Assembly: GCF_024169925.1 (NCBI RefSeq)
Contig: NZ_JALJXF010000001.1
Coordinates: 1,432,001 to 1,496,000, forward strand
Length of the DNA: 64,000 nucleotides
Direction of reading: 5' to 3'
Origin: Methylorubrum extorquens
Lineage (GTDB): Bacteria > Pseudomonadota > Alphaproteobacteria > Rhizobiales > Beijerinckiaceae
Each line of letters starts with the position of its first letter. Position 1 is the stretch's first letter. Below the pieces are notes generated by a model that had not been told where the DNA came from, did not search any database, and worked only from the letters and a program-made list of their open reading frames with translations. The translations under genes were made by a program, and so were the position numbers. Shown here piece after piece: positions 1 to 64,000 of this stretch.

Positions 1-1242
1 CCCGACCTGCCGGCCGACACCCCGACCCGGACGATCGCGCGCGTCGGCATCATCGGCGCCGGCACGATGGGCGGCGGTATCGCCATGAACTTCCTCAATG
101 CCGGCCTGCCCGTGACCATCGTCGAGGCGGCGCCAGAGGCCCTGGAGCGCGGCTTGGGCATCATCCGCCGGAACTACGAGGCGAGCGCGAAGAAGGGCCG
201 CATCCGGTCCGAGGATGTGGCTGCGCGCATGGCACTTCTCACCGACAGCCTCGATTTCGACGCGCTGTCGGAGTGCGACCTCGTCATCGAGGCGGTCTAC
301 GAGGACATGGCGATCAAGCGCTCGATCTTCGAACGCCTCGACCGCATCGCCAAGCCTGGCGCGATTCTCGCCACCAACACCTCCTTCCTCAATGTCGATG
401 CCATCGCCGCGGTGACGCGGCGCCCCCAAGACGTGATCGGGCTGCACTTCTTCTCGCCGGCCAACGTCATGCGTCTCCTCGAAGTCGTGCGGGCGGAGAA
501 GACCGCGCCGGACGTGGTCGCGACGGCGATGCGGCTCGCCCGCACCATCGGTAAGATCGCGGTGCAGGTCGGCGTCTGCCACGGCTTCGTTGGCAACCGT
601 CTGCTCGACCAGCGTCAGCGGGAGGCCGACCGGCTGATCCTCGACGGGGCGCGGCCCTCGGACGTCGATCGGGTGATCCAGGGCTTCGGCCTGCCGATGG
701 GTCCGTTCGCGATGATGGATCTGGTCGGGCTCGACCTCGGCTGGTCGCGCGAGATCTCGCGCGGCGAGAGCGTGCGCGACATCCTGTGCGAGCGCGACCG
801 GCGCGGCCAGAAGACGGGAGCCGGCTTCTACGATTACGACGAGGCCCGGCGGGCGACGCCCTCGCCGGAGGCCGAGGCGGTGATCCGCGAGGTCGCCAAG
901 CGCCGCGGCATCCCGCAGCGGAGCGTGTCCGACCAGGAAATTCTGGAGCGCTGTCTCTATCTGATGGTCAATGAGGGCGCGAAGATCCTGGCAGAGGGCA
1001 AAGCGTGGCGCGCCTCCGACATCGACGTCGTCTGGATCAACGGCTTCGGCTGGCCAGTCTATATGGGCGGGCCGATGCACTGGGGCGACACGGTCGGCCT
1101 GCCCAGGATCGTCGAGACGCTGCGGAATCTCGAGCTGGCGCATGGGCCGGATTTCCAGCCCGCGCCCCTGCTCGAAGAACTGGCGGCCGAGGGCAGTACC
1201 TTCGCCGCGTTTGACCGGCAGCGCAGCACACGGCGGTTCTGA
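1..1242 (+). CDS. 3-hydroxyacyl-CoA dehydrogenase, C-terminal part of a FadJ/FadB-type protein (5' end outside window)
   Basis: The reading frame is open from base 1, so the start lies upstream. The first visible residues lead directly into a Rossmann dinucleotide loop ([13 protein letters not shown]), which puts the NAD-binding domain at about residues 15-195 of the visible part. The HFFSPANVM segment carries the catalytic His of the 3-hydroxyacyl-CoA dehydrogenase fold, and two C-terminal helical domains follow up to residue 413. The family oxidises (S)-3-hydroxyacyl-CoA to 3-ketoacyl-CoA with NAD+. In multifunctional alpha subunits an enoyl-CoA hydratase domain precedes this part, which would explain a frame that runs off the edge. 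The gene fits the beta-oxidation context at 22-27 kb. A stand-alone dehydrogenase starting just upstream cannot be excluded. Confidence 0.9.
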
Positions 1243-1297
1243 CGCTCGGACCCTTACGACACAGGTCGGCGACGCTTCCTTTCGTCACCGACCGTCT

Positions 1298-2212
1298 TCA
1301 GAGACCCTGCGCGTCGAGCCAGCGGTTCAGCACCTGCGCGCCGACCGAGGCACGTGGCCCGAGCATCGGGCAGTGGCCGGCGCCCGCGATGCTGTCGAGG
1401 TCGGCACCGTGATAGAGCGCCGTGCGCGCTGCTGCAGCCGAATCGACGAGGCGGTCGTCCGATCCGTGCAGGACGAGCGTGGGAAGCCCGATGCCCCAGG
1501 CAGGCAGTACCGGCAGCGGGATGTAGGCCTGGGCGAGGCTCGTGAACGAGCCGAGGCACAAAGTCAGGAAGGTGTCCGTGCCGATGCGCGCGGCGTAAGC
1601 TGCGGCGACGGCCGGCTCGATGCCCGTGCCGAACATCGCGTCGTGGTGGTCGAAATCCGGCGTCCGGCCGAACTGTCCCGCCAGCGCCTCGAGCCACAAC
1701 GACAGCCCGAGTTGCGGGCCGGCCAGCGCCAGCCCCTCGGGTGGCAGCGATCCGACTAGGACGAGACCGCGCAAGGCGAGGTGGCCGGCGAGGATCGACG
1801 TCAACAGATGCTGCGCGAGGAGACCGCCGATCGAGTGGGCGACGAGGACGGGCGGCTCGGGCATCGCCCGGATCGCGAGGGCGAGATCCTCGGCAAAATC
1901 GTGCAGTCCGGTCCAGGGGAGGGCGGCACGACCCTCGCTGGTGCCGTGGCCGCGCAGAGAGACGGCGGCGACGAGGCGCCCCGTCTCGCCGAGCGCGTGC
2001 ATCCAAGTCTCCTCCCAGCACCACGCCCCGGTGAAGGCGCCGTGGACCAGCAGGACCGGAGGCAGGCCGGAGGGCCGCTCCGGGTGACGGATCAGGACCT
2101 CCAGCGACGGGCCGGACGGCCGGGTCAGTCGGCCGGGCGTGATTGGTACCGTCCCCTCCATCGTGGACGCGGCGGAGCGTGCCGGTGAACCGGCGGCCTC
2201 AATCTCGAACAT
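1298..2212 (-). CDS. alpha/beta hydrolase
   Basis: This is a 304-residue alpha/beta-hydrolase. The oxyanion strand is LLVHGAFTGAW near residue 55. The nucleophile elbow is AHSIGG (Ser), the acid is in HGSDDRLV, and the final His is in GAGHCPML near the C-terminus, so the triad is complete. No signal peptide is visible, so it is probably cytoplasmic. The frame stays open up to 2548, but that extension is Arg/Pro-rich shadow sequence lying under the neighbouring gene. The ATG at 2212 (MFEIEA) sits 11 bp after the stop of the phasin-hydrolase and is preferred; the ATG at 2161 is an alternative. It probably forms an operon with that gene. The substrate is unknown; an ester, lactone or hydroxyacyl oligomer would suit the context. 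Confidence 0.82.
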   Translation of the reverse strand: MFEIEAAGSPARSAASTMEGTVPITPGRLTRPSGPSLEVLIRHPERPSGLPPVLLVHGAFTGAWCWEETWMHALGETGRLVAAVSLRGHGTSEGRAALPWTGLHDFAEDLALAIRAMPEPPVLVAHSIGGLLAQHLLTSILAGHLALRGLVLVGSLPPEGLALAGPQLGLSLWLEALAGQFGRTPDFDHHDAMFGTGIEPAVAAAYAARIGTDTFLTLCLGSFTSLAQAYIPLPVLPAWGIGLPTLVLHGSDDRLVDSAAAARTALYHGADLDSIAGAGHCPMLGPRASVGAQVLNRWLDAQGL

Positions 2213-2223
2213 CGCAGAGGGCC

Positions 2224-3558
2224 TTATCGCGTCGAGCCGAGCCAATCGGTGACGATCCGGATCTGGCCCACGTCGAGGAGCGCCGGGGCATGGCCGCAGC
2301 CGGGAATCGTGACGAGGCGCGCCCTCGGGCCGCGGCTGGTCATCTCCGCCGCGGTCTCCGCCAACAGCAGTTCCGATGTCTCGCCCCGCAGGAGCAGGAC
2401 GGGGCAGGTGATTGCGTCCCAGGTCTCCCAGAGGCTGACATCGTAGACGCGGCCGGGGCGGAAGGCGTTGCCGATGCCGGGATCGTAGTGCGGCCGGAAG
2501 CCACCGCTCCCGTCCGGTACGATGCTGTGCTCGGTGAGGTGGCGCCACTGCGCCTCGGTGAGAGGGCCGAACGGCGCGTGAATCCGGCGCAGCCGCGCCT
2601 CGGCCTCCTCAAGGCTCGCGTAGCGCGCCGGCGCTTCGAGCAGGTTGTTGCCGATGGCCCGCACCGGGGCATGCGGCAGGAACGGCCCGATATCGTTGAC
2701 GACGAGGCGCCGGATCGGGGTGCCTTCGGCGGCGGCGAGCGCCATGCCGATCATCCCGCCCATCGAGGTGCCGACCCAATCGACCTGCTCGACGCCGAGA
2801 TGCGCGATCAGCAGCGCCATGTCGCTCGCGTACTGGGGCAGGCCGTACGCCTCCGGATCCTTCAGCCATCCGCTATGCCCGCGCCCGACGATGTCCGGAC
2901 AGACGACGCGGTAGCCGCGTGCGGCGAGCGCAGGGGCGAGAGCATCGAAATCGCGTCCCTGGCGGGTCAGACCGTGGACGCAGACGACGACCTCGGACGC
3001 ATTCGGCTCCCCCCACTCGACATAGGCGATCTCGTGGAAGCGGCCCTGTGAGAGGCCGCGGGTGCGGCGGCGGCGGAAGGGGCGGTCGACGGCCGGGCTC
3101 TCCTCAAGCGACGTCGCCCTGGTCCAGGGCGAAACCCAGGAACGGGTCTCGCCGCCCAGCATCGCGCCGCCCGCCGCGTGATGGAGATCGATGATCTGCC
3201 GGGTCGAGCGTTTCGATTGCTCACGCAGATACGCCGCCTGGATCGCGAAGAACTCACCGGGACCCGAGGCCTGCAGCAGCCGCTCGGCGCAGTCGAAACC
3301 GGCCTTGAGGTTGGTGTCGGAGGCGATCATCACCTGCTGGGCGATCCCGCGCAGACTGCTCCAGCCACGGCCGGTGCCGCCCGAAGCCGCGTGCCCGATC
3401 TCGGAACGGCCCATCGACGATTCGAGCATCTGGACCGCCCCCTCGGCCGCTTCGACAATCCGCCGATAGGCAGAACGGGTCGCCCTCAGTTGCTGGAGGG
3501 CCAACCGGCCCCCGAGAGCCCGATGCGCCTTCTCGGGGGCTTCATTCGTCACCGTCAT
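2224..3558 (-). CDS. phasin-domain / alpha/beta-hydrolase fusion protein
   Basis: The protein has 444 residues and two clear parts. Residues about 25-130 are helical and match the Phasin_2 pattern: a run FDCAERLLQASGPGEFFAIQ followed by AYLREQSKRSTRQ, like the granule-binding helices of PHA phasins. Residues about 160-444 are an alpha/beta hydrolase with CVHGLTRQG, the elbow GTSMGG (Ser) and a late GCGHAPALL (His). Phasins coat polyhydroxyalkanoate granules, so I infer a hydrolase tethered to the granule, for example an intracellular PHA or oligomer hydrolase or a thioesterase. The linker is Arg-rich (RPFRRRRTRG). A palindrome shared with the acyl-CoA dehydrogenase operon lies about 100 bp upstream of the start. 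Both domain calls rest on motif reading, not on a profile search. Confidence 0.82.
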   Translation of the reverse strand: MTVTNEAPEKAHRALGGRLALQQLRATRSAYRRIVEAAEGAVQMLESSMGRSEIGHAASGGTGRGWSSLRGIAQQVMIASDTNLKAGFDCAERLLQASGPGEFFAIQAAYLREQSKRSTRQIIDLHHAAGGAMLGGETRSWVSPWTRATSLEESPAVDRPFRRRRTRGLSQGRFHEIAYVEWGEPNASEVVVCVHGLTRQGRDFDALAPALAARGYRVVCPDIVGRGHSGWLKDPEAYGLPQYASDMALLIAHLGVEQVDWVGTSMGGMIGMALAAAEGTPIRRLVVNDIGPFLPHAPVRAIGNNLLEAPARYASLEEAEARLRRIHAPFGPLTEAQWRHLTEHSIVPDGSGGFRPHYDPGIGNAFRPGRVYDVSLWETWDAITCPVLLLRGETSELLLAETAAEMTSRGPRARLVTIPGCGHAPALLDVGQIRIVTDWLGSTR

Positions 3559-3653
3559 GCCAATCCTGCCGTGACGCCGCAGGCCGTTTCCGCCCGCCGA
3601 TCTCGACGCGCGCGGATGGCTGTGCCCCGGCGGGGTCGTTACAAACGCCCGAA

Positions 3654-3675
3654 AAAATCGAGCGAGCGCTCGCTT
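3654..3675. promoter_or_regulatory. candidate operator palindrome upstream of the phasin-hydrolase
   Basis: A perfect 14-bp palindrome (AGCGAGC/GCTCGCT, 3661-3674) is flanked by an A-run on the left and a T-run on the right. The 19-bp string at 3654-3672 is identical to 27196-27214, upstream of the acyl-CoA dehydrogenase. GAGCG/CGCTC-type palindromes are common for TetR-family regulators, and a TetR gene lies beside the second copy. The A/T runs could also let the hairpin act as a terminator, but no gene ends here. Confidence 0.6.
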
Positions 3676-3830
3676 TTTGTCTAGCGCTGGGCTATCGTCC
3701 TTGCAACCGGAGTGTTCCTTCGATGCCCAGGCACGGCATGAAACCTCACGAGCACGACGCGTCGACGGCGCGGGCGGATGGCTCGTGCCGGACGGGCGGG
3801 ATCGTGTGGCGGAGGGGAGAGCGGCTGGCG

Positions 3831-4541
3831 TCAGCGCAGGCGGCGCGCCAGCGAGCGCTTCCGGCTCTCCTCGTCAGCTCCCCTGCGCAGCGCCTCGAGC
3901 TTGGACACGAACTTGATCGAAGCGCGTCGGATGTGCTCGCGCCCGAGGCGCTCAGCGGCCTCGGGATCGTTGCCGATGATGGCATCGAGAATGGCCGCGT
4001 GCTCATCCCAGACCCGGGCATCGACACCGCGATCGACCCGCAACACCTCACCCATGATCCGGCGCATGTGATGCCAGTAAGGGCGGGCCGCCTCCTCAAT
4101 CGCGCGATTCCTCGACAGCGCATTGACGAACTGGTGAAAAGCGATGTCCTCCGCGATCTGTTCAGCGACCGCGCCGCTGGCCACCGCCGCTCGACCGCGC
4201 TCGAGGATCTCGCGACCGGCCCCGGCCTCTCGGGGCGAGCGCTCGGCTGCCAGACGGCAGGCGAGACCGTCGAGCACTTCGCGGATCTCGTAGGCGCTTC
4301 GCACGAAGTCGATATCGAGTTCGGCCACGACGACACCGCGCTTGGGCGCGTTGATGACGAAGCCGCGGTCGCGCAGCAGCGCCAGGGCCTGCTGCACCGG
4401 CTGGCGCGAGACGTCGTAGGCCTCGGCGAGTTCATCCTGGATGAGGCGGGTGTTCGCCGGCAGCGTCCCGTCACAGATCTCGGAAAGAATCCGATCGTAG
4501 ATCTGTCCGACGAGCGTCGGCACCAATGTCACACTTTGCAT
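3831..4541 (-). CDS. GntR-family transcriptional regulator, FCD (FadR-like) subgroup
   Basis: The protein has 236 residues. The N-terminal winged helix-turn-helix (about 10-75) shows the typical TRLIQDELAEAYDVSRQPVQQAL pattern in two stretches, followed by the wing GFVINAPKRG. The helical FCD domain (about 85-220) keeps the metal-binding positions DIAFHQFV, a central histidine pair (WHHM) and EHAAILDAI. It is divergent from aldA across a 443-bp AT-rich gap and is the natural candidate to control it, with an organic acid as effector. The frame extends to a TTG at 4562, but the ATG at 4541 begins where homology would be expected. Start choice is moderately certain. Confidence 0.88.
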   Translation of the reverse strand: MQSVTLVPTLVGQIYDRILSEICDGTLPANTRLIQDELAEAYDVSRQPVQQALALLRDRGFVINAPKRGVVVAELDIDFVRSAYEIREVLDGLACRLAAERSPREAGAGREILERGRAAVASGAVAEQIAEDIAFHQFVNALSRNRAIEEAARPYWHHMRRIMGEVLRVDRGVDARVWDEHAAILDAIIGNDPEAAERLGREHIRRASIKFVSKLEALRRGADEESRKRSLARRLR

Positions 4542-4593
4542 CCAAACCGAACCGGTTCTCAAACTCTGTCGTTCGACGCGCTATCCCGCCCAC

Positions 4594-4633
4594 TTGCAGT
4601 AAAGTTCAAATTCGGTATACGAATTTCGAATTC
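4594..4633 (+). promoter_or_regulatory. AT-rich candidate promoter/operator in the gntR-aldA divergent gap
   Basis: The 4542-4984 gap contains no supported gene. Its most distinctive part is an AT-rich island in otherwise GC-rich DNA. TTGCAG (4594-4599) lies 16 bp before TATACG (4616-4621), a sigma-70-like pair. The second box is inside TTCGGTATACGAA (4611-4623), a near-palindrome of the GTATAC type bound by many FCD-GntR proteins, and TTCGAATTC follows at 4625-4633. I infer an operator overlapping the promoter. The 5' leader to aldA would be about 360 nt, which is long. Confidence 0.35.
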
Positions 4634-4984
4634 AAACTGCGCGGTCTCGAGCATGCGCTCATGCTGTCCTTTCATCAGCAATGGTCCGCCGACAGGCAAG
4701 TCCTCTCTTTATGGCAACGGTTCGGACGGCGCCGTGTCGGGATCGGAACGCGCTCAAATTGGCGCGATCAGGGTGAGGCGCTTGCCCGCTAAGGTGAACG
4801 ATCCTGACATTCGGCGCGTCGCACGGCGACGTTCGACCCGCGCGAGATACCCGGTCGCAAACCTTGCGAGTGGAGTAAGGCGGCATGTTCCGAAGATCGG
4901 AGGCAGCGCCGCACCAATCTAGGCTGCAACGGGCTCGATCGAAGACTGGGCGGCAAAAATGCCAAAAAATATAGGGAGGAAAAT

Positions 4985-6424
4985 TTGAACGCGCCCCTTT
5001 CGAACTACATCAACGGAAAGCTTATCGCGAGCAAGTCGTTCGATATGCTGCCGGTCTTCAACCCGTCGACCGGCCGCGTCATCTCCGAAATGCCGGTCTC
5101 GACCAGCGACATGGTCGAAGAAGCCGTGTCGGCGGCGCGCAAGGCGCAGGTTTCCTGGGGACAACGTCCCGCCATTCAGCGCGCCAACGTGCTACGCGCG
5201 ATCTCGGCACGGATCCGCGAGCGGGGCGAGCCGATAGCCCGGATCATCTCGGAGGAGCAGGGCAAGCTTCTCGGCCTCGCCAAGGTCGAGGTCGCTTTTG
5301 CTGCCGACTACCTCGACTACATGGCCGAGTGGGCCCGCCGCATCGAGGGCGAGATCATCGAGAGCGACCGGCCGGGCGAGAACATCTTCCTGTTCCGCAA
5401 GCCCGTCGGCGTCGTCGGCGCGATCCTGCCCTGGAACTTCCCGTTCTTCCTCATCGTGCGCAAGCTCGGACCCGCGCTGGTGACCGGCAACAGCATCGTC
5501 ATCAAGCCGAGCGAGGAAACACCCCTCAACGCGGCGGCCTTCATCGAGTTGCTCGACGGCCTCGACATCCCCGAGGGCCTGATCAACTTCGTCTACGGCA
5601 CCGGCGCGGGCGTCGGCGAGGCGATCTGCGCCCATCCCCACGTCGACCTGATCAGCTTCACCGGCAGCGCCGCGACGGGCGCGCGGATCATGGCGACGGC
5701 GGCGCGCAACATCACCAAGGTCAACCTCGAACTCGGCGGCAAGGCCCCGGCGATCGTCCTCAAGGATGCCGACCTCGACAAGGCCGCCAAGGCGGTGGCC
5801 GCCTCGCGCACGCTCAATAGCGGCCAGGTCTGCAACGCGGCCGAGCGCGTCTATGTCGAACGGCAGGTCGCCGAGGAATTCGGAGCCCGCGTCACCGAGG
5901 AGATGAAGCGGATCCGCGTCGGCGATCCGCTCGGCGGCTCCGAGGTGGAGATGGGGCCGATGATCAACCAGGCCGGCGTCCGAAAGGTCGAGGAACTGGT
6001 GCAGTCGGCGCTGAGCAGCGGCGCCACGGTGACGACCGGTGGCCGGGGCACGGCCGACGAGGGCAAGGGCACCTTCTACGAGCCGACCGTGCTGACAGGC
6101 TGCCATCAGGACATGGACGTGATGCGCAAGGAGATCTTCGGTCCGGTTCTGCCCATCATGGCCGTCGACAGTCTGGAGGAGGCGATCAGCCTTGCCAACG
6201 ACACCGAGTACGGCCTGACATCATCGATCTACACCGAAAGCCTGTCCAGCGCCCTGAAGGCGAGCCGCGAGCTGAGCTTCGGCGAGACCTACGTCAACCG
6301 CGAGAACTTCGAGGCGATGCAGGGATTCCATGCCGGGAACCGGAAGTCCGGTATCGGCGGCGCGGATGGCAAGCACGGGCTCTACGAGTACACGAGCACG
6401 CATGTTGTATATATCCAGACCTAA
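4985..6424 (+). CDS. aldA: aldehyde dehydrogenase, lactaldehyde/glycolaldehyde dehydrogenase (AldA) type
   Basis: The protein has 479 residues, the usual family length, and matches E. coli AldA closely from memory over its whole length: WARRIEGEII near residue 115, PWNFPFFLI, the NAD loop FTGSAATG, the general base in LELGGKAP, the catalytic Cys in NSGQVCNAAE, and the C-terminal ENFEAMQGFHAG. It oxidises small 2-hydroxy aldehydes such as lactaldehyde or glycolaldehyde to acids with NAD+ in the cytoplasm. The start is TTG, chosen because GGGAGGA sits 4 bp upstream and the N-terminus MNAPLSNYINGK aligns with the family. It is followed 94 bp later by an outer-membrane channel gene. Family membership is firm; the exact substrate is inferred. 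Confidence 0.93.
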   Translation: MNAPLSNYINGKLIASKSFDMLPVFNPSTGRVISEMPVSTSDMVEEAVSAARKAQVSWGQRPAIQRANVLRAISARIRERGEPIARIISEEQGKLLGLAKVEVAFAADYLDYMAEWARRIEGEIIESDRPGENIFLFRKPVGVVGAILPWNFPFFLIVRKLGPALVTGNSIVIKPSEETPLNAAAFIELLDGLDIPEGLINFVYGTGAGVGEAICAHPHVDLISFTGSAATGARIMATAARNITKVNLELGGKAPAIVLKDADLDKAAKAVAASRTLNSGQVCNAAERVYVERQVAEEFGARVTEEMKRIRVGDPLGGSEVEMGPMINQAGVRKVEELVQSALSSGATVTTGGRGTADEGKGTFYEPTVLTGCHQDMDVMRKEIFGPVLPIMAVDSLEEAISLANDTEYGLTSSIYTESLSSALKASRELSFGETYVNRENFEAMQGFHAGNRKSGIGGADGKHGLYEYTSTHVVYIQT

Positions 6425-6444
6425 ATCAAACTTTGAGACCTATA

Positions 6445-6491
6445 TTGCATAACTGCAACAGACATGTCGGCGAAGCTGTGAGATATATAAT
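6445..6491 (+). promoter_or_regulatory. AT-rich control region before the outer-membrane channel gene
   Basis: TTGCA-TAAC-TGCAA (6445-6458) is an inverted repeat, and TATAAT (6486-6491) is a perfect -10 box 27 bp before the GTG start. No good -35 box is seen at 17 bp, so an activator-dependent promoter is possible. The short gap argues that the gene can be expressed apart from aldA. Confidence 0.35.
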
Positions 6492-6518
6492 ATACTGAAG
6501 TAAAAACGGGGGCAGCTC

Positions 6519-7412
6519 GTGAGGAAATATGCAGCTTTCGCGATCTCGGCGGCGGTGACTTTGGGGGGACTTGCCCTTCAGGCCACCGCCACCAAGGCAG
6601 CCGACATCACCTTCGGCATCATCGGACCGCGCGAGTACGAATTGCCGGTCAACTACAAGGACTTCTTCGCCTTCGTTCAATACACCGGCACAAACTCGAC
6701 CTCGCAGTTCTTCGACCAAAGCGGCAACTTGTCGAGCGTGCCGCGCCAGAACTTGACGGTGGGCTTGAGCAAGTTCGTCTGGTTCACCACAATCGACTCG
6801 CTGCCCGGCGTCGGCATCGCCCTCGAAGCGATCCTGCCGGAAGTCTATCTCGGCACGCGCGGCGCCAAGGAGCGGTTCGGGTTCGGCGACACCATCTGGG
6901 GCTTCGCAACCTGGATCAAGCCGACCGACAACAGCACTCTCGGCTTTCAGTCCTTCATCCAGGCGCCGATCGGCGGCGACTACTTCACCAACCGCTTCTA
7001 CGCCAACTATTCCAGCATCTTGTTCGATGTTCAGGGCGAGCACCTGAGCTTCACCGGCGATGTCGGCGGCGTCTTCCGCGGCGACCAGGATCCCGCCGGT
7101 CCCGGCGGGGTGGTGGTCAGCCCCGGCACGACGTTCCACACGAACCTGCGCCTCGGCTACAAGCTCGGCATCCCGGCCTTCCCGGTCGAGCCGTTCCTCG
7201 CGCTCGACTACCAGTATAACACGGCGGCCCGCGTCACCGCGTCCAACCTGATCGTCCCAAACAGCCAGAATCAGGATCTGGCGCTCGGCGCCGGCTTGGC
7301 CATCCTCTACGATCCCAAGCAGTCCTTCACGATCCGCTACTCGCGGAGTGTCTACGGCGAAAACACGTTCCCCACCAACGCAGTCTTTCTGAAGTACGTC
7401 TACATACCTTGA
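6519..7412 (+). CDS. outer-membrane channel, phenol-degradation meta-pathway (MetA/SphA-like) family
   Basis: The protein has 297 residues with a clear signal peptide (MRKYAAFAISAAVTLGGLAL, cleavage after ATKA). The mature part alternates aromatic and polar residues as in a beta-barrel (YANYSSILFDVQGEHLSFTG, LALDYQYNTAARVT) and ends in an odd-numbered strand with aromatic residues (FLKYVYIP). This fits the 'transporter' family often placed beside catabolic clusters, which forms outer-membrane pores for hydrophobic or organic substrates. The start is GTG with a G-rich ribosome site (GGGGGCAG). A second member lies at 38683-39573. The transported compound is unknown. Confidence 0.75.
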   Translation: MRKYAAFAISAAVTLGGLALQATATKAADITFGIIGPREYELPVNYKDFFAFVQYTGTNSTSQFFDQSGNLSSVPRQNLTVGLSKFVWFTTIDSLPGVGIALEAILPEVYLGTRGAKERFGFGDTIWGFATWIKPTDNSTLGFQSFIQAPIGGDYFTNRFYANYSSILFDVQGEHLSFTGDVGGVFRGDQDPAGPGGVVVSPGTTFHTNLRLGYKLGIPAFPVEPFLALDYQYNTAARVTASNLIVPNSQNQDLALGAGLAILYDPKQSFTIRYSRSVYGENTFPTNAVFLKYVYIP

Positions 7413-7425
7413 CTGTAAAAAACCC

Positions 7426-7453
7426 TTGCAATGATGTTTTTTCTTGGGATAAT
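7426..7453 (+). promoter_or_regulatory. candidate sigma-70-like promoter for the Rieske-PQQ operon
   Basis: TTGCAA (7426-7431) and GATAAT (7448-7453) are separated by 16 bp in an AT-rich patch directly after the channel gene. The rest of the 255-bp gap (7413-7667) becomes very GC-rich and can fold (GGCCCGGTCCCTCCGGGCC near 7575), so a structured 5' leader of about 200 nt is likely. No other element was recognised there. Confidence 0.35.
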
Positions 7454-7667
7454 ATCTTAAATAGATGAGAAGTCCGGGCGCTTTATTAATAAGCATCCGG
7501 ATTCGGCTGAAGCATTCACCATAGATTGCCGGCCGGTCATGCCAATATGCGGCGCTTCACGGGGATCTCACGAACGGCCCGGTCCCTCCGGGCCCCTCCG
7601 CCCGACGCCTGGGCGGGGGCCGTGGCATCCGAAACGCCTCGTTTGGCGAGCAGAGGAAACGAACAGG

Positions 7668-8234
7668 ATGTCGGCTTCGAAAAATCCGAAGATCATGATC
7701 GATCGCCGCACCGCGCTTCTCGGCGTGGCCGGCTGCTGCCTGGCGGCCGGCCCGGTCTGGGCGGGTCCCGAAGAGGATCTGCCGGCCAAAGGCGACACAC
7801 TCGTGTTCGACGACGGCCCGCTCGAGGGAAAGCCCGTCACGCTCGACGCGATCAAGGAGGGTGAACCCGCCCTCGCGATCGCCGTCGATACGGCCACCGG
7901 CACCAAGAAGACCGAGTCGCGCTTCGCCAAGATCGTCCTCGCGCGCGTGCCGGAGGCCGACATCGACGAGGACACGAAGCCCTTCACGGCGGACGGCGTC
8001 ATCGCCCTCTCGGCGATCTGCACGCACCAGGGCTGCTCCGTCACCGGCTGGAACGCCGAGAACAAATCCCTGCTCTGTTTCTGCCACGGCTCGGAATTCG
8101 TGCCGGGGGAGGGCGGGCGCGTCGAAAAGGGGCCGGCGCGCAAGCGCATCCCCGTCCTGCCGATCGCCAAGGGCGAGAAGGGCGAAGTCGTCATCACCGA
8201 AGGCTTCCGCGGCAAGCCCGGCCCCGGCGCCTGA
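7668..8234 (+). CDS. exported Rieske [2Fe-2S] protein
   Basis: The protein has 188 residues. DRRTALLG followed by a hydrophobic stretch and VWAG is a twin-arginine (Tat) signal, so the protein is probably folded with its cluster and exported. The Rieske motif is complete: Cys118-x-His120, then Cys137-x-x-His140, with the extra disulfide cysteines Cys123 and Cys139 (CTHQGC and CFCHGS), which is typical of high-potential Rieske centres. The frame is open to 7539, but that stretch is not coding-like; the ATG at 7668 follows an AGAGGAAACG ribosome site. It sits 162 bp before the PQQ dehydrogenase and may be its periplasmic electron acceptor, in place of or besides a cytochrome c. That partnership is inferred. 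Confidence 0.85.
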   Translation: MSASKNPKIMIDRRTALLGVAGCCLAAGPVWAGPEEDLPAKGDTLVFDDGPLEGKPVTLDAIKEGEPALAIAVDTATGTKKTESRFAKIVLARVPEADIDEDTKPFTADGVIALSAICTHQGCSVTGWNAENKSLLCFCHGSEFVPGEGGRVEKGPARKRIPVLPIAKGEKGEVVITEGFRGKPGPGA

Positions 8235-8396
8235 CGGCCTGACGGCCTGACACGCGGGGATACACCCGTCCCAACCTCCGCATCGAGATACGGACGGACC
8301 GCTGCGCGGCGGTCTCGACCGGACGAGCACAAGGAGATGCCGCCGCCGCCGCCGTGCGGGCATTTCGGAAAACCAAAAAGATTCGGGAGAGCAACG

Positions 8397-10205
8397 ATGT
8401 CCAAGACCAACCGTCGAACACCACCCGCTCAGGCGCTCGCGCCGCTGCTCGGCTCCGCGCTTCTGGCCTTCGCCGCCGTGTCGGGCTCGCAGGCGGCCGA
8501 AGGCATCAAGGACTACAAGCCCGTCACCGACGAGCGCCTTGCCAACCCCGAGCCCGAGAACTGGCTGCAATACCGCGGCAACTATGCCGGCTGGGGCTAT
8601 AGCCCGCTCGACAAGATCAACGCCGAGAACGTCAAGCGGCTCGTACCCGCCTGGACGCTCTCGACCGGCGTCATGGACGGCCACCAATCGCCGCCGACCG
8701 TCAACAACGGCATCATGTTCATCTCGACGCCGCAGGCGCAGGTGCTCGCGGTCAACGCCCGCGACGGGCAGGTTCTGTGGCGCTACCAGAAGGATCTGCC
8801 GCCCGAGCTGTTCCAGCTCCATCCGACCAACCGCGGCGTCGGGCTCTACGGCGACAAGGTCTATGTCGCGACCACCGACGCCTGCGTCGTCGCGCTCGAA
8901 GCCGCGACCGGCAAGGCGAAGTGGACGAAGTGCGTCGCCAAGTGGAAGGAGGGCTACTACATGACCCTCTCGCCGCTCGTGGCGAAGGGCAAGGTCGTAG
9001 TCGGCGTCTCCGGCGGCGAGTTCGGCATCCGCGGCTTCATCACCGCGCTCGACGCCGAGACCGGCGCGGAAGCCTGGAAGACCTACACCGTCGCGGGACC
9101 GGAGGATCCCGGCTTCCAGACCTGGAAGGGCGATTCCTGGAAGACCGGCGGCTCGCCGGTCTGGATCCAGGGCAATTACGACCCCAAGAGTGAGACCGCC
9201 TATTTCGGCACCGGCAACGGTGGGCCGTGGATGCCGGATACGCGGCCGGGCGACAACCTGTACTCGACCTCGACCGTCGCGCTCGACATCAACACCGGCA
9301 AGATCAAGGGCCATCACCAGTATCACTACAACGATGCTTGGGACTGGGACGAAGTCTCGGCGCCGCTGCTGATTGACATCAAGCGCGACGGCCGCACCCT
9401 TCCCGGCCTCGTCCATGCCGGCCGCAACGGCTACCTCTGGACGCTGGAGCGGACTGCGGACGGACCGATCAAGTTCGTCGATGCCAAGCCCTTCGTCTAT
9501 CAGGACGTGTTCTCGGGCGTCGATCCGAAGACCGGTCGGCCGACCTACAAGGAAGACAAGGTTCCGACCACCGGCAAGAAGGCCGAATTCTGCCCGAGCC
9601 TGTGGGGTGGCAAGGATTGGCCGCCGGAGGCCTACAACCCCAAGACCGGCCTGCTCTACATCCCCGCCAACGACAACCTCTGCGCCGTGATCGCCGGCGT
9701 GCCGGTCAAGGCCCGCAAGCCGGGTGAACTCTACATCGGCGTGCCGGTGGAGGAGATTCTTTCAAGCCTGCATGTCCGCAAGGACGTCGACGTGAGCAAG
9801 CCGGTCAACATCGGTCAGCTCCAGGCCTGGGACATGAACACCGGCCAGAAGGTGTGGCAGCACGACTTCATGGACTCGGCCACCTGGGGCCCGGTCCTGA
9901 CGACGGGCAGCGGGCTCGTCTTCACCGGCGGCACCAGCGACCGCAAGTTCCGCGCCTTCGACGGCAAGACCGGCAAGGTGGTGTGGGAGATGCGGCTGAA
10001 TTCCGGCGTCATCGGCGTGCCCTCCTCCTACATGGTCGATGGCGTCCAATACGTCGCGGTCCAGTCCGGCTGGGGCGTCGATGCCGACCGTATGCTCGGC
10101 GGTATCAACAACGCCCTGCCCGAAGATCGCCGGGTGCGCATGGCCCCGCAGGGCGGCGTCGTGTGGGTGTTCAAGGTGATGGACCAGGAGGTCTCGGCCA
10201 AATGA
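8397..10205 (+). CDS. PQQ-dependent alcohol dehydrogenase with lanthanide-type metal site
   Basis: The protein has 602 residues with a Sec signal peptide (cleavage near SQAAEG) and an eight-bladed quinoprotein propeller with repeated GxxxALDxxTG-type W motifs. Metal/PQQ ligands are visible: Glu208 (GVSGGEFG), Asn274 (FGTGNGG) and catalytic Asp316 in WDWDE, followed two residues later by Asp318. An Asp at that +2 position marks lanthanide-dependent XoxF/ExaF-type enzymes, whereas calcium MxaF has Ala. The adjacent-cysteine disulfide usual near residue 135 is absent: the NRGVGLYG segment is preceded by LFQLHPT. Start choice: ATG 8397 follows a GGGAGAG site. It is co-transcribed with the Rieske gene and overlaps the next gene by ATGA. 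The substrate is not predictable; there is no C-terminal haem c domain. Confidence 0.92.
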   Translation: MSKTNRRTPPAQALAPLLGSALLAFAAVSGSQAAEGIKDYKPVTDERLANPEPENWLQYRGNYAGWGYSPLDKINAENVKRLVPAWTLSTGVMDGHQSPPTVNNGIMFISTPQAQVLAVNARDGQVLWRYQKDLPPELFQLHPTNRGVGLYGDKVYVATTDACVVALEAATGKAKWTKCVAKWKEGYYMTLSPLVAKGKVVVGVSGGEFGIRGFITALDAETGAEAWKTYTVAGPEDPGFQTWKGDSWKTGGSPVWIQGNYDPKSETAYFGTGNGGPWMPDTRPGDNLYSTSTVALDINTGKIKGHHQYHYNDAWDWDEVSAPLLIDIKRDGRTLPGLVHAGRNGYLWTLERTADGPIKFVDAKPFVYQDVFSGVDPKTGRPTYKEDKVPTTGKKAEFCPSLWGGKDWPPEAYNPKTGLLYIPANDNLCAVIAGVPVKARKPGELYIGVPVEEILSSLHVRKDVDVSKPVNIGQLQAWDMNTGQKVWQHDFMDSATWGPVLTTGSGLVFTGGTSDRKFRAFDGKTGKVVWEMRLNSGVIGVPSSYMVDGVQYVAVQSGWGVDADRMLGGINNALPEDRRVRMAPQGGVVWVFKVMDQEVSAK

Positions 10206-10708
10206 GCCCGGCGCGCCTCTTGCTCCTCACGGTCCTGGTCGGCAGCGTGAGCTGCCTCGCCACGACCCTCCCGGCGCGGGCCGCGCCGGAGGCGGCCCCG
10301 GCCGCCGCTGCGGACCGGGCGGCCCTGCCGTCCGATCCGGACCAGCTCCTCGCCTTCGTCACCGATGCCTTGCGCGATCACGACGAGGGCGCCTTCGAGC
10401 GGCTCGTCAACTGGGAGGGCGTGCGCCCGCCGCGCAAGCGGCTAACGCTCTACCAGATCCGCACCACCTTCGGGCGGCCGGTCAAGGCGATGACGGTCGA
10501 GGACTTCCCTGCCGACGGCCTCGCCGAGGCCGAGGCCCGCGGCACCTACAAGATCAACATGCCGGTGACGAAGCGCCTGCGCGTCGTCTTCGACGAGGAT
10601 GCGGGCGAGCCCGACGCCGAGTCGGCCAACGTTTTCCTGCTCGGCCAGAAGGACGGCGTCTACCGCATCGCCGTGCTCAACTCCGTCGGGCCGCCCCGCG
10701 GAAAGTAG
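10202..10708 (+). CDS. small exported protein of the Rieske-PQQ operon, unknown function
   Basis: The ATG overlaps the stop of the dehydrogenase (ATGA), so translation is coupled. The 168-residue protein has a signal peptide (LLLLTVLVGSVSCLATTLPARA), an Ala/Pro-rich linker, then a compact alpha+beta domain (about 45-168) with a helix LLAFVTDALRDHDEGAFERL and strands ending VYRIAVLNSVGPP. I recognise no named family. The position suggests a periplasmic accessory or structural partner of the PQQ enzyme. Confidence 0.78.
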   Translation: MSPARLLLLTVLVGSVSCLATTLPARAAPEAAPAAAADRAALPSDPDQLLAFVTDALRDHDEGAFERLVNWEGVRPPRKRLTLYQIRTTFGRPVKAMTVEDFPADGLAEAEARGTYKINMPVTKRLRVVFDEDAGEPDAESANVFLLGQKDGVYRIAVLNSVGPPRGK

Positions 10709-10716
10709 CAACCCCC

Positions 10717-10739
10717 GTCCTCCGCGCCGTGCGGAGGAC
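10717..10739 (+). terminator. GC-rich hairpin after the PQQ operon
   Basis: A perfect 9-bp stem (GTCCTCCGC / GCGGAGGAC) with a 5-nt loop lies 9 nt after the stop codon. There is no T-run after it, so it may be a processing or weak termination structure. Confidence 0.5.
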
Positions 10740-10893
10740 GCTCCCGCATTGAGTGTCTCTCACAAAACGCCCGCCGCACTGTCATCGCCAGAACGAGAGC
10801 GGTCAGAGGCCGGGAGTTTTGTGAAGCATTCCGAGAGGAGTGCCGCCCGACGCGCCCTCGGCCGGGCTGCCGGCACGGACCCGATTGATCGCC

Positions 10894-11982
10894 ATGCCCT
10901 CGCTTACCACCGAACGCGCCGCCGGCCGGGCAACCCGTTCCGGTCTCCCGATCCGGGCCATCGGTCGCCGCGACCTGCTCAAGGCCGGCCTCGGCGCGGT
11001 CCTGGCGGGCGCCACCACCCTGACCGGTGCCACCGCGCAGACGGCGCCCGCCTCCAACGCCGTGCGGCTCAAGCTCGGCAACGACTTGCCGGCCTCGCAT
11101 TCCGTCAACCGCCGCCTCGCCGAGGCCGTCGCCGCCATCGCGCAAGAGACGAACGGACGGCTCGTCATCACCGTGTTCCCGAACAATCAGCTCGGCGGCG
11201 ATCCCGGCATGCTCTCGCAACTGCGCAGCGGCGCCCTCGAACTCGCGACCATGCCGGGCACGGTGCTCTCGACCCTGATCCCCGAGACGGCGCTCACCGG
11301 CCTCGGCTTCCTGTTCACCGACTACGAAAAGGTCTGGCCGGCGATCGATGGCGCCGTCGGCGACCATGTCCGATCATGCATCGCTGCTGCCGGCATCGTG
11401 CCGTTCCGCTCCGTCTGGGACAACGGCTTTCGCCAGATCACCAGCAGCACGCATCCGATCCGCACGCCCGAGGACTTGCGCAACTTCAAGATCCGCCTGC
11501 CGACCGTGGCCCTCTGGGTCGCGATGTTCCACGCGCTCGGCGCGGCACCCACCAGCATCCCGCTCAACGAGGCCTACCCGGCGCTCCAGACCCGCGTGGC
11601 CGACGGCCAGGAGAACCCGCTCGCACTCATCAACGCGGCCAAATTCTACGAGGTGCAGCGCTTCTGCTCGCTGACCAACCACGCCTGGGACGGCTTCTGG
11701 CTGCTCGCCAGCGGCAAGGTCTGGAACCGCGTGCCAGACGATCTGCGCGCGGTGATGGCCCGGCACTTCGACGCCGCAGCGCTCCGGCAGCGCGCGGACA
11801 ACCGCGCCGCCACGGCCGATCTGCGGGCGATCCTGGAAGGGCACGGGCTCATCTTCAACGGCACCGATCCGATCGCCTTCCGCCACGCGCTGGCGCGGAC
11901 CGACTTCTACGAGCGTGCCCGCCAGCGCTTCGGCACGGAGGCCTGGAATCTCCTCGAGCGCCATGTCGGCGCGGTCGGGTGA
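10894..11982 (+). CDS. TRAP transporter solute-binding protein (DctP family)
   Basis: The protein has 362 residues. GRRDLLKAGLGAVLAG is a Tat-type signal. The mature domain begins with VRLKLGNDLPASHSVN and has the DctP hallmarks: FPNNQLGGDPGMLSQLRSGA, the conserved Arg region NFKIRLPT, and NEAYPALQTRVADGQENPL, which contacts the carboxylate. It captures an organic acid in the periplasm and delivers it to the DctQM membrane protein encoded 4 bp downstream. The in-frame ATG at 10840 would add an implausible N-terminus; 10894 is preferred. The ligand is likely a carboxylate metabolised by the adjacent CoA ligases (inference). Confidence 0.92.
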   Translation: MPSLTTERAAGRATRSGLPIRAIGRRDLLKAGLGAVLAGATTLTGATAQTAPASNAVRLKLGNDLPASHSVNRRLAEAVAAIAQETNGRLVITVFPNNQLGGDPGMLSQLRSGALELATMPGTVLSTLIPETALTGLGFLFTDYEKVWPAIDGAVGDHVRSCIAAAGIVPFRSVWDNGFRQITSSTHPIRTPEDLRNFKIRLPTVALWVAMFHALGAAPTSIPLNEAYPALQTRVADGQENPLALINAAKFYEVQRFCSLTNHAWDGFWLLASGKVWNRVPDDLRAVMARHFDAAALRQRADNRAATADLRAILEGHGLIFNGTDPIAFRHALARTDFYERARQRFGTEAWNLLERHVGAVG

Positions 11983-11986
11983 GGCC

Positions 11987-13861
11987 ATGCACGCGATCGA
12001 CGATCTCGACCCTCCGCATACCCTCGACCGGCCGCTCTGGCTGGCGCGGGTCGATCGCGGCTTGGGGGCCGGCGTCGATGCGCTGGCCTGCGCCCTCGTC
12101 GTCGCCGAGATCGTCGTGCTGCTCTCCGGCGTGCTCGCCCGCTACCTGTTCCGCTCGCCCCTGATCTGGACCGACGAACTCGCCGCGATCCTGTTCCTGT
12201 GGCTCGGGATGCTCGGCGCGGTGATCGCCCTGCGCCAGGGCAGCCATATGCGGATGACGGCGCTGCTGGGCCGCGTCGGCCCGCGCGGGCGCGCTCGGCT
12301 CGACCGTTTCGCGCAGGCTGCGCCGCTCGCCTTCCTGCTCCTCGCCCTGCCGGGCGCGCTGGCCTACGCCCACGAGGAAGCCGCCGTGACGACACCGGCG
12401 CTCCAGATCTCGAATGCGTGGCGCGCCGCCGCCCTGCCGGTCGGGCTCGTGCTGATGCTCGTCCTCGGTGGCCTTCGGGTGCTTCGCACGGCGGAGCCCG
12501 GCCGCGTGCTCGGGCTGGCCGCGGGAGTTGCCGCGGCGATTGCCCTCGCGACCGCCTTCGGGCCCTTCCTCGAAGGGCTCGGCAACCTCAACCTCGCCCT
12601 GTTCTTCGTCGTGATCCTGGCGAGTCTTGTCTTCGCGGCTGTACCGATCGCGTTCGCCTTCGGGCTTTCGAGTTTCGGCTACATCGCGCTCGCGACCCCC
12701 GTCCCCGTGGAGGTCATCGCGGGCCGAATGGAAGAGGGGATGTCACCGCTCATCCTGCTCGCCGTGCCGCTTTTTGTCTTTCTGGGCCTCCTGATCGAGA
12801 TGACCGGCATGGCCCGCGCCATGGTCGCCTTCATGGCGAGCCTGCTCGGGCATGTCCGCGGCGGCCTCTCCTACGTCCTGATCGGGGCGATGTACCTCGT
12901 CTCCGGCATCTCCGGCTCGAAGGCCGCCGACATGGCGGCGGTGGCGCCTGCGCTGTTCCCGGCGATGCGCGAGCGCGGCGCCGACGAAGGCGACCTCGTG
13001 GCGCTGCTCTCCGCCACCGGCGCGCAGACCGAGACGATCCCGCCCTCCCTCGTGCTGCTCACCATCGGCTCGGTGACCGGCGTCTCGATCGCCGCCCTGT
13101 TCACCGGCGGCCTGCTGCCCGCCCTCGTCGTCGGCGCCTGCCTCTGCGCCGTGGTCTGGCGTCGTGCCCGCGGCCCCGGCGCGATCGCGCCGATGCAGCG
13201 GGCGACCCGATCCGAGATCGGCCGTGCCTTCCTCCTTGCGCTTCCGGCGCTCGCGCTGCCCTTCGTGATCCGCGCGGCCGTGGTCGAGGGGATCGCCACC
13301 GCCACCGAGGTCTCGACCATCGGCATCGTCTATGCCGGCCTCGTCGGGCTCCTCGTCTACCGGCAGTTCGACGGGCGTCGGCTCCGGCCGATGCTGGTCG
13401 AGACGGCCGGGTTGTCGGGCGCCATCCTTCTCATCATTGGCGCCGCTACCGCCATGAGCTGGGGCCTGACCCAATCCGGCTTCTCGGCGGGGCTTGCCCA
13501 CTTCATGGCCGGGCTGCCCGGCGGCGCGCCGGTGTTCCTGGCCGTCACGGTTCTGTTCTTCATCGTACTCGGCAGCGTGCTGGAGGGCATTCCGGCGATC
13601 GTGCTGTTCGGGCCGCTGCTGTTCCCGGTCGCCCGGCAGGTCGGCATTCACGAGGTGCACTACGCGATGGTCGTGGTTCTCGCGATGGGCATCGGCCTGT
13701 TCGCACCGCCCTTCGGCGTCGGCTACTACGCCGCCTGCGCCATCGGCCGGGTCGATCCCGATGCCGGGATCAGGCCCATCGGCGGCTACCTCACCGCCCT
13801 CGTCGTCGGCACCGCTTTGGTCGCCGCCCTTCCCTGGATTTCAACCGGCCTCCTCAAGTGA
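11987..13861 (+). CDS. TRAP transporter fused DctQ-DctM membrane subunit
   Basis: The protein has 624 residues. The first about 170 have four membrane segments and the DctQ signature (WTDELAAILFLWLGMLGAVIALRQGSHMRM). The remainder is DctM: NLALFFVVILASLVFAAVPIAFAFG, VPLFVFLGLLIEMTGMA, the SGISGSKAADMAAV loop, LLSATGAQTETIPPS, and the closing VGYYAACAIGR. It imports the acid bound by DctP using the sodium gradient. Start 11987 lies 4 bp after the dctP stop; ATG 11963, overlapping dctP, is an alternative. Confidence 0.92.
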   Translation: MHAIDDLDPPHTLDRPLWLARVDRGLGAGVDALACALVVAEIVVLLSGVLARYLFRSPLIWTDELAAILFLWLGMLGAVIALRQGSHMRMTALLGRVGPRGRARLDRFAQAAPLAFLLLALPGALAYAHEEAAVTTPALQISNAWRAAALPVGLVLMLVLGGLRVLRTAEPGRVLGLAAGVAAAIALATAFGPFLEGLGNLNLALFFVVILASLVFAAVPIAFAFGLSSFGYIALATPVPVEVIAGRMEEGMSPLILLAVPLFVFLGLLIEMTGMARAMVAFMASLLGHVRGGLSYVLIGAMYLVSGISGSKAADMAAVAPALFPAMRERGADEGDLVALLSATGAQTETIPPSLVLLTIGSVTGVSIAALFTGGLLPALVVGACLCAVVWRRARGPGAIAPMQRATRSEIGRAFLLALPALALPFVIRAAVVEGIATATEVSTIGIVYAGLVGLLVYRQFDGRRLRPMLVETAGLSGAILLIIGAATAMSWGLTQSGFSAGLAHFMAGLPGGAPVFLAVTVLFFIVLGSVLEGIPAIVLFGPLLFPVARQVGIHEVHYAMVVVLAMGIGLFAPPFGVGYYAACAIGRVDPDAGIRPIGGYLTALVVGTALVAALPWISTGLLK

Positions 13862-13910
13862 GCGCCGCCGAGAGCGGCGCGCGCCGCATCGATACGCGGG
13901 AGAATGTTTC

Positions 13911-15500
13911 ATGAAAGACCTTCTCACCTTCGGCCAGATGCTCTCGGTCCATGCGCGGTTGGCGCCTGAGCGCATGGGCGCGCGGGACCTTGAGCGCGCC
14001 ATGAGCTTCCGGCTGTGGAACGAGCGCTCCTGCCGGCTCGCCAACGCGCTGCTCGGCCTTGGTCTCGAGAAGGGCGATCGCGTCGCGGTGCTGGCCTACA
14101 ACTGTGTCGAGTGGGCCGAGATCTACGCCGCCACCGCCAAGGCCGGGCTCGTCTCCGTGCCGATCAACTTCCGCCTCGTCGGCAAGGAAGTGCGCTTCAT
14201 CATCGAGAACGCCGAGGCCGCAGCCCTCATCGTCCAGGATGAACTCGCCGGCCTCATCGAGGAGATCCGCGCCGAGCTCTCGATCCCCGACGCCAACGTC
14301 ATCCATTTCGGGACCGCGTCCTGCCCGGCGGGCTTTCGCGATTACGAGGATCTCTTAGGCCAGGGCAGCGCCGCGGAGCCCGATGTCGCGGTCGCGGCGG
14401 CCGATCCGTGGATGCTGATGTACACCTCCGGCACCACCGGCAACCCGAAGGGTGCGATCCGCAGCCATCGCGGCGCCAGCAACCTCTCGCTCTGCACCGA
14501 GATCGAACTCGGCATCCACCGCAACGACGGCGCGCTGCTCGTCATGCCGATGTGCCACGCCAACTCGCTCTATTTCTTCGGCGCCTTCAGCTATTGCGGC
14601 GGCGGCATCTCGATCTATTCGCGCAAGAGCTTCGATCCGGAGCACTGCCTCAAAACGCTGGCCGAGGGTAGCGCGACCTTCACCTCGCTGGTGCCGACCC
14701 ATTACATCATGATGCTGGGACTCTCCGGCGGCGTGCGCGAGCGCTACAACCTCGACCACGTCACCAAGCTGATGATCTCCTCCGCGCCCGCGCGCCAGGA
14801 GACGAAGCGCGCCGTGATGGAGCTGTTCCCGAATTCCGGCCTGTACGAACTCTACGGCGCCACCGAAGTCGGCTGGGCGACCATGCTCCACCCGAAGGAG
14901 CAGTTCACCAAGCTCGGCTCGGTCGGACGCGAATGCGTCGGCTCGGCGCCGATCAAGATCCTCGACGAGGCTGGCAACGAGGTGCCGGACGGCGAGCCGG
15001 GCGAACTCTACTGCTCCAACCCCTACTTGTTCGACGGATACTGGAAGCTGCCGGAAAAGACCCGCGAGGCGTTCCGCGGCGAGTACTGCACGGTGGGCGA
15101 CATGGCCCGCCGGGACGCCGACGGCTTCATCCAGCTCGTCGATCGCAAGAGCAACATGATTATCTCGGGCGGCGAGAACGTCTACCCGTCCGAGGTCGAG
15201 TCGGCGCTCGGCCGCCACCCGGCGGTGCGGGACGTCGCCGTGATCGGTCTGCCCGATGCCAAATGGGGCGAGCGCGTCCACGCAGCTGTGGTGCTCCACG
15301 ACGGAGCCGAACTCGACGGCAAGGCGCTGATCGATTGGAGCAAGGATCATCTCGCCGGCTACAAGCGGCCCCGCACCTGCTCCTTCGTTCATCACGACGA
15401 CGTGCCGCGCAACGCCACGGGCAAGGTGCTGCATCGCGTGCTGAAGGCCCAGGTCATGGAGGAGGAGGCGCGCGCCGCTTCCCAAAAGGCCGCCGGTTGA
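13911..15500 (+). CDS. AMP-forming acyl-CoA ligase
   Basis: The protein has 529 residues with all ANL-superfamily core motifs: P-loop YTSGTTGNPKG near residue 170, ELYGATEVG, the hinge region GDMARRDADGFIQLVDRKSNMIISGGENVYPSEVE, and the catalytic Lys in PRNATGKVLHR. It activates a carboxylic acid to acyl-CoA through an acyl-adenylate. Binding-pocket residues do not allow a substrate to be named; CaiC-like or medium-chain ligases are nearest by feel. It starts 49 bp after the TRAP permease, so imported acid may be passed straight to it. Confidence 0.92.
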   Translation: MKDLLTFGQMLSVHARLAPERMGARDLERAMSFRLWNERSCRLANALLGLGLEKGDRVAVLAYNCVEWAEIYAATAKAGLVSVPINFRLVGKEVRFIIENAEAAALIVQDELAGLIEEIRAELSIPDANVIHFGTASCPAGFRDYEDLLGQGSAAEPDVAVAAADPWMLMYTSGTTGNPKGAIRSHRGASNLSLCTEIELGIHRNDGALLVMPMCHANSLYFFGAFSYCGGGISIYSRKSFDPEHCLKTLAEGSATFTSLVPTHYIMMLGLSGGVRERYNLDHVTKLMISSAPARQETKRAVMELFPNSGLYELYGATEVGWATMLHPKEQFTKLGSVGRECVGSAPIKILDEAGNEVPDGEPGELYCSNPYLFDGYWKLPEKTREAFRGEYCTVGDMARRDADGFIQLVDRKSNMIISGGENVYPSEVESALGRHPAVRDVAVIGLPDAKWGERVHAAVVLHDGAELDGKALIDWSKDHLAGYKRPRTCSFVHHDDVPRNATGKVLHRVLKAQVMEEEARAASQKAAG

Positions 15501-15612
15501 GGGCGCGCCGCGCTGACGGGCAACGCCATGGCTTTTCCGCCGACAGCACGAACGGGACCGCCGCCCTCGCGGGCCGGCGCTTCCTTGCGTGTGGGCATGT
15601 ACGGGAGCGTTT

Positions 15613-16545
15613 ATGCAGGCGGTCCTGAACGCGGCACTGCCGCTCTTCGGGCTGATCCTGACGGGCTATCTCTGCGGCCTGTTCCGGGTGTTCTCGAAGG
15701 CGGCGGCCGACAGCCTCAACGCCTTCGTCATCACGCTGGCCCTGCCGGCCCTCGTCTTCGTGGCCATGGCCCGGATGACGCCAGAGCAACTCGGGCATCT
15801 CGGCTTCATGATGGCCTATGGCGGATGCGTCCTCGTCAACTCGATGCTCGGCTTCTGGTTGAGCCGGCGCCGGGGGGAGTCGATCGCCGACGCGACCATG
15901 ACGGGGCTCAACGCGAGCTACAGCAATGTCGGCTTCATGGGCCTGCCGCTCTGCCTGATCGTGTTCGGGGCGGAAGGGCTGCCGCCCGCGGTCGTAGCGA
16001 CCCTATTCACCGCCTGCATCCACTTCCTCGCCGCGATCGTGATGATCGAAGCGGATCTGAAGAAGGGCGTGAGCCTCGGCCGCCGCTTGGGGGACGTCGG
16101 GTTCTCGCTCCTGCGCAACCCGCTCTTCCTCGCGCCGATCGCAGGCCTCGGCGTCGGCCTGTCCGGCCTCGGTCTCGCCCTGCCGGTGGCGCGCTTCGGC
16201 GAGTTGCTCGGCGCGGCGGCCGCACCCTGCGCGCTGATCTGCATCGGCCTCGTGCTAGCGCAGGAGACGCTCGACGTTCGCGAATTGCCGCGGATCGGCG
16301 TGCTCGTCGCCCTCAAGCTGCTGCTGCAGCCGGCGCTGGCGGCGCTGCTCGTCTTCCACGTCTTCGCGATGCCGCCGATCTGGGCGAGCGTCGCGGTCAT
16401 CCTCAGCGCTCTGCCGACCGGGCCCGGCGCCTTCTCGCTCGCCAAGGCCTACGGCCTTCAGCCCGCCGCGACCTCGGGGGTGATCCTCGTCTCGCATGTC
16501 GTCTCGGTGGTCACGCTCTCCCTCGTCCTCGCCTGGCTCGTCTGA
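15613..16545 (+). CDS. AEC-family permease (auxin efflux carrier type)
   Basis: The 310-residue protein has about ten membrane segments in two five-helix halves, opening MQAVLNAALPLFGLILTGYLCG, with SYSNVGFMGLPLCL mid-protein and LPTGPGAFSLAKAYG near the end; these are AEC signatures. Bacterial AEC proteins often move malonate, malate or similar acids. The ATG at 15613 has GGGAG 6 nt upstream; the GTG at 15589 is a weaker option. It is placed between two acid-activation genes, which supports an organic-acid role. Confidence 0.85.
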   Translation: MQAVLNAALPLFGLILTGYLCGLFRVFSKAAADSLNAFVITLALPALVFVAMARMTPEQLGHLGFMMAYGGCVLVNSMLGFWLSRRRGESIADATMTGLNASYSNVGFMGLPLCLIVFGAEGLPPAVVATLFTACIHFLAAIVMIEADLKKGVSLGRRLGDVGFSLLRNPLFLAPIAGLGVGLSGLGLALPVARFGELLGAAAAPCALICIGLVLAQETLDVRELPRIGVLVALKLLLQPALAALLVFHVFAMPPIWASVAVILSALPTGPGAFSLAKAYGLQPAATSGVILVSHVVSVVTLSLVLAWLV

Positions 16546-16607
16546 GCCGGCGCCCCGCGTCGTCCAAAACAAGCTGCAAGACAAACTGAAGCCGGAGGTT
16601 ACGCCCC

Positions 16608-18350
16608 ATGGTCAGCCCCATCCTCGGCCCGATGCCCATCAGCACCGACAGCGTCGCCGCGGTGGTCGCGCGCTCCCTGAAGGCGCGCGGCGTCGATCGG
16701 GTCTTCGCGCTCTGCGGCGGGCACATCATGGCCCTGTGGATGCGCCTCGACGCCGAGGGCATCCGCATCATCGACGTGCGCGACGAGCGCGCCGCCGTGC
16801 ATATGGCCCAGGCGCATGCGGAGGTGACCGGCGGGCTCGGGGTCGCCCTCGTCACCGCCGGCCCCGGCATGACCAACGCCATCACCGGCATCGCCAACGC
16901 CCACGTCTCCCGCGCGCCGGTGCTGGTCCTGTCGGGCACCAACACCCGGCCGCAGGAGAACCGCGGCGGGTTGCAGGATCTCGACCATACGCATCTGGTG
17001 CGCACCATCACCCGCTACGCCCGCACCGTGCGCGAGCCGGCGCTGGCGCTGGCCGAACTCGACGAGGCGATCGCACGGGCGCTGGGGGAGGGCGGTGAGC
17101 CCGGCCCCTCCTACATCGACTTCCCCGCCGACACGATGCGCGGCCTCGTGCCGAAGCCCTTGCAGATGGCCGAGCATCTCGAATCGAAGCCCCGCGTCGC
17201 GGTACGGCCCGATCCCGAGCGGATCGCGGCGGCGGTCGATCTCCTTTGGTCGGCCCAGCGCGTCCTCGTCATCTCAGGCCGCGGTGCCCGCGGTGCCGGC
17301 CCCGAACTCGTGACGCTGCTCGACCGCCTCGGCGCGGTCTATCTCGATACCGGCGAGAGCCGCGGCCTCGTGCCCGACGCCCACCCTTCCGTCGTCGGCG
17401 CCATGCGCGGCGCGGTGATGACCGACGCAGACGTGGTCCTCACCGTCGGCCGCCGGCTCGACTTCCAACTCGCCTTCGGTTCGCCCGCGATTTTCGGCAA
17501 CGCGAAGTTCGTGCGTCTGGCCGACACCCCGGCAGAGCTACGCGACAACCGCCGCGGCGCCGTCGAAATCCTGTCCGACGCCGCCGCCGCCCTGAGGGCC
17601 ATCGTCGAGACCGCGGGCAACCGCGAGAGCGGCGTCGACCGCGAATGGGCGGGCAAGCTCCGCGCCGGCCACGAGCAGCGCGCTTCCAAGCTCAAGCAGA
17701 CCATGGCCACCGCCCCCGCCGGCTCGGACGGGCGCTTGCATCCGAACCGTGTCATCGCCGCGCTTCAGGAGGCGATCGACGACAACTCCATCGTCGTCAC
17801 CGATGGCGGCGATTTCCTCAGCTTTGCCCGCATCGGCCTCTCGGCGCCGATCATGCTCGATCCCGGCCCGTTCGGCTGCATCGGTGTCGGCGTGCCCTAC
17901 GGCATCGCCGCGAGCCTCGCACATCCCGACCGCACCACGCTGGTGGCGACCGGCGACGGCTCCTTCGGCTTCAACGCGATCGAACTCGACACCGCCGCCC
18001 GGCACAAGGCGCCGGTCCTGATCGTCGTGGCCAATAACGGTGCGTGGCAGATCGAGGTCCACGACCAGACCGTCACCCATGGCCGGGTGATCGGCACCAA
18101 GCTCGCCTTCAGCGACTACGCGGCGATGGCTCGCGCGCTCGGCATGCACGGCGAACGGGTCGAGACCGAAGCGGAACTCGGGCCGGCGATTCAGCGCGCA
18201 CTCGCCAACCGCCCCGCGCTGCTCGACGTAGTGGTCACGCCCGAGGCCGTCTCCTCCGACGCCAAGACGGGGCTGGCCTGGGTGCCGGACCTCCAGCCGC
18301 TCGCCGCCTGGGACGAGGCCGAGCGCAAGTGGCGCGCGGGCGAAGCGTGA
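16608..18350 (+). CDS. thiamine-diphosphate-dependent enzyme, acetolactate-synthase-like
   Basis: The 580-residue protein has the three-domain layout of ThDP decarboxylases/ligases: an N-terminal Pyr domain with the activating Glu60 (DVRDERAAVH), a middle domain (about 190-330) and a PP domain with the ThDP/Mg motif GDGSFGFNAIELDTAARHKA through NN near residue 470. A GGAGG ribosome site precedes ATG 16608. Related enzymes include acetolactate synthase, benzaldehyde lyase and oxalyl-CoA decarboxylase / 2-hydroxyacyl-CoA lyase. The last pair is attractive here because the gene is flanked by acyl-CoA ligases and its TGATG junction couples it to the next one, but this is inference. True IlvB is unlikely since no small subunit follows. 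Confidence 0.85.
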   Translation: MVSPILGPMPISTDSVAAVVARSLKARGVDRVFALCGGHIMALWMRLDAEGIRIIDVRDERAAVHMAQAHAEVTGGLGVALVTAGPGMTNAITGIANAHVSRAPVLVLSGTNTRPQENRGGLQDLDHTHLVRTITRYARTVREPALALAELDEAIARALGEGGEPGPSYIDFPADTMRGLVPKPLQMAEHLESKPRVAVRPDPERIAAAVDLLWSAQRVLVISGRGARGAGPELVTLLDRLGAVYLDTGESRGLVPDAHPSVVGAMRGAVMTDADVVLTVGRRLDFQLAFGSPAIFGNAKFVRLADTPAELRDNRRGAVEILSDAAAALRAIVETAGNRESGVDREWAGKLRAGHEQRASKLKQTMATAPAGSDGRLHPNRVIAALQEAIDDNSIVVTDGGDFLSFARIGLSAPIMLDPGPFGCIGVGVPYGIAASLAHPDRTTLVATGDGSFGFNAIELDTAARHKAPVLIVVANNGAWQIEVHDQTVTHGRVIGTKLAFSDYAAMARALGMHGERVETEAELGPAIQRALANRPALLDVVVTPEAVSSDAKTGLAWVPDLQPLAAWDEAERKWRAGEA

Positions 18351-20008
18351 TGAGCGCCGCCCTCCCGCTCCCCGTGCAAGGAGAACCGCACCTGTTCGAG
18401 GCTGGCCTCGAGCGCCGCGCGGCGAATTACGTGCCGCTGACGCCCGCGAGCTTCCTAGCGAACGCCGCCGCCTCCTACGGCGGCAAGGTCGCGGTGATCG
18501 ACGGTGCGCGGCGGCTCACCTACCGCGAGCTCGACACCCGCTGCCGACGCCTCGCCTCGGCCCTGCGGGGGAGGGGTGTCAGCCCTCTCGACACCGTGGC
18601 GATCCTCGCCCTGAACACGCCCGAGATGATCGAGGCGCATTACGCCGTCCCGATGGCGGGCGCCGTGCTCAACCCCCTCAACACCCGCCTCGACGCGGCG
18701 ACCATCGCCTTCTCGCTCGACCACGGCCGGGCCCGCGTGCTCCTCGTCGACGGCGAACTAGCGCCGCTGGCGCGAGAGGCGTTGCGACTCGTGCACAACC
18801 GCCCCCTCGTCATCGATATCGCAGCGCCCGGCGGGGAGGGCACCGCGATCGGCGACCTCGCCTACGAGGCGCTGCTCGAAGAGGGCAACCCGGACTTGGC
18901 CTGGGAGGGGCCGCCGGACGAGTGGCAGTCCCTCTGCCTGCTCTACACCTCGGGCACCACCGGCGATCCGAAGGGCGTCGTCTACAGCCACCGCGGCGCC
19001 TACCTGCAGGCGCTCGGCAACGCGGTCACCTTCGGGCTCAACCCCGACAGCGTCTATCTCTGGACGCTGCCGATGTTCCACTGCAACGGCTGGTCCTATC
19101 CGTGGGCGGTCGTGGCGGCTGGCGGCACCCAGGTCTGCCTGCGCAAGGTCGAGCCGGCAGCGATCTTCCGGCTCATCGCCGAGCACCGGGTCACGCATCT
19201 GTGCGGCGCGCCGATCGTGCTCTCGATGATCGCCCACGCGCCGCGAGAGGTGCGGGTGCCGTTCTCGCACGCGGTGGTGCGCTGCGCGACCGGGGGCGCC
19301 GCGCCCTCCTCGACGATCCTGCGCACCATGGAGGAGCTGGGTTTCAAGGTCACCCATCTCTACGGCGCCACCGAGTGCTACGGCCCCGGCACCGCCTCGC
19401 TGTTTCAGCCCAGTTGGGCGGCACTTCCGACCGAGGCACGCTACGCCCGCATGGCCCGCCAGGGCGTAGCGCTGACGACGCTAGGCTCCGTGATGGTCGC
19501 CGACCCGGAGACGATGCAGCCCGTCCCGCAGGACGGCGCGACGCTCGGCGAGATCATGATGCGCGGTAACACCGTGATGAAGGGCTATCTCGCCAACCCG
19601 GCAGCGACTGCGGATACGCTCGCGGACGGCTGGTACCGCACCGGCGATCTCGCCGTCTGGCACGCCGACGGGGCGGTCGAGATCAAGGACCGCTCGAAGG
19701 ACATCATCATCTCCGGCGGCGAGAATATCTCCAGCCTGGAACTGGAGGAGGTGCTGACCCGCCACCCCGCCGTGATGCTGGCCGCCGTCGTCGCCCGGCC
19801 CGACGCGACCTGGGGCGAGACGCCCTGCGCCTTCCTCGAACTCAAGCCCGGCGCGGACACCCCCACGGACGAAGAGGTGATCGCCTTCTGCCGGGAGCGG
19901 ATGGCGCGGTTCAAAGTGCCCAAGGCGGTAGTGTTCGGGCCGCTGCCGAAGACCTCGACGGGCAAGATCCAGAAGTTCGTCCTCCGCGAGCAGGCGCGAT
20001 CGCTATGA
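18350..20008 (+). CDS. AMP-forming acyl-CoA synthetase (candidate LvaE-like)
   Basis: The protein has 552 residues. Motifs are LLYTSGTTGDPKG (about 199), LPMFHCNGWSYPW, YGATECYG, the hinge YRTGDLAVWHADGAVEIKDRSKD, GGENISSLELEE, and KTSTGKIQK with the catalytic Lys. The HCNGW segment is typical of the short/medium-chain and aromatic FadD3-like synthetases. The start codon overlaps the stop of the ThDP gene and its end overlaps phaE, so ThDP enzyme, synthetase and PhaE are translationally linked. In the Lva pathway of Pseudomonas putida a CoA synthetase activates levulinate; this gene and the ligase at 13911 are the candidates here. Confidence 0.92.
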   Translation: MSAALPLPVQGEPHLFEAGLERRAANYVPLTPASFLANAAASYGGKVAVIDGARRLTYRELDTRCRRLASALRGRGVSPLDTVAILALNTPEMIEAHYAVPMAGAVLNPLNTRLDAATIAFSLDHGRARVLLVDGELAPLAREALRLVHNRPLVIDIAAPGGEGTAIGDLAYEALLEEGNPDLAWEGPPDEWQSLCLLYTSGTTGDPKGVVYSHRGAYLQALGNAVTFGLNPDSVYLWTLPMFHCNGWSYPWAVVAAGGTQVCLRKVEPAAIFRLIAEHRVTHLCGAPIVLSMIAHAPREVRVPFSHAVVRCATGGAAPSSTILRTMEELGFKVTHLYGATECYGPGTASLFQPSWAALPTEARYARMARQGVALTTLGSVMVADPETMQPVPQDGATLGEIMMRGNTVMKGYLANPAATADTLADGWYRTGDLAVWHADGAVEIKDRSKDIIISGGENISSLELEEVLTRHPAVMLAAVVARPDATWGETPCAFLELKPGADTPTDEEVIAFCRERMARFKVPKAVVFGPLPKTSTGKIQKFVLREQARSL

Positions 20009-20766
20009 CAGGCACCCGGACAGGCACCCGAGAGAACGGTCCGGACGGGACCGGCACGCAAGCGTCCGGCGGGTCCGACCCGTTCGGGATGTTCGGCGCC
20101 TCGCTCAACGCCTCGATGGAGGCGATGACCGCGTGGTCGCGAACGTGGCAATCGCTGCTGGAAGCGCGCGGCGGCCCCTCCGCCTCGCTGATGATGGGGG
20201 CGCTCGCCGACCCGACGCAGGGGCTCCAGAGCGTGGCGCCACTGATGGAGGAGTTCCGGCGGGCACTGGCGCTGCCGCGCTTCGCCGACCTGCCGGCTCC
20301 GAACGGCGCGCTGCTGCCCTCGCCCGAAGCTGCCGTCGATTTGATGATGCTCGTTCAGCAATACCTCGCGGCGGTGATGCCGGTCTGGGTCAAGGCCGGC
20401 GAGAACTTCCAGGCCGAGGTCGAGGCGCTCCGGGCCCGCGGCGAGACCGCCGACCTTCTGGCCGACGGCATGGACATCTGGAATGGCGTGCTCGACCGCA
20501 CCTTGATGGAGTTCAACCGCTCCCAGGATTTCGCTGCCCTACAGCAGCGGATGCTGAGGCTGGCGATGCAGCAGCGCCAGGATCTGCGCCGCCGCGCCGA
20601 GATGGCGGCGGAGGCGATCGACATGCCGACCCGCACCGAGATGCTCGACGTCTACGCCCGGCTGCATGGCCTGATGCGCGAGGTGCACAGCCTACGTCGC
20701 GAGGTGCGGGCGCTGAAGGCAGGGGGCGCCAGCAGCGCCGACCACGCTGCGCCGGACGCTCCTTGA
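20005..20766 (+). CDS. phaE: class III PHA synthase subunit PhaE
   Basis: The 253-residue protein overlaps the synthetase stop by ATGA. It shows the low-complexity, helical character of PhaE: WSRTWQSLLEA near residue 45, a central helix-rich part, and the diagnostic C-terminus DMPTRTEMLDVYARLHGLMR followed by EVHSLRREVRALK. PhaE binds PhaC and activates polymerisation of (R)-hydroxyacyl-CoA. phaC follows 36 bp later, supporting the call. Ribosome site and start are clear. Confidence 0.87.
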   Translation: MTGTRTGTRENGPDGTGTQASGGSDPFGMFGASLNASMEAMTAWSRTWQSLLEARGGPSASLMMGALADPTQGLQSVAPLMEEFRRALALPRFADLPAPNGALLPSPEAAVDLMMLVQQYLAAVMPVWVKAGENFQAEVEALRARGETADLLADGMDIWNGVLDRTLMEFNRSQDFAALQQRMLRLAMQQRQDLRRRAEMAAEAIDMPTRTEMLDVYARLHGLMREVHSLRREVRALKAGGASSADHAAPDAP

Positions 20767-20802
20767 GTTTCGTGAAACCGCACGGGTTACGAGGAGGCTG
20801 GC

Positions 20803-21891
20803 ATGGCGCAGGGCGCATCCATTCCGGGACTGAAGGAACTGGCGGAGTTCTCCCAGCGGGCGGCGACGGCAGCGGCGCAGCTCGGCGCGATCCGCGACGA
20901 AGATGTCGACGTCGCCGCCACACCGCGGGAGAAGATCGCGCAGATCAACGGGCGCACGCTCTACCGGATCGCGGCCGGCACGCCGAGCCGGGTCGAGACA
21001 CCGATCCTCGTGCTCTACGCCATGGTCGGAAGCTGGCAGATCCTCGACCTGCAGCCGGACCGCTCGTTCCTGCGCAGCCTCGCCGAGGCCGGCAGCACGG
21101 TCTACGTCGTCGATTGGGGCCACCCGACGCCGGCCGACCAGTTCGACGATTTCAGCGACCTCGTCGACATCTACATCGATGGTTTCGTCGAGGCGATCCG
21201 CGACCGGCACGGCATCGAGCAGGTCAACCTGCTCGGCATCTGCCAGGGCGGGGTGCTGTCGCTCTGTTACAGCGCCCTGCACGGCGAGAAGATCCGCAAC
21301 CTCATCACCTGCGTCACGCCCGTCGATTTCCACGCCGACCGCTGCAACGAGCAGGTTGAGCGCGGTTTCATGAATGTCTGGACCCGCAATCTGGAGGCGC
21401 GGGACATCGACCGGATGATCGACACCATCGGCAACGTGCCCGGTGGCGTCGGTGGGGTGCTGTTCTCGATGATGACACCGTTCCGCAGCCTCGCGAAGTA
21501 CAACCTCACCCTGATGGAGGCGGGGCAGGACCGCGACAAGCTGCTGAATTTCCTGCGCATGGAGAAGTGGCTCGCCGACCGGCCGGACCATACCGGCGCC
21601 TCGGCCCGGCAATGGCTGAAGGATCTCTACCAGGACAACCGACTCTATAGCGGCACCTTCGAGATCGGCGGCCGGACGGTGGATCTGGGGGCAATCACCA
21701 TGCCGGTGCTCAACTTCTACACCGAGACCGACCACATCATCCCGGCCCCCGCCAGCAAGGCGATGGCCCAGGTGATCGGCGCGAAGGACTACACCGAGGC
21801 CCCGATCACCGGGGGCCATATCGGCGTGTTCGTCAGCCGCGGCCAAGCCAAGTTCAGCGACCGCATCCTCGGCTGGTTGGAGACCCGCTGA
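20803..21891 (+). CDS. phaC: class III poly(R)-hydroxyalkanoate synthase PhaC
   Basis: The 362-residue length is that of class III PhaC (class I/II are near 560-600). The lipase-like box is GICQGG with nucleophile Cys147; Asp310 (YTETDHI) and His339 (GGHIGVF) complete the triad. A strong GAGGAGG site precedes the ATG. With PhaE it polymerises hydroxyacyl-CoAs into granules. Class III enzymes mainly take short-chain monomers, and several also accept 4-hydroxyacyl-CoA, which fits the 4-hydroxyacyl genes on the opposite strand. The linkage to a CoA-ligase operon rather than to phaAB is uncommon. Confidence 0.95.
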   Translation: MAQGASIPGLKELAEFSQRAATAAAQLGAIRDEDVDVAATPREKIAQINGRTLYRIAAGTPSRVETPILVLYAMVGSWQILDLQPDRSFLRSLAEAGSTVYVVDWGHPTPADQFDDFSDLVDIYIDGFVEAIRDRHGIEQVNLLGICQGGVLSLCYSALHGEKIRNLITCVTPVDFHADRCNEQVERGFMNVWTRNLEARDIDRMIDTIGNVPGGVGGVLFSMMTPFRSLAKYNLTLMEAGQDRDKLLNFLRMEKWLADRPDHTGASARQWLKDLYQDNRLYSGTFEIGGRTVDLGAITMPVLNFYTETDHIIPAPASKAMAQVIGAKDYTEAPITGGHIGVFVSRGQAKFSDRILGWLETR

Positions 21892-22010
21892 GACGGCACC
21901 GGGTGAGGGCCCGTCTTACCGCCGGCAGCCGTTCCTCCGGACCTCCCGTATCGCTTTCGCTGAGGTCGCTCAGGCGCGGAAGTTTTCGACGAAACCAATC
22001 TCGATCCGAT

Positions 22011-22038
22011 GCAGAGGCCGGCAGTGCGGAGCCTCTGC
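22011..22038 (+). promoter_or_regulatory. inverted repeat in the leader of a small secreted protein gene
   Basis: GCAGAGGC (22011-22018) and GCCTCTGC (22031-22038) form an 8-bp perfect stem with a 12-nt loop in the 191-bp gap after phaC. It could be a weak terminator for the phaEC operon or a leader structure for the gene at 22083. There is no T-run. Confidence 0.35.
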
Positions 22039-22082
22039 TCCAACAGCGCCTGAACCGGCGAGAAGAGAAGCGGGAGAACACC

Positions 22083-22373
22083 ATGAAGCGCACGACACTC
22101 ATCGCCGCCCTGGCCGGATTCGCGGTTTGCAGCGGCACCGTCGCCCAGGCGCAAGGCACCGGGGGCGGCCCTGCCACCGATCCGACGGCCAATGGCGGCA
22201 ACACCATCGTCAACCAGGGCGCCGGTTCGGGCACCGGAACGACGGACCGCGAGCGAGGAACGACCATAGGCACCCCGACAGCCGATCCGACCGAGAACGG
22301 CGGCAACGCGGTTATCAACAAGGGCGCCGGATCGGGCACGGGAACGGAGAAGCCGGCCAACACGGCCCGGTGA
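22083..22373 (+). CDS. small secreted Gly/Thr-rich protein with two internal repeats
   Basis: The protein has 96 residues. A Sec signal peptide (MKRTTLIAALAGFAV, cleavage after AQA) is followed by two copies of a unit of about 30 residues: DPTANGGNTIVNQGAGSGTG and DPTENGGNAVINKGAGSGTG. No cysteines or catalytic motifs are present. I do not recognise a named family; it could be a structural or surface protein. GCGGGAG gives a good ribosome site. It faces the next operon and is separated from it by a strong hairpin. Confidence 0.7.
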   Translation: MKRTTLIAALAGFAVCSGTVAQAQGTGGGPATDPTANGGNTIVNQGAGSGTGTTDRERGTTIGTPTADPTENGGNAVINKGAGSGTGTEKPANTAR

Positions 22374-22420
22374 GGCGAGCCGATCCTCGGTATCTTCGTC
22401 CGGCGCGGTCCAATCGCACC

Positions 22421-22462
22421 CGAGCCCCGTCGCGGCCGAACAAGGCCGCGCGGCGGGGCTCG
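22421..22462. terminator. bidirectional GC-rich terminator hairpin
   Basis: CGAGCCCCG..CGCGGCC (22421-22437), a GAACAA loop and GGCCGCG..GCGGGGCTCG (22444-22462) form a long stem interrupted by a small bulge. It lies exactly between two converging genes. There are no T-runs, so Rho-assisted ends are possible. Confidence 0.6.
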
Positions 22463-22477
22463 GCCAAGGAGAGCCGG

Positions 22478-22849
22478 TTACGCGGCGCCGGGCTTTGCGG
22501 CGTCCTTGGCCGCCGGCTTCCAGATCTCCGCCGCGACGGCGGCCGTCCCGAGCAGGGCCTCGTGCAATCCGGCGTCGCCGTCGTGCGAACCGGCGCGAAT
22601 CGCGGCGACCAGCGCCCTCAACGGATCGGCGCCGGCTTGTGTGAGCGGGGCGAGCGCCCGCTCCCAACTGCTCGCCGTCGCCTCGGCGCTTTCGATTTCG
22701 CGCATGGCGATGCCGATGGCGTTGGCGACCATGAGGGTAACGTAGCGCTGGCGTCCCGTCAGCGTGGGGGCGACCTCGTCGAGGAGAGCGCGGCGGGCCA
22801 CGTCGAGCAGGGCGGCCCCGGAGGGGTGATCGGGGAGGATGGGGCGCAT
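22478..22849 (-). CDS. DUF6285-type small protein, LvaB-like partner
   Basis: The 123-residue soluble, helical protein opens with RPILPDHPSGAALLDVARRA and has RQRYVTLMVANAIGIAMREI in the middle, typical of the short family next to APH-type acyl-CoA kinases (DUF6285 from memory). In Pseudomonas putida a small protein of this kind (LvaB) is needed with LvaA to act on 4-hydroxyvaleryl-CoA. The true start is ATG 22849, 2 bp after the kinase stop; the longer open frame upstream is shadow of the kinase gene. Partner role is inferred from adjacency and family. Confidence 0.8.
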   Translation of the reverse strand: MRPILPDHPSGAALLDVARRALLDEVAPTLTGRQRYVTLMVANAIGIAMREIESAEATASSWERALAPLTQAGADPLRALVAAIRAGSHDGDAGLHEALLGTAAVAAEIWKPAAKDAAKPGAA

Positions 22850-22851
22850 GG

Positions 22852-23874
22852 TCAGGCGGTCCAGTGAGCCGGTGCGGTGTCGCGCAGGATGCTGCGCTCC
22901 AATTCGGGGGTGAGGCGGCCGGTCAGCGCCAGTTCCAAGGAAGGCTCGGCCCCGGAGATGTGACGGTAGCCCTGTTCGAGGGCGATGACGGCCCAGCGCA
23001 GATGCGCCATGACCTCCCAGTAGCGCACGGCCCCCGCATCGATGCGCCGTCCGCTCTCGGCCTCGTAGCCGCGGTAGAAGGCGGCGCGCGAGCCGATGCC
23101 GCCGGCCTCCAGCTTGGGCCGACCGAAGCGCCAGCACTCGGCGCAAAACCAGCCGATATCCTCCATCGGGTCGCCCCAGCCGGAGAATTCCCAATCGAGA
23201 ATCGCGGTCAGCCCGTGGGCATCGACCATGTAGTTGCCGGTGCGGAAGTCGCGGTGAACCAGGGTCGGCTCGGCGCAGGCCGGTGCGTGGCGCTCGGCCC
23301 AGCGCAGGCCCCACTCGACCGCGGGCCGCGGAGCGCGGATCGCGTCGAGGGTGGCGCGCATGGTGGCAATTCCGGCCAGCGCCGGGTCGGAGGCCGGCGC
23401 GTCGAGGAAGGCGAGGTCGCCATCCGGCGCACCGCGCAGAACTCCATGGATCTTGGCGAGTTCGCGCCCGAGATCCTCGGCCAGCGCCTCCCGGTCGCCG
23501 CCGAGGCTCAGATCCTTGGCGACGCGGGGGCCGAGGCCGACGCCCTCCACCAGCCCCATCACCGCGAACGGCGCGCCGATCACGCCGGCATCGTGGCAGA
23601 AGCCGACGGGCTCGGGCACGCGCACGCCGGCCCGCCACGCCGCCGACATGATGGCGAATTCTTCCGCGCGCGGTCGGCTCGACGCGATCGTCGCGGCCGA
23701 GTCCTTGCGCAGCACGAACCTGCGCGCGTCACCGCGCAGGGCGCAGCGCAACATCCAGTTCTCCTGGATCGAGCCGCCGCTCAGCGTCTCCATGCCCTCG
23801 ATCGTGAGATCGGGCGCTTCCAGGCGCGCACGGAGCCAGTCGCGCAGAGCGACCCTTTGATGCTCGTCCATCAT
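22852..23874 (-). CDS. APH-family phosphotransferase, LvaA-like acyl-CoA hydroxyl kinase
   Basis: The 340-residue protein has the aminoglycoside-phosphotransferase fold: ATP-lysine Lys57 (FVLRKDS), catalytic loop His207-Arg-Asp209 to Asn214 (VHRDFRTGNYMV), and metal Asp227 in LDWEFSGWGDP. In ACAD10/11 and in Lva systems this domain phosphorylates the 4-hydroxyl of a 4-hydroxyacyl-CoA so that it can be eliminated. Flanking DUF6285, SDR, thiolase and ACAD11-like genes make that role much more likely than antibiotic resistance. Start ATG 23874 is 2 bp after the SDR stop; the frame continues to 24117 only as shadow. Confidence 0.88.
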   Translation of the reverse strand: MMDEHQRVALRDWLRARLEAPDLTIEGMETLSGGSIQENWMLRCALRGDARRFVLRKDSAATIASSRPRAEEFAIMSAAWRAGVRVPEPVGFCHDAGVIGAPFAVMGLVEGVGLGPRVAKDLSLGGDREALAEDLGRELAKIHGVLRGAPDGDLAFLDAPASDPALAGIATMRATLDAIRAPRPAVEWGLRWAERHAPACAEPTLVHRDFRTGNYMVDAHGLTAILDWEFSGWGDPMEDIGWFCAECWRFGRPKLEAGGIGSRAAFYRGYEAESGRRIDAGAVRYWEVMAHLRWAVIALEQGYRHISGAEPSLELALTGRLTPELERSILRDTAPAHWTA

Positions 23875-23876
23875 CT

Positions 23877-24644
23877 CTAAAGGCTCGATACGAGGTGGCC
23901 GCCATCGACGGCGATGATGCTGCCGGTCATGTAGCTGCCGGCATCGGAGGCCATGAGGAGAAGGGCGCCGTCGAGTTCGCCCGCGGCGCCGAGGCGGCGC
24001 TGGGGCACTCGTTTCATGAGCGCCTTGCCGGCCTCTGATTCGAAGAAGGCGTCGTTCAGCTCGGTCTGGATGTAGCCGGGGGCGAGCGCATTCACGCGGA
24101 TGCCGTGGCGTGCCCATTCGAGGGCGAGCGCCTTGGTGAGCTGCACAACGCCCGCCTTCGACACGGTGTAGGGCGCGACCGCCCCGGCCACCCGCAGGCC
24201 GAGGATCGAGGCGACGTTGACGACGCTGCCGCCGGTGCCGTGCCGGACCATCCGCTTGGCGGTGGCCTGCGCGGCGAGCCAGACGCCCTTGAGGTTGGTG
24301 TCGATCACGCCGTCCCAGTCCGCCTCGTCGAGGTCGAGGGCGGGCCGCGTCACCGTCACGCCGGCATTGTTGATCAGCACCGCGACCGGGCCGAACCGCT
24401 CCTCGGCGGCATCCAGCGCCCGCTCGATACTGCCTGCATCGGTCACGTCCATGACGACGGCGTGCGCCTGGCCGCCCTCGGCCTCGACGTGCGCGACGGT
24501 CTCGGCCAGCGCCTCAGCCCGGCGCGCGCCGAGCGTCAGCCGCGCCCCGGCCCGCGCCAGCGTGCCCGCGAAGTGCCGCCCGAGGCCGCTCGAGGCGCCG
24601 GTCACGAGTACGTGCCGACCGGTGAGATCGAACAATCCGCTCAA
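23877..24644 (-). CDS. short-chain dehydrogenase/reductase (candidate LvaD-like)
   Basis: The protein has 255 residues: cofactor loop TGASSGLG at 15-22, NNAG at 92-95, and the triad Ser146, Tyr159, Lys163 (YTVSK), ending with SYMTGSIIAVDGGHLV as in FabG-like SDRs. The start is TTG at 24644, chosen because GGGAGGGG sits 5 nt upstream and no ATG gives a sensible N-terminus. In a 4-hydroxyacyl route it could reduce a 4-ketoacyl-CoA (e.g. levulinyl-CoA) or oxidise/reduce a 3-hydroxyacyl-CoA to feed PhaC. The exact substrate is not readable from sequence. Confidence 0.88.
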   Translation of the reverse strand: MSGLFDLTGRHVLVTGASSGLGRHFAGTLARAGARLTLGARRAEALAETVAHVEAEGGQAHAVVMDVTDAGSIERALDAAEERFGPVAVLINNAGVTVTRPALDLDEADWDGVIDTNLKGVWLAAQATAKRMVRHGTGGSVVNVASILGLRVAGAVAPYTVSKAGVVQLTKALALEWARHGIRVNALAPGYIQTELNDAFFESEAGKALMKRVPQRRLGAAGELDGALLLMASDAGSYMTGSIIAVDGGHLVSSL

Positions 24645-24700
24645 GGTCCCCTCCCTCGCCCCGATCCGCCCGGGATCTGGCGTCCCGTTCGGGCGGCGCT

Positions 24701-25882
24701 TCAGTTCGTGCGTTCGACCGCCAGCGCGATGCCTTGGCCGCCGCCGATGCACATGGTCACGAGGCCGAAGCGGCCCTGGATGCGGGCCAATTCGTAGAGT
24801 GCCTTGACCGTGATGATCGCCCCGGTGGCGCCGATCGGGTGGCCGAGGGCGATGGCGCCGCCGTTCGGGTTCACCCGCGAGGGGTCGAGGTCGAGCGCCT
24901 GGGACACGGCGCAGGCCTGGGACGCGAAGGCCTCGTTCGATTCGATCACGTCGAAATCGGCGGCGCGCAGACCGGTGCGCTCCATCAGGCGGCGCACCGC
25001 GGGCACCGGGCCCATCCCCATCTCGTCGGGGGCGACGCCGGCATGGGCGTAGCCGACGATGCGGGCCAGCGGCGTGCGGCCTTCGGCCTTGGCGCGGGCC
25101 TCGCTCATCAGCACCAGCGCGGCGGCGCCGTCGTTGAGGCCCGAGGCGTTGCCGGCGGTGACCGAGCCGTCCTTGCGGAAAGCCGGGCGCAGCTTGCCCA
25201 GATCCGCCTCGGTCGTCGCCTTCGGGTGCTCGTCGGTGTCGAAGGCGACCGTCTGGCGCTTCACCTGCACCTCGACCGGCAGGATCTGGTCGCGGAAGCG
25301 GCCCGCCTCGATCGCGGCCCCAGCGCGGGCCTGGCTCTGCGCCGCAAAAGCGTCCTGCGCCTCGCGCGAGATGCCGTAGCGGGTCGCGACGTTCTCGGCG
25401 GTGATGCCCATGTGGCCAGCGCCGAAGGGATCGCTCAGCACGCCGATCATGTAATCGACGGCCGTGACGTCGCCCATCTTCTGGCCGAAGCGGGCGGCGG
25501 AGAGGTGATGGGGTGAACGGCTCATGCTCTCGGCCCCGCCCGCGACCGCGACCTCGGCATCGCCGAGAAAGATCGATTGGGCGGCCGAGACGATCGCCTG
25601 CAGGCCGCTGCCGCAGAGGCGGTTGACCGCCATGGCGGGCGTTTCCTTGGGAATGCCGGCCTCCATTGCCGCCACCCGCGGCAGGTAGGCATCGCGCGGC
25701 TCGGTCGGGATCACGTGGCCGAACACGACATGGCCGACGCTCTCAGCCGCGACCGCGCCGCGCCGCAGCGCTTCGGCGACACAGAGAGCTCCGAGTTGGG
25801 CCGGCGGCACGGCGGCGAGCGACCCACCGAAGGTGCCGATGGCGGTGCGCACACCGGAAACGATCACGACCCCGTCAGACAT
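24701..25882 (-). CDS. acetyl-CoA acyltransferase (thiolase), BktB-like
   Basis: The protein has 393 residues. Active-site Cys90 is in NRLCGSGLQ, the His is in [10 protein letters not shown] and the second Cys is in MCIGGGQG. The opening [19 protein letters not shown] and the [17 protein letters not shown] stretch closely resemble Cupriavidus BktB from memory. BktB-type thiolases accept C4-C6 3-ketoacyl-CoA, so this enzyme could split 3-ketovaleryl-CoA to propionyl- and acetyl-CoA, the last step expected for a C5 4-hydroxy acid. It could run in reverse to feed PHA. It lies 56 bp upstream of the SDR. Confidence 0.92.
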
Positions 25883-25935
25883 CTTTGTTCCGCTTCTTGT
25901 ATCGGCAGGAGGGCAGGGCAGGTGGGGGGCGTCGG

Positions 25936-27162
25936 TCAGGCGCGATGCCCGATGGATTCACCCTCGACCGGCCAGCGCCAGAAGGCGTCGCCCTCGGCCT
26001 CCAGGTTGCGGTTGAGCACCATCTTGTGGACCTCGTCGGCGCCATCGACGAGCCGTGCCTGCCGGGCGTAGCGGTAGATCCACTCCAGCACGGTGTCCTG
26101 CGAGTAGCCGCGCGCACCGTTGATCTGGATCGCGGTGTCGGCCGCGGCGTGCACGAGATTGGCGACGTGGACCTTCGCCATCGAGATTTCCTTGCGGGCG
26201 AAGCTTCCCTGGTCGAGCGCCCAGGCCGCCTTCATGACGAGAAGACGCCCGATCTCGATGCGCATGGCGAGATCGCCGAGCATGAGTTGGATGCTCTCAC
26301 GGTCGGCGAGCCTCACGCCGAAGCCCTCGCGCTGCGCGGCGTAGTCGCGGGCAATCTCGACGCAGCGCTTCGACAGGCCGAGCCAGCGCATGCAATGGGT
26401 CAGCCGCGCCGGTCCGAGCCGGATCTGCGTCAGCTTGAGGCCATCGCCCTCCTTCAGGAGCACGTTCTCGGCCGGCACTTCGAGGCCCTCGAAGGCGATC
26501 TCGCAGTGACCGCCATGCTCCTCCGGCCCCATGATCCCGATGCGGCGCACGATGTGCCAGCCCGGCTGGTCGCGGTGGAACAAGAAGGCGGTGAGCCCCT
26601 TGCGCGCATCATCGGAGGTGCGCGCGATGACGATGAAGTGCGCCGCGTCCTCCGCGCCGGTGATGAACCACTTGCGGCCGTTGATGACGTAGCGGTCGCC
26701 GCGCCGCTCGGCATAGGTGCGGATCATCGAGGGGTCGGACCCGCCACCGGGATGCGGCTCGGTCATCGCGAAGGCCGAGCGGACCTCGCCGCGCACGATC
26801 GGGTCGAGCCAGCGGCTCTTCTGGGCCGGGGTGGCCGCGGCTTCGAGCACCATCATGTTGCCGTCGTCGGGAGCGGCCGAGTTGAACACGACGGGTCCGA
26901 AGATCGATCGGTTCATCGCCTCGTAGCAGACCGCCATCCCGGCCTTGCCAAGCCCCATGCCGCCGGTCTCCTCCTTGAGCTGAAGGCACCACAGGCCCTG
27001 CTCGCGGGCGAGGCCACGCAGGCGCTGCAGGGCATCGGCGGCGATGTTGCCGTGCCCGTCGTAAGAGGCCGGATCACGCTCGAGCGGCAGGATCTCCGCA
27101 TCGACGAAGGCGGCGATCCGGGCGCGAAACGCCTCCACGCGGGGGGTGATGGTGAAATCCAT
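25936..27162 (-). CDS. acyl-CoA dehydrogenase, ACAD11/LvaC-like
   Basis: The 408-residue flavoprotein has the ACAD fold: FAMTEPHPGGGSDPSMIRT with the FAD/substrate loop, the beta-domain KWFITGAEDAAHFIVIART, and the C-terminal helix with INGARGYSQDTVLEWIYRYAR. The segments GLCLQ-like WCLQLKEETGGMGLG and PDDGNMMVLEAA resemble the ACAD10/11 branch. In Lva systems this branch helps convert phosphorylated 4-hydroxyacyl-CoA to the enoyl-CoA. It is the first gene of a five-gene operon running to 22478 and starts 34 bp from a shared palindrome. Confidence 0.9.
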   Translation of the reverse strand: MDFTITPRVEAFRARIAAFVDAEILPLERDPASYDGHGNIAADALQRLRGLAREQGLWCLQLKEETGGMGLGKAGMAVCYEAMNRSIFGPVVFNSAAPDDGNMMVLEAAATPAQKSRWLDPIVRGEVRSAFAMTEPHPGGGSDPSMIRTYAERRGDRYVINGRKWFITGAEDAAHFIVIARTSDDARKGLTAFLFHRDQPGWHIVRRIGIMGPEEHGGHCEIAFEGLEVPAENVLLKEGDGLKLTQIRLGPARLTHCMRWLGLSKRCVEIARDYAAQREGFGVRLADRESIQLMLGDLAMRIEIGRLLVMKAAWALDQGSFARKEISMAKVHVANLVHAAADTAIQINGARGYSQDTVLEWIYRYARQARLVDGADEVHKMVLNRNLEAEGDAFWRWPVEGESIGHRA

Positions 27163-27195
27163 GCCGGTTGGCCTCTCGGGGCGTCGTCGCCGCCG

Positions 27196-27217
27196 AAAAT
27201 CGAGCGAGCGCTCGTTT
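27196..27217. promoter_or_regulatory. candidate operator palindrome between the ACAD operon and tetR
   Basis: The 19-bp string at 27196-27214 (A-run, TCGAGCGAGCGCTCG, then T-run) is identical to 3654-3672. The palindromic core CGAGC/GCTCG is at 27205-27214. It lies 34 bp upstream of the ACAD start and 155 bp upstream of tetR, the layout expected for a TetR-family repressor that controls the neighbouring operon and possibly itself. Confidence 0.65.
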
Positions 27218-27368
27218 TTTACTGCCTGGATTCCGGCTTGGCAACCGGTTATGGCTGGCCGACAGCCTCACGAGACCGGCATTCGCCCTCGACCGTTTCC
27301 GAGACGCGCCGCCCCCTGCGGCTGACATGTGCAATTGACGCCCGGAAACGGTGCGCGATGATCGAGCG

Positions 27369-28070
27369 ATGAGATCCGCCCAAGCGCTTCAATCCCCGAC
27401 CCATGCCCGCGATGCCTATTCCACGGAGGCGATCTGCGCGCGCATCCTCGAGCGCCATCGGGATCGGGTCAGCGTGCGCAAGCCGCACCTGGCCACCGCC
27501 AACCTCGCCAAGATCATCGAGGCGGTGCTGAGGCTGTCGAGCCGGCAGGGTTTTCACGAGACGAGCCTGCGCGACCTTGCCAAGGATTCCGGCCTGAGCA
27601 TGGGCGGGCTCTACTCGTACTTCGACAACAAGAACACGCTGCTGGTGATGATCCTGACGGAAGTCGCCGAGACCGTCGAGGCGGTTTTGCGCGACGTGCC
27701 CGAAGGGTTGCCTGAGAAGCCAGTGGAGCACCTGCGCTGGCTCATCGAGACGCATATCCGCCTCACGGAAGCGATGCAGCCCTGGTTCGTTTTCGCCTAC
27801 ATGGAAGCCAAGGGGTTTCCGGCTCCGGCCCGCAACCTCGCCACGGAGAGCGAGCTCACCACCGAGCGGATCTTTTCGGACGTGCTGGACCGGGGCGTCG
27901 CGCAAGGAGCGTTCGCGATCGAGAACGTGACGCTGACGGCATCCCTGATCAAGCCGCTGCTGCAGGACTGGTACGTGAAGCGTGCCAAGTACCGGAAGCG
28001 CGGCACGCCGATCCAGACCTACATCGACGGCGTCATCACCTTCGTTGAGCGCGCGATCGTCAAGGCTTGA
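27369..28070 (+). CDS. TetR-family transcriptional regulator
   Basis: The 233-residue protein has an N-terminal HTH (about 45-90): NLAKIIEAVLRLSSRQGFHETSLRDLAKDSG, then LSMGGLYSYFDNKNTLL, the classic TetR helix pattern. The rest is helical and ligand-binding. It is divergent from the ACAD operon with a palindrome between them, so an acyl-CoA-type effector is plausible. The GTG at 27351 would add six residues; ATG 27369 is preferred. The N-terminal extension before the HTH (about 40 residues) is longer than usual. Confidence 0.9.
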   Translation: MRSAQALQSPTHARDAYSTEAICARILERHRDRVSVRKPHLATANLAKIIEAVLRLSSRQGFHETSLRDLAKDSGLSMGGLYSYFDNKNTLLVMILTEVAETVEAVLRDVPEGLPEKPVEHLRWLIETHIRLTEAMQPWFVFAYMEAKGFPAPARNLATESELTTERIFSDVLDRGVAQGAFAIENVTLTASLIKPLLQDWYVKRAKYRKRGTPIQTYIDGVITFVERAIVKA

Positions 28071-28189
28071 CGAAACGCGTGGTCGCCCGCCGTCGCGGGT
28101 GACGGGCTCGGCGCGCCGGCCGAGCCGATCGAACGACGCGAGGCGGTGCCCAAACGGGGGAACGAGCCGCCCGAGGGAGGAGAGCGACG

Positions 28190-28231
28190 ATGAACACCGG
28201 CACCCGCAACGCGCGGAGGATGCTCCTGTGA
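28190..28231 (+). CDS. 13-codon leader ORF coupled to the quinone oxidoreductase gene
   Basis: ATG 28190 follows a strong GGGAGGAGAG ribosome site, encodes MNTGTRNARRMLL, and its TGA (28229-28231) overlaps the GTG start (28228) of the next gene. A second GGAGGA inside the mini-gene serves that GTG. The layout indicates translational coupling. It is not a recognised leader peptide. Confidence 0.4.
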   Translation: MNTGTRNARRMLL

Positions 28232-29202
28232 CCCGCGCGATCGTCTTGCGCGAGCCCGGCGGCCCCGAAGCCCTGCGCCTCGAAAAGGTCGAGATCGGCC
28301 CGCCCGGCCCCGGTGAGATCCGCCTCCGACAGACGGCGATCGGCGTGAACTTCCACGATTGCTACGTCCGGTCGGGCCTCTACCAGACTCTGCCGCTGCC
28401 CGGCATTCCAGGCATCGAGGCGGTGGGCCAGGTCGAGGCCGTCGGCGACGGCGTCGAGGGGCTCGTGCCGGGCCAGCGCGTCGGCTATGTCAGCCGTGGC
28501 TACGGGGCCTATGCCGAGGCCCGGCTGTTGCCGGCTGATCTGGCGGTACCGCTTCCCGATACATTGAGCGACGAGGCAGCGGCCTCGATCCTGCTGAAGG
28601 GTCTGACCGCCTGCATGCTGCTGCGGCGCGTCCACCGGGTCTCGGCCGGGGAGACAATCCTCGTCCACGCGGCCGCAGGCGGCGTCGGGCAGTTGCTCTG
28701 CGCTTGGGGCCGGCATCTCGGCGCGCGGGTGATCGGCACGGTCGGCAGCCGCGAGAAGGCGGAGGTCGCGACCCGCGCGGGCGCGGACCACGTCATCCTC
28801 TACCGGGAGGAAGACTTTTCCGCCCGCGTGCGCGCGATCACGGGCGGGGAGGGAGTGGCGGCCGCCTACGACGCGGTCGGCCGCGACACCATTCTCGGCT
28901 CGCTCGAAAGCCTCGGCTTCCTCGGCACGCTGGTGAATTACGGCCAGGCCTCGGGCCCGGTCGAGCCGCTGTCGCCCTCGGCGCTGGCCGCCAAGTCGAA
29001 CGCGCTGGTGCGGCCGATCGTGTTCCACCACCTGCGCGCCCGGGCCTCGCTCGATGCGATGGCAGGCGAGCTTTTCGCGGCAATCGCGGCCGGGATCATC
29101 CGGCCGGAGACCTTCCTCGCGCTGCTGCTGGATCAGGCCGGCGAGAGCCACCGCATCCTGGAGGCCCGCCGCACCACCGGGGCGGTCATCCTCATCCCCT
29201 GA
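28228..29202 (+). CDS. NADPH:quinone oxidoreductase-type zinc-free MDR dehydrogenase
   Basis: The protein has 324 residues. The N-terminal catalytic domain opens AIVLREPGGPEALRLEKVEI with GVNFHDCYVRSGLY, and the Rossmann domain carries VHAAAGGVGQLLCAWGR. Zinc-binding Cys residues are missing, as in QOR/crotonyl reductase-like enzymes. It uses NAD(P)H to reduce quinones or enals. The start is GTG at 28228. The next gene follows 32 bp later. The physiological substrate is unknown. Confidence 0.88.
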   Translation: MTRAIVLREPGGPEALRLEKVEIGPPGPGEIRLRQTAIGVNFHDCYVRSGLYQTLPLPGIPGIEAVGQVEAVGDGVEGLVPGQRVGYVSRGYGAYAEARLLPADLAVPLPDTLSDEAAASILLKGLTACMLLRRVHRVSAGETILVHAAAGGVGQLLCAWGRHLGARVIGTVGSREKAEVATRAGADHVILYREEDFSARVRAITGGEGVAAAYDAVGRDTILGSLESLGFLGTLVNYGQASGPVEPLSPSALAAKSNALVRPIVFHHLRARASLDAMAGELFAAIAAGIIRPETFLALLLDQAGESHRILEARRTTGAVILIP

Positions 29203-29234
29203 TCCCGTCACGAAGCACGGTCCGACTGATCGCC

Positions 29235-30449
29235 ATGACCCGTACCATCACCACCGTCGAGGATCTGCGCGTGCTCGCCGAGAGGCGCGTGCCGCGCATG
29301 TTCTACGACTACGCCGATTCCGGCTCGTGGACCGAATCGACCTACCGGGCGAACGAGGCCGACTTCGCAGCGATCAAGCTGCGCCAGCGCGTGGCGGTCG
29401 ACATGTCGAACCGCTCGCTCGCCACGACCATGGTCGGACAGCCGGTATCGATGCCGGTGGCGCTCGCCCCCTGCGGCATCGTCGGGATGCAACGGGCCGA
29501 CGGCGAGATCCTGGCGGCCCGCGCCGCGGCCAAGGCCGCCGTGCCGTTCACGCTCTCGACCATGAGCATCTGCTCGATCGAGGACGTGGCGGAGGCGGTG
29601 GATCAGCCGTTCTGGTTCCAGCTCTACTTCCTGCGCGACCGCAGCTTCAACGACCGGCTGATCGACCGTGCCCGTGCCGCGGGCTGCACCGCGCTGGTTC
29701 TGACCCTCGACCTTCAGATCATGGGCCAGCGCCACAAGGATATCCGCAACGGCCTCTCGGCCCCGCCGAAGCCGACGTTGGCCACCCTCGCCAATCTGAT
29801 GACCAAGCCGCGCTGGTGTCTCAGCATGCTCGGCACCAAGCGGCGCTCCCTGCGCAACGTCGTCGGCCATGCCGAGGGGGTGCGCGACACGCGCTCGATC
29901 TCGTCCTGGACTACGGAGCAGTTCGACCCGCGCCTGAGCTGGGACGACGTCCGCCGCATCCAGGATCGCTGGAAGGGCCCGCTGATCCTGAAGGGCATCC
30001 TCGATCCCGAGGACGCGGCCGCGGCCGTCAACACCGGCGCGGAGGCGCTCATCGTCTCGAACCATGGCGGACGTCAGCTCGACGGGGCGATCTCCTCGAT
30101 CGCGGCGCTTCCCGAGATCGTGGCCGAGGTCGGCCACCGCACCGAGGTCTTCATGGACGGCGGCATCCGCTCGGGCCAGGACGTCATCAAGGCGGTCGCC
30201 CTCGGCGCCAAGGGCGTCTTCATCGGTCGCCCCTACGTCTACGGCGTCGGGGCTTTGGGCGAGCGCGGCGTCACGCACTGCCTCGACATCATCCGCAAGG
30301 AGCTCGACATGACGATGGCCTTCTGCGGACGGCGCGACATCCGCACTGTCGATGGCGATATTCTCCACCGTCCGCGCGGGTCATCGCCGCAGCCGGGCCT
30401 CGTCGAGCGCCGCCCGCGCCCGCTCGGTCCGGCGCGCCAAGCGGGCTGA
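29235..30449 (+). CDS. FMN-dependent alpha-hydroxy-acid oxidase/dehydrogenase (LldD family)
   Basis: The protein has 404 residues. Family motifs are FYDYADSGSWTE at the N-terminus, PVALAPCGIVGMQ, WFQLYFLRDR, the base-carrying SNHGGRQLDG with the active His near residue 276, and FMDGGIRSGQDVIKAVALGAKGVFIGRPYVYG, which binds FMN phosphate. It oxidises L-2-hydroxy acids such as lactate, glycolate or mandelate. The loop between strands carries a basic LGTKRRSLRN segment that could be a membrane contact. With AldA in the window it offers a route for 2-hydroxy acids; the substrate is not certain. Confidence 0.92.
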   Translation: MTRTITTVEDLRVLAERRVPRMFYDYADSGSWTESTYRANEADFAAIKLRQRVAVDMSNRSLATTMVGQPVSMPVALAPCGIVGMQRADGEILAARAAAKAAVPFTLSTMSICSIEDVAEAVDQPFWFQLYFLRDRSFNDRLIDRARAAGCTALVLTLDLQIMGQRHKDIRNGLSAPPKPTLATLANLMTKPRWCLSMLGTKRRSLRNVVGHAEGVRDTRSISSWTTEQFDPRLSWDDVRRIQDRWKGPLILKGILDPEDAAAAVNTGAEALIVSNHGGRQLDGAISSIAALPEIVAEVGHRTEVFMDGGIRSGQDVIKAVALGAKGVFIGRPYVYGVGALGERGVTHCLDIIRKELDMTMAFCGRRDIRTVDGDILHRPRGSSPQPGLVERRPRPLGPARQAG

Positions 30450-30476
30450 GGCGGGAACGACGAGAAAGGACGGATC

Positions 30477-31019
30477 ATGACACTCTATCGGTTGGGTGAG
30501 CACGCCCCGCACATCGCGGACGCGAACCGGGTCTGGATCGCGCCGGGCACTCACGTCATCGGCCGTGTACGCATCGGCCTCGATGTCGGCATCTGGTTCG
30601 GGGCGGTGATCCGCGGCGATAACGATCCGATCGCGATTGGCGACCGCACCAACATCCAGGACGGGGCGGTGCTGCACGCCGACCCCGGCTTTCCGCTCAC
30701 GATCGGGGAGGGCGTCACCATCGGGCACGGCGCCATCGTCCACGGCTGCACGATCGGCGACGACACATTGATCGGCATGGGCGCCACAGTGCTCAACGGG
30801 GCCCGGATCGGCCGGGGCTGCATCGTCGGCGCGAACGCCCTCGTCCGTGAGGGCGCCGAGTTTCCCGACGGCAGTCTCATCGTCGGAGTGCCCGCCAAAG
30901 CGGTCCCGGCCAGGGAGATGGACATCACCGCGATGACGCGGATGGCGGCCGAGCAGTATGTCGGCAACGGCAAGCGGTTCCTGAGAGAGTTGGAGCCAGT
31001 TGTGCCGGAACGTTCTTGA
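30477..31019 (+). CDS. gamma-carbonic anhydrase family hexapeptide protein
   Basis: The 180-residue left-handed beta-helix has repeated [LIV]-G-x4 hexapeptides (VIGRVRIGLDVGIWFGAVIRGDND). Metal histidines appear in VLHADPGFPLTIGEG and TIGHGAIVHGC. Such proteins (YrdA/PaaY type) are zinc or iron enzymes; PaaY hydrolyses dead-end CoA esters, which would suit this catabolic block. It starts 27 bp after the FMN oxidase and likely ends that operon. Confidence 0.9.
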   Translation: MTLYRLGEHAPHIADANRVWIAPGTHVIGRVRIGLDVGIWFGAVIRGDNDPIAIGDRTNIQDGAVLHADPGFPLTIGEGVTIGHGAIVHGCTIGDDTLIGMGATVLNGARIGRGCIVGANALVREGAEFPDGSLIVGVPAKAVPAREMDITAMTRMAAEQYVGNGKRFLRELEPVVPERS

Positions 31020-31099
31020 GTCGCCGCCGACGCAGCGGCCAGCGCGATCAGAGGCGGTTAGCAGAACAGAGCTTCGGGGGCGTGTCGAAGATCAAAGAA

Positions 31100-31114
31100 C
31101 CGGCTCTGAGCCGG
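31100..31114. promoter_or_regulatory. 15-bp palindrome in the gap after the carbonic-anhydrase gene
   Basis: CCGGCTC-T-GAGCCGG has 7-bp arms around one base. It lies 80 bp after the upstream stop and 77 bp before the small secreted protein gene. It could be an operator or a short terminator stem. Confidence 0.3.
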
Positions 31115-31190
31115 AGGCTATGACTGTCATCGGGAACAGATGAGGCGCCTGTCAGTTGCCGCTTCGACTGCCAGCGGGAGTTCTGCCATC

Positions 31191-31427
31191 ATGTTGCAAT
31201 CGGCTCGGGCCCTGATCATCTGTGCCTTGCTTGGTGGAGCGGCTCTTCCCAGCAGTGCGGCGGCCTTGCCGAACGCACGCGATGCCGGATTGACGAACGT
31301 CTCCAGAACGACGCAGGTCCGTGATCAGCGGAAGTATCGTAGGGCCCATAGGACTCCACAACGCGTCATGGGCCTAAAGCCCGGACCCGACCCGCGCCGT
31401 GGCCGCCTTCTGCGCCTTCCGCGTTAA
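31191..31427 (+). CDS. small secreted basic protein, unknown
   Basis: The 78-residue ORF starts at ATG 31191, which has a GGGAG site 7 nt upstream. A signal peptide (SARALIICALLGGAALPSSA) is followed by a very basic, unstructured-looking tail ending RRGRLLRLPR. I recognise no family. The end lies 24 bp before an IS481 remnant, so the C-terminus might have been altered by that insertion. Confidence 0.45.
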   Translation: MLQSARALIICALLGGAALPSSAAALPNARDAGLTNVSRTTQVRDQRKYRRAHRTPQRVMGLKPGPDPRRGRLLRLPR

Positions 31428-31507
31428 GCCCATTCATCGATGGCACTAGGTGTTTGATCCCAGGGTTCGATGGTGCACTTTTCACGTCGGAGTGGAGGGA
31501 CGCGCAA

Positions 31508-32340
31508 CAGGCCAGGTTCTTCACGGCAGCGCTACAACGAAGGCGGCGATCCGTCGAGCGGCCAGCATCGTCAAGCGAGCCTAAGGGCGCTCTCGAAGCG
31601 CCATGGGATCAACCAAAAGACGGTCCCCAAGTGGAGGCAGCGGAGCTCGGTCGCCGACCAGCGCACGGGGCCGAAGGATCCGCATTCAACCGTGCTGTCA
31701 CCCGAGGACGAGGCGGTGGTGGTCGCCTTTCGTCGCCACACGCTCCTGCCGCAGGACGACTGCCTCTACGCGCTCCAGGCCACGATCCCGCACCTGACCC
31801 GTTCGTCGCTGCATCGCTGCCTACAGCGCCACGCTATCAGCCGATGGCACCCCTTAGAGCCGTATCCGACCTGATTGCATCAGGCCGGCGTCTCTCGATC
31901 CTTGTTTTGACGCGCACTCTTTCGACGAACCGGTTTCCACTTCGTCGGAATGCGCTCTAACCACGCCCGGCAACGTCGCTTCGGCCGCTTCCATTATCAG
32001 GGAGGCGATTGCAGCCGGCGAGACGTTCCGCGCTCGCAGCTTCGAGTCCGCCTGCGCCCGCAACACTATCGTCCATCGCCTCACCAAGCCGCGGCACCCC
32101 TGGACGAATGGGCAAGTCGAGCGGATGAACCGCACGATCAAGGACGCGACGGTCAAGCGCTATCATTACGATCGCCACGCACAGCTTCAGGCCATCTGGC
32201 CGACTTCGTCAGCGCCTACAACTTTGGCCGCCGCCTGAAGACCCTGCGGGGCCACACGCCCTATGAAGCCATCTGCGAGGCAGGGTCTGCTGACCCAGGC
32301 AAATTCAGGTCAGACCCGCTCCACCGAATGCCGGGACCAA
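31508..32340 (+). pseudogene. IS481-family transposase, frameshifted and internally deleted
   Basis: Pieces lie in three frames. GQVLHGSATTKAAIRRAA begins near 31508. After a frame change, QASLRALSKRHGINQKTV, then LYALQATIPHLTRSSLHRCL, run to about 31850. The catalytic middle is missing and replaced by a dispersed repeat at about 31895-31962. The 3' part resumes with HRLTKPRHPWTNGQVERMNR near 32075, changes frame at about 32190, and ends HRMPGPNS inside the right inverted repeat. It is not functional. Confidence 0.78.
31895..31962. repeat. dispersed intergenic repeat inside the IS481 remnant
   Basis: The sequence TTTTGACGCGCACTCTTTC, then GACGAACCGGTTTCCACTTC and GGAATGCGCTCTAA, is the type of short intergenic repeat widespread in Rhizobiales. 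It shares its layout (poly-T entry, GGTTTCCAC/GCCACC core, ATGCTCTA-like exit) with 38408-38465 and 40003-40058. It sits where the transposase core should be, so it arrived with or after the deletion. Confidence 0.55.
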
Positions 32341-32388
32341 ACAGTGAGACGACGCTGCTTCCTCTCATCATGGCATGACCAGATCGCA

Positions 32389-33408
32389 TCAACCACCGGT
32401 CTCCGACATGCGTCGGGCGAGGTTAGGGGGTGCGCCATGGCGAAAGACGAAATCGTGGCCCTTCGGCTTTCGGCCGATGGCCTGATCGATCAGGCTTACG
32501 ACAGCGTCATCCGCGCCGGCGGTCCGCAGCATCGTCCGCAGGTCGGTGGCGTCGTCTTGGCCTAGGCAGCTATGCAGGATACCGGCCGCGGTGACCCGCA
32601 CCCGATTGCAATCCGCGCAGAAATTGTGAGTGTGCGGCGTGATGAAACCTATCAGACCGCCCGTCTCGGCGACCCGCGCGTAGCGGGCTGGGCCGCCGCT
32701 GCGCATAGAAAGGTCGGAGAGGGTCCAGCGCTCCGCGATCCGCTGCCGCAGGAGGTCGAGGGGCAAGTATTGATCGAGCCGGTCGACGCCGACATCGCCC
32801 AGCGGCATGGTCTCGATCAGGCTGAGCGCCATGTCCCGGCCGTGGGCGAAGGCGATGAGATCGTGGATCTCCTGCTCGGTCCCGTCCTTCAGCGCCACCA
32901 CGTTGAGCTTGACCGTGAGCCCCGCCGCTTGGGCCGCCGCGATCCCGTGCAGCACCTTGGCGAGCGAGCCGCCGCGGGTCAGCACTCGGAACCGCTCGGA
33001 GTCGAGGGTGTCGAGCGAGACGTTGATCCGGCGCACCCCCGCCCGGGCCAAGTCCTCCGCGAAGCGGGCGAGCTGCGTTCCGTTGGTGGTGAGGGTGAGT
33101 TCGCGCAGCGCGCCGGTGCGCAGCGGCTCGGAGAGCGCCGCGAACAGGTCGAGGATGCCCGGTCGCACCAGCGGCTCGCCGCCGGTGATGCGCAGCTTGT
33201 CGATGCCGCGGGCGATGAACAGCCGGGCCAGCCGTGTCAGTTCCTCCAGGCTCAGGATGTCCCGCCGGGGGCGGAAGCTCATATCCTCCGACATGCAGTA
33301 GACGCAGCGCAGGTCGCACCGGTCGGTGACCGAGAGGCGCAGATAGGTCACACGCCGTCCGAAGCCGTCGATGAGCCCACAGGCTGGGGCCGCCCCCTGC
33401 GACGCCAT
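32389..33408 (-). CDS. moaA: GTP 3',8-cyclase MoaA (molybdenum cofactor synthesis)
   Basis: The 339-residue radical-SAM enzyme carries Cys31, Cys35 and Cys38 (CDLRCVYC) for the SAM cluster, GGEPLVR after strand 2, and a second cluster in [18 protein letters not shown]. The C-terminus ends GHDFVF...RRMSETGG as in full-length MoaA. It converts GTP to 3',8-cyclo-7,8-dihydro-GTP with MoaC. The start overlaps the stop of the ferredoxin-reductase gene (TGATG), so the cofactor gene is translated with the molybdoenzyme operon it serves, which suggests a dedicated extra moaA copy. Confidence 0.95.
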
Positions 33409-34727
33409 CAGGCCGCCTCGCCGGCGACCGCGAGCATCTCGGCGCGCGTGACGAATTTTTCGCGCGGTTTGCCGACCGACTGTCCGCGCGCGGTCTCAGC
33501 GGCCTCGATCCGGCGCCATGCGGCGTAGTCGATGGTGTGCCCGGTCCGCTCCGCCAGGCTGGCCACCAGAGCGTCCGCACTCCCGACTGGAAACGGGAGG
33601 GTCGCGAGGTCGGCGAGCACAGCCGCCGCCGTTTCCACGCCGCAGGCGCGGTTGGTCCCGATCGTGCCGTGCGGACCGCGCTTGCTCCAGCCGCAGGTAT
33701 AGAGGCCCGGCACCGGCACGCCGTCCGTCACGATCCGGCCACCGAGATTGGCATGAACGCCCGCCTGCGCGTCGTAAGGGATTCCCGCCACCGGCGCGGT
33801 CCGGCGCCCGATGCTGGCGACGACAAGTCCGCATTCGAGGGCGAGCGTCCGGTCAGAGTCGGGCCGGCGCAGATGCAGGCGTTCGACCCGGTCTTCCCCC
33901 GCCAAGCGGACAGGCTCCAGGCCGAAGCGGATCAGGCATCGCCGCCGCTTGCCCGAACCGCCGTGGGCCTCGGAGAAGCCGCGCAGGATAGCCGCATTGG
34001 CGCGCGCCTCCGCGCCGGCTTCCACCGGCGGTTCCGGAACGCCGCCGGGCAGGTCGTCGGAATCGAGCCCGGTGGCGCAATCGGCGAGCGCGCCGAATTC
34101 GCCGAGTTCCTTCGGGGAGAAGCGCGCGCGGGCGACCCCGCCGCGCCCGACGATCTGCACCTCGCGGATTCGGCTCTCCGCGAGGGCGTCCAGCGCGTGG
34201 GCGGCGATGTCGGTGTGGCGCAATTCGTCGGGGGTCTTGAGGAGGATGCGGGCGACATCGAGGGCGACGTTGCCATGCCCGATCACCACCGCCCGCTCCG
34301 CCGAGAGGTCGAAGGACAGACCGGCCGCGTCGGGATGGCCGTTGTACCAGCCGATGAAGGCACCCGCCTGATGGCTTCCGGCCAGATCCTCGCCGGGAAT
34401 GCCCATCCGCCGGTCGAGGGACGCGCCGTTGGCCAGGATGACGGCATGGTAGCAGGCCCTCAACTCGGGAACGCTCACATCGGCACCGACCTCGATCCCG
34501 CCTACGAAGCGGAAACCGGGCAGGCCGGCGATCCGGTCGAACACCGTGGTCACCTGCTTCAGCTTCGGATGGTCCGGCGCGACGCCGAACCGGACGAGCC
34601 CGAACGGGGCGGGCAGACGCTCGAACAGGTCCACCGCCACAGGCGTGCCCGAGCGCAGCAGCGCCTCGGCCGCGTAGAACCCGGCCGGCCCGCTCCCGAC
34701 CACTGCGATGCGATGCGGCGCGCTCAT
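33408..34727 (-). CDS. ferredoxin-NADP+ reductase, adrenodoxin-reductase (FprA) type
   Basis: The protein has 439 residues. An FAD loop [15 protein letters not shown] near residue 8, [16 protein letters not shown], and the NADP loop [16 protein letters not shown] near 155 are all characteristic of FprA/adrenodoxin reductase. The [15 protein letters not shown] signature is near 350. It moves electrons between NADP(H) and the ferredoxin encoded just upstream (overlap ATGA). This gives the molybdoenzyme a link to the NADP pool. Confidence 0.92.
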
Positions 34728-35029
34728 GAGGCCAGCCGCCTGGCCTGTTCGTCGGCGCCGGGCAGCGGCGGGATCTTGGCGGCGATCACCGGGGTCTCGG
34801 CCGCCCGCAGGCGGTTGATCTCGACCCATTCGCCCTTGCCGACCGGCATCTGCCAGGACGGGTGGATCGCGCCGACTGGGCAGATCGGCGCGCAGCCGCC
34901 GCAATCGATGCAATTCTCGGGGTCGATATAGGTCATCTGCTCGTCGAGATGGAAGCATTCGACCGGACAGACGGTGACGCATTCCGTGTAGCGACACCCG
35001 CGACACGCATCCGTAACGACATAAGCCAT
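34724..35029 (-). CDS. 7Fe/8Fe ferredoxin (FdxA type)
   Basis: The 101-residue protein has cluster cysteines at Cys9, Cys12, Cys17 and Cys21 (CRGCRYTECVTVCP) and the second set CIDCGGCAPICP. The spacing CxxCxxxxCxxxCP in the first motif is that of the FdxA 3Fe/4Fe group. It is encoded 41 bp after the molybdoenzyme and overlaps the reductase, so it is the likely electron carrier between them. Confidence 0.93.
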   Translation of the reverse strand: MAYVVTDACRGCRYTECVTVCPVECFHLDEQMTYIDPENCIDCGGCAPICPVGAIHPSWQMPVGKGEWVEINRLRAAETPVIAAKIPPLPGADEQARRLAS

Positions 35030-35069
35030 GTCTGTTTCACCTACGCTGTTCCAAGGGGGAGCGGGGCCG

Positions 35070-37196
35070 TCAGGCCGCGGCCACGTCCACGAGCATGTCG
35101 GAGAAGGTCGGGGCGCGGCCGAGATCGGCGAAAGCCGGCGGCGTCAGGGCGTGGACGGTGGGTCCGCGCTGGTTGGAGCGCTGCCAGAAGCCCGCTGGCG
35201 CGACCACGACGCCCCGCATCACGTCAGCCGAGAGGGTCGCGAAGGCCTCGAACGCGCCCCGCTCGTTGAACACGCGGATCGGGGTTCCAGCAGCGATGCC
35301 GCGCGGCCCGGCATCCTCCGGGTGCAGCAGCACCGCCTGCTGCTCGCCCGCCTGCGCCACCTGGGCCGGCAGGTTGCCGTAGTTCGAGTTCAGGAATGCG
35401 TGGCTTTTCGGCGAGATCAGGCTCAAGGGGAAGCGCTTGGCCAGGGCTGGCGCGGTGCGCGGGCTCTCGTTCGGGGGCAGGTAGTGCGGCAGCGGATCGA
35501 CCGGTTCGCCCGCCTGATCGCCGCCATAGCCCTGGCGGAATAGCGGGGCGACGAAGTTGCCGCCCGCGGCCAGGCTCGACTTGAACTCGCATTTGCCGGA
35601 TGCGGTCGGAAAGTTGCCATCGCGATGGGGCGCCCAGGAATCGGCCGCGTCCATCGTCAGGCGCATGTAGCCCTTCTGCTTCAGCTCATCGAGGGTGATG
35701 CCGGCCAGCACCGGGCTCGACCAGTCCATCGAGTCCGCGATCATCGCGTCGTCGGAGCGGAAGAAGAACGGATCCTCTATGTCCATGGCCCTGGCGAGCC
35801 GGCGGAACAGCTCGGTGTTCGGAACCGCCTCGCCGAGGGGAGCGATGGCCGGGTTGTTGTAGGACAGGTAGAGGTGCCCCCAGGAGAACATGATGTCCGC
35901 CTGTTCGAGCTGGGTGGTGGCCGGCAACACGATGTCGGCATAGCGCGCCGTGTCGGTCAGGAAGTGCTCGCTCACCACCGTGAACAGATCCTCGCGCGCC
36001 AGACCGCGCTCGATCGTCTGCTGCTGCGAGACCATCGCCATCGGGTTGGCGTTGTAGACGAACAGGGCGCGGATCGGCGGATCGAGGGGCATCTCGCCGG
36101 CGAGTGCCGGGCCGAGCGTCCAGGAATTGATCACCCGCATGGTCTCGGGCTGGAGGTCCGGCCGCATCAGGCCGGGCCAGTTCACCGGGAAGGCCCAGAT
36201 CGGCAATTGCAGCAGGCCGCCGCCCACATGCTTCCAGGCCCCGATCAGCGCCGGCAGACAGGCGATCGCCCGAACGGTCTGGCCGCCGCCCGCGTGGCGC
36301 TCCACCGCCACGCCGATCCGCACCACCGCCGGGGGCGTCTTGGCGTATTCGCGGGTCAGCTTGAGGATATCCTCGACGGGGATGCCGGTCTCGGCCGAGG
36401 CGAATTCCGGGGTGTAGGCCTCGCACCGCTCGGCGAGCTCGTCGAAGCCGATCGTGTGCTTATCGATGTAGTCGCGGTCGGTGAGCCCTTCCTTGATGAT
36501 GATGTGCATCATCGCGAGCGCCAGCGCCCCGTCGGTGCCGGGGCGGATGGGGATGTGCCAGTCGGCCAGCCGCGCCGTGCGCGTGCGAACCGGATCGATC
36601 ACCACCAGCTTGGCGCCGTTGCGCTTGGCCTGCTCGATGAACGGCCAATGGTGCGAGTTGGTGCTGAGCGTGTTGCAGGCCCACAGGATGATGTACTTCG
36701 AATGGACGAAGCTCTCGGGATCGACCCCCGGCGTATGGCCGATCGTCATCATGTAGGCGGTGCATGAGCCGGAATCGCAGAAAGTGCGCTCGCAGACGCT
36801 GGCGCCGAGCTTGTTGAACAGCGGATCGCCGACATTGAGACCGTTGATGATGCCCTGGGTGCCGAGATAGCTGTAGGGCAGGATCGCCTGCGCCCCGCTC
36901 TCGGCGATGATCGCCTTCCAGCGGCCGGCGATCTCGTCCAGAGCCTCGTCCCAGGTGATCCGCGCGAACTGACCGCTGCCCTTCGGGCCGACGCGCTTCA
37001 TCGGATAGAGCAGGCGCTGGTCGCTGTAGACCCGGTTCTGGTAGTCGTTGACCTTCACGCAGAGGCGCCCCTTGGTGAAGGGATGGTCCGGATTGCCCCG
37101 CACCGCGATCGCCTTGCCATCCTCGACCGTCGTCAGGATCGAGCAGGTGTCGGGGCAATCGTGCGGGCATGCGCCGATGACGACTTCGCGGGCCAT
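35070..37196 (-). CDS. molybdopterin-dependent oxidoreductase (DMSO-reductase superfamily)
   Basis: The protein has 708 residues. An N-terminal [4Fe-4S] motif uses Cys10, Cys14, Cys18 and Cys46 (ACPHDCPDTCS ... GRLC). Cys140 in ERTFCDSGS aligns with the molybdenum-ligand region of the family and could be the ligand. Further signatures are the ADIVLPATTQLEQ loop and the C-terminal molydopterin-dinucleotide domain (HPEDAGPRGIAAGTPIRVFN). There is no Tat or Sec signal, so it acts in the cytoplasm. The start is ATG 37196 with GGAGAG upstream; the frame to 37256 is not needed. The substrate is unknown; formate-, thiosulfate- or hydroxylase-type activity cannot be told apart here. Confidence 0.92.
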   Translation of the reverse strand: MAREVVIGACPHDCPDTCSILTTVEDGKAIAVRGNPDHPFTKGRLCVKVNDYQNRVYSDQRLLYPMKRVGPKGSGQFARITWDEALDEIAGRWKAIIAESGAQAILPYSYLGTQGIINGLNVGDPLFNKLGASVCERTFCDSGSCTAYMMTIGHTPGVDPESFVHSKYIILWACNTLSTNSHHWPFIEQAKRNGAKLVVIDPVRTRTARLADWHIPIRPGTDGALALAMMHIIIKEGLTDRDYIDKHTIGFDELAERCEAYTPEFASAETGIPVEDILKLTREYAKTPPAVVRIGVAVERHAGGGQTVRAIACLPALIGAWKHVGGGLLQLPIWAFPVNWPGLMRPDLQPETMRVINSWTLGPALAGEMPLDPPIRALFVYNANPMAMVSQQQTIERGLAREDLFTVVSEHFLTDTARYADIVLPATTQLEQADIMFSWGHLYLSYNNPAIAPLGEAVPNTELFRRLARAMDIEDPFFFRSDDAMIADSMDWSSPVLAGITLDELKQKGYMRLTMDAADSWAPHRDGNFPTASGKCEFKSSLAAGGNFVAPLFRQGYGGDQAGEPVDPLPHYLPPNESPRTAPALAKRFPLSLISPKSHAFLNSNYGNLPAQVAQAGEQQAVLLHPEDAGPRGIAAGTPIRVFNERGAFEAFATLSADVMRGVVVAPAGFWQRSNQRGPTVHALTPPAFADLGRAPTFSDMLVDVAAA

Positions 37197-37409
37197 ATCC
37201 ACTCTCCGGCTGACCAGTTTTTGAACAGGAGGAGAGCCTGCCAACAAACGAGGCAACGGGCTTTATCGCGGCCTGCGCCTTCGTGTTCCTGAAGTGCGGT
37301 CCTGTGCCCGAAGGAGCGGAGTGCTTCGGTTCCGCGCGCCGACGATGCCTTGGCGCGGGATGTGCTTGTCGATTGGAATCGTTCGAGCTTTTGGAGGAGG
37401 GAATCAGGC

Positions 37410-38294
37410 ATGCTGGGGCATTCGGTCGACAAGTACGTGACCGGACGGCTGCTCGACACGTCGAACCGCCTGCGCTGGTCGCACCTGCATGCTGAGCGCT
37501 GGAGCCATATGCCCGGCGAATTGCCGGCCCTCACCCCGCGCGACACCGAGATCGCCATCCTGCTGCGCGGCCGGACCTTCGTCGAACGGGTCGGCAGTGG
37601 CCGGCGCCAGCAGACCCACGGCCATCGCGGCACGGTCTGGCTGTGCCCGGCCGGGATCGAAGAGGAATACGTCAACATCTCCGATCCGATGATCGACTGC
37701 CTGCACATCTTCCTGCCGGGCCGTCCGTTCACGGAGACGCTGCTGCGCGACCTCGACATCGACCCGGCCCGGGTCGAGCTGCGTTATGAGGTCATCGCGC
37801 AGGATCCCTTCATCGAGCTCGTCGCGGGACGGATCATCGAGGAGCTGGAGGACGAGACCGCGGCCGGGCGGCTTCTCATCGAATCACTGGGTGTCGCGCT
37901 CGCCGCCCATCTCGTGCACCGCTATTCGGCCGCAAACGTTCAGGCGAAGGAGAGCGCCGATAAGCCGCTCGACCGGCGGCGCCTGGAACGGGTGGAGGAT
38001 TTCATCGCGGCCCATCTGTTCGACGATTTCGCGGTGGCTGACCTCGCGGCCGTCGCCTGCATGAGCGTCGCCCACTTCACCCGCAGCTTCCGCGCGGCGA
38101 CGGGACGGACACCCTACGAGTATGTGAGCGGGCGCCGGCTCGATCTCGCCAAGCACCGGCTGCTAACCGAGGATACCCAAATCGCCGAGATCGCGGCAGC
38201 GACCGGCTTCTCGTCGCAAGCGAACTTCACCCGCGCCTTCCGCAACACGATGGGCGTGACCCCAGCCCAGTTGCGCGCCTCCGCCCAAAGATAG
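37410..38294 (+). CDS. AraC-family transcriptional regulator
   Basis: The 294-residue protein has a cupin-like sensing half, including DTEIAILLRGRTFVERVGSG and GTVWLCPAGIEEEYVN. Its double HTH is at the C-terminus (about 195-294): FDDFAVADLAAVACMSVAHF, RSFRAATGRTPYEYV and IAEIAAATGFSSQANFTRAF. It is divergent from the molybdoenzyme operon over 213 bp and so is its likely activator. ATG 37410 has GGAGGAGGG 8 nt upstream and is preferred over the in-frame start at 37350. Confidence 0.9.
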   Translation: MLGHSVDKYVTGRLLDTSNRLRWSHLHAERWSHMPGELPALTPRDTEIAILLRGRTFVERVGSGRRQQTHGHRGTVWLCPAGIEEEYVNISDPMIDCLHIFLPGRPFTETLLRDLDIDPARVELRYEVIAQDPFIELVAGRIIEELEDETAAGRLLIESLGVALAAHLVHRYSAANVQAKESADKPLDRRRLERVEDFIAAHLFDDFAVADLAAVACMSVAHFTRSFRAATGRTPYEYVSGRRLDLAKHRLLTEDTQIAEIAAATGFSSQANFTRAFRNTMGVTPAQLRASAQR

Positions 38295-38360
38295 GCTTCG
38301 CGCCTCGCGCCGTAGCAGCGTCCGCCGGACGGTGGATGCACGATGCCGTTCGTCCCCGCC

Positions 38361-38401
38361 TAGAGCATCGTCCTGGATATCGGATCCAGGACGATGCTCT
38401 A
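38361..38401. repeat. perfect 18-bp-arm hairpin (dispersed repeat)
   Basis: Arms TAGAGCATCGTCCTGGAT and its exact complement enclose a 5-nt loop. It is joined to a degenerate repeat at 38408-38465 that exits in ATGATGCTCTAA, so the whole 38361-38467 stretch looks like one mobile-type intergenic element. It may also stop transcription from the AraC gene. Confidence 0.65.
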
Positions 38402-38407
38402 GGCTTC

Positions 38408-38465
38408 TGTTTTTGCATCATCTTTTTCCGAAAGCCGGAAGCCACCTTTCGGGATGATGCTCTAA
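38408..38465. repeat. dispersed intergenic repeat, copy near the second channel gene
   Basis: GCATCATCTTTTTCCGAAAG, then CCGGAAGCCACCTTTCGGGA and TGATGCTCTAA. It is matched by 40003-40058 with a few substitutions. Together with the hairpin it fills most of the 388-bp gene-free stretch 38295-38682; the rest (38470-38680) holds nothing recognisable. Confidence 0.6.
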
Positions 38466-38682
38466 GAAACGGACTGCCCGTCGCCGACGGCCCTCGTGCG
38501 CCCCGTCCGTGCGAAGGTCGGCCACCGATGATCGGACCGCCGTGGCGGTCGATCCGCGACCGAGCCGGCGGCTTCCGCAGGAATCGAACAGCGAAAGATG
38601 TTTGCGGATAACGACCCCGGGCGGAAAATCCGGGAGCTTCCTCTCAAGAAATCCCCGAGATCAGAACCGGGGCGAGGGGTGC

Positions 38683-39573
38683 ATGATGAATGTCAGATTT
38701 GGACTAGGCCTGATTTCGGTCATTCTCGGGGCGAGCCTGAGCTTCAGCGCCGAGGCACTTGAGGTCAACCCGGGCGATTACGAGCAGTTTCCGTCCGGAG
38801 CGACGATCGGATTGCTCTACTATCAGCACGGGCACGGGGACGAGGCCTACGCGCGAGGGACCAAGACCACATCCGATGCGAAACTCGATACGAATGTCGG
38901 CGTCATCCGCCTCCTGCACGTCTATGAAATCGCCCCAGGCGTAACGGTCGACCCGCAATTCCTCTTGCCCGTGGGCGCGATCTCCACCGGCGGCGTGCTG
39001 GCCCCCCTCGGATCGCCGGGCGGCGTCGGCGACATCATCCTGGCGGCCCCGTTCAAGTTCAAGCTCGACACCGCGTTCAACGACGTCTTCGCCATAACTC
39101 CGTATCTCATCGCGCCGACCGGGACTTACGACGCGACCCAGCCGCTGAACTTCGGCGCCAATCGCTGGCAGGGCGTCATCCAGGCGGCCTACGTCAAACA
39201 CTTCGATCCGGTGTGGTCGCTCGACCTGATCGGCGACGTCGCCTTCTACTCGGACAATGCCCGCTACAACCTCGGCGGCATCGGGCGGCTGTCGCAGGAT
39301 CCGCAATTCGAGGTGCAGGCCTATCTGCGTTACAAGATCGACCCGGCCCTGGAGGTCGGGGGCGGCCTGGGCGGCAGGATCGGCGGCAAGCAATCCTTCC
39401 AGCAGGTCTCGCTGCGAAACGACCAGGGCACGACGTATGGCCGTCTCGCGGTCGCCTACTTCCCGGAGCCGACCTTCCAGATCCAGGCCATGATCGGGCG
39501 GGATCTCACCGTTGAGAACGGGACCAAGCAAGCGACCTTCGTCCAGCTGCGGCTTGCCAAGATCTTTCCTTAG
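38683..39573 (+). CDS. outer-membrane channel, MetA/SphA-like family (second copy type)
   Basis: The 296-residue protein opens with a signal peptide (FGLGLISVILGASLSFSAEA). The mature barrel begins LEVNPGDYEQFPSGATIGLL and shows the family pattern with NFGANRWQGVIQAAYVKHF and a terminal strand FVQLRLAKIF. It is related in kind, not a recent duplicate, to the gene at 6519. It stands alone between two gene-poor stretches; regulation is not visible. It is likely a pore for small organic compounds. Confidence 0.75.
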   Translation: MMNVRFGLGLISVILGASLSFSAEALEVNPGDYEQFPSGATIGLLYYQHGHGDEAYARGTKTTSDAKLDTNVGVIRLLHVYEIAPGVTVDPQFLLPVGAISTGGVLAPLGSPGGVGDIILAAPFKFKLDTAFNDVFAITPYLIAPTGTYDATQPLNFGANRWQGVIQAAYVKHFDPVWSLDLIGDVAFYSDNARYNLGGIGRLSQDPQFEVQAYLRYKIDPALEVGGGLGGRIGGKQSFQQVSLRNDQGTTYGRLAVAYFPEPTFQIQAMIGRDLTVENGTKQATFVQLRLAKIFP

Positions 39574-40333
39574 TAATTGGCTGCCGTCCGGCGAGCGGCA
39601 TGAGATTTCTCGGGTTGCCCGTGTTGAGACGGCAAAATCCAATTTCCCGCAGTCCACTCATTAAAGCGGGTGGACGGCTTTCGGCCAGGTTCAGTCGTTC
39701 GTCGATGTTTGGCTCACTATCCGCTTCCGAGAATCGCGTCAGGGAACCGGAACGACTGGGTTGGGTCGACACCGGACGGTCAGCCCGTTGGCGCTAAATG
39801 TCCGCTACCGGGCCTCGAGCGCACTTCCGCTTGTGGCGCGAAGCAGACGTTCGAAAGATAAGAAAGACCCATAGTCGTTCAACCGTTTCAAACTCATCGG
39901 CACTGTCACGTTGGATGACATGAGTGATGCCGAGCATCATGATCGGGTGGGGATAACGAGCGCGTCGTCTTGAAATTCTATTCAGGACGCCGCGCTCGCT
40001 TTCCGCTTTGCATCGTCTTTTTCTCGAAATCCGGCAGCCACCTTTGGGATGATGCTCCAGATCATCTTCTGGCTGGACACACGATAGGAAGGTGTGGCGC
40101 AATCTACACACTCGCGTGCGGTTGCAGTCCTCCGGACGCTTGTTCGCCTCCCGGGCAAGAGGCGGCATCGTCGGTTTTAGATCGCAACTCAAAGATTTGC
40201 GCCGCGATCGCGCTGCAAATTTAGAAGCCATATAAACTACTGGAATGCTTGCATAGTTTTCAAGAAGCTCGTTTGCTCGATCGCAAAGAGATCAGCGGTG
40301 ATGCGATGATCCGGGCGGTTCGGAGCGGGTGCT
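39574..40333. other. 760-bp gene-poor stretch with one dispersed repeat
   Basis: No supported gene. 40003-40058 is another copy of the dispersed repeat (CTTTGCATCGTCTTTTTCTC, then GGCAGCCACCTTTGGGATGA, exit TGCTCC). 39796-39855 contains AATGTCCGCTACC ... GCAGACGTTC, a diverged inverted repeat of another common intergenic type. The last 100 bp before the sigma gene are AT-rich (ACTGGAATGCTTGCATAG) and likely hold its promoter. Confidence 0.5.
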
Positions 40334-40843
40334 ATGGAGGCGGTTTCAGTCGATGCGCTGCATCGTAGCGAGGGGGCGGCTCTCCAACGCTACCTGCTGC
40401 GCCTGCTAGGCAATCCCGCCGATGCGGCCGATGCCCGTCAGGAGACCTACCTGCGCCTGGTCAGGGCGCTCGGCCGGACCGAGATCGAGCAGCCCCGCGT
40501 CTTCCTGTTCTTCGTCGCGCGCAACGTCGCCATCAATCTGGGCAAGCGGCGCCGGATCGAGGCGGAGCTGTTCCGATCGGCCGCCGATCTGAGCTTCACC
40601 GAGATCGCCGACGAGCGGGTGCGGATCGAGCAGCAGGTGATCGCGCGCCAGCAGCTTCGCTTGGTCGCCGCCGCCATCGACGAGTTGCCGCCGCGCTGCC
40701 GCGAGGCCTTCCTGCTCAGCGCGTTCGACGGGCTCGCCAACGGCGAGATCGCAATCCGTCTCGGGATCAGCCGAAACATGGTCGAGAAGCACCTGATGAA
40801 GGCGCTCCTGCATACGCGCCGCACCTGCCGCGAAATTTTCTGA
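40334..40843 (+). CDS. ECF sigma factor, FecI-like
   Basis: The protein has 169 residues: region 2 (RYLLRLLGNPADAADARQET, then YLRLVRALGRTEIEQPRVFL) and region 4 (LPPRCREAFLLSAFDGLANG, then EIAIRLGISRNMVEKHLMKA). These match iron-starvation sigmas that answer a TonB receptor through FecR. It directs RNA polymerase to the receptor genes. FecR and the receptor follow in order. Confidence 0.93.
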   Translation: MEAVSVDALHRSEGAALQRYLLRLLGNPADAADARQETYLRLVRALGRTEIEQPRVFLFFVARNVAINLGKRRRIEAELFRSAADLSFTEIADERVRIEQQVIARQQLRLVAAAIDELPPRCREAFLLSAFDGLANGEIAIRLGISRNMVEKHLMKALLHTRRTCREIF

Positions 40844-40855
40844 GCCGAAGCGTCA

Positions 40856-40880
40856 GGAATTCGCCGTCTCGCCGGTCTTT
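40856..40880 (+). promoter_or_regulatory. candidate FecI-type promoter before fecR
   Basis: GGAATT (40856-40861), 13 bp, GTCTTT (40875-40880). The same GGAATT-N13-GTCT layout, with TCA before it and CGC after it, is found 32 bp after fecR (41912-41936). A GGAA-type -35 and GTC-type -10 are typical of ECF promoters. Confidence 0.5.
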
Positions 40881-40897
40881 AGGGATAGGACGGCGAC

Positions 40898-41881
40898 ATG
40901 GACCGTACGGTCCGGCTTCGGCAGTCAATGATCGGCATGAACGAGCGGAGCCCTCCCGAGACGTCGGACGAATCCGAAGACGATCCGATCTATGAGCAGG
41001 CTGCCCTATGGGTCGCCCGCCTGTCCTCGCCCGACGCGACCGATGCCGATCGCAAAGCGTTCGAGGCGTGGCGGTCGGCCGATCCGTCACATGCCGACGC
41101 CTTTGCCGAGATGGACGCGTGGCGCCGGACGATGGGTCAGGTGCCCGATCCGCGCCGAGGCCGGCGCTGGAAACCGAAGGGCATAGCCGTCGTCGCCATC
41201 CTCGGGGTGGCCGGCCTGCTCGCCTACGACATGGGGATGCTCGACCGCCTGAGGGCCGATGCCTGGACGGAGGTCGGCGCGATCAGGGCGGAGACGCTGG
41301 CGGACGGTAGCCGGGTCGATCTCAACACCAATACCGCCCTGGCGCTGCACTACACGGCCGAGGAGCGCGGCGTCGAACTCCTGCGCGGCGAGGCCGCGTT
41401 CGACGTGTTGCCGGATCGTCAGCGGCCATTCATCGTGCGCGGGAAGAGAATCAGTGCCCGCGCTGTCGGCACGCGCTTCTTCGTCCGGGTCGATGGCGAC
41501 GCGAGCCCGGTCGGCGTGACCGAGGGACAGGTCGAGGTCGTCGCATCGGATGGCCAAGCGATGCTGCAGGCCGGCGAGATCGCGGTCCATGACACGGCCG
41601 GCCGCCTTGTGGCCGAGCACGGCGACGTCGCCCGCGCGATGGCGTGGCGAGACGGCCGGCTCATCTTCTCGGGCCAGCCCCTCGCGGCGGTCCTGAACGA
41701 GCTTGAGCGCTACCGGCGCGGGCGCATCGTGCTGCTCGGCCAGGGTGCCGGGGCCAAGCGCTTCAGCGGAACGCTCGATCCGCGCAACACCGACGAGGCG
41801 CTCGACGTTCTCGCCGCAACGATGGGGGTCCGCGTCACCCGCGTGACGCCGCTGCTGGTGCTGGTCCGGCCAGTTCCCTGA
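40898..41881 (+). CDS. FecR-family anti-sigma/signal transducer
   Basis: The 327-residue protein has the cytoplasmic DUF4880-like start (YEQAALWVARLSSPDATDAD, then RKAFEAWRSADPSHADAFAE) and one membrane helix (GIAVVAILGVAGLLAYDMGM, about 95). The periplasmic FecR domain has ADGSRVDLNTNTALAL and GEAAFDVLP ... VGTRFFVRVDG. It passes the receptor signal to the sigma factor. The start could also be 40937 (MNERS). Order sigma-fecR-receptor is standard. Confidence 0.92.
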   Translation: MDRTVRLRQSMIGMNERSPPETSDESEDDPIYEQAALWVARLSSPDATDADRKAFEAWRSADPSHADAFAEMDAWRRTMGQVPDPRRGRRWKPKGIAVVAILGVAGLLAYDMGMLDRLRADAWTEVGAIRAETLADGSRVDLNTNTALALHYTAEERGVELLRGEAAFDVLPDRQRPFIVRGKRISARAVGTRFFVRVDGDASPVGVTEGQVEVVASDGQAMLQAGEIAVHDTAGRLVAEHGDVARAMAWRDGRLIFSGQPLAAVLNELERYRRGRIVLLGQGAGAKRFSGTLDPRNTDEALDVLAATMGVRVTRVTPLLVLVRPVP

Positions 41882-41911
41882 TACCCGAAAAAAGTGGTCC
41901 GCCGGACATCA

Positions 41912-41936
41912 GGAATTTCGCGCACCGACTGTCTAC
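41912..41936 (+). promoter_or_regulatory. candidate FecI-type promoter before the TonB receptor
   Basis: GGAATT (41912-41917), 13 bp, GTCTAC (41931-41936), matching 40856-40880 in sequence and spacing. It lies 48 bp before ATG 41984. Confidence 0.5.
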
Positions 41937-41983
41937 CGTTCCAGGGACGAGAAAGCGCGAAGCGCATCCGTCCCGATGGAGTG

Positions 41984-44545
41984 ATGGAATCGAGGCGGGC
42001 TATGGCGGTGCGGGAGCAAACGGTTTGGGTCGGGCGGCTGCGGCTTGCGGCCCTTGCGGGCGTCTCTCTGACGGCGCTCGTCGGCATGGCATCCGCACGC
42101 GAGGTGGACAAAATCAGCATCGTCCCCATCGCAACTGATATCGTCTCGGCCTCGCTCGATGCCGCAGCAAACCGGCACCGCGTCGCGATCCCGCCGGGTC
42201 CGCTGGAGCCCGCCCTGACGGCGCTCGCCAGGCAGATGCGGCTCAAGCTGGCCTACCAGACTACCCTGACCGAGGGTCTGGTCACGCTGGGCGCCGAGGG
42301 TGAGTTCCGGCCGCTGGAGGCGCTTGCCAGGATCCTCGAAGGCACGGGCCTGACCTATCGCTCGGCCGGCCCGTCCACGATCACCCTGGTCAATCCGCGC
42401 TACGTCCAGCTCGGCCCCGCGCCAGCCAACGCGGTGACGCTCGAGGAACTGTCGGTCGAAGGCCAGGGCCGGGGTCGCGCGCAGGCCGCGGGCCTGCCCC
42501 CGCCGACCGGGACCATGGGACAGCCGCCGGTGCCCTATGCGGGCGGGCAGGTCGGCTCGGGGGCGCGGCTCGGCGTGCTCGGCAACCGCAACGTCTTCGA
42601 CACGCCGTTCAACACAGCGGGCTACACGTCCAAGCTGATCCGCGATCAGCAGGCGCAAGGGTTGATCGACGTGATCGAGAACGATCCGTCGGTGCGGGCG
42701 GTGTCCTCGCTCAGCGACGCGCCGGGCACCTCGCTGTTCATCCGCGGCTTCGACGTCCTGTCTCTCGATATCGGCTTCGACGGCCTGTTCGGCATCACCG
42801 ATGTTCGCCGACCGCCGATCTACAACATCGAGCGGGTCGAGGTGCTCAAGGGGCCGAGCGCGCTCGTCAACGCCGCCGCGCCCAATGGCGGCGTCGGCGG
42901 CAGCATCAACCTCATCCCCAAGCGCGCCTACGAGGAGCCGCTGACGCGCATCACGCCCTTCTTCATCTCGCAAGGTCAGCTCGGCACGGCGGTGGACATC
43001 GGCCGCCGGTTCGGCCCGACGGGCGAGTGGGGCGTGCGCGCCAACGGCGTCTTTCAGCGCGGCGAGACCGCGATCGACCGCGAGCGGCTGCAATTGGGCT
43101 TCGGCTCGCTCGGCGTCGATTACCGCGGCGACCGCTTCCGCATGTCGTTCGATCTCGCGTACCAGGATACCTTCTATCAGCGGAACCGCGGCTTCATCGA
43201 GGCTTTCCCCGGCATAGACATCCCGAGGGCGCCGAGATTGTCGAGTAACCTCGGCCGACCGGGCCTGTATCATCAGGTCAAATCCGTTTTGGGCGCCACG
43301 CGCTTCGAGTATGACCTGACCGACGACACGACCCTGTTTGCCGGCTTCGGTGCAGGGCACACCGCCGAGGACGCGTTCGCCAGCTACAAGTCGATCACAT
43401 CCTCGAACGGGGAATTCGACGATCTGCTCGTGCGTCGGGTGGCCGACTTCACGACCTATACGGCGGATGCCGGGCTGCGCACCCGTTTCGTGACCGGCCC
43501 GATCCGCCACAACGCGACGCTCTCGGCCACCGGCTTCTGGGCCGAGACGAGCTTCCCCAAAGCCTTCCAGTTCCTTCCGGGCGGCAGCGCCAACTTCTCC
43601 AATCCGAGTTCCGTCCCGGCCACGTTTACCGACATCGACATCGGCACCCGCTTCAACGGGCAGACCTATCGAAGCGTCTCAATCGCCGACACGCTGTCTT
43701 CGCTGGACGATCGCGTGTTGCTCACGATCGGCGGACGGGTGCAGCAGCTGGCCGCGAAGGGTTTCGGCTTCAGGCCCGGAACTCCGTCCTTCGGACAAAT
43801 CACGTCAAGCTACGACAACACGGCGTTCACGCCCGCGGTCGCGCTGGTCGTGAAGCCGATCGAAAACCTGTCGCTCTATGGAAACTACGTCGAGGCCCTG
43901 ATCTCACCGAACACGCCGCTGGTCGCCGCGAATGCGAGCGACGTTCTGGCTCCCATCGTCGCCGACCAGAAGGAGGTCGGCATCAAGTATGATTTCGGGA
44001 CCGTCGGCGCCTCCGTCGCGCTGTTCGAGATCCATCGGCCGAGCGCCTTCCTGGACGCCGTGACCGGCGTCTTCGCGGCCAACGGCCTCCAGCGCAACCG
44101 CGGCTTGGAGTTCAACCTGTTCGGCGAACCGCTGCCCGGGGTGCGGCTGATCGGCGGCGCCTCCTTCATCGACGGGCGCCTGGTGAACACCGCCGGAGGG
44201 GCGTTCGACGGGCGGGTGGCACCGGGGGTACCGGCCTTCGCGCTCAACCTCTACGGCGAGGTGGACCTGCCGCCTTGGCTGCTGCCGGGCCTGACCGCGA
44301 CGGGCCGCGTCATCCACACCGCGCGCCAGTTCTACGATCAGGGCAACACCCAAAACATTCCGGACTGGACCCGCTTCGATGCCGGCCTGCGCTACACCTT
44401 CCTCGGCTCGTGGGGAAAGCCGGTGACGCTGCGCGCCAACGTCGTCAACGTGTTCGGCTCCGATTACTGGGCTTCCACCGGTCTCGGTCTCCTGACGCTC
44501 GGCACGCCGCGGACCGTTCTGCTGTCGGCGCAGCTCGATTTCTGA
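41984..44545 (+). CDS. TonB-dependent siderophore receptor with STN signalling domain
   Basis: The protein has 853 residues. After the signal region (VWVGRLRLAALAGVSLTALV) comes an STN domain (about 60-120: VAIPPGPLEPALTALARQMR), which contacts FecR. The plug follows (LIDVIENDPSVRAVSSLSDA, then FIRGFDV and VEVLKGPSALVNAAAPNGGV), then a 22-strand barrel ending in LLSAQLDF. It takes up a ferric siderophore and signals through FecR and the sigma factor. Starts at 41984 and 42002 are both possible; the annotated one has GGAG just upstream. Confidence 0.95.
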   Translation: MESRRAMAVREQTVWVGRLRLAALAGVSLTALVGMASAREVDKISIVPIATDIVSASLDAAANRHRVAIPPGPLEPALTALARQMRLKLAYQTTLTEGLVTLGAEGEFRPLEALARILEGTGLTYRSAGPSTITLVNPRYVQLGPAPANAVTLEELSVEGQGRGRAQAAGLPPPTGTMGQPPVPYAGGQVGSGARLGVLGNRNVFDTPFNTAGYTSKLIRDQQAQGLIDVIENDPSVRAVSSLSDAPGTSLFIRGFDVLSLDIGFDGLFGITDVRRPPIYNIERVEVLKGPSALVNAAAPNGGVGGSINLIPKRAYEEPLTRITPFFISQGQLGTAVDIGRRFGPTGEWGVRANGVFQRGETAIDRERLQLGFGSLGVDYRGDRFRMSFDLAYQDTFYQRNRGFIEAFPGIDIPRAPRLSSNLGRPGLYHQVKSVLGATRFEYDLTDDTTLFAGFGAGHTAEDAFASYKSITSSNGEFDDLLVRRVADFTTYTADAGLRTRFVTGPIRHNATLSATGFWAETSFPKAFQFLPGGSANFSNPSSVPATFTDIDIGTRFNGQTYRSVSIADTLSSLDDRVLLTIGGRVQQLAAKGFGFRPGTPSFGQITSSYDNTAFTPAVALVVKPIENLSLYGNYVEALISPNTPLVAANASDVLAPIVADQKEVGIKYDFGTVGASVALFEIHRPSAFLDAVTGVFAANGLQRNRGLEFNLFGEPLPGVRLIGGASFIDGRLVNTAGGAFDGRVAPGVPAFALNLYGEVDLPPWLLPGLTATGRVIHTARQFYDQGNTQNIPDWTRFDAGLRYTFLGSWGKPVTLRANVVNVFGSDYWASTGLGLLTLGTPRTVLLSAQLDF

Positions 44546-44589
44546 CCATGACGGGGCGGCCTCCTTCGGGCATGAAGCCGCCCCATCCT

Positions 44590-44608
44590 CGTGACAGTTC
44601 CTGTCACG
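44590..44608. terminator. short inverted repeat after the receptor gene
   Basis: CGTGACAG-TTC-CTGTCACG, 8-bp perfect arms, 45 bp after the stop. It has a 3-nt loop and no T-run. The remaining bases to 44748 hold no supported gene. Confidence 0.4.
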
Positions 44609-44816
44609 ATCGATGCCTTGAGATTGCGCAACGGGATGCAACGCCATGCGCAACCGTGAGGGCGGCGGTGAGAGCGCCACGGCGGTCGGCTTCCACAGCT
44701 TCGAGCACCGAGCGCATTCGACTACGGCAGCTGTCCGACGTCAGCACCTGTGGGACAGAATGAGGGTCTTCAGGAACGGAGGATGGCTGGTTCATCGTAG
44801 CCCCTGAGGAGCGAAC

Positions 44817-45155
44817 ATGAAGCAGACATCCGGACCGGCCAAGAAGCCGGCAGAAGCGGTGATCAAGGACATCCGTCGGGCCACACGTCGGCAGTTCTCG
44901 TCCGAGGAGAAGATCCGCGTCGTACTGGAAGGCTTGTGTGGCGAGGACAGCATCGCCGAGTTGTGCCGACGTGAGGGTATCGCCGCCTCGATGTACTACG
45001 GCTGGTCCAAGGAGTTCCTGGAGGCTGGCAAGAAGCGCCTGTCTGGCGACACGGCTCGTGCGGCCACCACGGATGAGGTGCGGGATCTACGTCGCGAAGC
45101 GGGGGCGCTGAAGGAGGTCGTAGCTGATCTCGTCCTGGAGAACCGTCTGCTTTAA
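44817..45155 (+). pseudogene. IS3-family transposase orfA (frameshifted near its end)
   Basis: The protein has 112 residues with a Tnp_1 HTH (RRQFSSEEKIRVVLEGLCGE, then DSIAELCRREGIAASMYYGW) and a leucine-zipper-like tail (LKEVVADLVLENRLL). The frame stops at TAA in CTGCTTTAAAAAAGG. Removing one T gives the expected LLKKGMSGAGDDEA ending in TGA that overlaps the orfB ATG (GCATGAGG). So one inserted T probably shifted the frame. The run TTTAAAAAAG could also be a slippage site. Confidence 0.75.
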
Positions 45156-46046
45156 AAAAGGCATGAGCGGGGCTGGGGACGACGAGGCATGAGGTACCCG
45201 GCCCCCGAGAGGCTGGAGATTATCCGGCTGGTCGAGCAATCCCACCTGCCGGTGCGTGCCACCCTGGACAAGCTCGGCATCACGCGCTCGACGTTTTACC
45301 GCTGGTACGACGCCTACCAGCGCGGCGGCCCCGAGGCGTTGAATGACCAACCTTCGCAGCCGAGCCGGGTCTGGAACCGTCTACCTGCGGAGATCCGCGA
45401 GCAGATCGTTGCCTTGGCTCTGGAGCAGCCTGAACTCAGTCCGCGTGCGCTGGCGGTGCGCTCCACCGACGCGCGCCGCTACTTCGTCTCGGAAGCGACC
45501 GTCTACCGGTTGCTCAAGTCTCAGGACCTGATCACCAGCCCGGCCTGTATCGTCATCAAGGCTGCCGACGAGTACCGCGATAAGACCACCGCGCCCGACC
45601 AGCTTTGGCAGACGGACTCACCTACCTGAAGGTCGTTGGCTGGGGCTGGTACTACCTGTCGACGGTCCTGGACGACTTCTCACGCTACATCGTCGCCTGG
45701 AAGCTGTGCACGACGATGCAGGCCAGCGACGTCACCGCCACGCTCGACCTGGCGCTGGGTGCGGCTGGGTTCGATCAGGCGCGGGTGATGCCGCGGCCAC
45801 GCCTGCTCTCCGACAACGGGCCGAGCTACGTCGCCAGCGACCTGGCTGACTGGCTCGGCATTCGGGGCATGACCCACATCCGCGATGTGCCATGCCATCC
45901 TCAAACGCAGGGCAAGATCGAGTGTTGGCATCAGACGCTCAAGAACCGCATCCTGCTCGAACACGCCTACGTGCCCGGCGAGCTGGAGACGCAGGTTGCC
46001 GACTTCGTCGAACACTACAACCATGCCCGAGCCCATGAAAGCCTGA

Positions 46047-46964
46047 GAACCCGTCCGATAAGGGTTGAGTTTGGGGTTGAGTGGCCGGGATGGCGATGCT
46101 TCCAGAAGGGTGCTGAAGCCTGACCTGGAAGTGCCATGTGGACCCCGACTACCCGGCGGCAGCATAGCCGCTCGGGCCTGCGCTACGAAACCGACCTGAC
46201 GGATGCCGAGTGGGCTGTGGTCGAGCCGCTGATGCCCAAGCCTGCACCGTGCGGGCGTCCGCCGGTCTGGACGATGCGGGAGATCCTGAACGCGATCTTC
46301 TACGTGCTGCGCGGCGGGATCGCGTGGCGGCTGATCCCCAAGGATCTGCCACCCCGCTCGACCACCTACGGCTACTTCAGCCGCTGGCGCGACGACGGCC
46401 TGTTCGGCCGGATCAACCACCACCTCGTCATGGCTGACCGTGAACGGGTCGGACGCGAGGCTTCGCCGTCGGCGGCGGTTCTGGATAGCCAGAGCATCAA
46501 GACCACCGAGAGCGGCGGGCCGCGCGGCTACGATGCCGGCAAGAAGGTGAAGGGCCGTAAGCGCCAAGCTCTGGTCGACACGGACGGGCGTGCCCTCGTC
46601 CTCGATCCGCAGCCCGCCGACGTACAGGATCGCGACGGAGCGGTGCCGGTGCTGCGTTTGTCGCGTCGCACCTTCCCGTTCATCACCAAGGCGTTCGCCG
46701 ATGCTGGCTATGCCGGAGACCGACCCGCCACGGCCACGAGCATCACCGTCGCGATCGTGCGCAAGCCACCCGGGCAGGTCGGCTTCGCCGTTCACCCGCG
46801 CCGCTGGGTCGTCGAGCGCTTCTTCGCCTGGATCAGCCGCAATCGCCGCCTCTGGAAGGATCCGGAGGCCACCCTCGCCTCGGCCCAAGCCTTCCTCTAC
46901 GCCGCCGCTGCCATGATCCTCGTCCGACGCCTCGGACGCGCTTCGTGACTTATCGGACGGACTC
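46047..46964 (+). mobile_element. IS5-family element (918 bp), complete, nested in the IS3 orfB
   Basis: Terminal repeats: GAACCCGTCCGATAAG on the left and, on the other strand from the right end, GAGTCCGTCCGATAAG. TGA flanks both ends (46044-46046 and 46965-46967) and the match extends to CTGAG, so the duplication is TNA-like, as in the IS1031 group of IS5. Removing it rejoins the IS3 reading frame exactly (ESL-SNLTPADV). Confidence 0.88.
46136..46948 (+). CDS. IS5-family transposase
   Basis: The 270-residue intact DDE transposase has LTDAEWAVVEPLMPKPAPCG, then GRPPVWTMREILNAIFYVLR, the first catalytic Asp in AVLDSQSIKTTESGG, the second near QALVDTDGRAL, and the Glu in RRWVVERFFAWISRNRRLWK. 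The length is normal for the IS1031/IS427 group and no frameshift is seen, so the element may still be active. Confidence 0.93.
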   Translation: MWTPTTRRQHSRSGLRYETDLTDAEWAVVEPLMPKPAPCGRPPVWTMREILNAIFYVLRGGIAWRLIPKDLPPRSTTYGYFSRWRDDGLFGRINHHLVMADRERVGREASPSAAVLDSQSIKTTESGGPRGYDAGKKVKGRKRQALVDTDGRALVLDPQPADVQDRDGAVPVLRLSRRTFPFITKAFADAGYAGDRPATATSITVAIVRKPPGQVGFAVHPRRWVVERFFAWISRNRRLWKDPEATLASAQAFLYAAAAMILVRRLGRAS

Positions 46965-47146
46965 TGAGCAACCTCACGCCCGCTGACGTCTCCTTCGGAC
47001 GCGGCGAAGGAATCCTGGCCGAGCGGGAACGCATCAAGCGCCAGACCCTGATGGATCGCCGCTTGCGCCACCACGCGCAGGCCGCCTAACCTCTTACCCC
47101 AAATGGACCAGAGCCTCCGCTCCTGAACACCGCTGAATGTCCCAAA

Positions 47147-47788
47147 TCATCTGACGACGGACAGGCCGGATTCTTCCACCGGAACCAACGCGACGGTTTT
47201 GCCGCCCATTCCGGCGGCCGGTGCGTTGAAGACGAGCTGAAGCCCATGGTGTGCGAGCAGATCACGCAGCAGCGTCCGGTCGGCGGTTCGGCTTGCCAGC
47301 ATGCCCAGTCGCTTGCCCGCCAGGTCCGGGACTGCCTTGACCCCGGAGGCGCCCGGCGCCACCACGAAGGCGGCGAGTTCACGCAGGACGGCGAGCGTAA
47401 GGCCGTTCCCCGGCATCGACACGTCGGGCCTGACCACCGCGAGGTCGGCATTGCCGGTTCTCAGCGCCTCGGCGCTCTCGCGCACCCCGCCGAACGCGAC
47501 GACCTTGAGGCGGACGGCGAGCTTCCGCCGGGCGAGTTCGTCGGCGTAGGCCCGCAGGAGCGTCGGCTCGGTGCCGCCGTTCGGGGCGACCGCGATGGTC
47601 AGGGTCGTGGCCCGGGTCAGGTGGAAGCCGGCGAAGATAAGGAGGACGAACAGGAGCGCCAACCCAAGGGGGAGCCACATCCCGCGACCATCCGGTAACG
47701 CCAGCTTACGCACGCCTGCCCCCAACCTCGCCGGGTCGACCGGCCTTGGCACCCAGGTGGTCGATGGGCCGTCGGATTTCGAGGGCAC
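47147..47788 (-). pseudogene. TAXI-family solute-binding protein, C-terminus lost to the IS3 insertion
   Basis: The 213-residue remnant has one membrane helix (MWLPLGLALLFVLLIFAGFH, about 37-58). It then starts a type-2 periplasmic-binding fold (LTIAVAPNGGTEPTLLRAYA, GNADLAVVRPDVSM, DLAGKRLGMLASR). Known TAXI proteins continue for 150-250 more residues. The frame ends at TGA exactly where the IS3 end begins (47146/47147), and no continuation is recognised beyond 44748, so flanking DNA was probably deleted too. Confidence 0.78.
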
Positions 47789-47808
47789 GGATTGCCGGTG
47801 ACCGGAAT

Positions 47809-47859
47809 CCTAACGGGACGCTTATGAGATTGGCTCCGCTTCCCGCTCGAACCCTAATG
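47809..47859 (+). promoter_or_regulatory. phased direct-repeat box, copy B (before the 47.9-kb small gene)
   Basis: CCTAACG at 47809, GCTTATG at 47820 (+11) and CCTAATG at 47853 (+44). The spacings are one and four helical turns. The same arrangement, and much of the sequence between, occurs upstream of the kdp operon (57367 downward) and at 57944 downward. Direction relative to the downstream gene is the same in all three. An OmpR/PhoB-type regulator is the natural candidate. Confidence 0.6.
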
Positions 47860-47915
47860 CGGTCGGGCGCAGATAAGGGACGCGGTCACCCGAAGACCGC
47901 GCGAGCCCCAGAGAC

Positions 47916-48152
47916 ATGATGTCTACCACCGTTCAAGTCGCCGCCATCCATGTCCAGGCCTCCGCTTCGGACGCGGCACGGTTCATCGTCGGCCAGAACC
48001 CGGAAGGCCATTGGGTCGCAATCGAGATCCACGGGCGCGCCGGCGGCTTGTTCCGGAGCTGCAAGGCCGCGGTCGACTACGCCGAGGACGAGACCGACCA
48101 CCGGCCCGACGCCGTGCTCCTGTCCGAGAAGCGAATCGAACTGCGCATCTGA
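47916..48152 (+). CDS. small conserved-looking cytoplasmic protein, unknown
   Basis: The 78-residue protein has a short beta-alpha-beta look: VAAIHVQASASDAARFIVGQ, HWVAIEIHGRAGGLFRSCKA, AAVDYAEDETDHRPDAVLLS. It resembles the small proteins often annotated near kdp or stress genes in Methylobacterium. There is no signal peptide. A phased-repeat box lies 57 bp upstream, tying it to kdp regulation (inference). The ATG at 47916 or 47919 is the start. Confidence 0.72.
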   Translation: MMSTTVQVAAIHVQASASDAARFIVGQNPEGHWVAIEIHGRAGGLFRSCKAAVDYAEDETDHRPDAVLLSEKRIELRI

Positions 48153-48361
48153 CGTCATGGCCGACGCCCTGGAGAGGTCGGCCCCGGCATCCCATATCCA
48201 TCTTGTCGTCGACCGTATGGGTTTCCCGTCTCCAGGTTCGGCAACCTCGGCACAGTATCCCTCAATCTGGGCTGAAAGCCCGGGCGCTGCTTGGACACGG
48301 TTCGGGTGGTCCCGGCCATCGGCGTATGGAGGTGCAGGGCGCCCGCAAGCTGCGCCTCGCC

Positions 48362-48823
48362 TCACACCTTGCCGGTTGCTCGGGCGCTGACCAACGCATA
48401 GAGGCTAGCCGCGTCCCGCGCGCCCCTTAGGGCCTTGGCGGACGCCGGGTCCCTGAGCTTGCGCGCCACGCAGGCCAGGGCGTTCAAGTTTTCTCCACCG
48501 TCGCCGATTGGCAGCAGCAGTAGGAAGACGAGGTCCACAGGCCGCTCGTCGACCGCATCGAAATCGAGTGGATCTCGCAGGCGCGCCAGCAAGCCGAACG
48601 GCTTCCGCACCGTCTCCAGCCGCGCATGCGGAAGCGACACGCCATCGCCGACCCCGGTCGAGCCAAGCCCCTCCCGGCGGACGAGGGCACCGAGGATCGT
48701 GCCGGCATCCAAGTCGAGGGACCGGGCCGCGCGTCGGGCTAGATCGTCGAGGAGGGCGGTCTTGCCGGAGGCGCGCAGGCCGTGGACCACGTCCGCTGGT
48801 GCGAGGATGTCGTGGATAGTCAT
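48362..48823 (-). CDS. PTS EIIA-type protein, PtsN-like
   Basis: The 153-residue protein has the EIIA(fructose/nitrogen) fold with the phospho-histidine motif GVGDGVSLPHARLETV (His near residue 67). It is the last gene of the kdp operon, 31 bp after kdpE. In E. coli unphosphorylated EIIA(Ntr) binds KdpD and changes kdp output, so the position suggests a built-in regulator of KdpD. The canonical ptsN sits beside rpoN, which makes this a paralogue. Confidence 0.85.
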   Translation of the reverse strand: MTIHDILAPADVVHGLRASGKTALLDDLARRAARSLDLDAGTILGALVRREGLGSTGVGDGVSLPHARLETVRKPFGLLARLRDPLDFDAVDERPVDLVFLLLLPIGDGGENLNALACVARKLRDPASAKALRGARDAASLYALVSARATGKV

Positions 48824-48854
48824 TGCGTCTGCCAGCTACCTGCGGGGCTGGGTT

Positions 48855-49601
48855 TCAAGAGCTCGTCTCCGTCGCCGACGACTTGGCGTCGTTCGCCGCG
48901 CGCAGCTTGAGGTTCGGTTCGTCGTCGGGGGCCCTCAGTCGATAGCCGACGCCGGTTTCGGTGAGAAGGATGCGCGGTCGCTCCGGGTCAGCCTCCAGCT
49001 TCTGTCGGAGCTGGCGCATGTAGACCCGCAGGTACTGCGGTTCCGACGAGACCGAGACCTCGTGCATGAGCTGGGCATGCGTCAGCACCTTGCCGGCGTG
49101 CAGCACGAGAACCCGCAGGAAGTCGTACTCCCTCGGGGTCAGCTTCACCTCGGCGTCGTCAACCTTCACTATGCGCCGCACGAGGTCGACGGAGAGGCCG
49201 TCGACCCGGAAAACGGGGCGCTCGCCACGGGCGGCCAGTTGATGGCGTAGCGCTGCGCGCAGACGGGCGAGTAGTTCGGCCATGCCGAAGGGCTTCGTCA
49301 CGTAGTCGTCCGCGCCGAGGTCGAGCGCCTCGACCTTGCCACCCTCGTCGTCCCGGCTCGACAGTACCACCACCGGCAGCCCGGGGTGGCTTACCCGGAT
49401 CGCGCGGAGCAAGTCGTGCCCGCGCATGTCAGGTAGGCCGAGATCGAGGATGACGAGGTCCGGGCTTTCGCGACCGAGCACCTCAAGGGCGATGGCGGCG
49501 TTCGGGGCCTCCAAGATAGCATACCCCTGCGTGGACAGGCCCATGCGCAGCAGCTTGCGGATCGGGGGCTCGTCGTCGATGACGAGGATGGTCGGGCTCA
49601 T
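48855..49601 (-). CDS. kdpE: response regulator KdpE
   Basis: The 248-residue protein has a receiver domain with phospho-acceptor Asp53 (LVILDLGLPD) and switch Lys near 103 (VTKPFG), then an OmpR-type winged helix (KLTPREYDFLRVLVLHAGKV ... VYMRQLRQKLE). The ATG overlaps the kdpD stop (ATGA). It activates kdpFABC under K+ limitation. The acidic C-terminal tail (DDEPNLKLRAANDAKSSATE) is longer than in E. coli. Confidence 0.96.
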   Translation of the reverse strand: MSPTILVIDDEPPIRKLLRMGLSTQGYAILEAPNAAIALEVLGRESPDLVILDLGLPDMRGHDLLRAIRVSHPGLPVVVLSSRDDEGGKVEALDLGADDYVTKPFGMAELLARLRAALRHQLAARGERPVFRVDGLSVDLVRRIVKVDDAEVKLTPREYDFLRVLVLHAGKVLTHAQLMHEVSVSSEPQYLRVYMRQLRQKLEADPERPRILLTETGVGYRLRAPDDEPNLKLRAANDAKSSATETSS

Positions 49602-52318
49602 GCGGCGATTTCCCTTGGCGTTGTCCGTGCCGGGACCGGGAGCGTCACTGTGAAAACGGCCCCCAGCCGGTCGCGGCGGTTGCCGGCGGTGATGGTGCCG
49701 CCCATCGCCTCGACAAACCCGCGGGAGATGGCGAGGCCGAGCCCGGTGCCGGCCCGGACGTGGTCGCTTTTCCGGACCCGGTAGAACTTGTCGAACACCC
49801 GCTCGACGTCCGCCTCGGGCAGGCCGAAGCCTTCGTCCAGCACCTCGATGTAGACCGCTTGGCCATCGTGCCGGGCACGAACCGTCACGGTCGAGCCCTC
49901 GGGCGCGTACTTGGCGGCGTTGTCGAGCAGGTTGACAAGCACCTGCTCGAACAGGACCGGGTCGAGCCGCAGGGTCGGCAGGTCGGGGTCGATCTCGACC
50001 GCGACCACGTGGCCCGCCATGACCTTCTGGGTGCGCCGCAGGGCGGTATCGACGGTCTCGGCCGCGTCCTGGGGCGCGAGGTTCGGCGCCACGGCGCCAG
50101 CCTCCAGTCGCGTCATGTCGAGAAGGTTGACGATGAAGCGGTTCAACCGCTCCGATTCCTCGATGATGGTCGCCAGGAGCTCGGTCTTGGCTTCCGGGGG
50201 CAGTGCTGCGTCGAGGTCGCGCAGGGTTGTGGCCGCCCCGAGCACGGAGGCCAGCGGGGTGCGCAGGTCGTGGCTGATCGAGGTCAGCAGCGCCTGGCGT
50301 AGCCGGTCGGTCTCGGCGGCGCGCTCGGCCCGGTCGAGATCCTCCACGAGGCGAACCCGCTCGATGGCGAGCGCGCCCATATCGGCCAGCGCGTCGAGGA
50401 GACGTCGCGCTTCCGGCGTCAGGATCGGTCCTGTGCCGTCCGCGTCGAGGCCGATCACGCCGATTGTGCCGCGTCCGGTGCGCATCGGCAGGAACAGGCG
50501 CTTGGCCCCGGGCAGGGTGTCGGCGCCGCGCCCCGCGGGGCGATGGTTGTCGAAGGCCCACTGCGCGGCGGCGAGGTCGGCCTCGTCCAGCATGTCCTCG
50601 GGTGGGTAGCCGGCCCGCACCGTCACGGCCTTGTCGTCCGGCAGTAACAACACGACGCGTACCTTCAGCATGGCGGCGGTCTGCGCCGAGGTCGCCCAGA
50701 GCACGTCGTCGAGCGTCCCGCAGGCCGCGAGCTTGCGCGAGAACCCGAACAGCCGTTCGGTCGCCTTGGCCCGCCCCTGGCTGACGACGGCCGTCCGGCG
50801 CGCCAGGGCGGCGAGGTTCGAGACCAAAACCGCCACCACGGTGAAGAGCAGGAAGGCTGCGACGTTGGTCGGATCCGAGATGGTGAGGGTGTAGACCGGC
50901 GGCAGGAAGAAGAAGTTGTAGGAGAGCGAGGCGGTCACCACCGCGACGAGTGAGGGGCCGAGCCCCCAGCGCACGGCGACCGCCACGACGGCGGTGAGCA
51001 GCATCAGGTCAGCGTTCTCGACGCCCGTATAAGGCTCCAGCAGCAGGGCGAGCCCGAGCGCGGCGCCGGTGGCGAGCAGCGCCAGGCCGTAGCCTCGGGC
51101 ATCGAAGGTGGCGGGCGTGGCGGCGGTGGCCACCGGCCGGCGCCCCCCCGCGTCGGAGGTCGGCACGGCCTCGCCGGGGACCACGTGGACGCTGATGTTG
51201 CCGCTGCGGCGAACCAGGTCGTGCACCACCGAGCCGTTGACGAGCTCGAACAGCCCGGAGCGCGTCGCCTTGCCGACGACGATGTGATTGACGTTGGCAG
51301 ACTGCGCGTAAGCCAGGATTTCGTCGGCGATGCGCCGCCCGCCCGGGAGGGTGACGGCGTCGCCGCCGAGCTGGTCGGCAAGCCGCAGCGCCTCCGCGAC
51401 CCGGTCGCGCTCGGCTTCGCTCAGGAAGGCGGCGCGCGGTCCCTCGACGACCAGGGCGGTCCAGGGCGCGTGCAGGCGGTCGGCGAGGCGCTTGGCGTAG
51501 CGCACCAGGCCGGCCGAGCGTGGGTCCTCGCTGACGCAGACGAGAACCCGCTCGCCCGCGGCCCAAGGACCGGCGATGGCGTTGGCCCGCATGTGGCTGA
51601 GGAGCTCGTCATCGACCCGGTCGGCGGTGCGCCGCAACGCGAGTTCACGCAGGGCCGTCAGGTTGCCGCGGGAGAAGTAGTGCTTCAGGGCCCGCTCGGC
51701 GTTCGTCGGAACGTAGACTTTACCGGCCTTCAGGCGCTCGATCAGGTCGTCGGGATTGAGGTCGACCACCTCGATGTCGTCGGCCCGGTCGAGCACGCCG
51801 TCGGGCACCGTCTCGCGTACCCGGATGCGGGTGATGGAGGCCACCACGTCGTTGAGGCTCTCGACGTGCTGGATGTTGAGCGTGGTCAGGACGTCGATGC
51901 CGGCGTCGAGCAACTCCTCGACGTCCTGGTAGCGCTTCGGGTGGCGCGAGCCCGGCGCGTTGGTGTGGGCGAGCTCGTCCACGAGGGCGATCTGCGGCCG
52001 GCGGGCGAGCAGCGCGTCGAGATCCATCTCATCCAGGACGGTGCCGTGGTAGGGCACGGCGCGGCGCGGAACGACCTCGAACCCGTCGAGCAGCGCCTCG
52101 GTTTCGGCCCGCCCGTGGGTCTCGACCACGCCGACGACAACGTCTGCGCCGGACTTAAGCCGGGCGCGTCCGATGGTCAGCATCTCGTAGGTCTTGCCGA
52201 CGCCGGGTGCGGCACCGAGGAAGACCTTGAGCCGGCCGCGCGTCCGCTCCTCCCGGCGGGCGGCTTCGAGCAGCGCGTCGGGCGAGGGGCGGTTCGGGTC
52301 GCGGCCGGTCTCGGGCAT
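49598..52318 (-). CDS. kdpD: sensor histidine kinase KdpD
   Basis: The 906-residue protein has the N-terminal KdpD domain with Walker-like LGAAPGVGKTYEML (about 34), a Usp-type domain (VLVCVSEDPRSAGLVRYAKR), four membrane helices (about 410-500) and a GAF-like segment. The kinase core has His683 (SISHDLRTPLASVLGA), N box DNAAKYAPEG and G2 box GTGLGLAI. It senses K+ or turgor and phosphorylates KdpE. All domains are intact. Confidence 0.97.
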   Translation of the reverse strand: MPETGRDPNRPSPDALLEAARREERTRGRLKVFLGAAPGVGKTYEMLTIGRARLKSGADVVVGVVETHGRAETEALLDGFEVVPRRAVPYHGTVLDEMDLDALLARRPQIALVDELAHTNAPGSRHPKRYQDVEELLDAGIDVLTTLNIQHVESLNDVVASITRIRVRETVPDGVLDRADDIEVVDLNPDDLIERLKAGKVYVPTNAERALKHYFSRGNLTALRELALRRTADRVDDELLSHMRANAIAGPWAAGERVLVCVSEDPRSAGLVRYAKRLADRLHAPWTALVVEGPRAAFLSEAERDRVAEALRLADQLGGDAVTLPGGRRIADEILAYAQSANVNHIVVGKATRSGLFELVNGSVVHDLVRRSGNISVHVVPGEAVPTSDAGGRRPVATAATPATFDARGYGLALLATGAALGLALLLEPYTGVENADLMLLTAVVAVAVRWGLGPSLVAVVTASLSYNFFFLPPVYTLTISDPTNVAAFLLFTVVAVLVSNLAALARRTAVVSQGRAKATERLFGFSRKLAACGTLDDVLWATSAQTAAMLKVRVVLLLPDDKAVTVRAGYPPEDMLDEADLAAAQWAFDNHRPAGRGADTLPGAKRLFLPMRTGRGTIGVIGLDADGTGPILTPEARRLLDALADMGALAIERVRLVEDLDRAERAAETDRLRQALLTSISHDLRTPLASVLGAATTLRDLDAALPPEAKTELLATIIEESERLNRFIVNLLDMTRLEAGAVAPNLAPQDAAETVDTALRRTQKVMAGHVVAVEIDPDLPTLRLDPVLFEQVLVNLLDNAAKYAPEGSTVTVRARHDGQAVYIEVLDEGFGLPEADVERVFDKFYRVRKSDHVRAGTGLGLAISRGFVEAMGGTITAGNRRDRLGAVFTVTLPVPARTTPREIAA

Positions 52319-52327
52319 GTTCGCTTC

Positions 52328-52933
52328 TCAGCGCTTGGCGAGGTCGTCCAGGGCGAGGTTGAGCGCCAGGACGTTGACGCGCGGCTCGCCGAGGAGGCCG
52401 AGGGTGCGGCCCTGGACTTGGCCGGCGACGAGGTCGTGAAGCTTGTCCTCGGGCAGGCCGCGAGCCTTGGCGACCCGGGGCACCTGGAACAGGGCGGCCT
52501 CGGGCGAGACGTCCGGGTCGAGGCCCGAGCCGCTCGTCGTGACGAGATCGACCGGAACCGGCTGACCCGGGTTCTGCCCGCGCAGGGTGTCGAGGTCGCC
52601 TTTCACGCGCTCGGCCAGCCCCGCGCTGGTCGGCCCGAGGTTCGAGCCGGCGGAGTTGGCGGCGTTGTAGGGGGCCGGTACGGTCTTGCTCGCGTCGGCC
52701 GGGTCTGCCGCGGTGGTGGCCGAGGGACGGCCGTGGAAGTAGCCCTCGCCGGTGAAGCTCTGACCGATCAGGGTTGAGCCAACGACCTTGCCGTCGCGCT
52801 CGACCAGGCTGCCGGCGGCCTTGGCGGGGAAGACCGCGCCGGCGATGCCGGTGACGGCGAGGGGGTAGGCAAGGCCGGTGACCGCCGTCAGGGCGACGAG
52901 CAGGACGAGGGCTGGGCGAAGCTGGTTCAGCAT
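52328..52933 (-). CDS. kdpC: K+-transporting ATPase subunit KdpC
   Basis: The 201-residue protein has one N-terminal helix ([20 protein letters not shown]) and the periplasmic KdpC domain with [20 protein letters not shown], then [20 protein letters not shown], both diagnostic. It stabilises ATP binding by KdpB. kdpB ends 24 bp upstream and kdpD starts 9 bp downstream. Confidence 0.96.
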
Positions 52934-52957
52934 GGCAGGTCTCCTTCGACCTTTGTT

Positions 52958-55048
<2,091 letters not shown>

Positions 55049-55107
55049 GGGTTCGGGGGTCCGGAGAGGGCGAGGAGGCCCGGCGAGCGTTGCCGGGCTT
55101 TGCCGTT

Positions 55108-55308
55108 TCAGGGGGCGGTCGCGCCGGCGGCCAGGGTGAAGGCTGTGCCGAGGGCGAGGCCCCCGAGCAGGACGACGCCGAGGAGGGCCAGCACGAGGTC
55201 CGAGGTACGCACGGGCTTCGCCCTGGCGCCTTGGGAGCTGTGATTTGGTGGCCGGTGCGGCATCAGGTGATGGCGCGGGATGCGCCGGTTCGGGAGACTG
55301 CGGGGCAT
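55108..55308 (-). CDS. small membrane protein between kdpA and kdpB
   Basis: The frame has 66 residues: a basic, Pro-rich N-terminus ([14 protein letters not shown]) and one strong helix ([20 protein letters not shown]). The start lies 1 bp after the kdpA stop, so coupling is likely; ATG 55263 would give a 51-residue version. No known subunit of the Kdp complex matches it. It could be a local regulator or a spacer peptide. Confidence 0.6.
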
Positions 55309-55309
55309 C

Positions 55310-57025
55310 TCAGCCCCCCGTGCCGAAGGTCTGCCCCGCCGCGCCGGCGAGGTGCTCGACCACGGGTCCGAGCGCGAGCGACGGGAAGAACGTCAGGCCG
55401 CCCATGATCAGCACCACGCCGACGAGCAGACCGATGAACAGGCCGCCGTGGGTCGGGAAGGTGCCGGCGGACGCCGGAGCCCGTTTCTTGGCGGCGAGCG
55501 AACCCGCGATCGCCAGCACCGGGATCTTCACGAAGAACCGGCCCACCAGCATGCCGATGGCGAGGGTGGTGTTGTAGAACAGGGTGTTGGCCGTGAGCCC
55601 GCCCAAGGCCGAGCCGTTGTTGGCTGCTGCCGAGGTGTAGGCGTAGAGGATTTCCGAGAAGCCGTGCGGCCCGGCATTGGCGGGACCAGCGAGACCGGCG
55701 GGTACCACGGTCGCAAGCGCCGTGAAGCCCAACATCATCAGCGGCAGGCAGAGGATGCCGAGCACGGCCATCTTCACTTCCTTGGCCTCGATCTTCTTGC
55801 CGAGATACTCGGGCGTACGTCCGACCATCAGCCCGGCCACGAAGATCGCCACGACGACGAAGATCAGCATGCCGTAGAGGCCGGCCCCGACGCCGCCGAT
55901 GATGACCTCGCCGAGCTGCATGTTGAGCAGCGGGATCAGGCCGCCGAGCGCGGTGAAGGAGTCATGCATGGCGTTGACCGCGCCGCAGGACGCGGCGGTG
56001 GTGATCACGGCGAACAGGGCGGAGGCGGCAATGCCGAAACGGACCTCCTTGCCCTCCATGTTGCCGCCGGTCAGGCCGAGGTTCGACAGGACGCCGTGGG
56101 CGTTGGCCTCGGCCCAATAGGTCACGGCGACGCCGACGATGAAGAGCAGGCCCATGGCGGCCAGGATCGCCCAGCCCTGGCGCTCGTCGCCGACCATGCG
56201 GCCGAAGACGTTGGTCAGGGCTGCGCCGATGGCGAAGATCGCGATCATCTGCAGGAGGTTCGAGAGTGCGGTCGGGTTCTCGAAGGGGTGGGCGGCATTG
56301 GCGTTGAAGAAGCCGCCGCCGTTGGTGCCGAGCATCTTGATGGCGACCTGACTGGCGACCGGCCCGACCGCGATGGTCTGCTTGGCGCCCTCCAGCGTGG
56401 TGGCCTCGACGTAAGGGGAGAGCGTCTGCGGTATGCCCTGGGAGACCAGGAACAGCGCGATCAGAAGGCAGAGCGGCAGCAGCACGTAGAGGGTGGCACG
56501 GGTCATATCGACCCAGAACGAGCCCAGGGTCTTCGTGGAGGCGCGCGCGAACCCGCGGATCAGCGCCACCGCGACCGCCATGCCGGAGGCCGCCGACACG
56601 AAGTTCTGGTGCGTCAGCCCCAGCATCTGGCTGAGGTACGACAGCGTAGTCTCGCCGCCGTAGGACTGCCAGTTCGTGTTGGTGACGAAACTCGTCGACG
56701 TGTTGAAGGCCAGATCCGGCGCGACCGCGGCCTGGTCGGCCGGGTTCAGCGGCAGCACCGCCTGCAGGCGCAGGATGGCGTAGAGCAGGACGAAGCCGAG
56801 AAGGTTGAACACGACCATCGCCCCGGCGTAGCCGAGCCAGGTCTGCTCCTGGCGGGCGTCGATGCCGGAGACGCGGAAGAGCCCGCGCTCGATGGGGCCG
56901 AGCACGGGTGAGAGGAAGGTGCGCTCGCCGTCGAAGACGCGGGTCATGTAGAGACCGAGCGGCTTCACGAGCGCCAGGACGACCGCGCCGTAAAGCGCGA
57001 TCTGCATCCATCCGTTGAGTGTCAT
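55310..57025 (-). CDS. kdpA: K+-transporting ATPase subunit KdpA
   Basis: The 571-residue multi-span protein has four pore-loop-like motifs ([38 protein letters not shown] and related loops) lining the selectivity filter, and the usual start [20 protein letters not shown]. It binds and moves K+. It starts 24 bp after kdpF. Confidence 0.97.
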
Positions 57026-57049
57026 GGGACGTGGTCCGTGCTCAGCCGC

Positions 57050-57139
57050 TCAGAACCGCTCGGGGCGGACGAGGGCGTAAGTGAGGTAGGCGAGGAGCCC
57101 GGCGGTCACGAGGGCGCCGAGGGCGAGGTCGAGGGTCAT
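57050..57139 (-). CDS. kdpF: KdpF small subunit
   Basis: 29 residues, one membrane helix (ALGALVTAGLLAYLTYALVR) ending PERF, the standard KdpF form and length. KdpF stabilises the KdpABC complex. It is too short for many gene callers. Confidence 0.92.
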   Translation of the reverse strand: MTLDLALGALVTAGLLAYLTYALVRPERF

Positions 57140-57150
57140 TGCGGCGTGCC

Positions 57151-57234
57151 TCAGAGGCGCTCGCAGAGCGCGGTGTAGCCGGCGACCAGGCCGAAGACGG
57201 CGAGGCCGGCGGCGATGAAGACGATGTCGAGCAT
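57151..57234 (-). CDS. 27-residue membrane peptide upstream of kdpF
   Basis: Starts MLDIVFIAAGLAVFGLV and ends TALCERL; a single helix with a charged C-terminus. A peptide of this kind often precedes kdpF in alphaproteobacteria (from memory). It is 12 bp upstream of kdpF and is the first gene of the operon. Function unknown. Confidence 0.7.
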   Translation of the reverse strand: MLDIVFIAAGLAVFGLVAGYTALCERL

Positions 57235-57316
57235 GGGATGTCCGTATCCGTTCGACCCGTCGGTCGCGGGCGTCCCACGGCCGACCTGGGCCCATCCCGA
57301 ATGTGGACGGGAACCG

Positions 57317-57367
57317 CGTTAGGGTTCGAGACGGAAAGGGAGGCGATCCCATAAGGGACTCATTAGG
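57317..57367 (-). promoter_or_regulatory. phased direct-repeat box, copy A (before kdp)
   Basis: On the minus strand: CCTAATG at 57367, CCTTATG at 57356 (+11), CCTAACG at 57323 (+44). It lies 83 bp before the first kdp-operon ORF. Ungapped alignment with copy B shows about 80% identity over 55 bp by eye. Confidence 0.65.
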
Positions 57368-57699
57368 ATCGGCCCGATTCCGGGCTTCGTCCGGGGCATC
57401 CCTTGGCGCGTCGTCGGACGTTAGGCGGCCTGCAACTCCTGGCAGGCACCGGGCGCATCGACGAGCATGGCTTTCGGGCAGGCGGCGCGCCACATGGTGC
57501 GGTCCACCTGGATCACGCCCGTGTCCGCGCCCCTCGAAACCGCTGTAGGGCCCGCCGCAGGCCGGGCAGCGCCCGCCGACGCGACGGTAGTCCGCGGTGC
57601 AGGCACTGGTATCCTCCGGCTTGCGGGGATCGGGGCCGGACGGGAAGCGGGGCGTGATGCCGGCGAGGCGAGCCCGCAGGCCGCGATGCGACCCGGCGC
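57368..57699. other. gene-free stretch with unsupported short ORFs
   Basis: The 330 bp between box A and the small membrane pseudogene shows no convincing gene. A minus-strand frame at 57421-57606 ends RTMWRAACPKAMLVDAPGAC and another frame holds CPACGG; these may be traces of a decayed small gene. No ribosome site or family match supports either. Confidence 0.4.
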
Positions 57700-57853
57700 T
57701 CAAGACGCGGGCAATAGGTCGAGGACGTTCAGGGCGAGCAGCGCGAGGGACAAGGCCAAACACGAACCGAGGCCCAGGATCATGAGGGCGAAGACGCGGT
57801 CGGCCCTGCACTCGGCGGCGATGTGCCGGAAAACGGTCGTTTAGGTGCTCCAC
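57700..57853 (-). pseudogene. small membrane protein gene with one-base frameshift
   Basis: From GTG 57853 the frame reads MEHLNDRF and then turns into shadow sequence. Dropping one T from the TTTT run gives RHIAAECRADRVFALMILGL, followed by a strong helix and DLLPAS stop at 57700, in all about 50 residues. The second half alone (ATG 57783) is a 27-residue hydrophobic peptide. It lies 41 bp after box C, so it looks like a former member of the same regulon. A sequencing error in the T run is possible. Confidence 0.45.
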
Positions 57854-57893
57854 GCGGGCGATGGCCCGGTGGAGCGAGAGGTCCTCGTTACCC

Positions 57894-57944
57894 CATTAGG
57901 GAACAAGACGAAGACGGGGCCTCCGGCATAGGTAAGTCATAAGG
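57894..57944 (-). promoter_or_regulatory. phased direct-repeat box, copy C
   Basis: On the minus strand: CCTTATG at 57944, a weak ACCTATG at 57933 (+11), CCTAATG at 57900 (+44). It aligns without gaps to copies A and B but is more diverged (about 60% over 55 bp by eye). It precedes the frameshifted membrane gene. Confidence 0.5.
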
Positions 57945-58100
57945 ACCGGTCGACGGGGCGCGGCGTCAATGGGCGGCGTGGCCAAGCCGGGCGCCAGGAG
58001 GGGCGCAAGGGTTTTATGCCCGCAACATGGGCCTTGCCGCTCCCTTCGCGCGCTCCTGATGACTTCCTTGTTTCGCGCGCCCGCAATCCATCTCGTTTCC

Positions 58101-58262
58101 TTATGCGAGCCGTTTTAGCGTCGAGGCCACGCCCGCTCGAAGACCCATTCCGGTCTTCCATTCCCCGACATCCCATCCTTCGTGCCGGTACCATACGGAC
58201 GCTTGGATGACGCCGTGGGTCACCGTCCGTCCCGTGGCCGCGCCAAACCCGAGGTTCGTCAT
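58101..58262 (-). CDS. 53-residue ORF, doubtful
   Basis: ATG 58262 has AAGGCAAAGGA upstream as a possible ribosome site. The peptide starts MTNLGFGAATGRTVTHGVIQ and ends LRAGVASTLKRLA. It has Trp/Tyr-rich middle sequence and no membrane segment. It adjoins an IS fragment. No family is recognised. Confidence 0.25.
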   Translation of the reverse strand: MTNLGFGAATGRTVTHGVIQASVWYRHEGWDVGEWKTGMGLRAGVASTLKRLA

Positions 58263-58333
58263 GTCCTTTGCCTTCTTGAAGAAAATCGAGCCGTCCGGCG
58301 CGGGCACGCATGGGCCGGACTGGTTCTCCAAAC

Positions 58334-58533
58334 GAGGGGCCGGCAGGTCGAGGCTGCACCCGACAGCCAGGTCTCGCTGACCGATCCCGACGCGCGCTCC
58401 ATGGCGACCAGCGGCAAGGGCACCGGCTTGGTCGGCTACAACGTCCAGGCTGCGGTCGATGCCGAGCATCACCTGATCGTGGGTCACGACGTGACCAACG
58501 TCGGCAGCGACCGGGCGCAACTCGCCCCGATGG
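58334..58533 (+). mobile_element. fragment of an IS1182-family transposase gene
   Basis: About 200 bp closely match 62785-62984 inside the full element at 62-63.6 kb: GRQVEAAPDSQVSLTDPDAR, then SMATSGKGTGLVGYNVQAAV. Differences include D/G, L/M and GHD/AHA changes, so it comes from a related, older copy. Neither IS end is present. Confidence 0.85.
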
Positions 58534-58602
58534 GACGTATGGGGTTGCATGTCGGGGAAGCTCTACGGGGTTCCGCTGGTGATCTGACGGGGTAAACGAC
58601 CA

Positions 58603-58619
58603 ATGTAACATTTTGTATC
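58603..58619 (+). promoter_or_regulatory. 17-bp box before the second two-component operon
   Basis: ATGTAACATTTTGTATC. The reverse complement of 60802-60818 is ATGTAACGTTTTGTAAC, 15 of 17 identical. It lies 51 bp before the regulator start and may be its own binding site. Confidence 0.55.
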
Positions 58620-58669
58620 AATGGCCCTTTCCGCGTTGTCGAGCCGCCCGGCTCTCGTATGTTCGGGGC

Positions 58670-59401
58670 ATGAGCCAAGGCCCGACTATCGTCGTCGTTG
58701 AGGATGACGCTGATATCCGCACCCAACTGGCCAGCTACCTAGAGGGCGAGGGCTTTCGCGTGGTCGGCTTCGACGGTGGCGCAGGCCTCGACCGCCACCT
58801 TGCGGGCGCGCCCGCTCCGGACCTGATCGTGCTCGACTGGATGCTCCCAGGCGAGGACGGGCTCTCCATCTGCCGGCGCCTGCGCGCGGCGGGCGGGCCG
58901 CCCGTTATCATGCTCACTGCCAAGGACGAGGACATCGACCGGGTGCTCGGGCTAGAGATGGGAGCCGACGACTACGTATCAAAGCCGTTCAACCCGCGGG
59001 TGCTGCTCGCCCGTATCCGCGCCGTCCTGCGGCGAGCCCATGGGAATGGCGCCCGCGCGGACGCCGCCGATCCCGAGACCCTGACCGTGGCGGACCTCGT
59101 CGTTGACCTCGCAGCTCGTCGCGTGACGACCGGCGAACCCGCGGCCGAGATCGCCCTGACCAGCGCCGAGTACGACCTGCTGCACTGCTTCCTCACCCGG
59201 CCGCAGCGTGTACTCTCCCGAGATCAACTCCTGGACTGGACGCGGGGCCGCTCGGCCGACGCCTTCGACCGCACCGTCGACGTGCAGGTGAGCCGCCTGC
59301 GGCACAAGCTCGACGCCGGGGGCAGCGGCGTAGCGGCAATGCTCAAGACCGTGCGCAACGCTGGCTACATCCTGGCCGCGCCGGTGAGGCCCGCGCCGTG
59401 A
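58670..59401 (+). CDS. OmpR-family response regulator
   Basis: The 243-residue protein has a receiver with Asp56 (IVLDWMLPGEDG) and Lys in DDYVSKPFNP, and a winged helix with ALTSAEYDLLHCFLTRPQRV, then TVDVQVSRLRHKLD. The WMLPG and overall pattern resemble regulators of cell-envelope or metal stress. ATG 58670 follows GGGGC; the upstream frame to 58613 is not needed. It overlaps the kinase gene start by one base. Confidence 0.93.
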   Translation: MSQGPTIVVVEDDADIRTQLASYLEGEGFRVVGFDGGAGLDRHLAGAPAPDLIVLDWMLPGEDGLSICRRLRAAGGPPVIMLTAKDEDIDRVLGLEMGADDYVSKPFNPRVLLARIRAVLRRAHGNGARADAADPETLTVADLVVDLAARRVTTGEPAAEIALTSAEYDLLHCFLTRPQRVLSRDQLLDWTRGRSADAFDRTVDVQVSRLRHKLDAGGSGVAAMLKTVRNAGYILAAPVRPAP

Positions 59402-60774
59402 TGGCCCGTGTCGGCCTGCTTGGGCGGATTATGTTGCTCCTGCTCGGGGCGCTCTCGCTGCTCGTGCTCGCCACCGTCGCCCTCGACACGTGGCAGCGGC
59501 GGCAGGAGCGCTCGCCCTACGCGACGCGCTTCCCGCGCGTCGACCAGGCCGCGAACATCGTCACCCTCCTGAGGGATGCCGACCTGGCCCTGAGACCCGC
59601 TATCCTGCGGGCGGTCAGCGGCGAGGCCCTCAGGGCCGAGATCATGGACACGGCTCCGGATGACACCGGACTGATCCGCGAGCCGCGCCTCGAACGGCGC
59701 CTGCGCCGGATGACCGGTGATCCGGATGGGCCGCTGCGAGCCTACACTGACACGGCCATGTTGCATCGGGGCGTCGCCCCCGAGGACGTCAACGACAAGG
59801 ATCGCAACCTCCCCATCGGCCGCCTCGCGACGGCGACCTATCGCCTGCCGGACGGCCGCACACTCATCATCTCGGCCGTCGAAAAGCATCGCTCGCTCAT
59901 GCCGTGGCTGCTGGGGCAGCCACTGAGCTTGTGGGTGGCCGTGCTTGGCGCCGTGGTCGCCAGCCTCGTCCTCGCCGGAACCCGCTACGAACTTGCCCCG
60001 CTGCGGCGCCTGACCGAGGCGGTGACCCGGTTCGACGGCCGTGCGCCAGAGCCGGTCGAGGCCCCGCGGGGCGCTCCGGAGATACGGCGTCTCTCCCGGG
60101 CGGTCCGAGACATGCAGAACCGCATCGTCAGCCTCCTCGGCGAGCGCTCGCTGCTGATCGGCGCCATCTCGCACGATCTCAAGACCTACCTGACCCGCCT
60201 GCGCCTGCGGGCCGAGGGAGTGTCGGAGCCGGAGCGGCGGGACCGGCTGGTCGAGGATCTCGACGCCATGACCGCGCTGATCGACACCTCCCTCGGCTTC
60301 GCCCGAGGCACCGCGGTCGAGGTGGGCCGAACGGCGGTGGACCTAGCCGACCTCGTCGCAGTCGAAGTGGCCGAGCAAGCCGCGCATGGCATCGACGTCC
60401 ACCTGACCGGCGAGGACGTGCAGGATGCGGTCACCGCGGGGGATGCACTCGCCCTACGCCGGGTCGTCGCCAATCTGATCGGGAACGCCGTCAAGTTCGG
60501 CCGCTCCACGGTCGCGGTTTCGGTGAGCCGGACCGGTGCGCTATGCCGGGTCACGGTGGACGACGACGGACCGGGCATCCCGGAATCCGAACGGACGGCC
60601 GTGTTCGGCCCGTTCTACCGGATCGAGCGGTCCCGTAGCCGCCAGACCGGCGGTACCGGCCTCGGGCTCGCCATCGCGAAGCAGATCGCGGAGGCGCACG
60701 GAGGCACCGTGGTGGCCGAGGCGTCCCCGCTCGGCGGTGCTCGCCTCGTCGCGACCCTGCCGGCCATCACCTGA
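59401..60774 (+). CDS. membrane sensor histidine kinase (EnvZ-like)
   Basis: The 457-residue protein has two membrane helices (about 8-28 and 177-197) around a periplasmic sensor of about 150 residues, then HAMP. The kinase core has His258 in ISHDLKTYLTRLRLR (Tyr where Pro is usual), N box NLIGNAVKFG, and G boxes DDGPGIPE and TGGTGLGLAIAK. It pairs with the overlapping regulator. GTG 59398 is an alternative start. Confidence 0.92.
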   Translation: MARVGLLGRIMLLLLGALSLLVLATVALDTWQRRQERSPYATRFPRVDQAANIVTLLRDADLALRPAILRAVSGEALRAEIMDTAPDDTGLIREPRLERRLRRMTGDPDGPLRAYTDTAMLHRGVAPEDVNDKDRNLPIGRLATATYRLPDGRTLIISAVEKHRSLMPWLLGQPLSLWVAVLGAVVASLVLAGTRYELAPLRRLTEAVTRFDGRAPEPVEAPRGAPEIRRLSRAVRDMQNRIVSLLGERSLLIGAISHDLKTYLTRLRLRAEGVSEPERRDRLVEDLDAMTALIDTSLGFARGTAVEVGRTAVDLADLVAVEVAEQAAHGIDVHLTGEDVQDAVTAGDALALRRVVANLIGNAVKFGRSTVAVSVSRTGALCRVTVDDDGPGIPESERTAVFGPFYRIERSRSRQTGGTGLGLAIAKQIAEAHGGTVVAEASPLGGARLVATLPAIT

Positions 60775-60801
60775 GAACCCTGCCGTCACGCAAGGCGGCC
60801 C

Positions 60802-60839
60802 GTTACAAAACGTTACATCAACGCATCGGTCTGTCACAT
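60802..60839 (-). promoter_or_regulatory. response-regulator box before the secreted peptide gene
   Basis: GTTACA at 60802 and again at 60812 (10-bp phase), with GTCACAT at 60833 as a third, weaker half-site. The first 17 bp match the box at 58603-58619 in reverse. It lies about 90-125 bp before the GCG_CRPN-like gene. Confidence 0.55.
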
Positions 60840-60927
60840 CGGGGAGGCAAGCGGGGATGATCCTGCCCTCATCGGTCACGACGCCATCACGGGCATCGCG
60901 GCTCTGATGAGAGCAGAGAAGGATTCG

Positions 60928-61194
60928 ATGATGCTGAAGATCCTCGCCCCGGTCGCCTTCCTGGTCGGACTAGTGGTCCCGGTCGCCGCGTCGCCCCTGA
61001 TCCAGCCAGCGGTGTCCACCGGCTCAGACGGCGCCGAGATCATCCAGATCTATGGAGGCTGCGGCCCCTACGGACACCTAGGCCCCTACGGAGGTTGCCG
61101 CACCGGTGGTCAGCGTGGCGGCTATGTCCGCGGCGCCTCCTGCCCGGCGGGCTTCCACATTGGGCCCTACGGCCGCCGCTGCTGGCCGAACTGA
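60928..61194 (+). CDS. secreted Gly/Cys-rich peptide, GCG_CRPN-like
   Basis: The 88-residue protein has a signal peptide (LAPVAFLVGLVVPVAASPLI) and then a short GCGPYGHLGPYGGCR, a GGQRGGY segment and CPAGFHIGPYGRRCWPN. Proteins with GCG...CRPN-type motifs are common in Methylobacterium, their function unknown. Four Cys can form disulfides; the DsbA-like gene follows. A response-regulator box lies upstream, so it is a probable target of the adjacent two-component system. Start chosen for the GAGAAGG site. Confidence 0.75.
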   Translation: MMLKILAPVAFLVGLVVPVAASPLIQPAVSTGSDGAEIIQIYGGCGPYGHLGPYGGCRTGGQRGGYVRGASCPAGFHIGPYGRRCWPN

Positions 61195-61358
61195 TCTTTC
61201 AGCGACCCTCTTTGGATGCATCGCGGCGACCTCGCCGACGATGCCAAGGGTCGATTCGGCTAAGGCCGAGGCGACCCACAGTACCGGAGACGAACCCGTT
61301 CCCAACGATCCCATACGGTCGATCCGACCGGGTGGGGGCGCGACCGAGGCGATATCGC

Positions 61359-62021
61359 ATGAAATCCACGGAAGGAACCGCGTCGGGACGGATCACCCGT
61401 CGCCCGCTACTTGCCGGCCCCATCCTCCTCGGTGCCGCCTGGGTGTTGGCGACATGGCCCTCCGATGCCCTTGCGGTCTCCGTCGACGACCCGTCGATGG
61501 CGGGGCCCCTCAGCGACATCTGGATCGGTGCGTCCGACGCCAAGGTGACGCTGATCGAGTACGCCGCGGTGACGTGCTCGCACTGTGCAGCGTTCCACGA
61601 CAGGACCTTGCCAGCTATTCGGAGGCGCTGGATCGACACCGGGCGGGTGCGCTTCGCCCTGCGTGGGTTTCCCCTGAACCCGCTTGATACGGCCGCCTTC
61701 ATGCTCGCCCGGGCGGATGGCGGACGGCACTACTACGCGATCACGGACCTGTTGTTCGAGAGGCAAGCCACCTGGGCCTTCGCGCCAAACCCCCTCGATG
61801 CGATGCGTGACCTGTTGCGCCAGGCCGGGTTCGACCGGGCGAAGTTCGACGCCGTCCTTGCCGATCAGGCCCTCTACGACCACGTGAACCGAGTGCAGGC
61901 CCGCGCGATGGAGGAGCTCGGCATCCATGCCACCCCAACCCTGTTCGTGAACAACGCCCGTCACGAGGGGACGCTCACCGCCGAGGCCTTCGATGAGATC
62001 ATCATTAAGCTACCGGCGTAG
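61359..62021 (+). CDS. DsbA-family thiol oxidoreductase
   Basis: The 220-residue protein has ITRRPLLAGPILLGAAWVLA as an N-terminal Tat-like or uncleaved signal. The thioredoxin fold has CSHC (VTCSHCAAFHDRTLP, near residue 72), an inserted helical domain, and the cis-Pro loop ATPTLFVNN. It introduces or moves disulfides in the periplasm. It lies 164 bp after the Cys-containing secreted peptide, a possible client (inference). Confidence 0.9.
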   Translation: MKSTEGTASGRITRRPLLAGPILLGAAWVLATWPSDALAVSVDDPSMAGPLSDIWIGASDAKVTLIEYAAVTCSHCAAFHDRTLPAIRRRWIDTGRVRFALRGFPLNPLDTAAFMLARADGGRHYYAITDLLFERQATWAFAPNPLDAMRDLLRQAGFDRAKFDAVLADQALYDHVNRVQARAMEELGIHATPTLFVNNARHEGTLTAEAFDEIIIKLPA

Positions 62022-62087
62022 GAGCATGTGACGGATGTATTCTTCGTCGGCGCGCTCTGAGCAAGCTGAACGACCGCTTGCCACCCA

Positions 62088-63667
62088 GGCTGGGTGAAAA
62101 CGTGCTGATCTGGTAGAGTAAATTCCGATCTGAGGAGGTCGGGATGAAGCGCTTCATCGCAGGTGAGGATCGTCAGCAGATCACGCTCCTTCCCGATTGC
62201 CTGGACGACTACATCACCGCAGACAATCCGGTTCGCCTTGTCGAAGTGTTCGTCGATGAACTCGATCTGGGCGCGCTCGGCTTCGCAGGCGCGGTGCCGG
62301 AGGCCACGGGGCGGCCCGCCTACCATCCGGCAATCCTGCTCAAGATCTACCTCTACGGCTATCTCAACCGCGTCCCGTCGAGCCGGCACCTCGAACGCGA
62401 GAGCCAGCGCAACATCGAATTGATCTGGCTCACCGGTCGGCTGATGCCCGACTTCAAGACGCTGGCCGACTTCCGTAAAGACAACGGCCCGGCCATCCAG
62501 GCCGCCAGCGCGCAGTTCGTGGTGTTGTGCCGTCGACTGAACTTGTTCAGCAAGGCCGTCGTCGCGATCGACGGCAGCAAGTTCAAAGCGGTCAACAACC
62601 GCGACAAGAACTTCACCGCCGCCAAGGTCGAAGCCCGGTTGGCGCAGGTCGAGGCAAGCATCGGCCGCTACCTCGCGGCACTGGACCGGGCCGACCGCGA
62701 GCCGAGCGACATCGCCGAGGCGGGCACGACACGACTCAACGACAAGATCGCGGGCCTGCGCGAGCAGATGCAGGCTCTCCAGGCGAGGGGCCGGCAGGTC
62801 GAGGCCGCCCCCGACGGCCAGGTCTCCCTGACCGACCCCGACGCGCGCTCCATGGCGACCAGCGGCAAGGGCACCGGCATGGTCGGCTACAACGTCCAGG
62901 CCGCGGTCGATGCCGAGCATCACCTGATCGTGGCCCATGCCGTGACCAACGTCGGCAGCGACCGGGCGCAGCTCGCGCCGATTGGGCTCCTGGCGCAGGA
63001 GGCGACGGGGTGTGCCACACTCACGGTGCTGGCCGATCGAGGCTACCTCAGCGGGGAGCAGGTGCTGGCCTGCGAGGGCACCGGCGTGCTGCCATGCGTG
63101 CCCAAGACCCTGACCTCGGGCCACGCCAAGCGCGGCCTCTTCACCGGCCAGGACATCGTCTACGATGCCGGACACGACCGCTACACCTGTCCCGTCGGCC
63201 AGCACCTGACCAAGGCAGCCGCCCGGTCCGATCGCCGAGCCGAGGGCGATGCGATGGATCTCTACCGCAACCTCACAGCCTGCCTCGACTGCCCGCTCAA
63301 GCCTCGCTGCACGCCGACGGAGACGCGGCGGGTCAAGCGCTGGGTGCACGAGGGTGTGCTCGATGCAATGCAGGAACGGCTCGATCGGATGCCGGACGCG
63401 ATGAAGATCCGTCGCCAGACCGTGGAGCACCCGTTCGGCACGCTGAAGGCCTGGATGGGTGCAACCTACTTCCTGACCCGGACCTTGGCCAAGGTCAGAG
63501 CCGAGATGAGCTTGCAGGTTCTGGCCTAAAACATGAAGCGGATGATCCAGATCCTCGGGGTCCGCCCGCTGCTGGCGGCCATCCGGACCTGAGGCCAAGC
63601 AGCTCGATCTCCGGCGCCACTCCGTGCGCTCGCCCCGATCCCGAGGGATTTGCGTTTCCACACGGCC
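62088..63667 (+). mobile_element. IS1182-family element
   Basis: Imperfect terminal repeats: GGCTGGGTGAAAACG (62088-62102) and, on the other strand, GGCCGTGTGGAAACG (63667 down to 63653), 12 of 15 identical. They enclose one long transposase gene. The exact ends and any target duplication are not certain. Confidence 0.75.
62144..63529 (+). CDS. IS1182-family transposase, C-terminus cut by a nonsense codon
   Basis: The 461-residue protein has an N-terminal DUF772-like part (AYHPAILLKIYLYGYLNRVP, then SSRHLERESQRNIELIWLTG) and DDE-type catalytic segments (VVAIDGSKFKAVNNRDKNFT, VLADRGYLSGEQVLACEG, then RQTVEHPFGTLKAWMG). The frame stops at TAA (63527-63529) in VLA-stop-NMKRMIQILGVRPLLAAIRT. The next stop is at 63590, so a TAC to TAA change has removed about 21 residues. 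The catalytic core remains. Confidence 0.9.
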   Translation: MKRFIAGEDRQQITLLPDCLDDYITADNPVRLVEVFVDELDLGALGFAGAVPEATGRPAYHPAILLKIYLYGYLNRVPSSRHLERESQRNIELIWLTGRLMPDFKTLADFRKDNGPAIQAASAQFVVLCRRLNLFSKAVVAIDGSKFKAVNNRDKNFTAAKVEARLAQVEASIGRYLAALDRADREPSDIAEAGTTRLNDKIAGLREQMQALQARGRQVEAAPDGQVSLTDPDARSMATSGKGTGMVGYNVQAAVDAEHHLIVAHAVTNVGSDRAQLAPIGLLAQEATGCATLTVLADRGYLSGEQVLACEGTGVLPCVPKTLTSGHAKRGLFTGQDIVYDAGHDRYTCPVGQHLTKAAARSDRRAEGDAMDLYRNLTACLDCPLKPRCTPTETRRVKRWVHEGVLDAMQERLDRMPDAMKIRRQTVEHPFGTLKAWMGATYFLTRTLAKVRAEMSLQVLA

Positions 63668-63758
63668 TCGGTCGGAAGCGGCGGTTCGATCGATACCCGG
63701 CGTGTCTCCGGACTGCGGCTTGAGGCAGGCAGTCTGAAATCGCTTCCGCTGGCCTAAG

Positions 63759-64000
63759 CTACTCTGCGATCCTGTGTATGAGGCGACGCCAGCCGATCAC
63801 CACGCCCGACACCGAGATAATCAAGCCGGCCGCCGAGAGCAGCCAGAGCACAGCGTCCCATGCCGGACGCCGCTGCAGCAAGAAACGAAAGTCGAAGCTG
63901 TGCAGGGCGTTGAACAGCCAACGGTAGGTCCGCGAGGATCGATCGGCTCGGTTAAGCACCTCTCCGGTTGTTGGATCGATGTGGAACCACGTCTCGTCCG
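63759..64000 (-). CDS. PepSY-domain membrane protein, C-terminal part (5' end outside window)
   Basis: The visible 79 residues read DETWFHIDPTTGEVLNRADR, then WLFNALHSFDFRFL, and a helix LWLLSAAGLIISVSGVVIGW, ending RLIHRIAE. The DPxTGEV motif and FxALHxxDF element are typical of PepSY-associated TM proteins, often linked to iron uptake or periplasmic reduction. The frame runs off the right edge. The gap between this gene and the IS1182 element (63668-63758) shows nothing else. Confidence 0.88.
   Translation of the reverse strand, partial: DETWFHIDPTTGEVLNRADRSSRTYRWLFNALHSFDFRFLLQRRPAWDAVLWLLSAAGLIISVSGVVIGWRRLIHRIAE

Follow-up and report, generated by a model that had tools for sequence, protein, structure and literature searches.

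A natural phasin–alpha/beta-hydrolase fusion in Methylorubrum extorquens and its proposed role at polyhydroxyalkanoate granules

The stretch of Methylorubrum extorquens DNA analyzed here (64,000 nucleotides, hereafter the window) encodes a single protein in which a phasin domain is joined to an alpha/beta hydrolase. We interpret it as a natural phasin–serine esterase fusion that arose once and that would be tethered to polyhydroxyalkanoate (PHA) granules, cutting chain ends and oligomers there as an accessory to the PhaEC system, and we assign this reading a probability of about 0.68. The gene and its parts lie on the minus strand:

2224..3558, minus strand: phasin–alpha/beta-hydrolase fusion gene (ATG start, 444 aa; open reading frame and Pfam, with a full-length relative in the metagenome-assembled genome (MAG) M12)
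3564..3567, minus strand: AGGA, 5 nt 5' of the ATG and likely the ribosome binding site (AGGAT precedes the ATG in M12 too)
3160..3543, minus strand: phasin domain (residues 6-133), predicted to form three long helices (Phasin_2 and structure model)
3079..3159, minus strand: flexible linker, approximately residues 134-160 (pLDDT <50 over 128-157; in-frame 11-residue length difference from M12)
2227..3078, minus strand: alpha/beta hydrolase domain, residues 161-444 (Abhydrolase_1, model, nearest folds 4ose and 3bwx)

Both domains are genuine, with a modest match on the phasin side. When the whole protein is searched against Pfam, Phasin_2 (PF09361) matches residues 70-123 at 26.9 bits (E 5.6e-6; gathering score 24.9), rising to as much as 30.3 bits when residues 1-154 are scanned alone, and Abhydrolase_1 (PF00561) matches residues 190-426 at 83.7 bits, above its cut-off of 25.8. 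A preliminary description of the gene had proposed a Phasin_2-like N-terminus and profile checks of the two halves; the searches bear this out, with a phasin match above the gathering score inside residues 1-140 and a hydrolase match in the remainder. The NCBIfam phasin_2 model TIGR01985 matches residues 67-132 at 33.8 bits (E 4e-8), far under its equivalog cut-off of 99.7 bits, and we do not claim this narrower name for the phasin part. In alignment, the fused phasin lacks a stretch of ~40 residues that is present in many split phasins of the genus (a gap between residues 54 and 56).

Structure prediction, which the preliminary description had also called for, yields a hydrolase fold and three long helices in the phasin part. 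In a first AlphaFold2 model, built from a mixed alignment (A3), the hydrolase (residues 161-444) has block means of 88-98, residues 128-157 have pLDDT <50 and the N-terminus is helical with low confidence; this poor phasin confidence is due to the phasin rows having been aligned over hydrolase columns. A second AlphaFold2 model, from phasin-only rows (A4), gives residues 1-154 a mean pLDDT of 81.2 with helices at 6-51, 62-95 and 100-133. Amphipathicity clearly exceeds that of shuffled sequences only for helix 1 (0.485 vs 0.257; 3 of 500 shuffles), helices 2 and 3 giving P 0.148 and 0.072. The nearest solved folds of the hydrolase belong to two uncharacterised hydrolases, 4ose (Rickettsia typhi) and 3bwx (Novosphingobium), followed by the thioesterase domain of a polyketide synthase. 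No solved phasin matching the phasin part was found by PDB sequence or fold search, a result of little weight for a helical domain.

The residues expected to carry out catalysis were counted on 53 aligned rows of the hydrolase alone:

2764..2766, minus strand: Ser265, nucleophile (GTSMGG), invariant in 53/53 rows
2692..2694, minus strand: Asp289, putative alternative catalytic acid (NDIGP), invariant in 53/53 rows
2371..2373, minus strand: Glu396, candidate catalytic acid, Glu/Asp in 52/53 rows
2290..2292, minus strand: His423, catalytic base, invariant in 53/53 rows

His195 and Gly196 are likewise invariant, and position 396 is Glu in 24 rows, Asp in 28 and Thr in 1. Judged by conservation, the assignment of Ser265 as nucleophile and His423 as base is clear. 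The complete hydrolase triad of the preliminary description therefore holds for these two members, whereas the acid could be either Glu396 or Asp289.

A fused frame that occurs this rarely could result from two genes having been joined by mistake during sequencing or assembly. At a threshold of E 1e-30, a search of 111 genomes of the genus (Methylobacterium) finds the hydrolase in 42, and a match over residues 1-444 occurs in only two of them, the window genome (G000) and M12 (G112, a Beijerinckiaceae MAG), the other 40 carrying two genes; this rarity is what an artefact would have in its favor. Against it, two separate assemblies share the fusion: their proteins are 77% identical, both start with MTVT, both genes have AGGAT before the start, and the linkers differ in alignment by 11 residues in whole codons. 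For this one pair of sequences, dN/dS (Nei-Gojobori) is 0.26 in the phasin core, 0.46 in the linker and 0.135 in the hydrolase, and on these ratios both domains are under purifying selection. Assembly error is ruled out by the M12 relative, the in-frame linker indels and the selection on both parts, and we leave next to no probability for a frame created by mistake. The tree built from 53 hydrolase domains places the window and M12 sequences as sisters (100/99) within the group formed by the genus (99/95); the rows just outside them, G088 and G092, are both split genes, and their joining is weakly supported (88/56). The simplest account of this topology would be one gene fusion on the window/M12 branch.

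By its distribution, the fusion, present in two of 42 genomes, is a rare form derived from two adjacent genes that are conserved as a pair. All 42 hydrolase-bearing genomes of the genus have a phasin either fused to the hydrolase (2) or encoded directly upstream of it (40), and the 39 upstream open reading frames compared with Phasin_2 all reach at least E 0.01, a threshold on E rather than on the gathering score. At 36 of the 40 split loci, the stop codon of the phasin gene overlaps a possible start codon of the hydrolase gene in the sequence GTGA; G088, G092, G013 and G035 lack this overlap. Translational coupling of the pair is accordingly likely rather than proven, because any codon with a final G that happens to precede TGA also produces GTGA.

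Outside the genus, the hydrolase appears mostly without this partner. Of 397 genomes sampled from the order, 20 have relatives at E 1e-50, as do 42 of 398 sampled from the phylum. Of the 80 outside loci, covered for 1.5 to 6 kb on each side so that a phasin farther away could escape, two have a phasin-profile match beside the hydrolase: one in Bosea, where the phasin is part of the profile, and one in G341. No link to PHA was found among the neighbors of an Azospirillum hydrolase (one locus, read by eye) or of the betaproteobacterial ones. At 34 loci outside the genus the upstream open reading frames fall into one family, of which the example at L098, ComEC-like by eye, ends just before a stand-alone hydrolase; these clusters come from a crude gene caller that also picked up antisense frames, and they are used here only for this frame, which was noted by eye ahead of some betaproteobacterial relatives. 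A search of plasmids for DNA matching window positions 1500-4600 found none.

The breadth of the family to which the nearest structures point, together with the 78 of 80 outside loci that lack a phasin match, would suit an enzyme whose substrate is a soluble ester or a CoA thioester from the pathway around PhaEC, represented in the window by a 2-hydroxyacyl-CoA lyase and an acyl-CoA synthetase, its phasin part merely parking it on the granule. We think this improbable, since the hydrolase is paired with a phasin in every hydrolase-bearing genome of the genus and those same genomes encode PhaEC. That the two are separate neighboring genes in nearly all relatives and one protein here suggests that the enzyme works at the granule surface.

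A candidate for a functional counterpart comes from what is probably Cupriavidus. A close relative of the hydrolase, one per genome, is present in 59 of 60 genomes of the genus taken for Cupriavidus, among which we take G918 to be C. necator N-1 (chromosome 1), G919 to be C. metallidurans CH34 and G940 to be C. taiwanensis (chromosome 1); phaC1 is presumably H16_A1437. The hydrolase domain of the fusion is 46% identical over 280 columns to the G918 protein. In the literature, H16_A1335 is named as PhaY2, a 3HB-oligomer hydrolase (PMC3430594, PMC3734047, PMC11767486), and H16_A1381 is phaP1 (PMC11767486). In G940, the best phasin is 46.7 kb and the best class I PhaC 102.5 kb away from the hydrolase. 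These distances fit the position of PhaY2, because A1381 and A1437 are 46 and 102 tags away from A1335, at ~1 kb per tag. The fit is rougher in G918 (68 kb to the phasin and 127 kb to PhaC); the PhaC distance is 101 kb in G897 and 99 kb in G932, and in G919 PhaC is 198 kb from the hydrolase and the map position of PhaY2 is not matched. The G918-type protein, probably from Cupriavidus, may thus correspond to PhaY2, an identification based on map position, replicon lengths and locus tags.

By profile, the fusion enzyme is not a catalogued intracellular depolymerase. Its score against NF050089 (intracellular scl-PHA depolymerase) is 59.6 bits, far under the cut-off of 300, and the best 25 of the 33 families that match the protein do not include TIGR01849 (PHB depolymerase PhaZ); membership of either the PhaZ or the i-nPHAscl depolymerases is rejected, the match being missing among these families or the score too low. 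Three other loci of the same genome exceed the TIGR01849 cut-off, the fusion gene not being among them, and three further Phasin_2 loci exceed theirs, one of them with a stop within the match. Given these three other PhaZ loci and three other Phasin_2 loci, the fusion would be an accessory enzyme.

The main rival reading, in our analysis, is that of a self-activated depolymerase, in which the phasin part would be both an anchor and an ApdA-like activator and the fused enzyme would degrade native granules itself. Activation by a phasin has a precedent in Rhodospirillum rubrum, where PhaZ1 is described as hydrolysing native granules efficiently in vitro only if the phasin ApdA, an absolute requirement, is present (PMC5658603), and the weak resemblance of the fusion enzyme to NF050089 points the same way. 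The profile results and the three PhaZ loci elsewhere in the genome argue against it, however, as do the PhaY-type enzymes, which one report describes as cutting the 3HB oligomers that arise during mobilisation (PMC3556143). We consider self-activation unlikely and prefer an enzyme that acts on chain ends and oligomers.

The fusion gene shares the window with a class III PHA synthase, about 17 kb separating it from PhaC. A lyase, a synthetase, PhaE and PhaC form one gene run at 16608-21891 on the plus strand, which is also present in M12 (L334) with 72-92% identity:

16608..18350, plus strand: 2-hydroxyacyl-CoA lyase (NF058623 812 bits, cut-off 600; PDB 7pt1 E 1.1e-182)
18374..20008, plus strand: acyl-CoA synthetase (NF006020 814 bits, cut-off 677; the longest open reading frame starts at 18044, so the start is provisional)
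20005..20766, plus strand: PHA synthase subunit PhaE (PF09712 55.1 bits, cut-off 25.7; TIGR01834 35.1 bits, below its cut-off of 154.95)
20803..21891, plus strand: class III PHA synthase subunit PhaC (TIGR01836 322 bits, below its cut-off of 365)

The make-up of this run suggests either a polyester with 2-hydroxyacyl units or the breakdown of 2-hydroxyacids beside PHA synthesis. When the window's own genome is searched for class I PhaC, one class I synthase exceeds the cut-off; another match, inside the window, is the class III PhaC.

Across the genus, homologues of the class III PhaC at E 1e-40 or better occur in 42 of the 111 genomes, exactly the 42 that bear the hydrolase; this co-presence was counted without a species tree, and common descent could explain part of it. 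Among the 15 PhaC loci examined from the 41 other genomes, three (G035, G092 and G088) have the hydrolase in a shared gene cluster, at 3 to 4 kb from PhaC, and the other 12 show no hydrolase in the DNA covered around PhaC. Outside the genus, such a cluster is seen twice, in one gene order. A plasmid of Bosea vaviloviae carries, in order, an Fe-alcohol dehydrogenase, phaE, phaC, a CoA-transferase, phaP, an alpha/beta hydrolase and acs, with a 4-base overlap between the phasin and hydrolase genes, and G341, from the order of the window genome, has phaE, phaC, a CoA-transferase, a phasin and the hydrolase in a row (PhaC over its cut-off; PhaE at 44.5 bits and the phasin at 25.9 bits, both below their cut-offs of 154.95 and 30.2). 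A relative of the hydrolase on the Caballeronia plasmid pSBC1_3 (L160) has as neighbors a CoA-transferase, an alcohol dehydrogenase and an enzyme similar to acetolactate synthase, a set resembling class III PHA clusters, and PhaEC was not seen in the stretch covered.

The other class III loci of the genus comprise an acetolactate-synthase-like TPP enzyme, an Fe-alcohol dehydrogenase, PhaE, PhaC, a CoA-transferase and an aldehyde dehydrogenase. This order was read at positions 4271-13177 of L339 and is similar in L331-L333, L335-L338 and L340-L344, with profiles run on the L339 and L331 proteins only. In L339, the Fe-alcohol dehydrogenase scores 255.8 bits to 4-hydroxybutyrate dehydrogenase, below the cut-off of 500, and the aldehyde dehydrogenase is above the cut-off of TIGR01780 (succinate-semialdehyde dehydrogenase), making a 4-hydroxybutyrate polymer operon possible for clusters of this type. 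A further and tentative proposal, which we rate as doubtful, is that Methylobacterium has a second polyester system, based on the class III synthase and with a monomer other than 3-hydroxybutyrate, and that the fusion would be its self-anchoring enzyme for mobilisation. The monomer would be a 2-hydroxyacyl unit in the fused lineage, where the 2-hydroxyacyl-CoA lyase and the acyl-CoA synthetase adjoin PhaEC, or 4-hydroxybutyrate in the remaining genomes, where PhaEC is surrounded by the Fe-alcohol dehydrogenase, the CoA-transferase and the succinate-semialdehyde dehydrogenase just described.

Closer to the fusion gene, the window contains the following:

1-1242: 3-hydroxyacyl-CoA dehydrogenase, flanking the fusion
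1298..2212, minus strand: second alpha/beta hydrolase, 304 aa (Pfam on 1298-2191), beginning 11 nt past the fusion stop
3831-4562: GntR/FCD regulator, flanking the fusion
4985-6424: aldehyde dehydrogenase, flanking the fusion
7539-8234: Rieske protein, flanking the fusion
8337-10205: PQQ alcohol dehydrogenase, flanking the fusion

The second hydrolase is likely to be in the same operon as the fusion gene. Its relatives lie just downstream in M12 (77%) and in M. trifolii (51%), and weaker ones (32-33%) are found near the gene pair in G092 and G035.

We propose the following mechanism for the preferred reading, that of a granule-tethered esterase. The fusion would have arisen once, in the window/M12 lineage, from an adjacent and probably translationally coupled pair. 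The phasin helices would hold the protein on the surface of the PHA granule, and the flexible linker would let the serine hydrolase swing to chain ends and released oligomers, the ester bonds of which are its presumed substrate. The covalent link would keep one enzyme per anchor and so raise the local concentration of the enzyme. The protein may thus serve as an accessory mobilisation enzyme, tied above all to the class III PhaEC and working beside the class I synthase and the three PhaZ.

The preliminary description had regarded the union of a phasin with a hydrolase as unusual, and this judgment stands: the best matches in the open-licence PubMed Central literature include no natural fusion of a phasin with an enzyme. 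In the excerpted text of a phasin review, engineered enzyme fusions are mentioned and a natural one was not seen (PMC5658603). The protein described here is a natural covalent tie between a granule coat domain and an esterase, and the split hydrolase partners encoded beside phasin genes are therefore predicted to work at granules too. It offers a ready-made anchor-linker-enzyme design, akin to the artificial ones made in biotechnology. It also draws attention to a set of class III PHA genes in Methylobacterium, possibly one that has yet to be described.

Each of the known systems shares one aspect of the fusion. PhaY2, or PhaZc, of Cupriavidus necator (H16_A1335) would resemble it through the 46% identity between the fusion hydrolase and the G918 protein at a roughly matching map position, and differs in having no phasin domain; PhaZc reportedly resides mostly in the cytosol, a small share of it being bound to granules. 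PhaZ1, the partner of ApdA, belongs to a hydrolase family other than that of the fusion enzyme. The PhaY2 homologue of Azohydromonas is given as an 870-bp alpha/beta hydrolase gene (PMC11767486). Stand-alone Phasin_2 phasins (PF09361) have in common with the fusion the family profile that its N-terminal domain matches, but the fusion carries an enzyme, whereas phasins are described in a review as having no catalytic function (PMC5658603). The ApdA-PhaZ1 pair is alike in that a phasin and a hydrolase cooperate at the granule (PMC5658603) and unlike in consisting of two separate proteins. Finally, the engineered PhaP1-enzyme fusions, such as that with D-hydantoinase, likewise use a phasin as the granule anchor for an enzyme (PMC5658603); they are man-made, whereas the fusion in the window occurs naturally and carries an enzyme for which the granule itself is the probable target.
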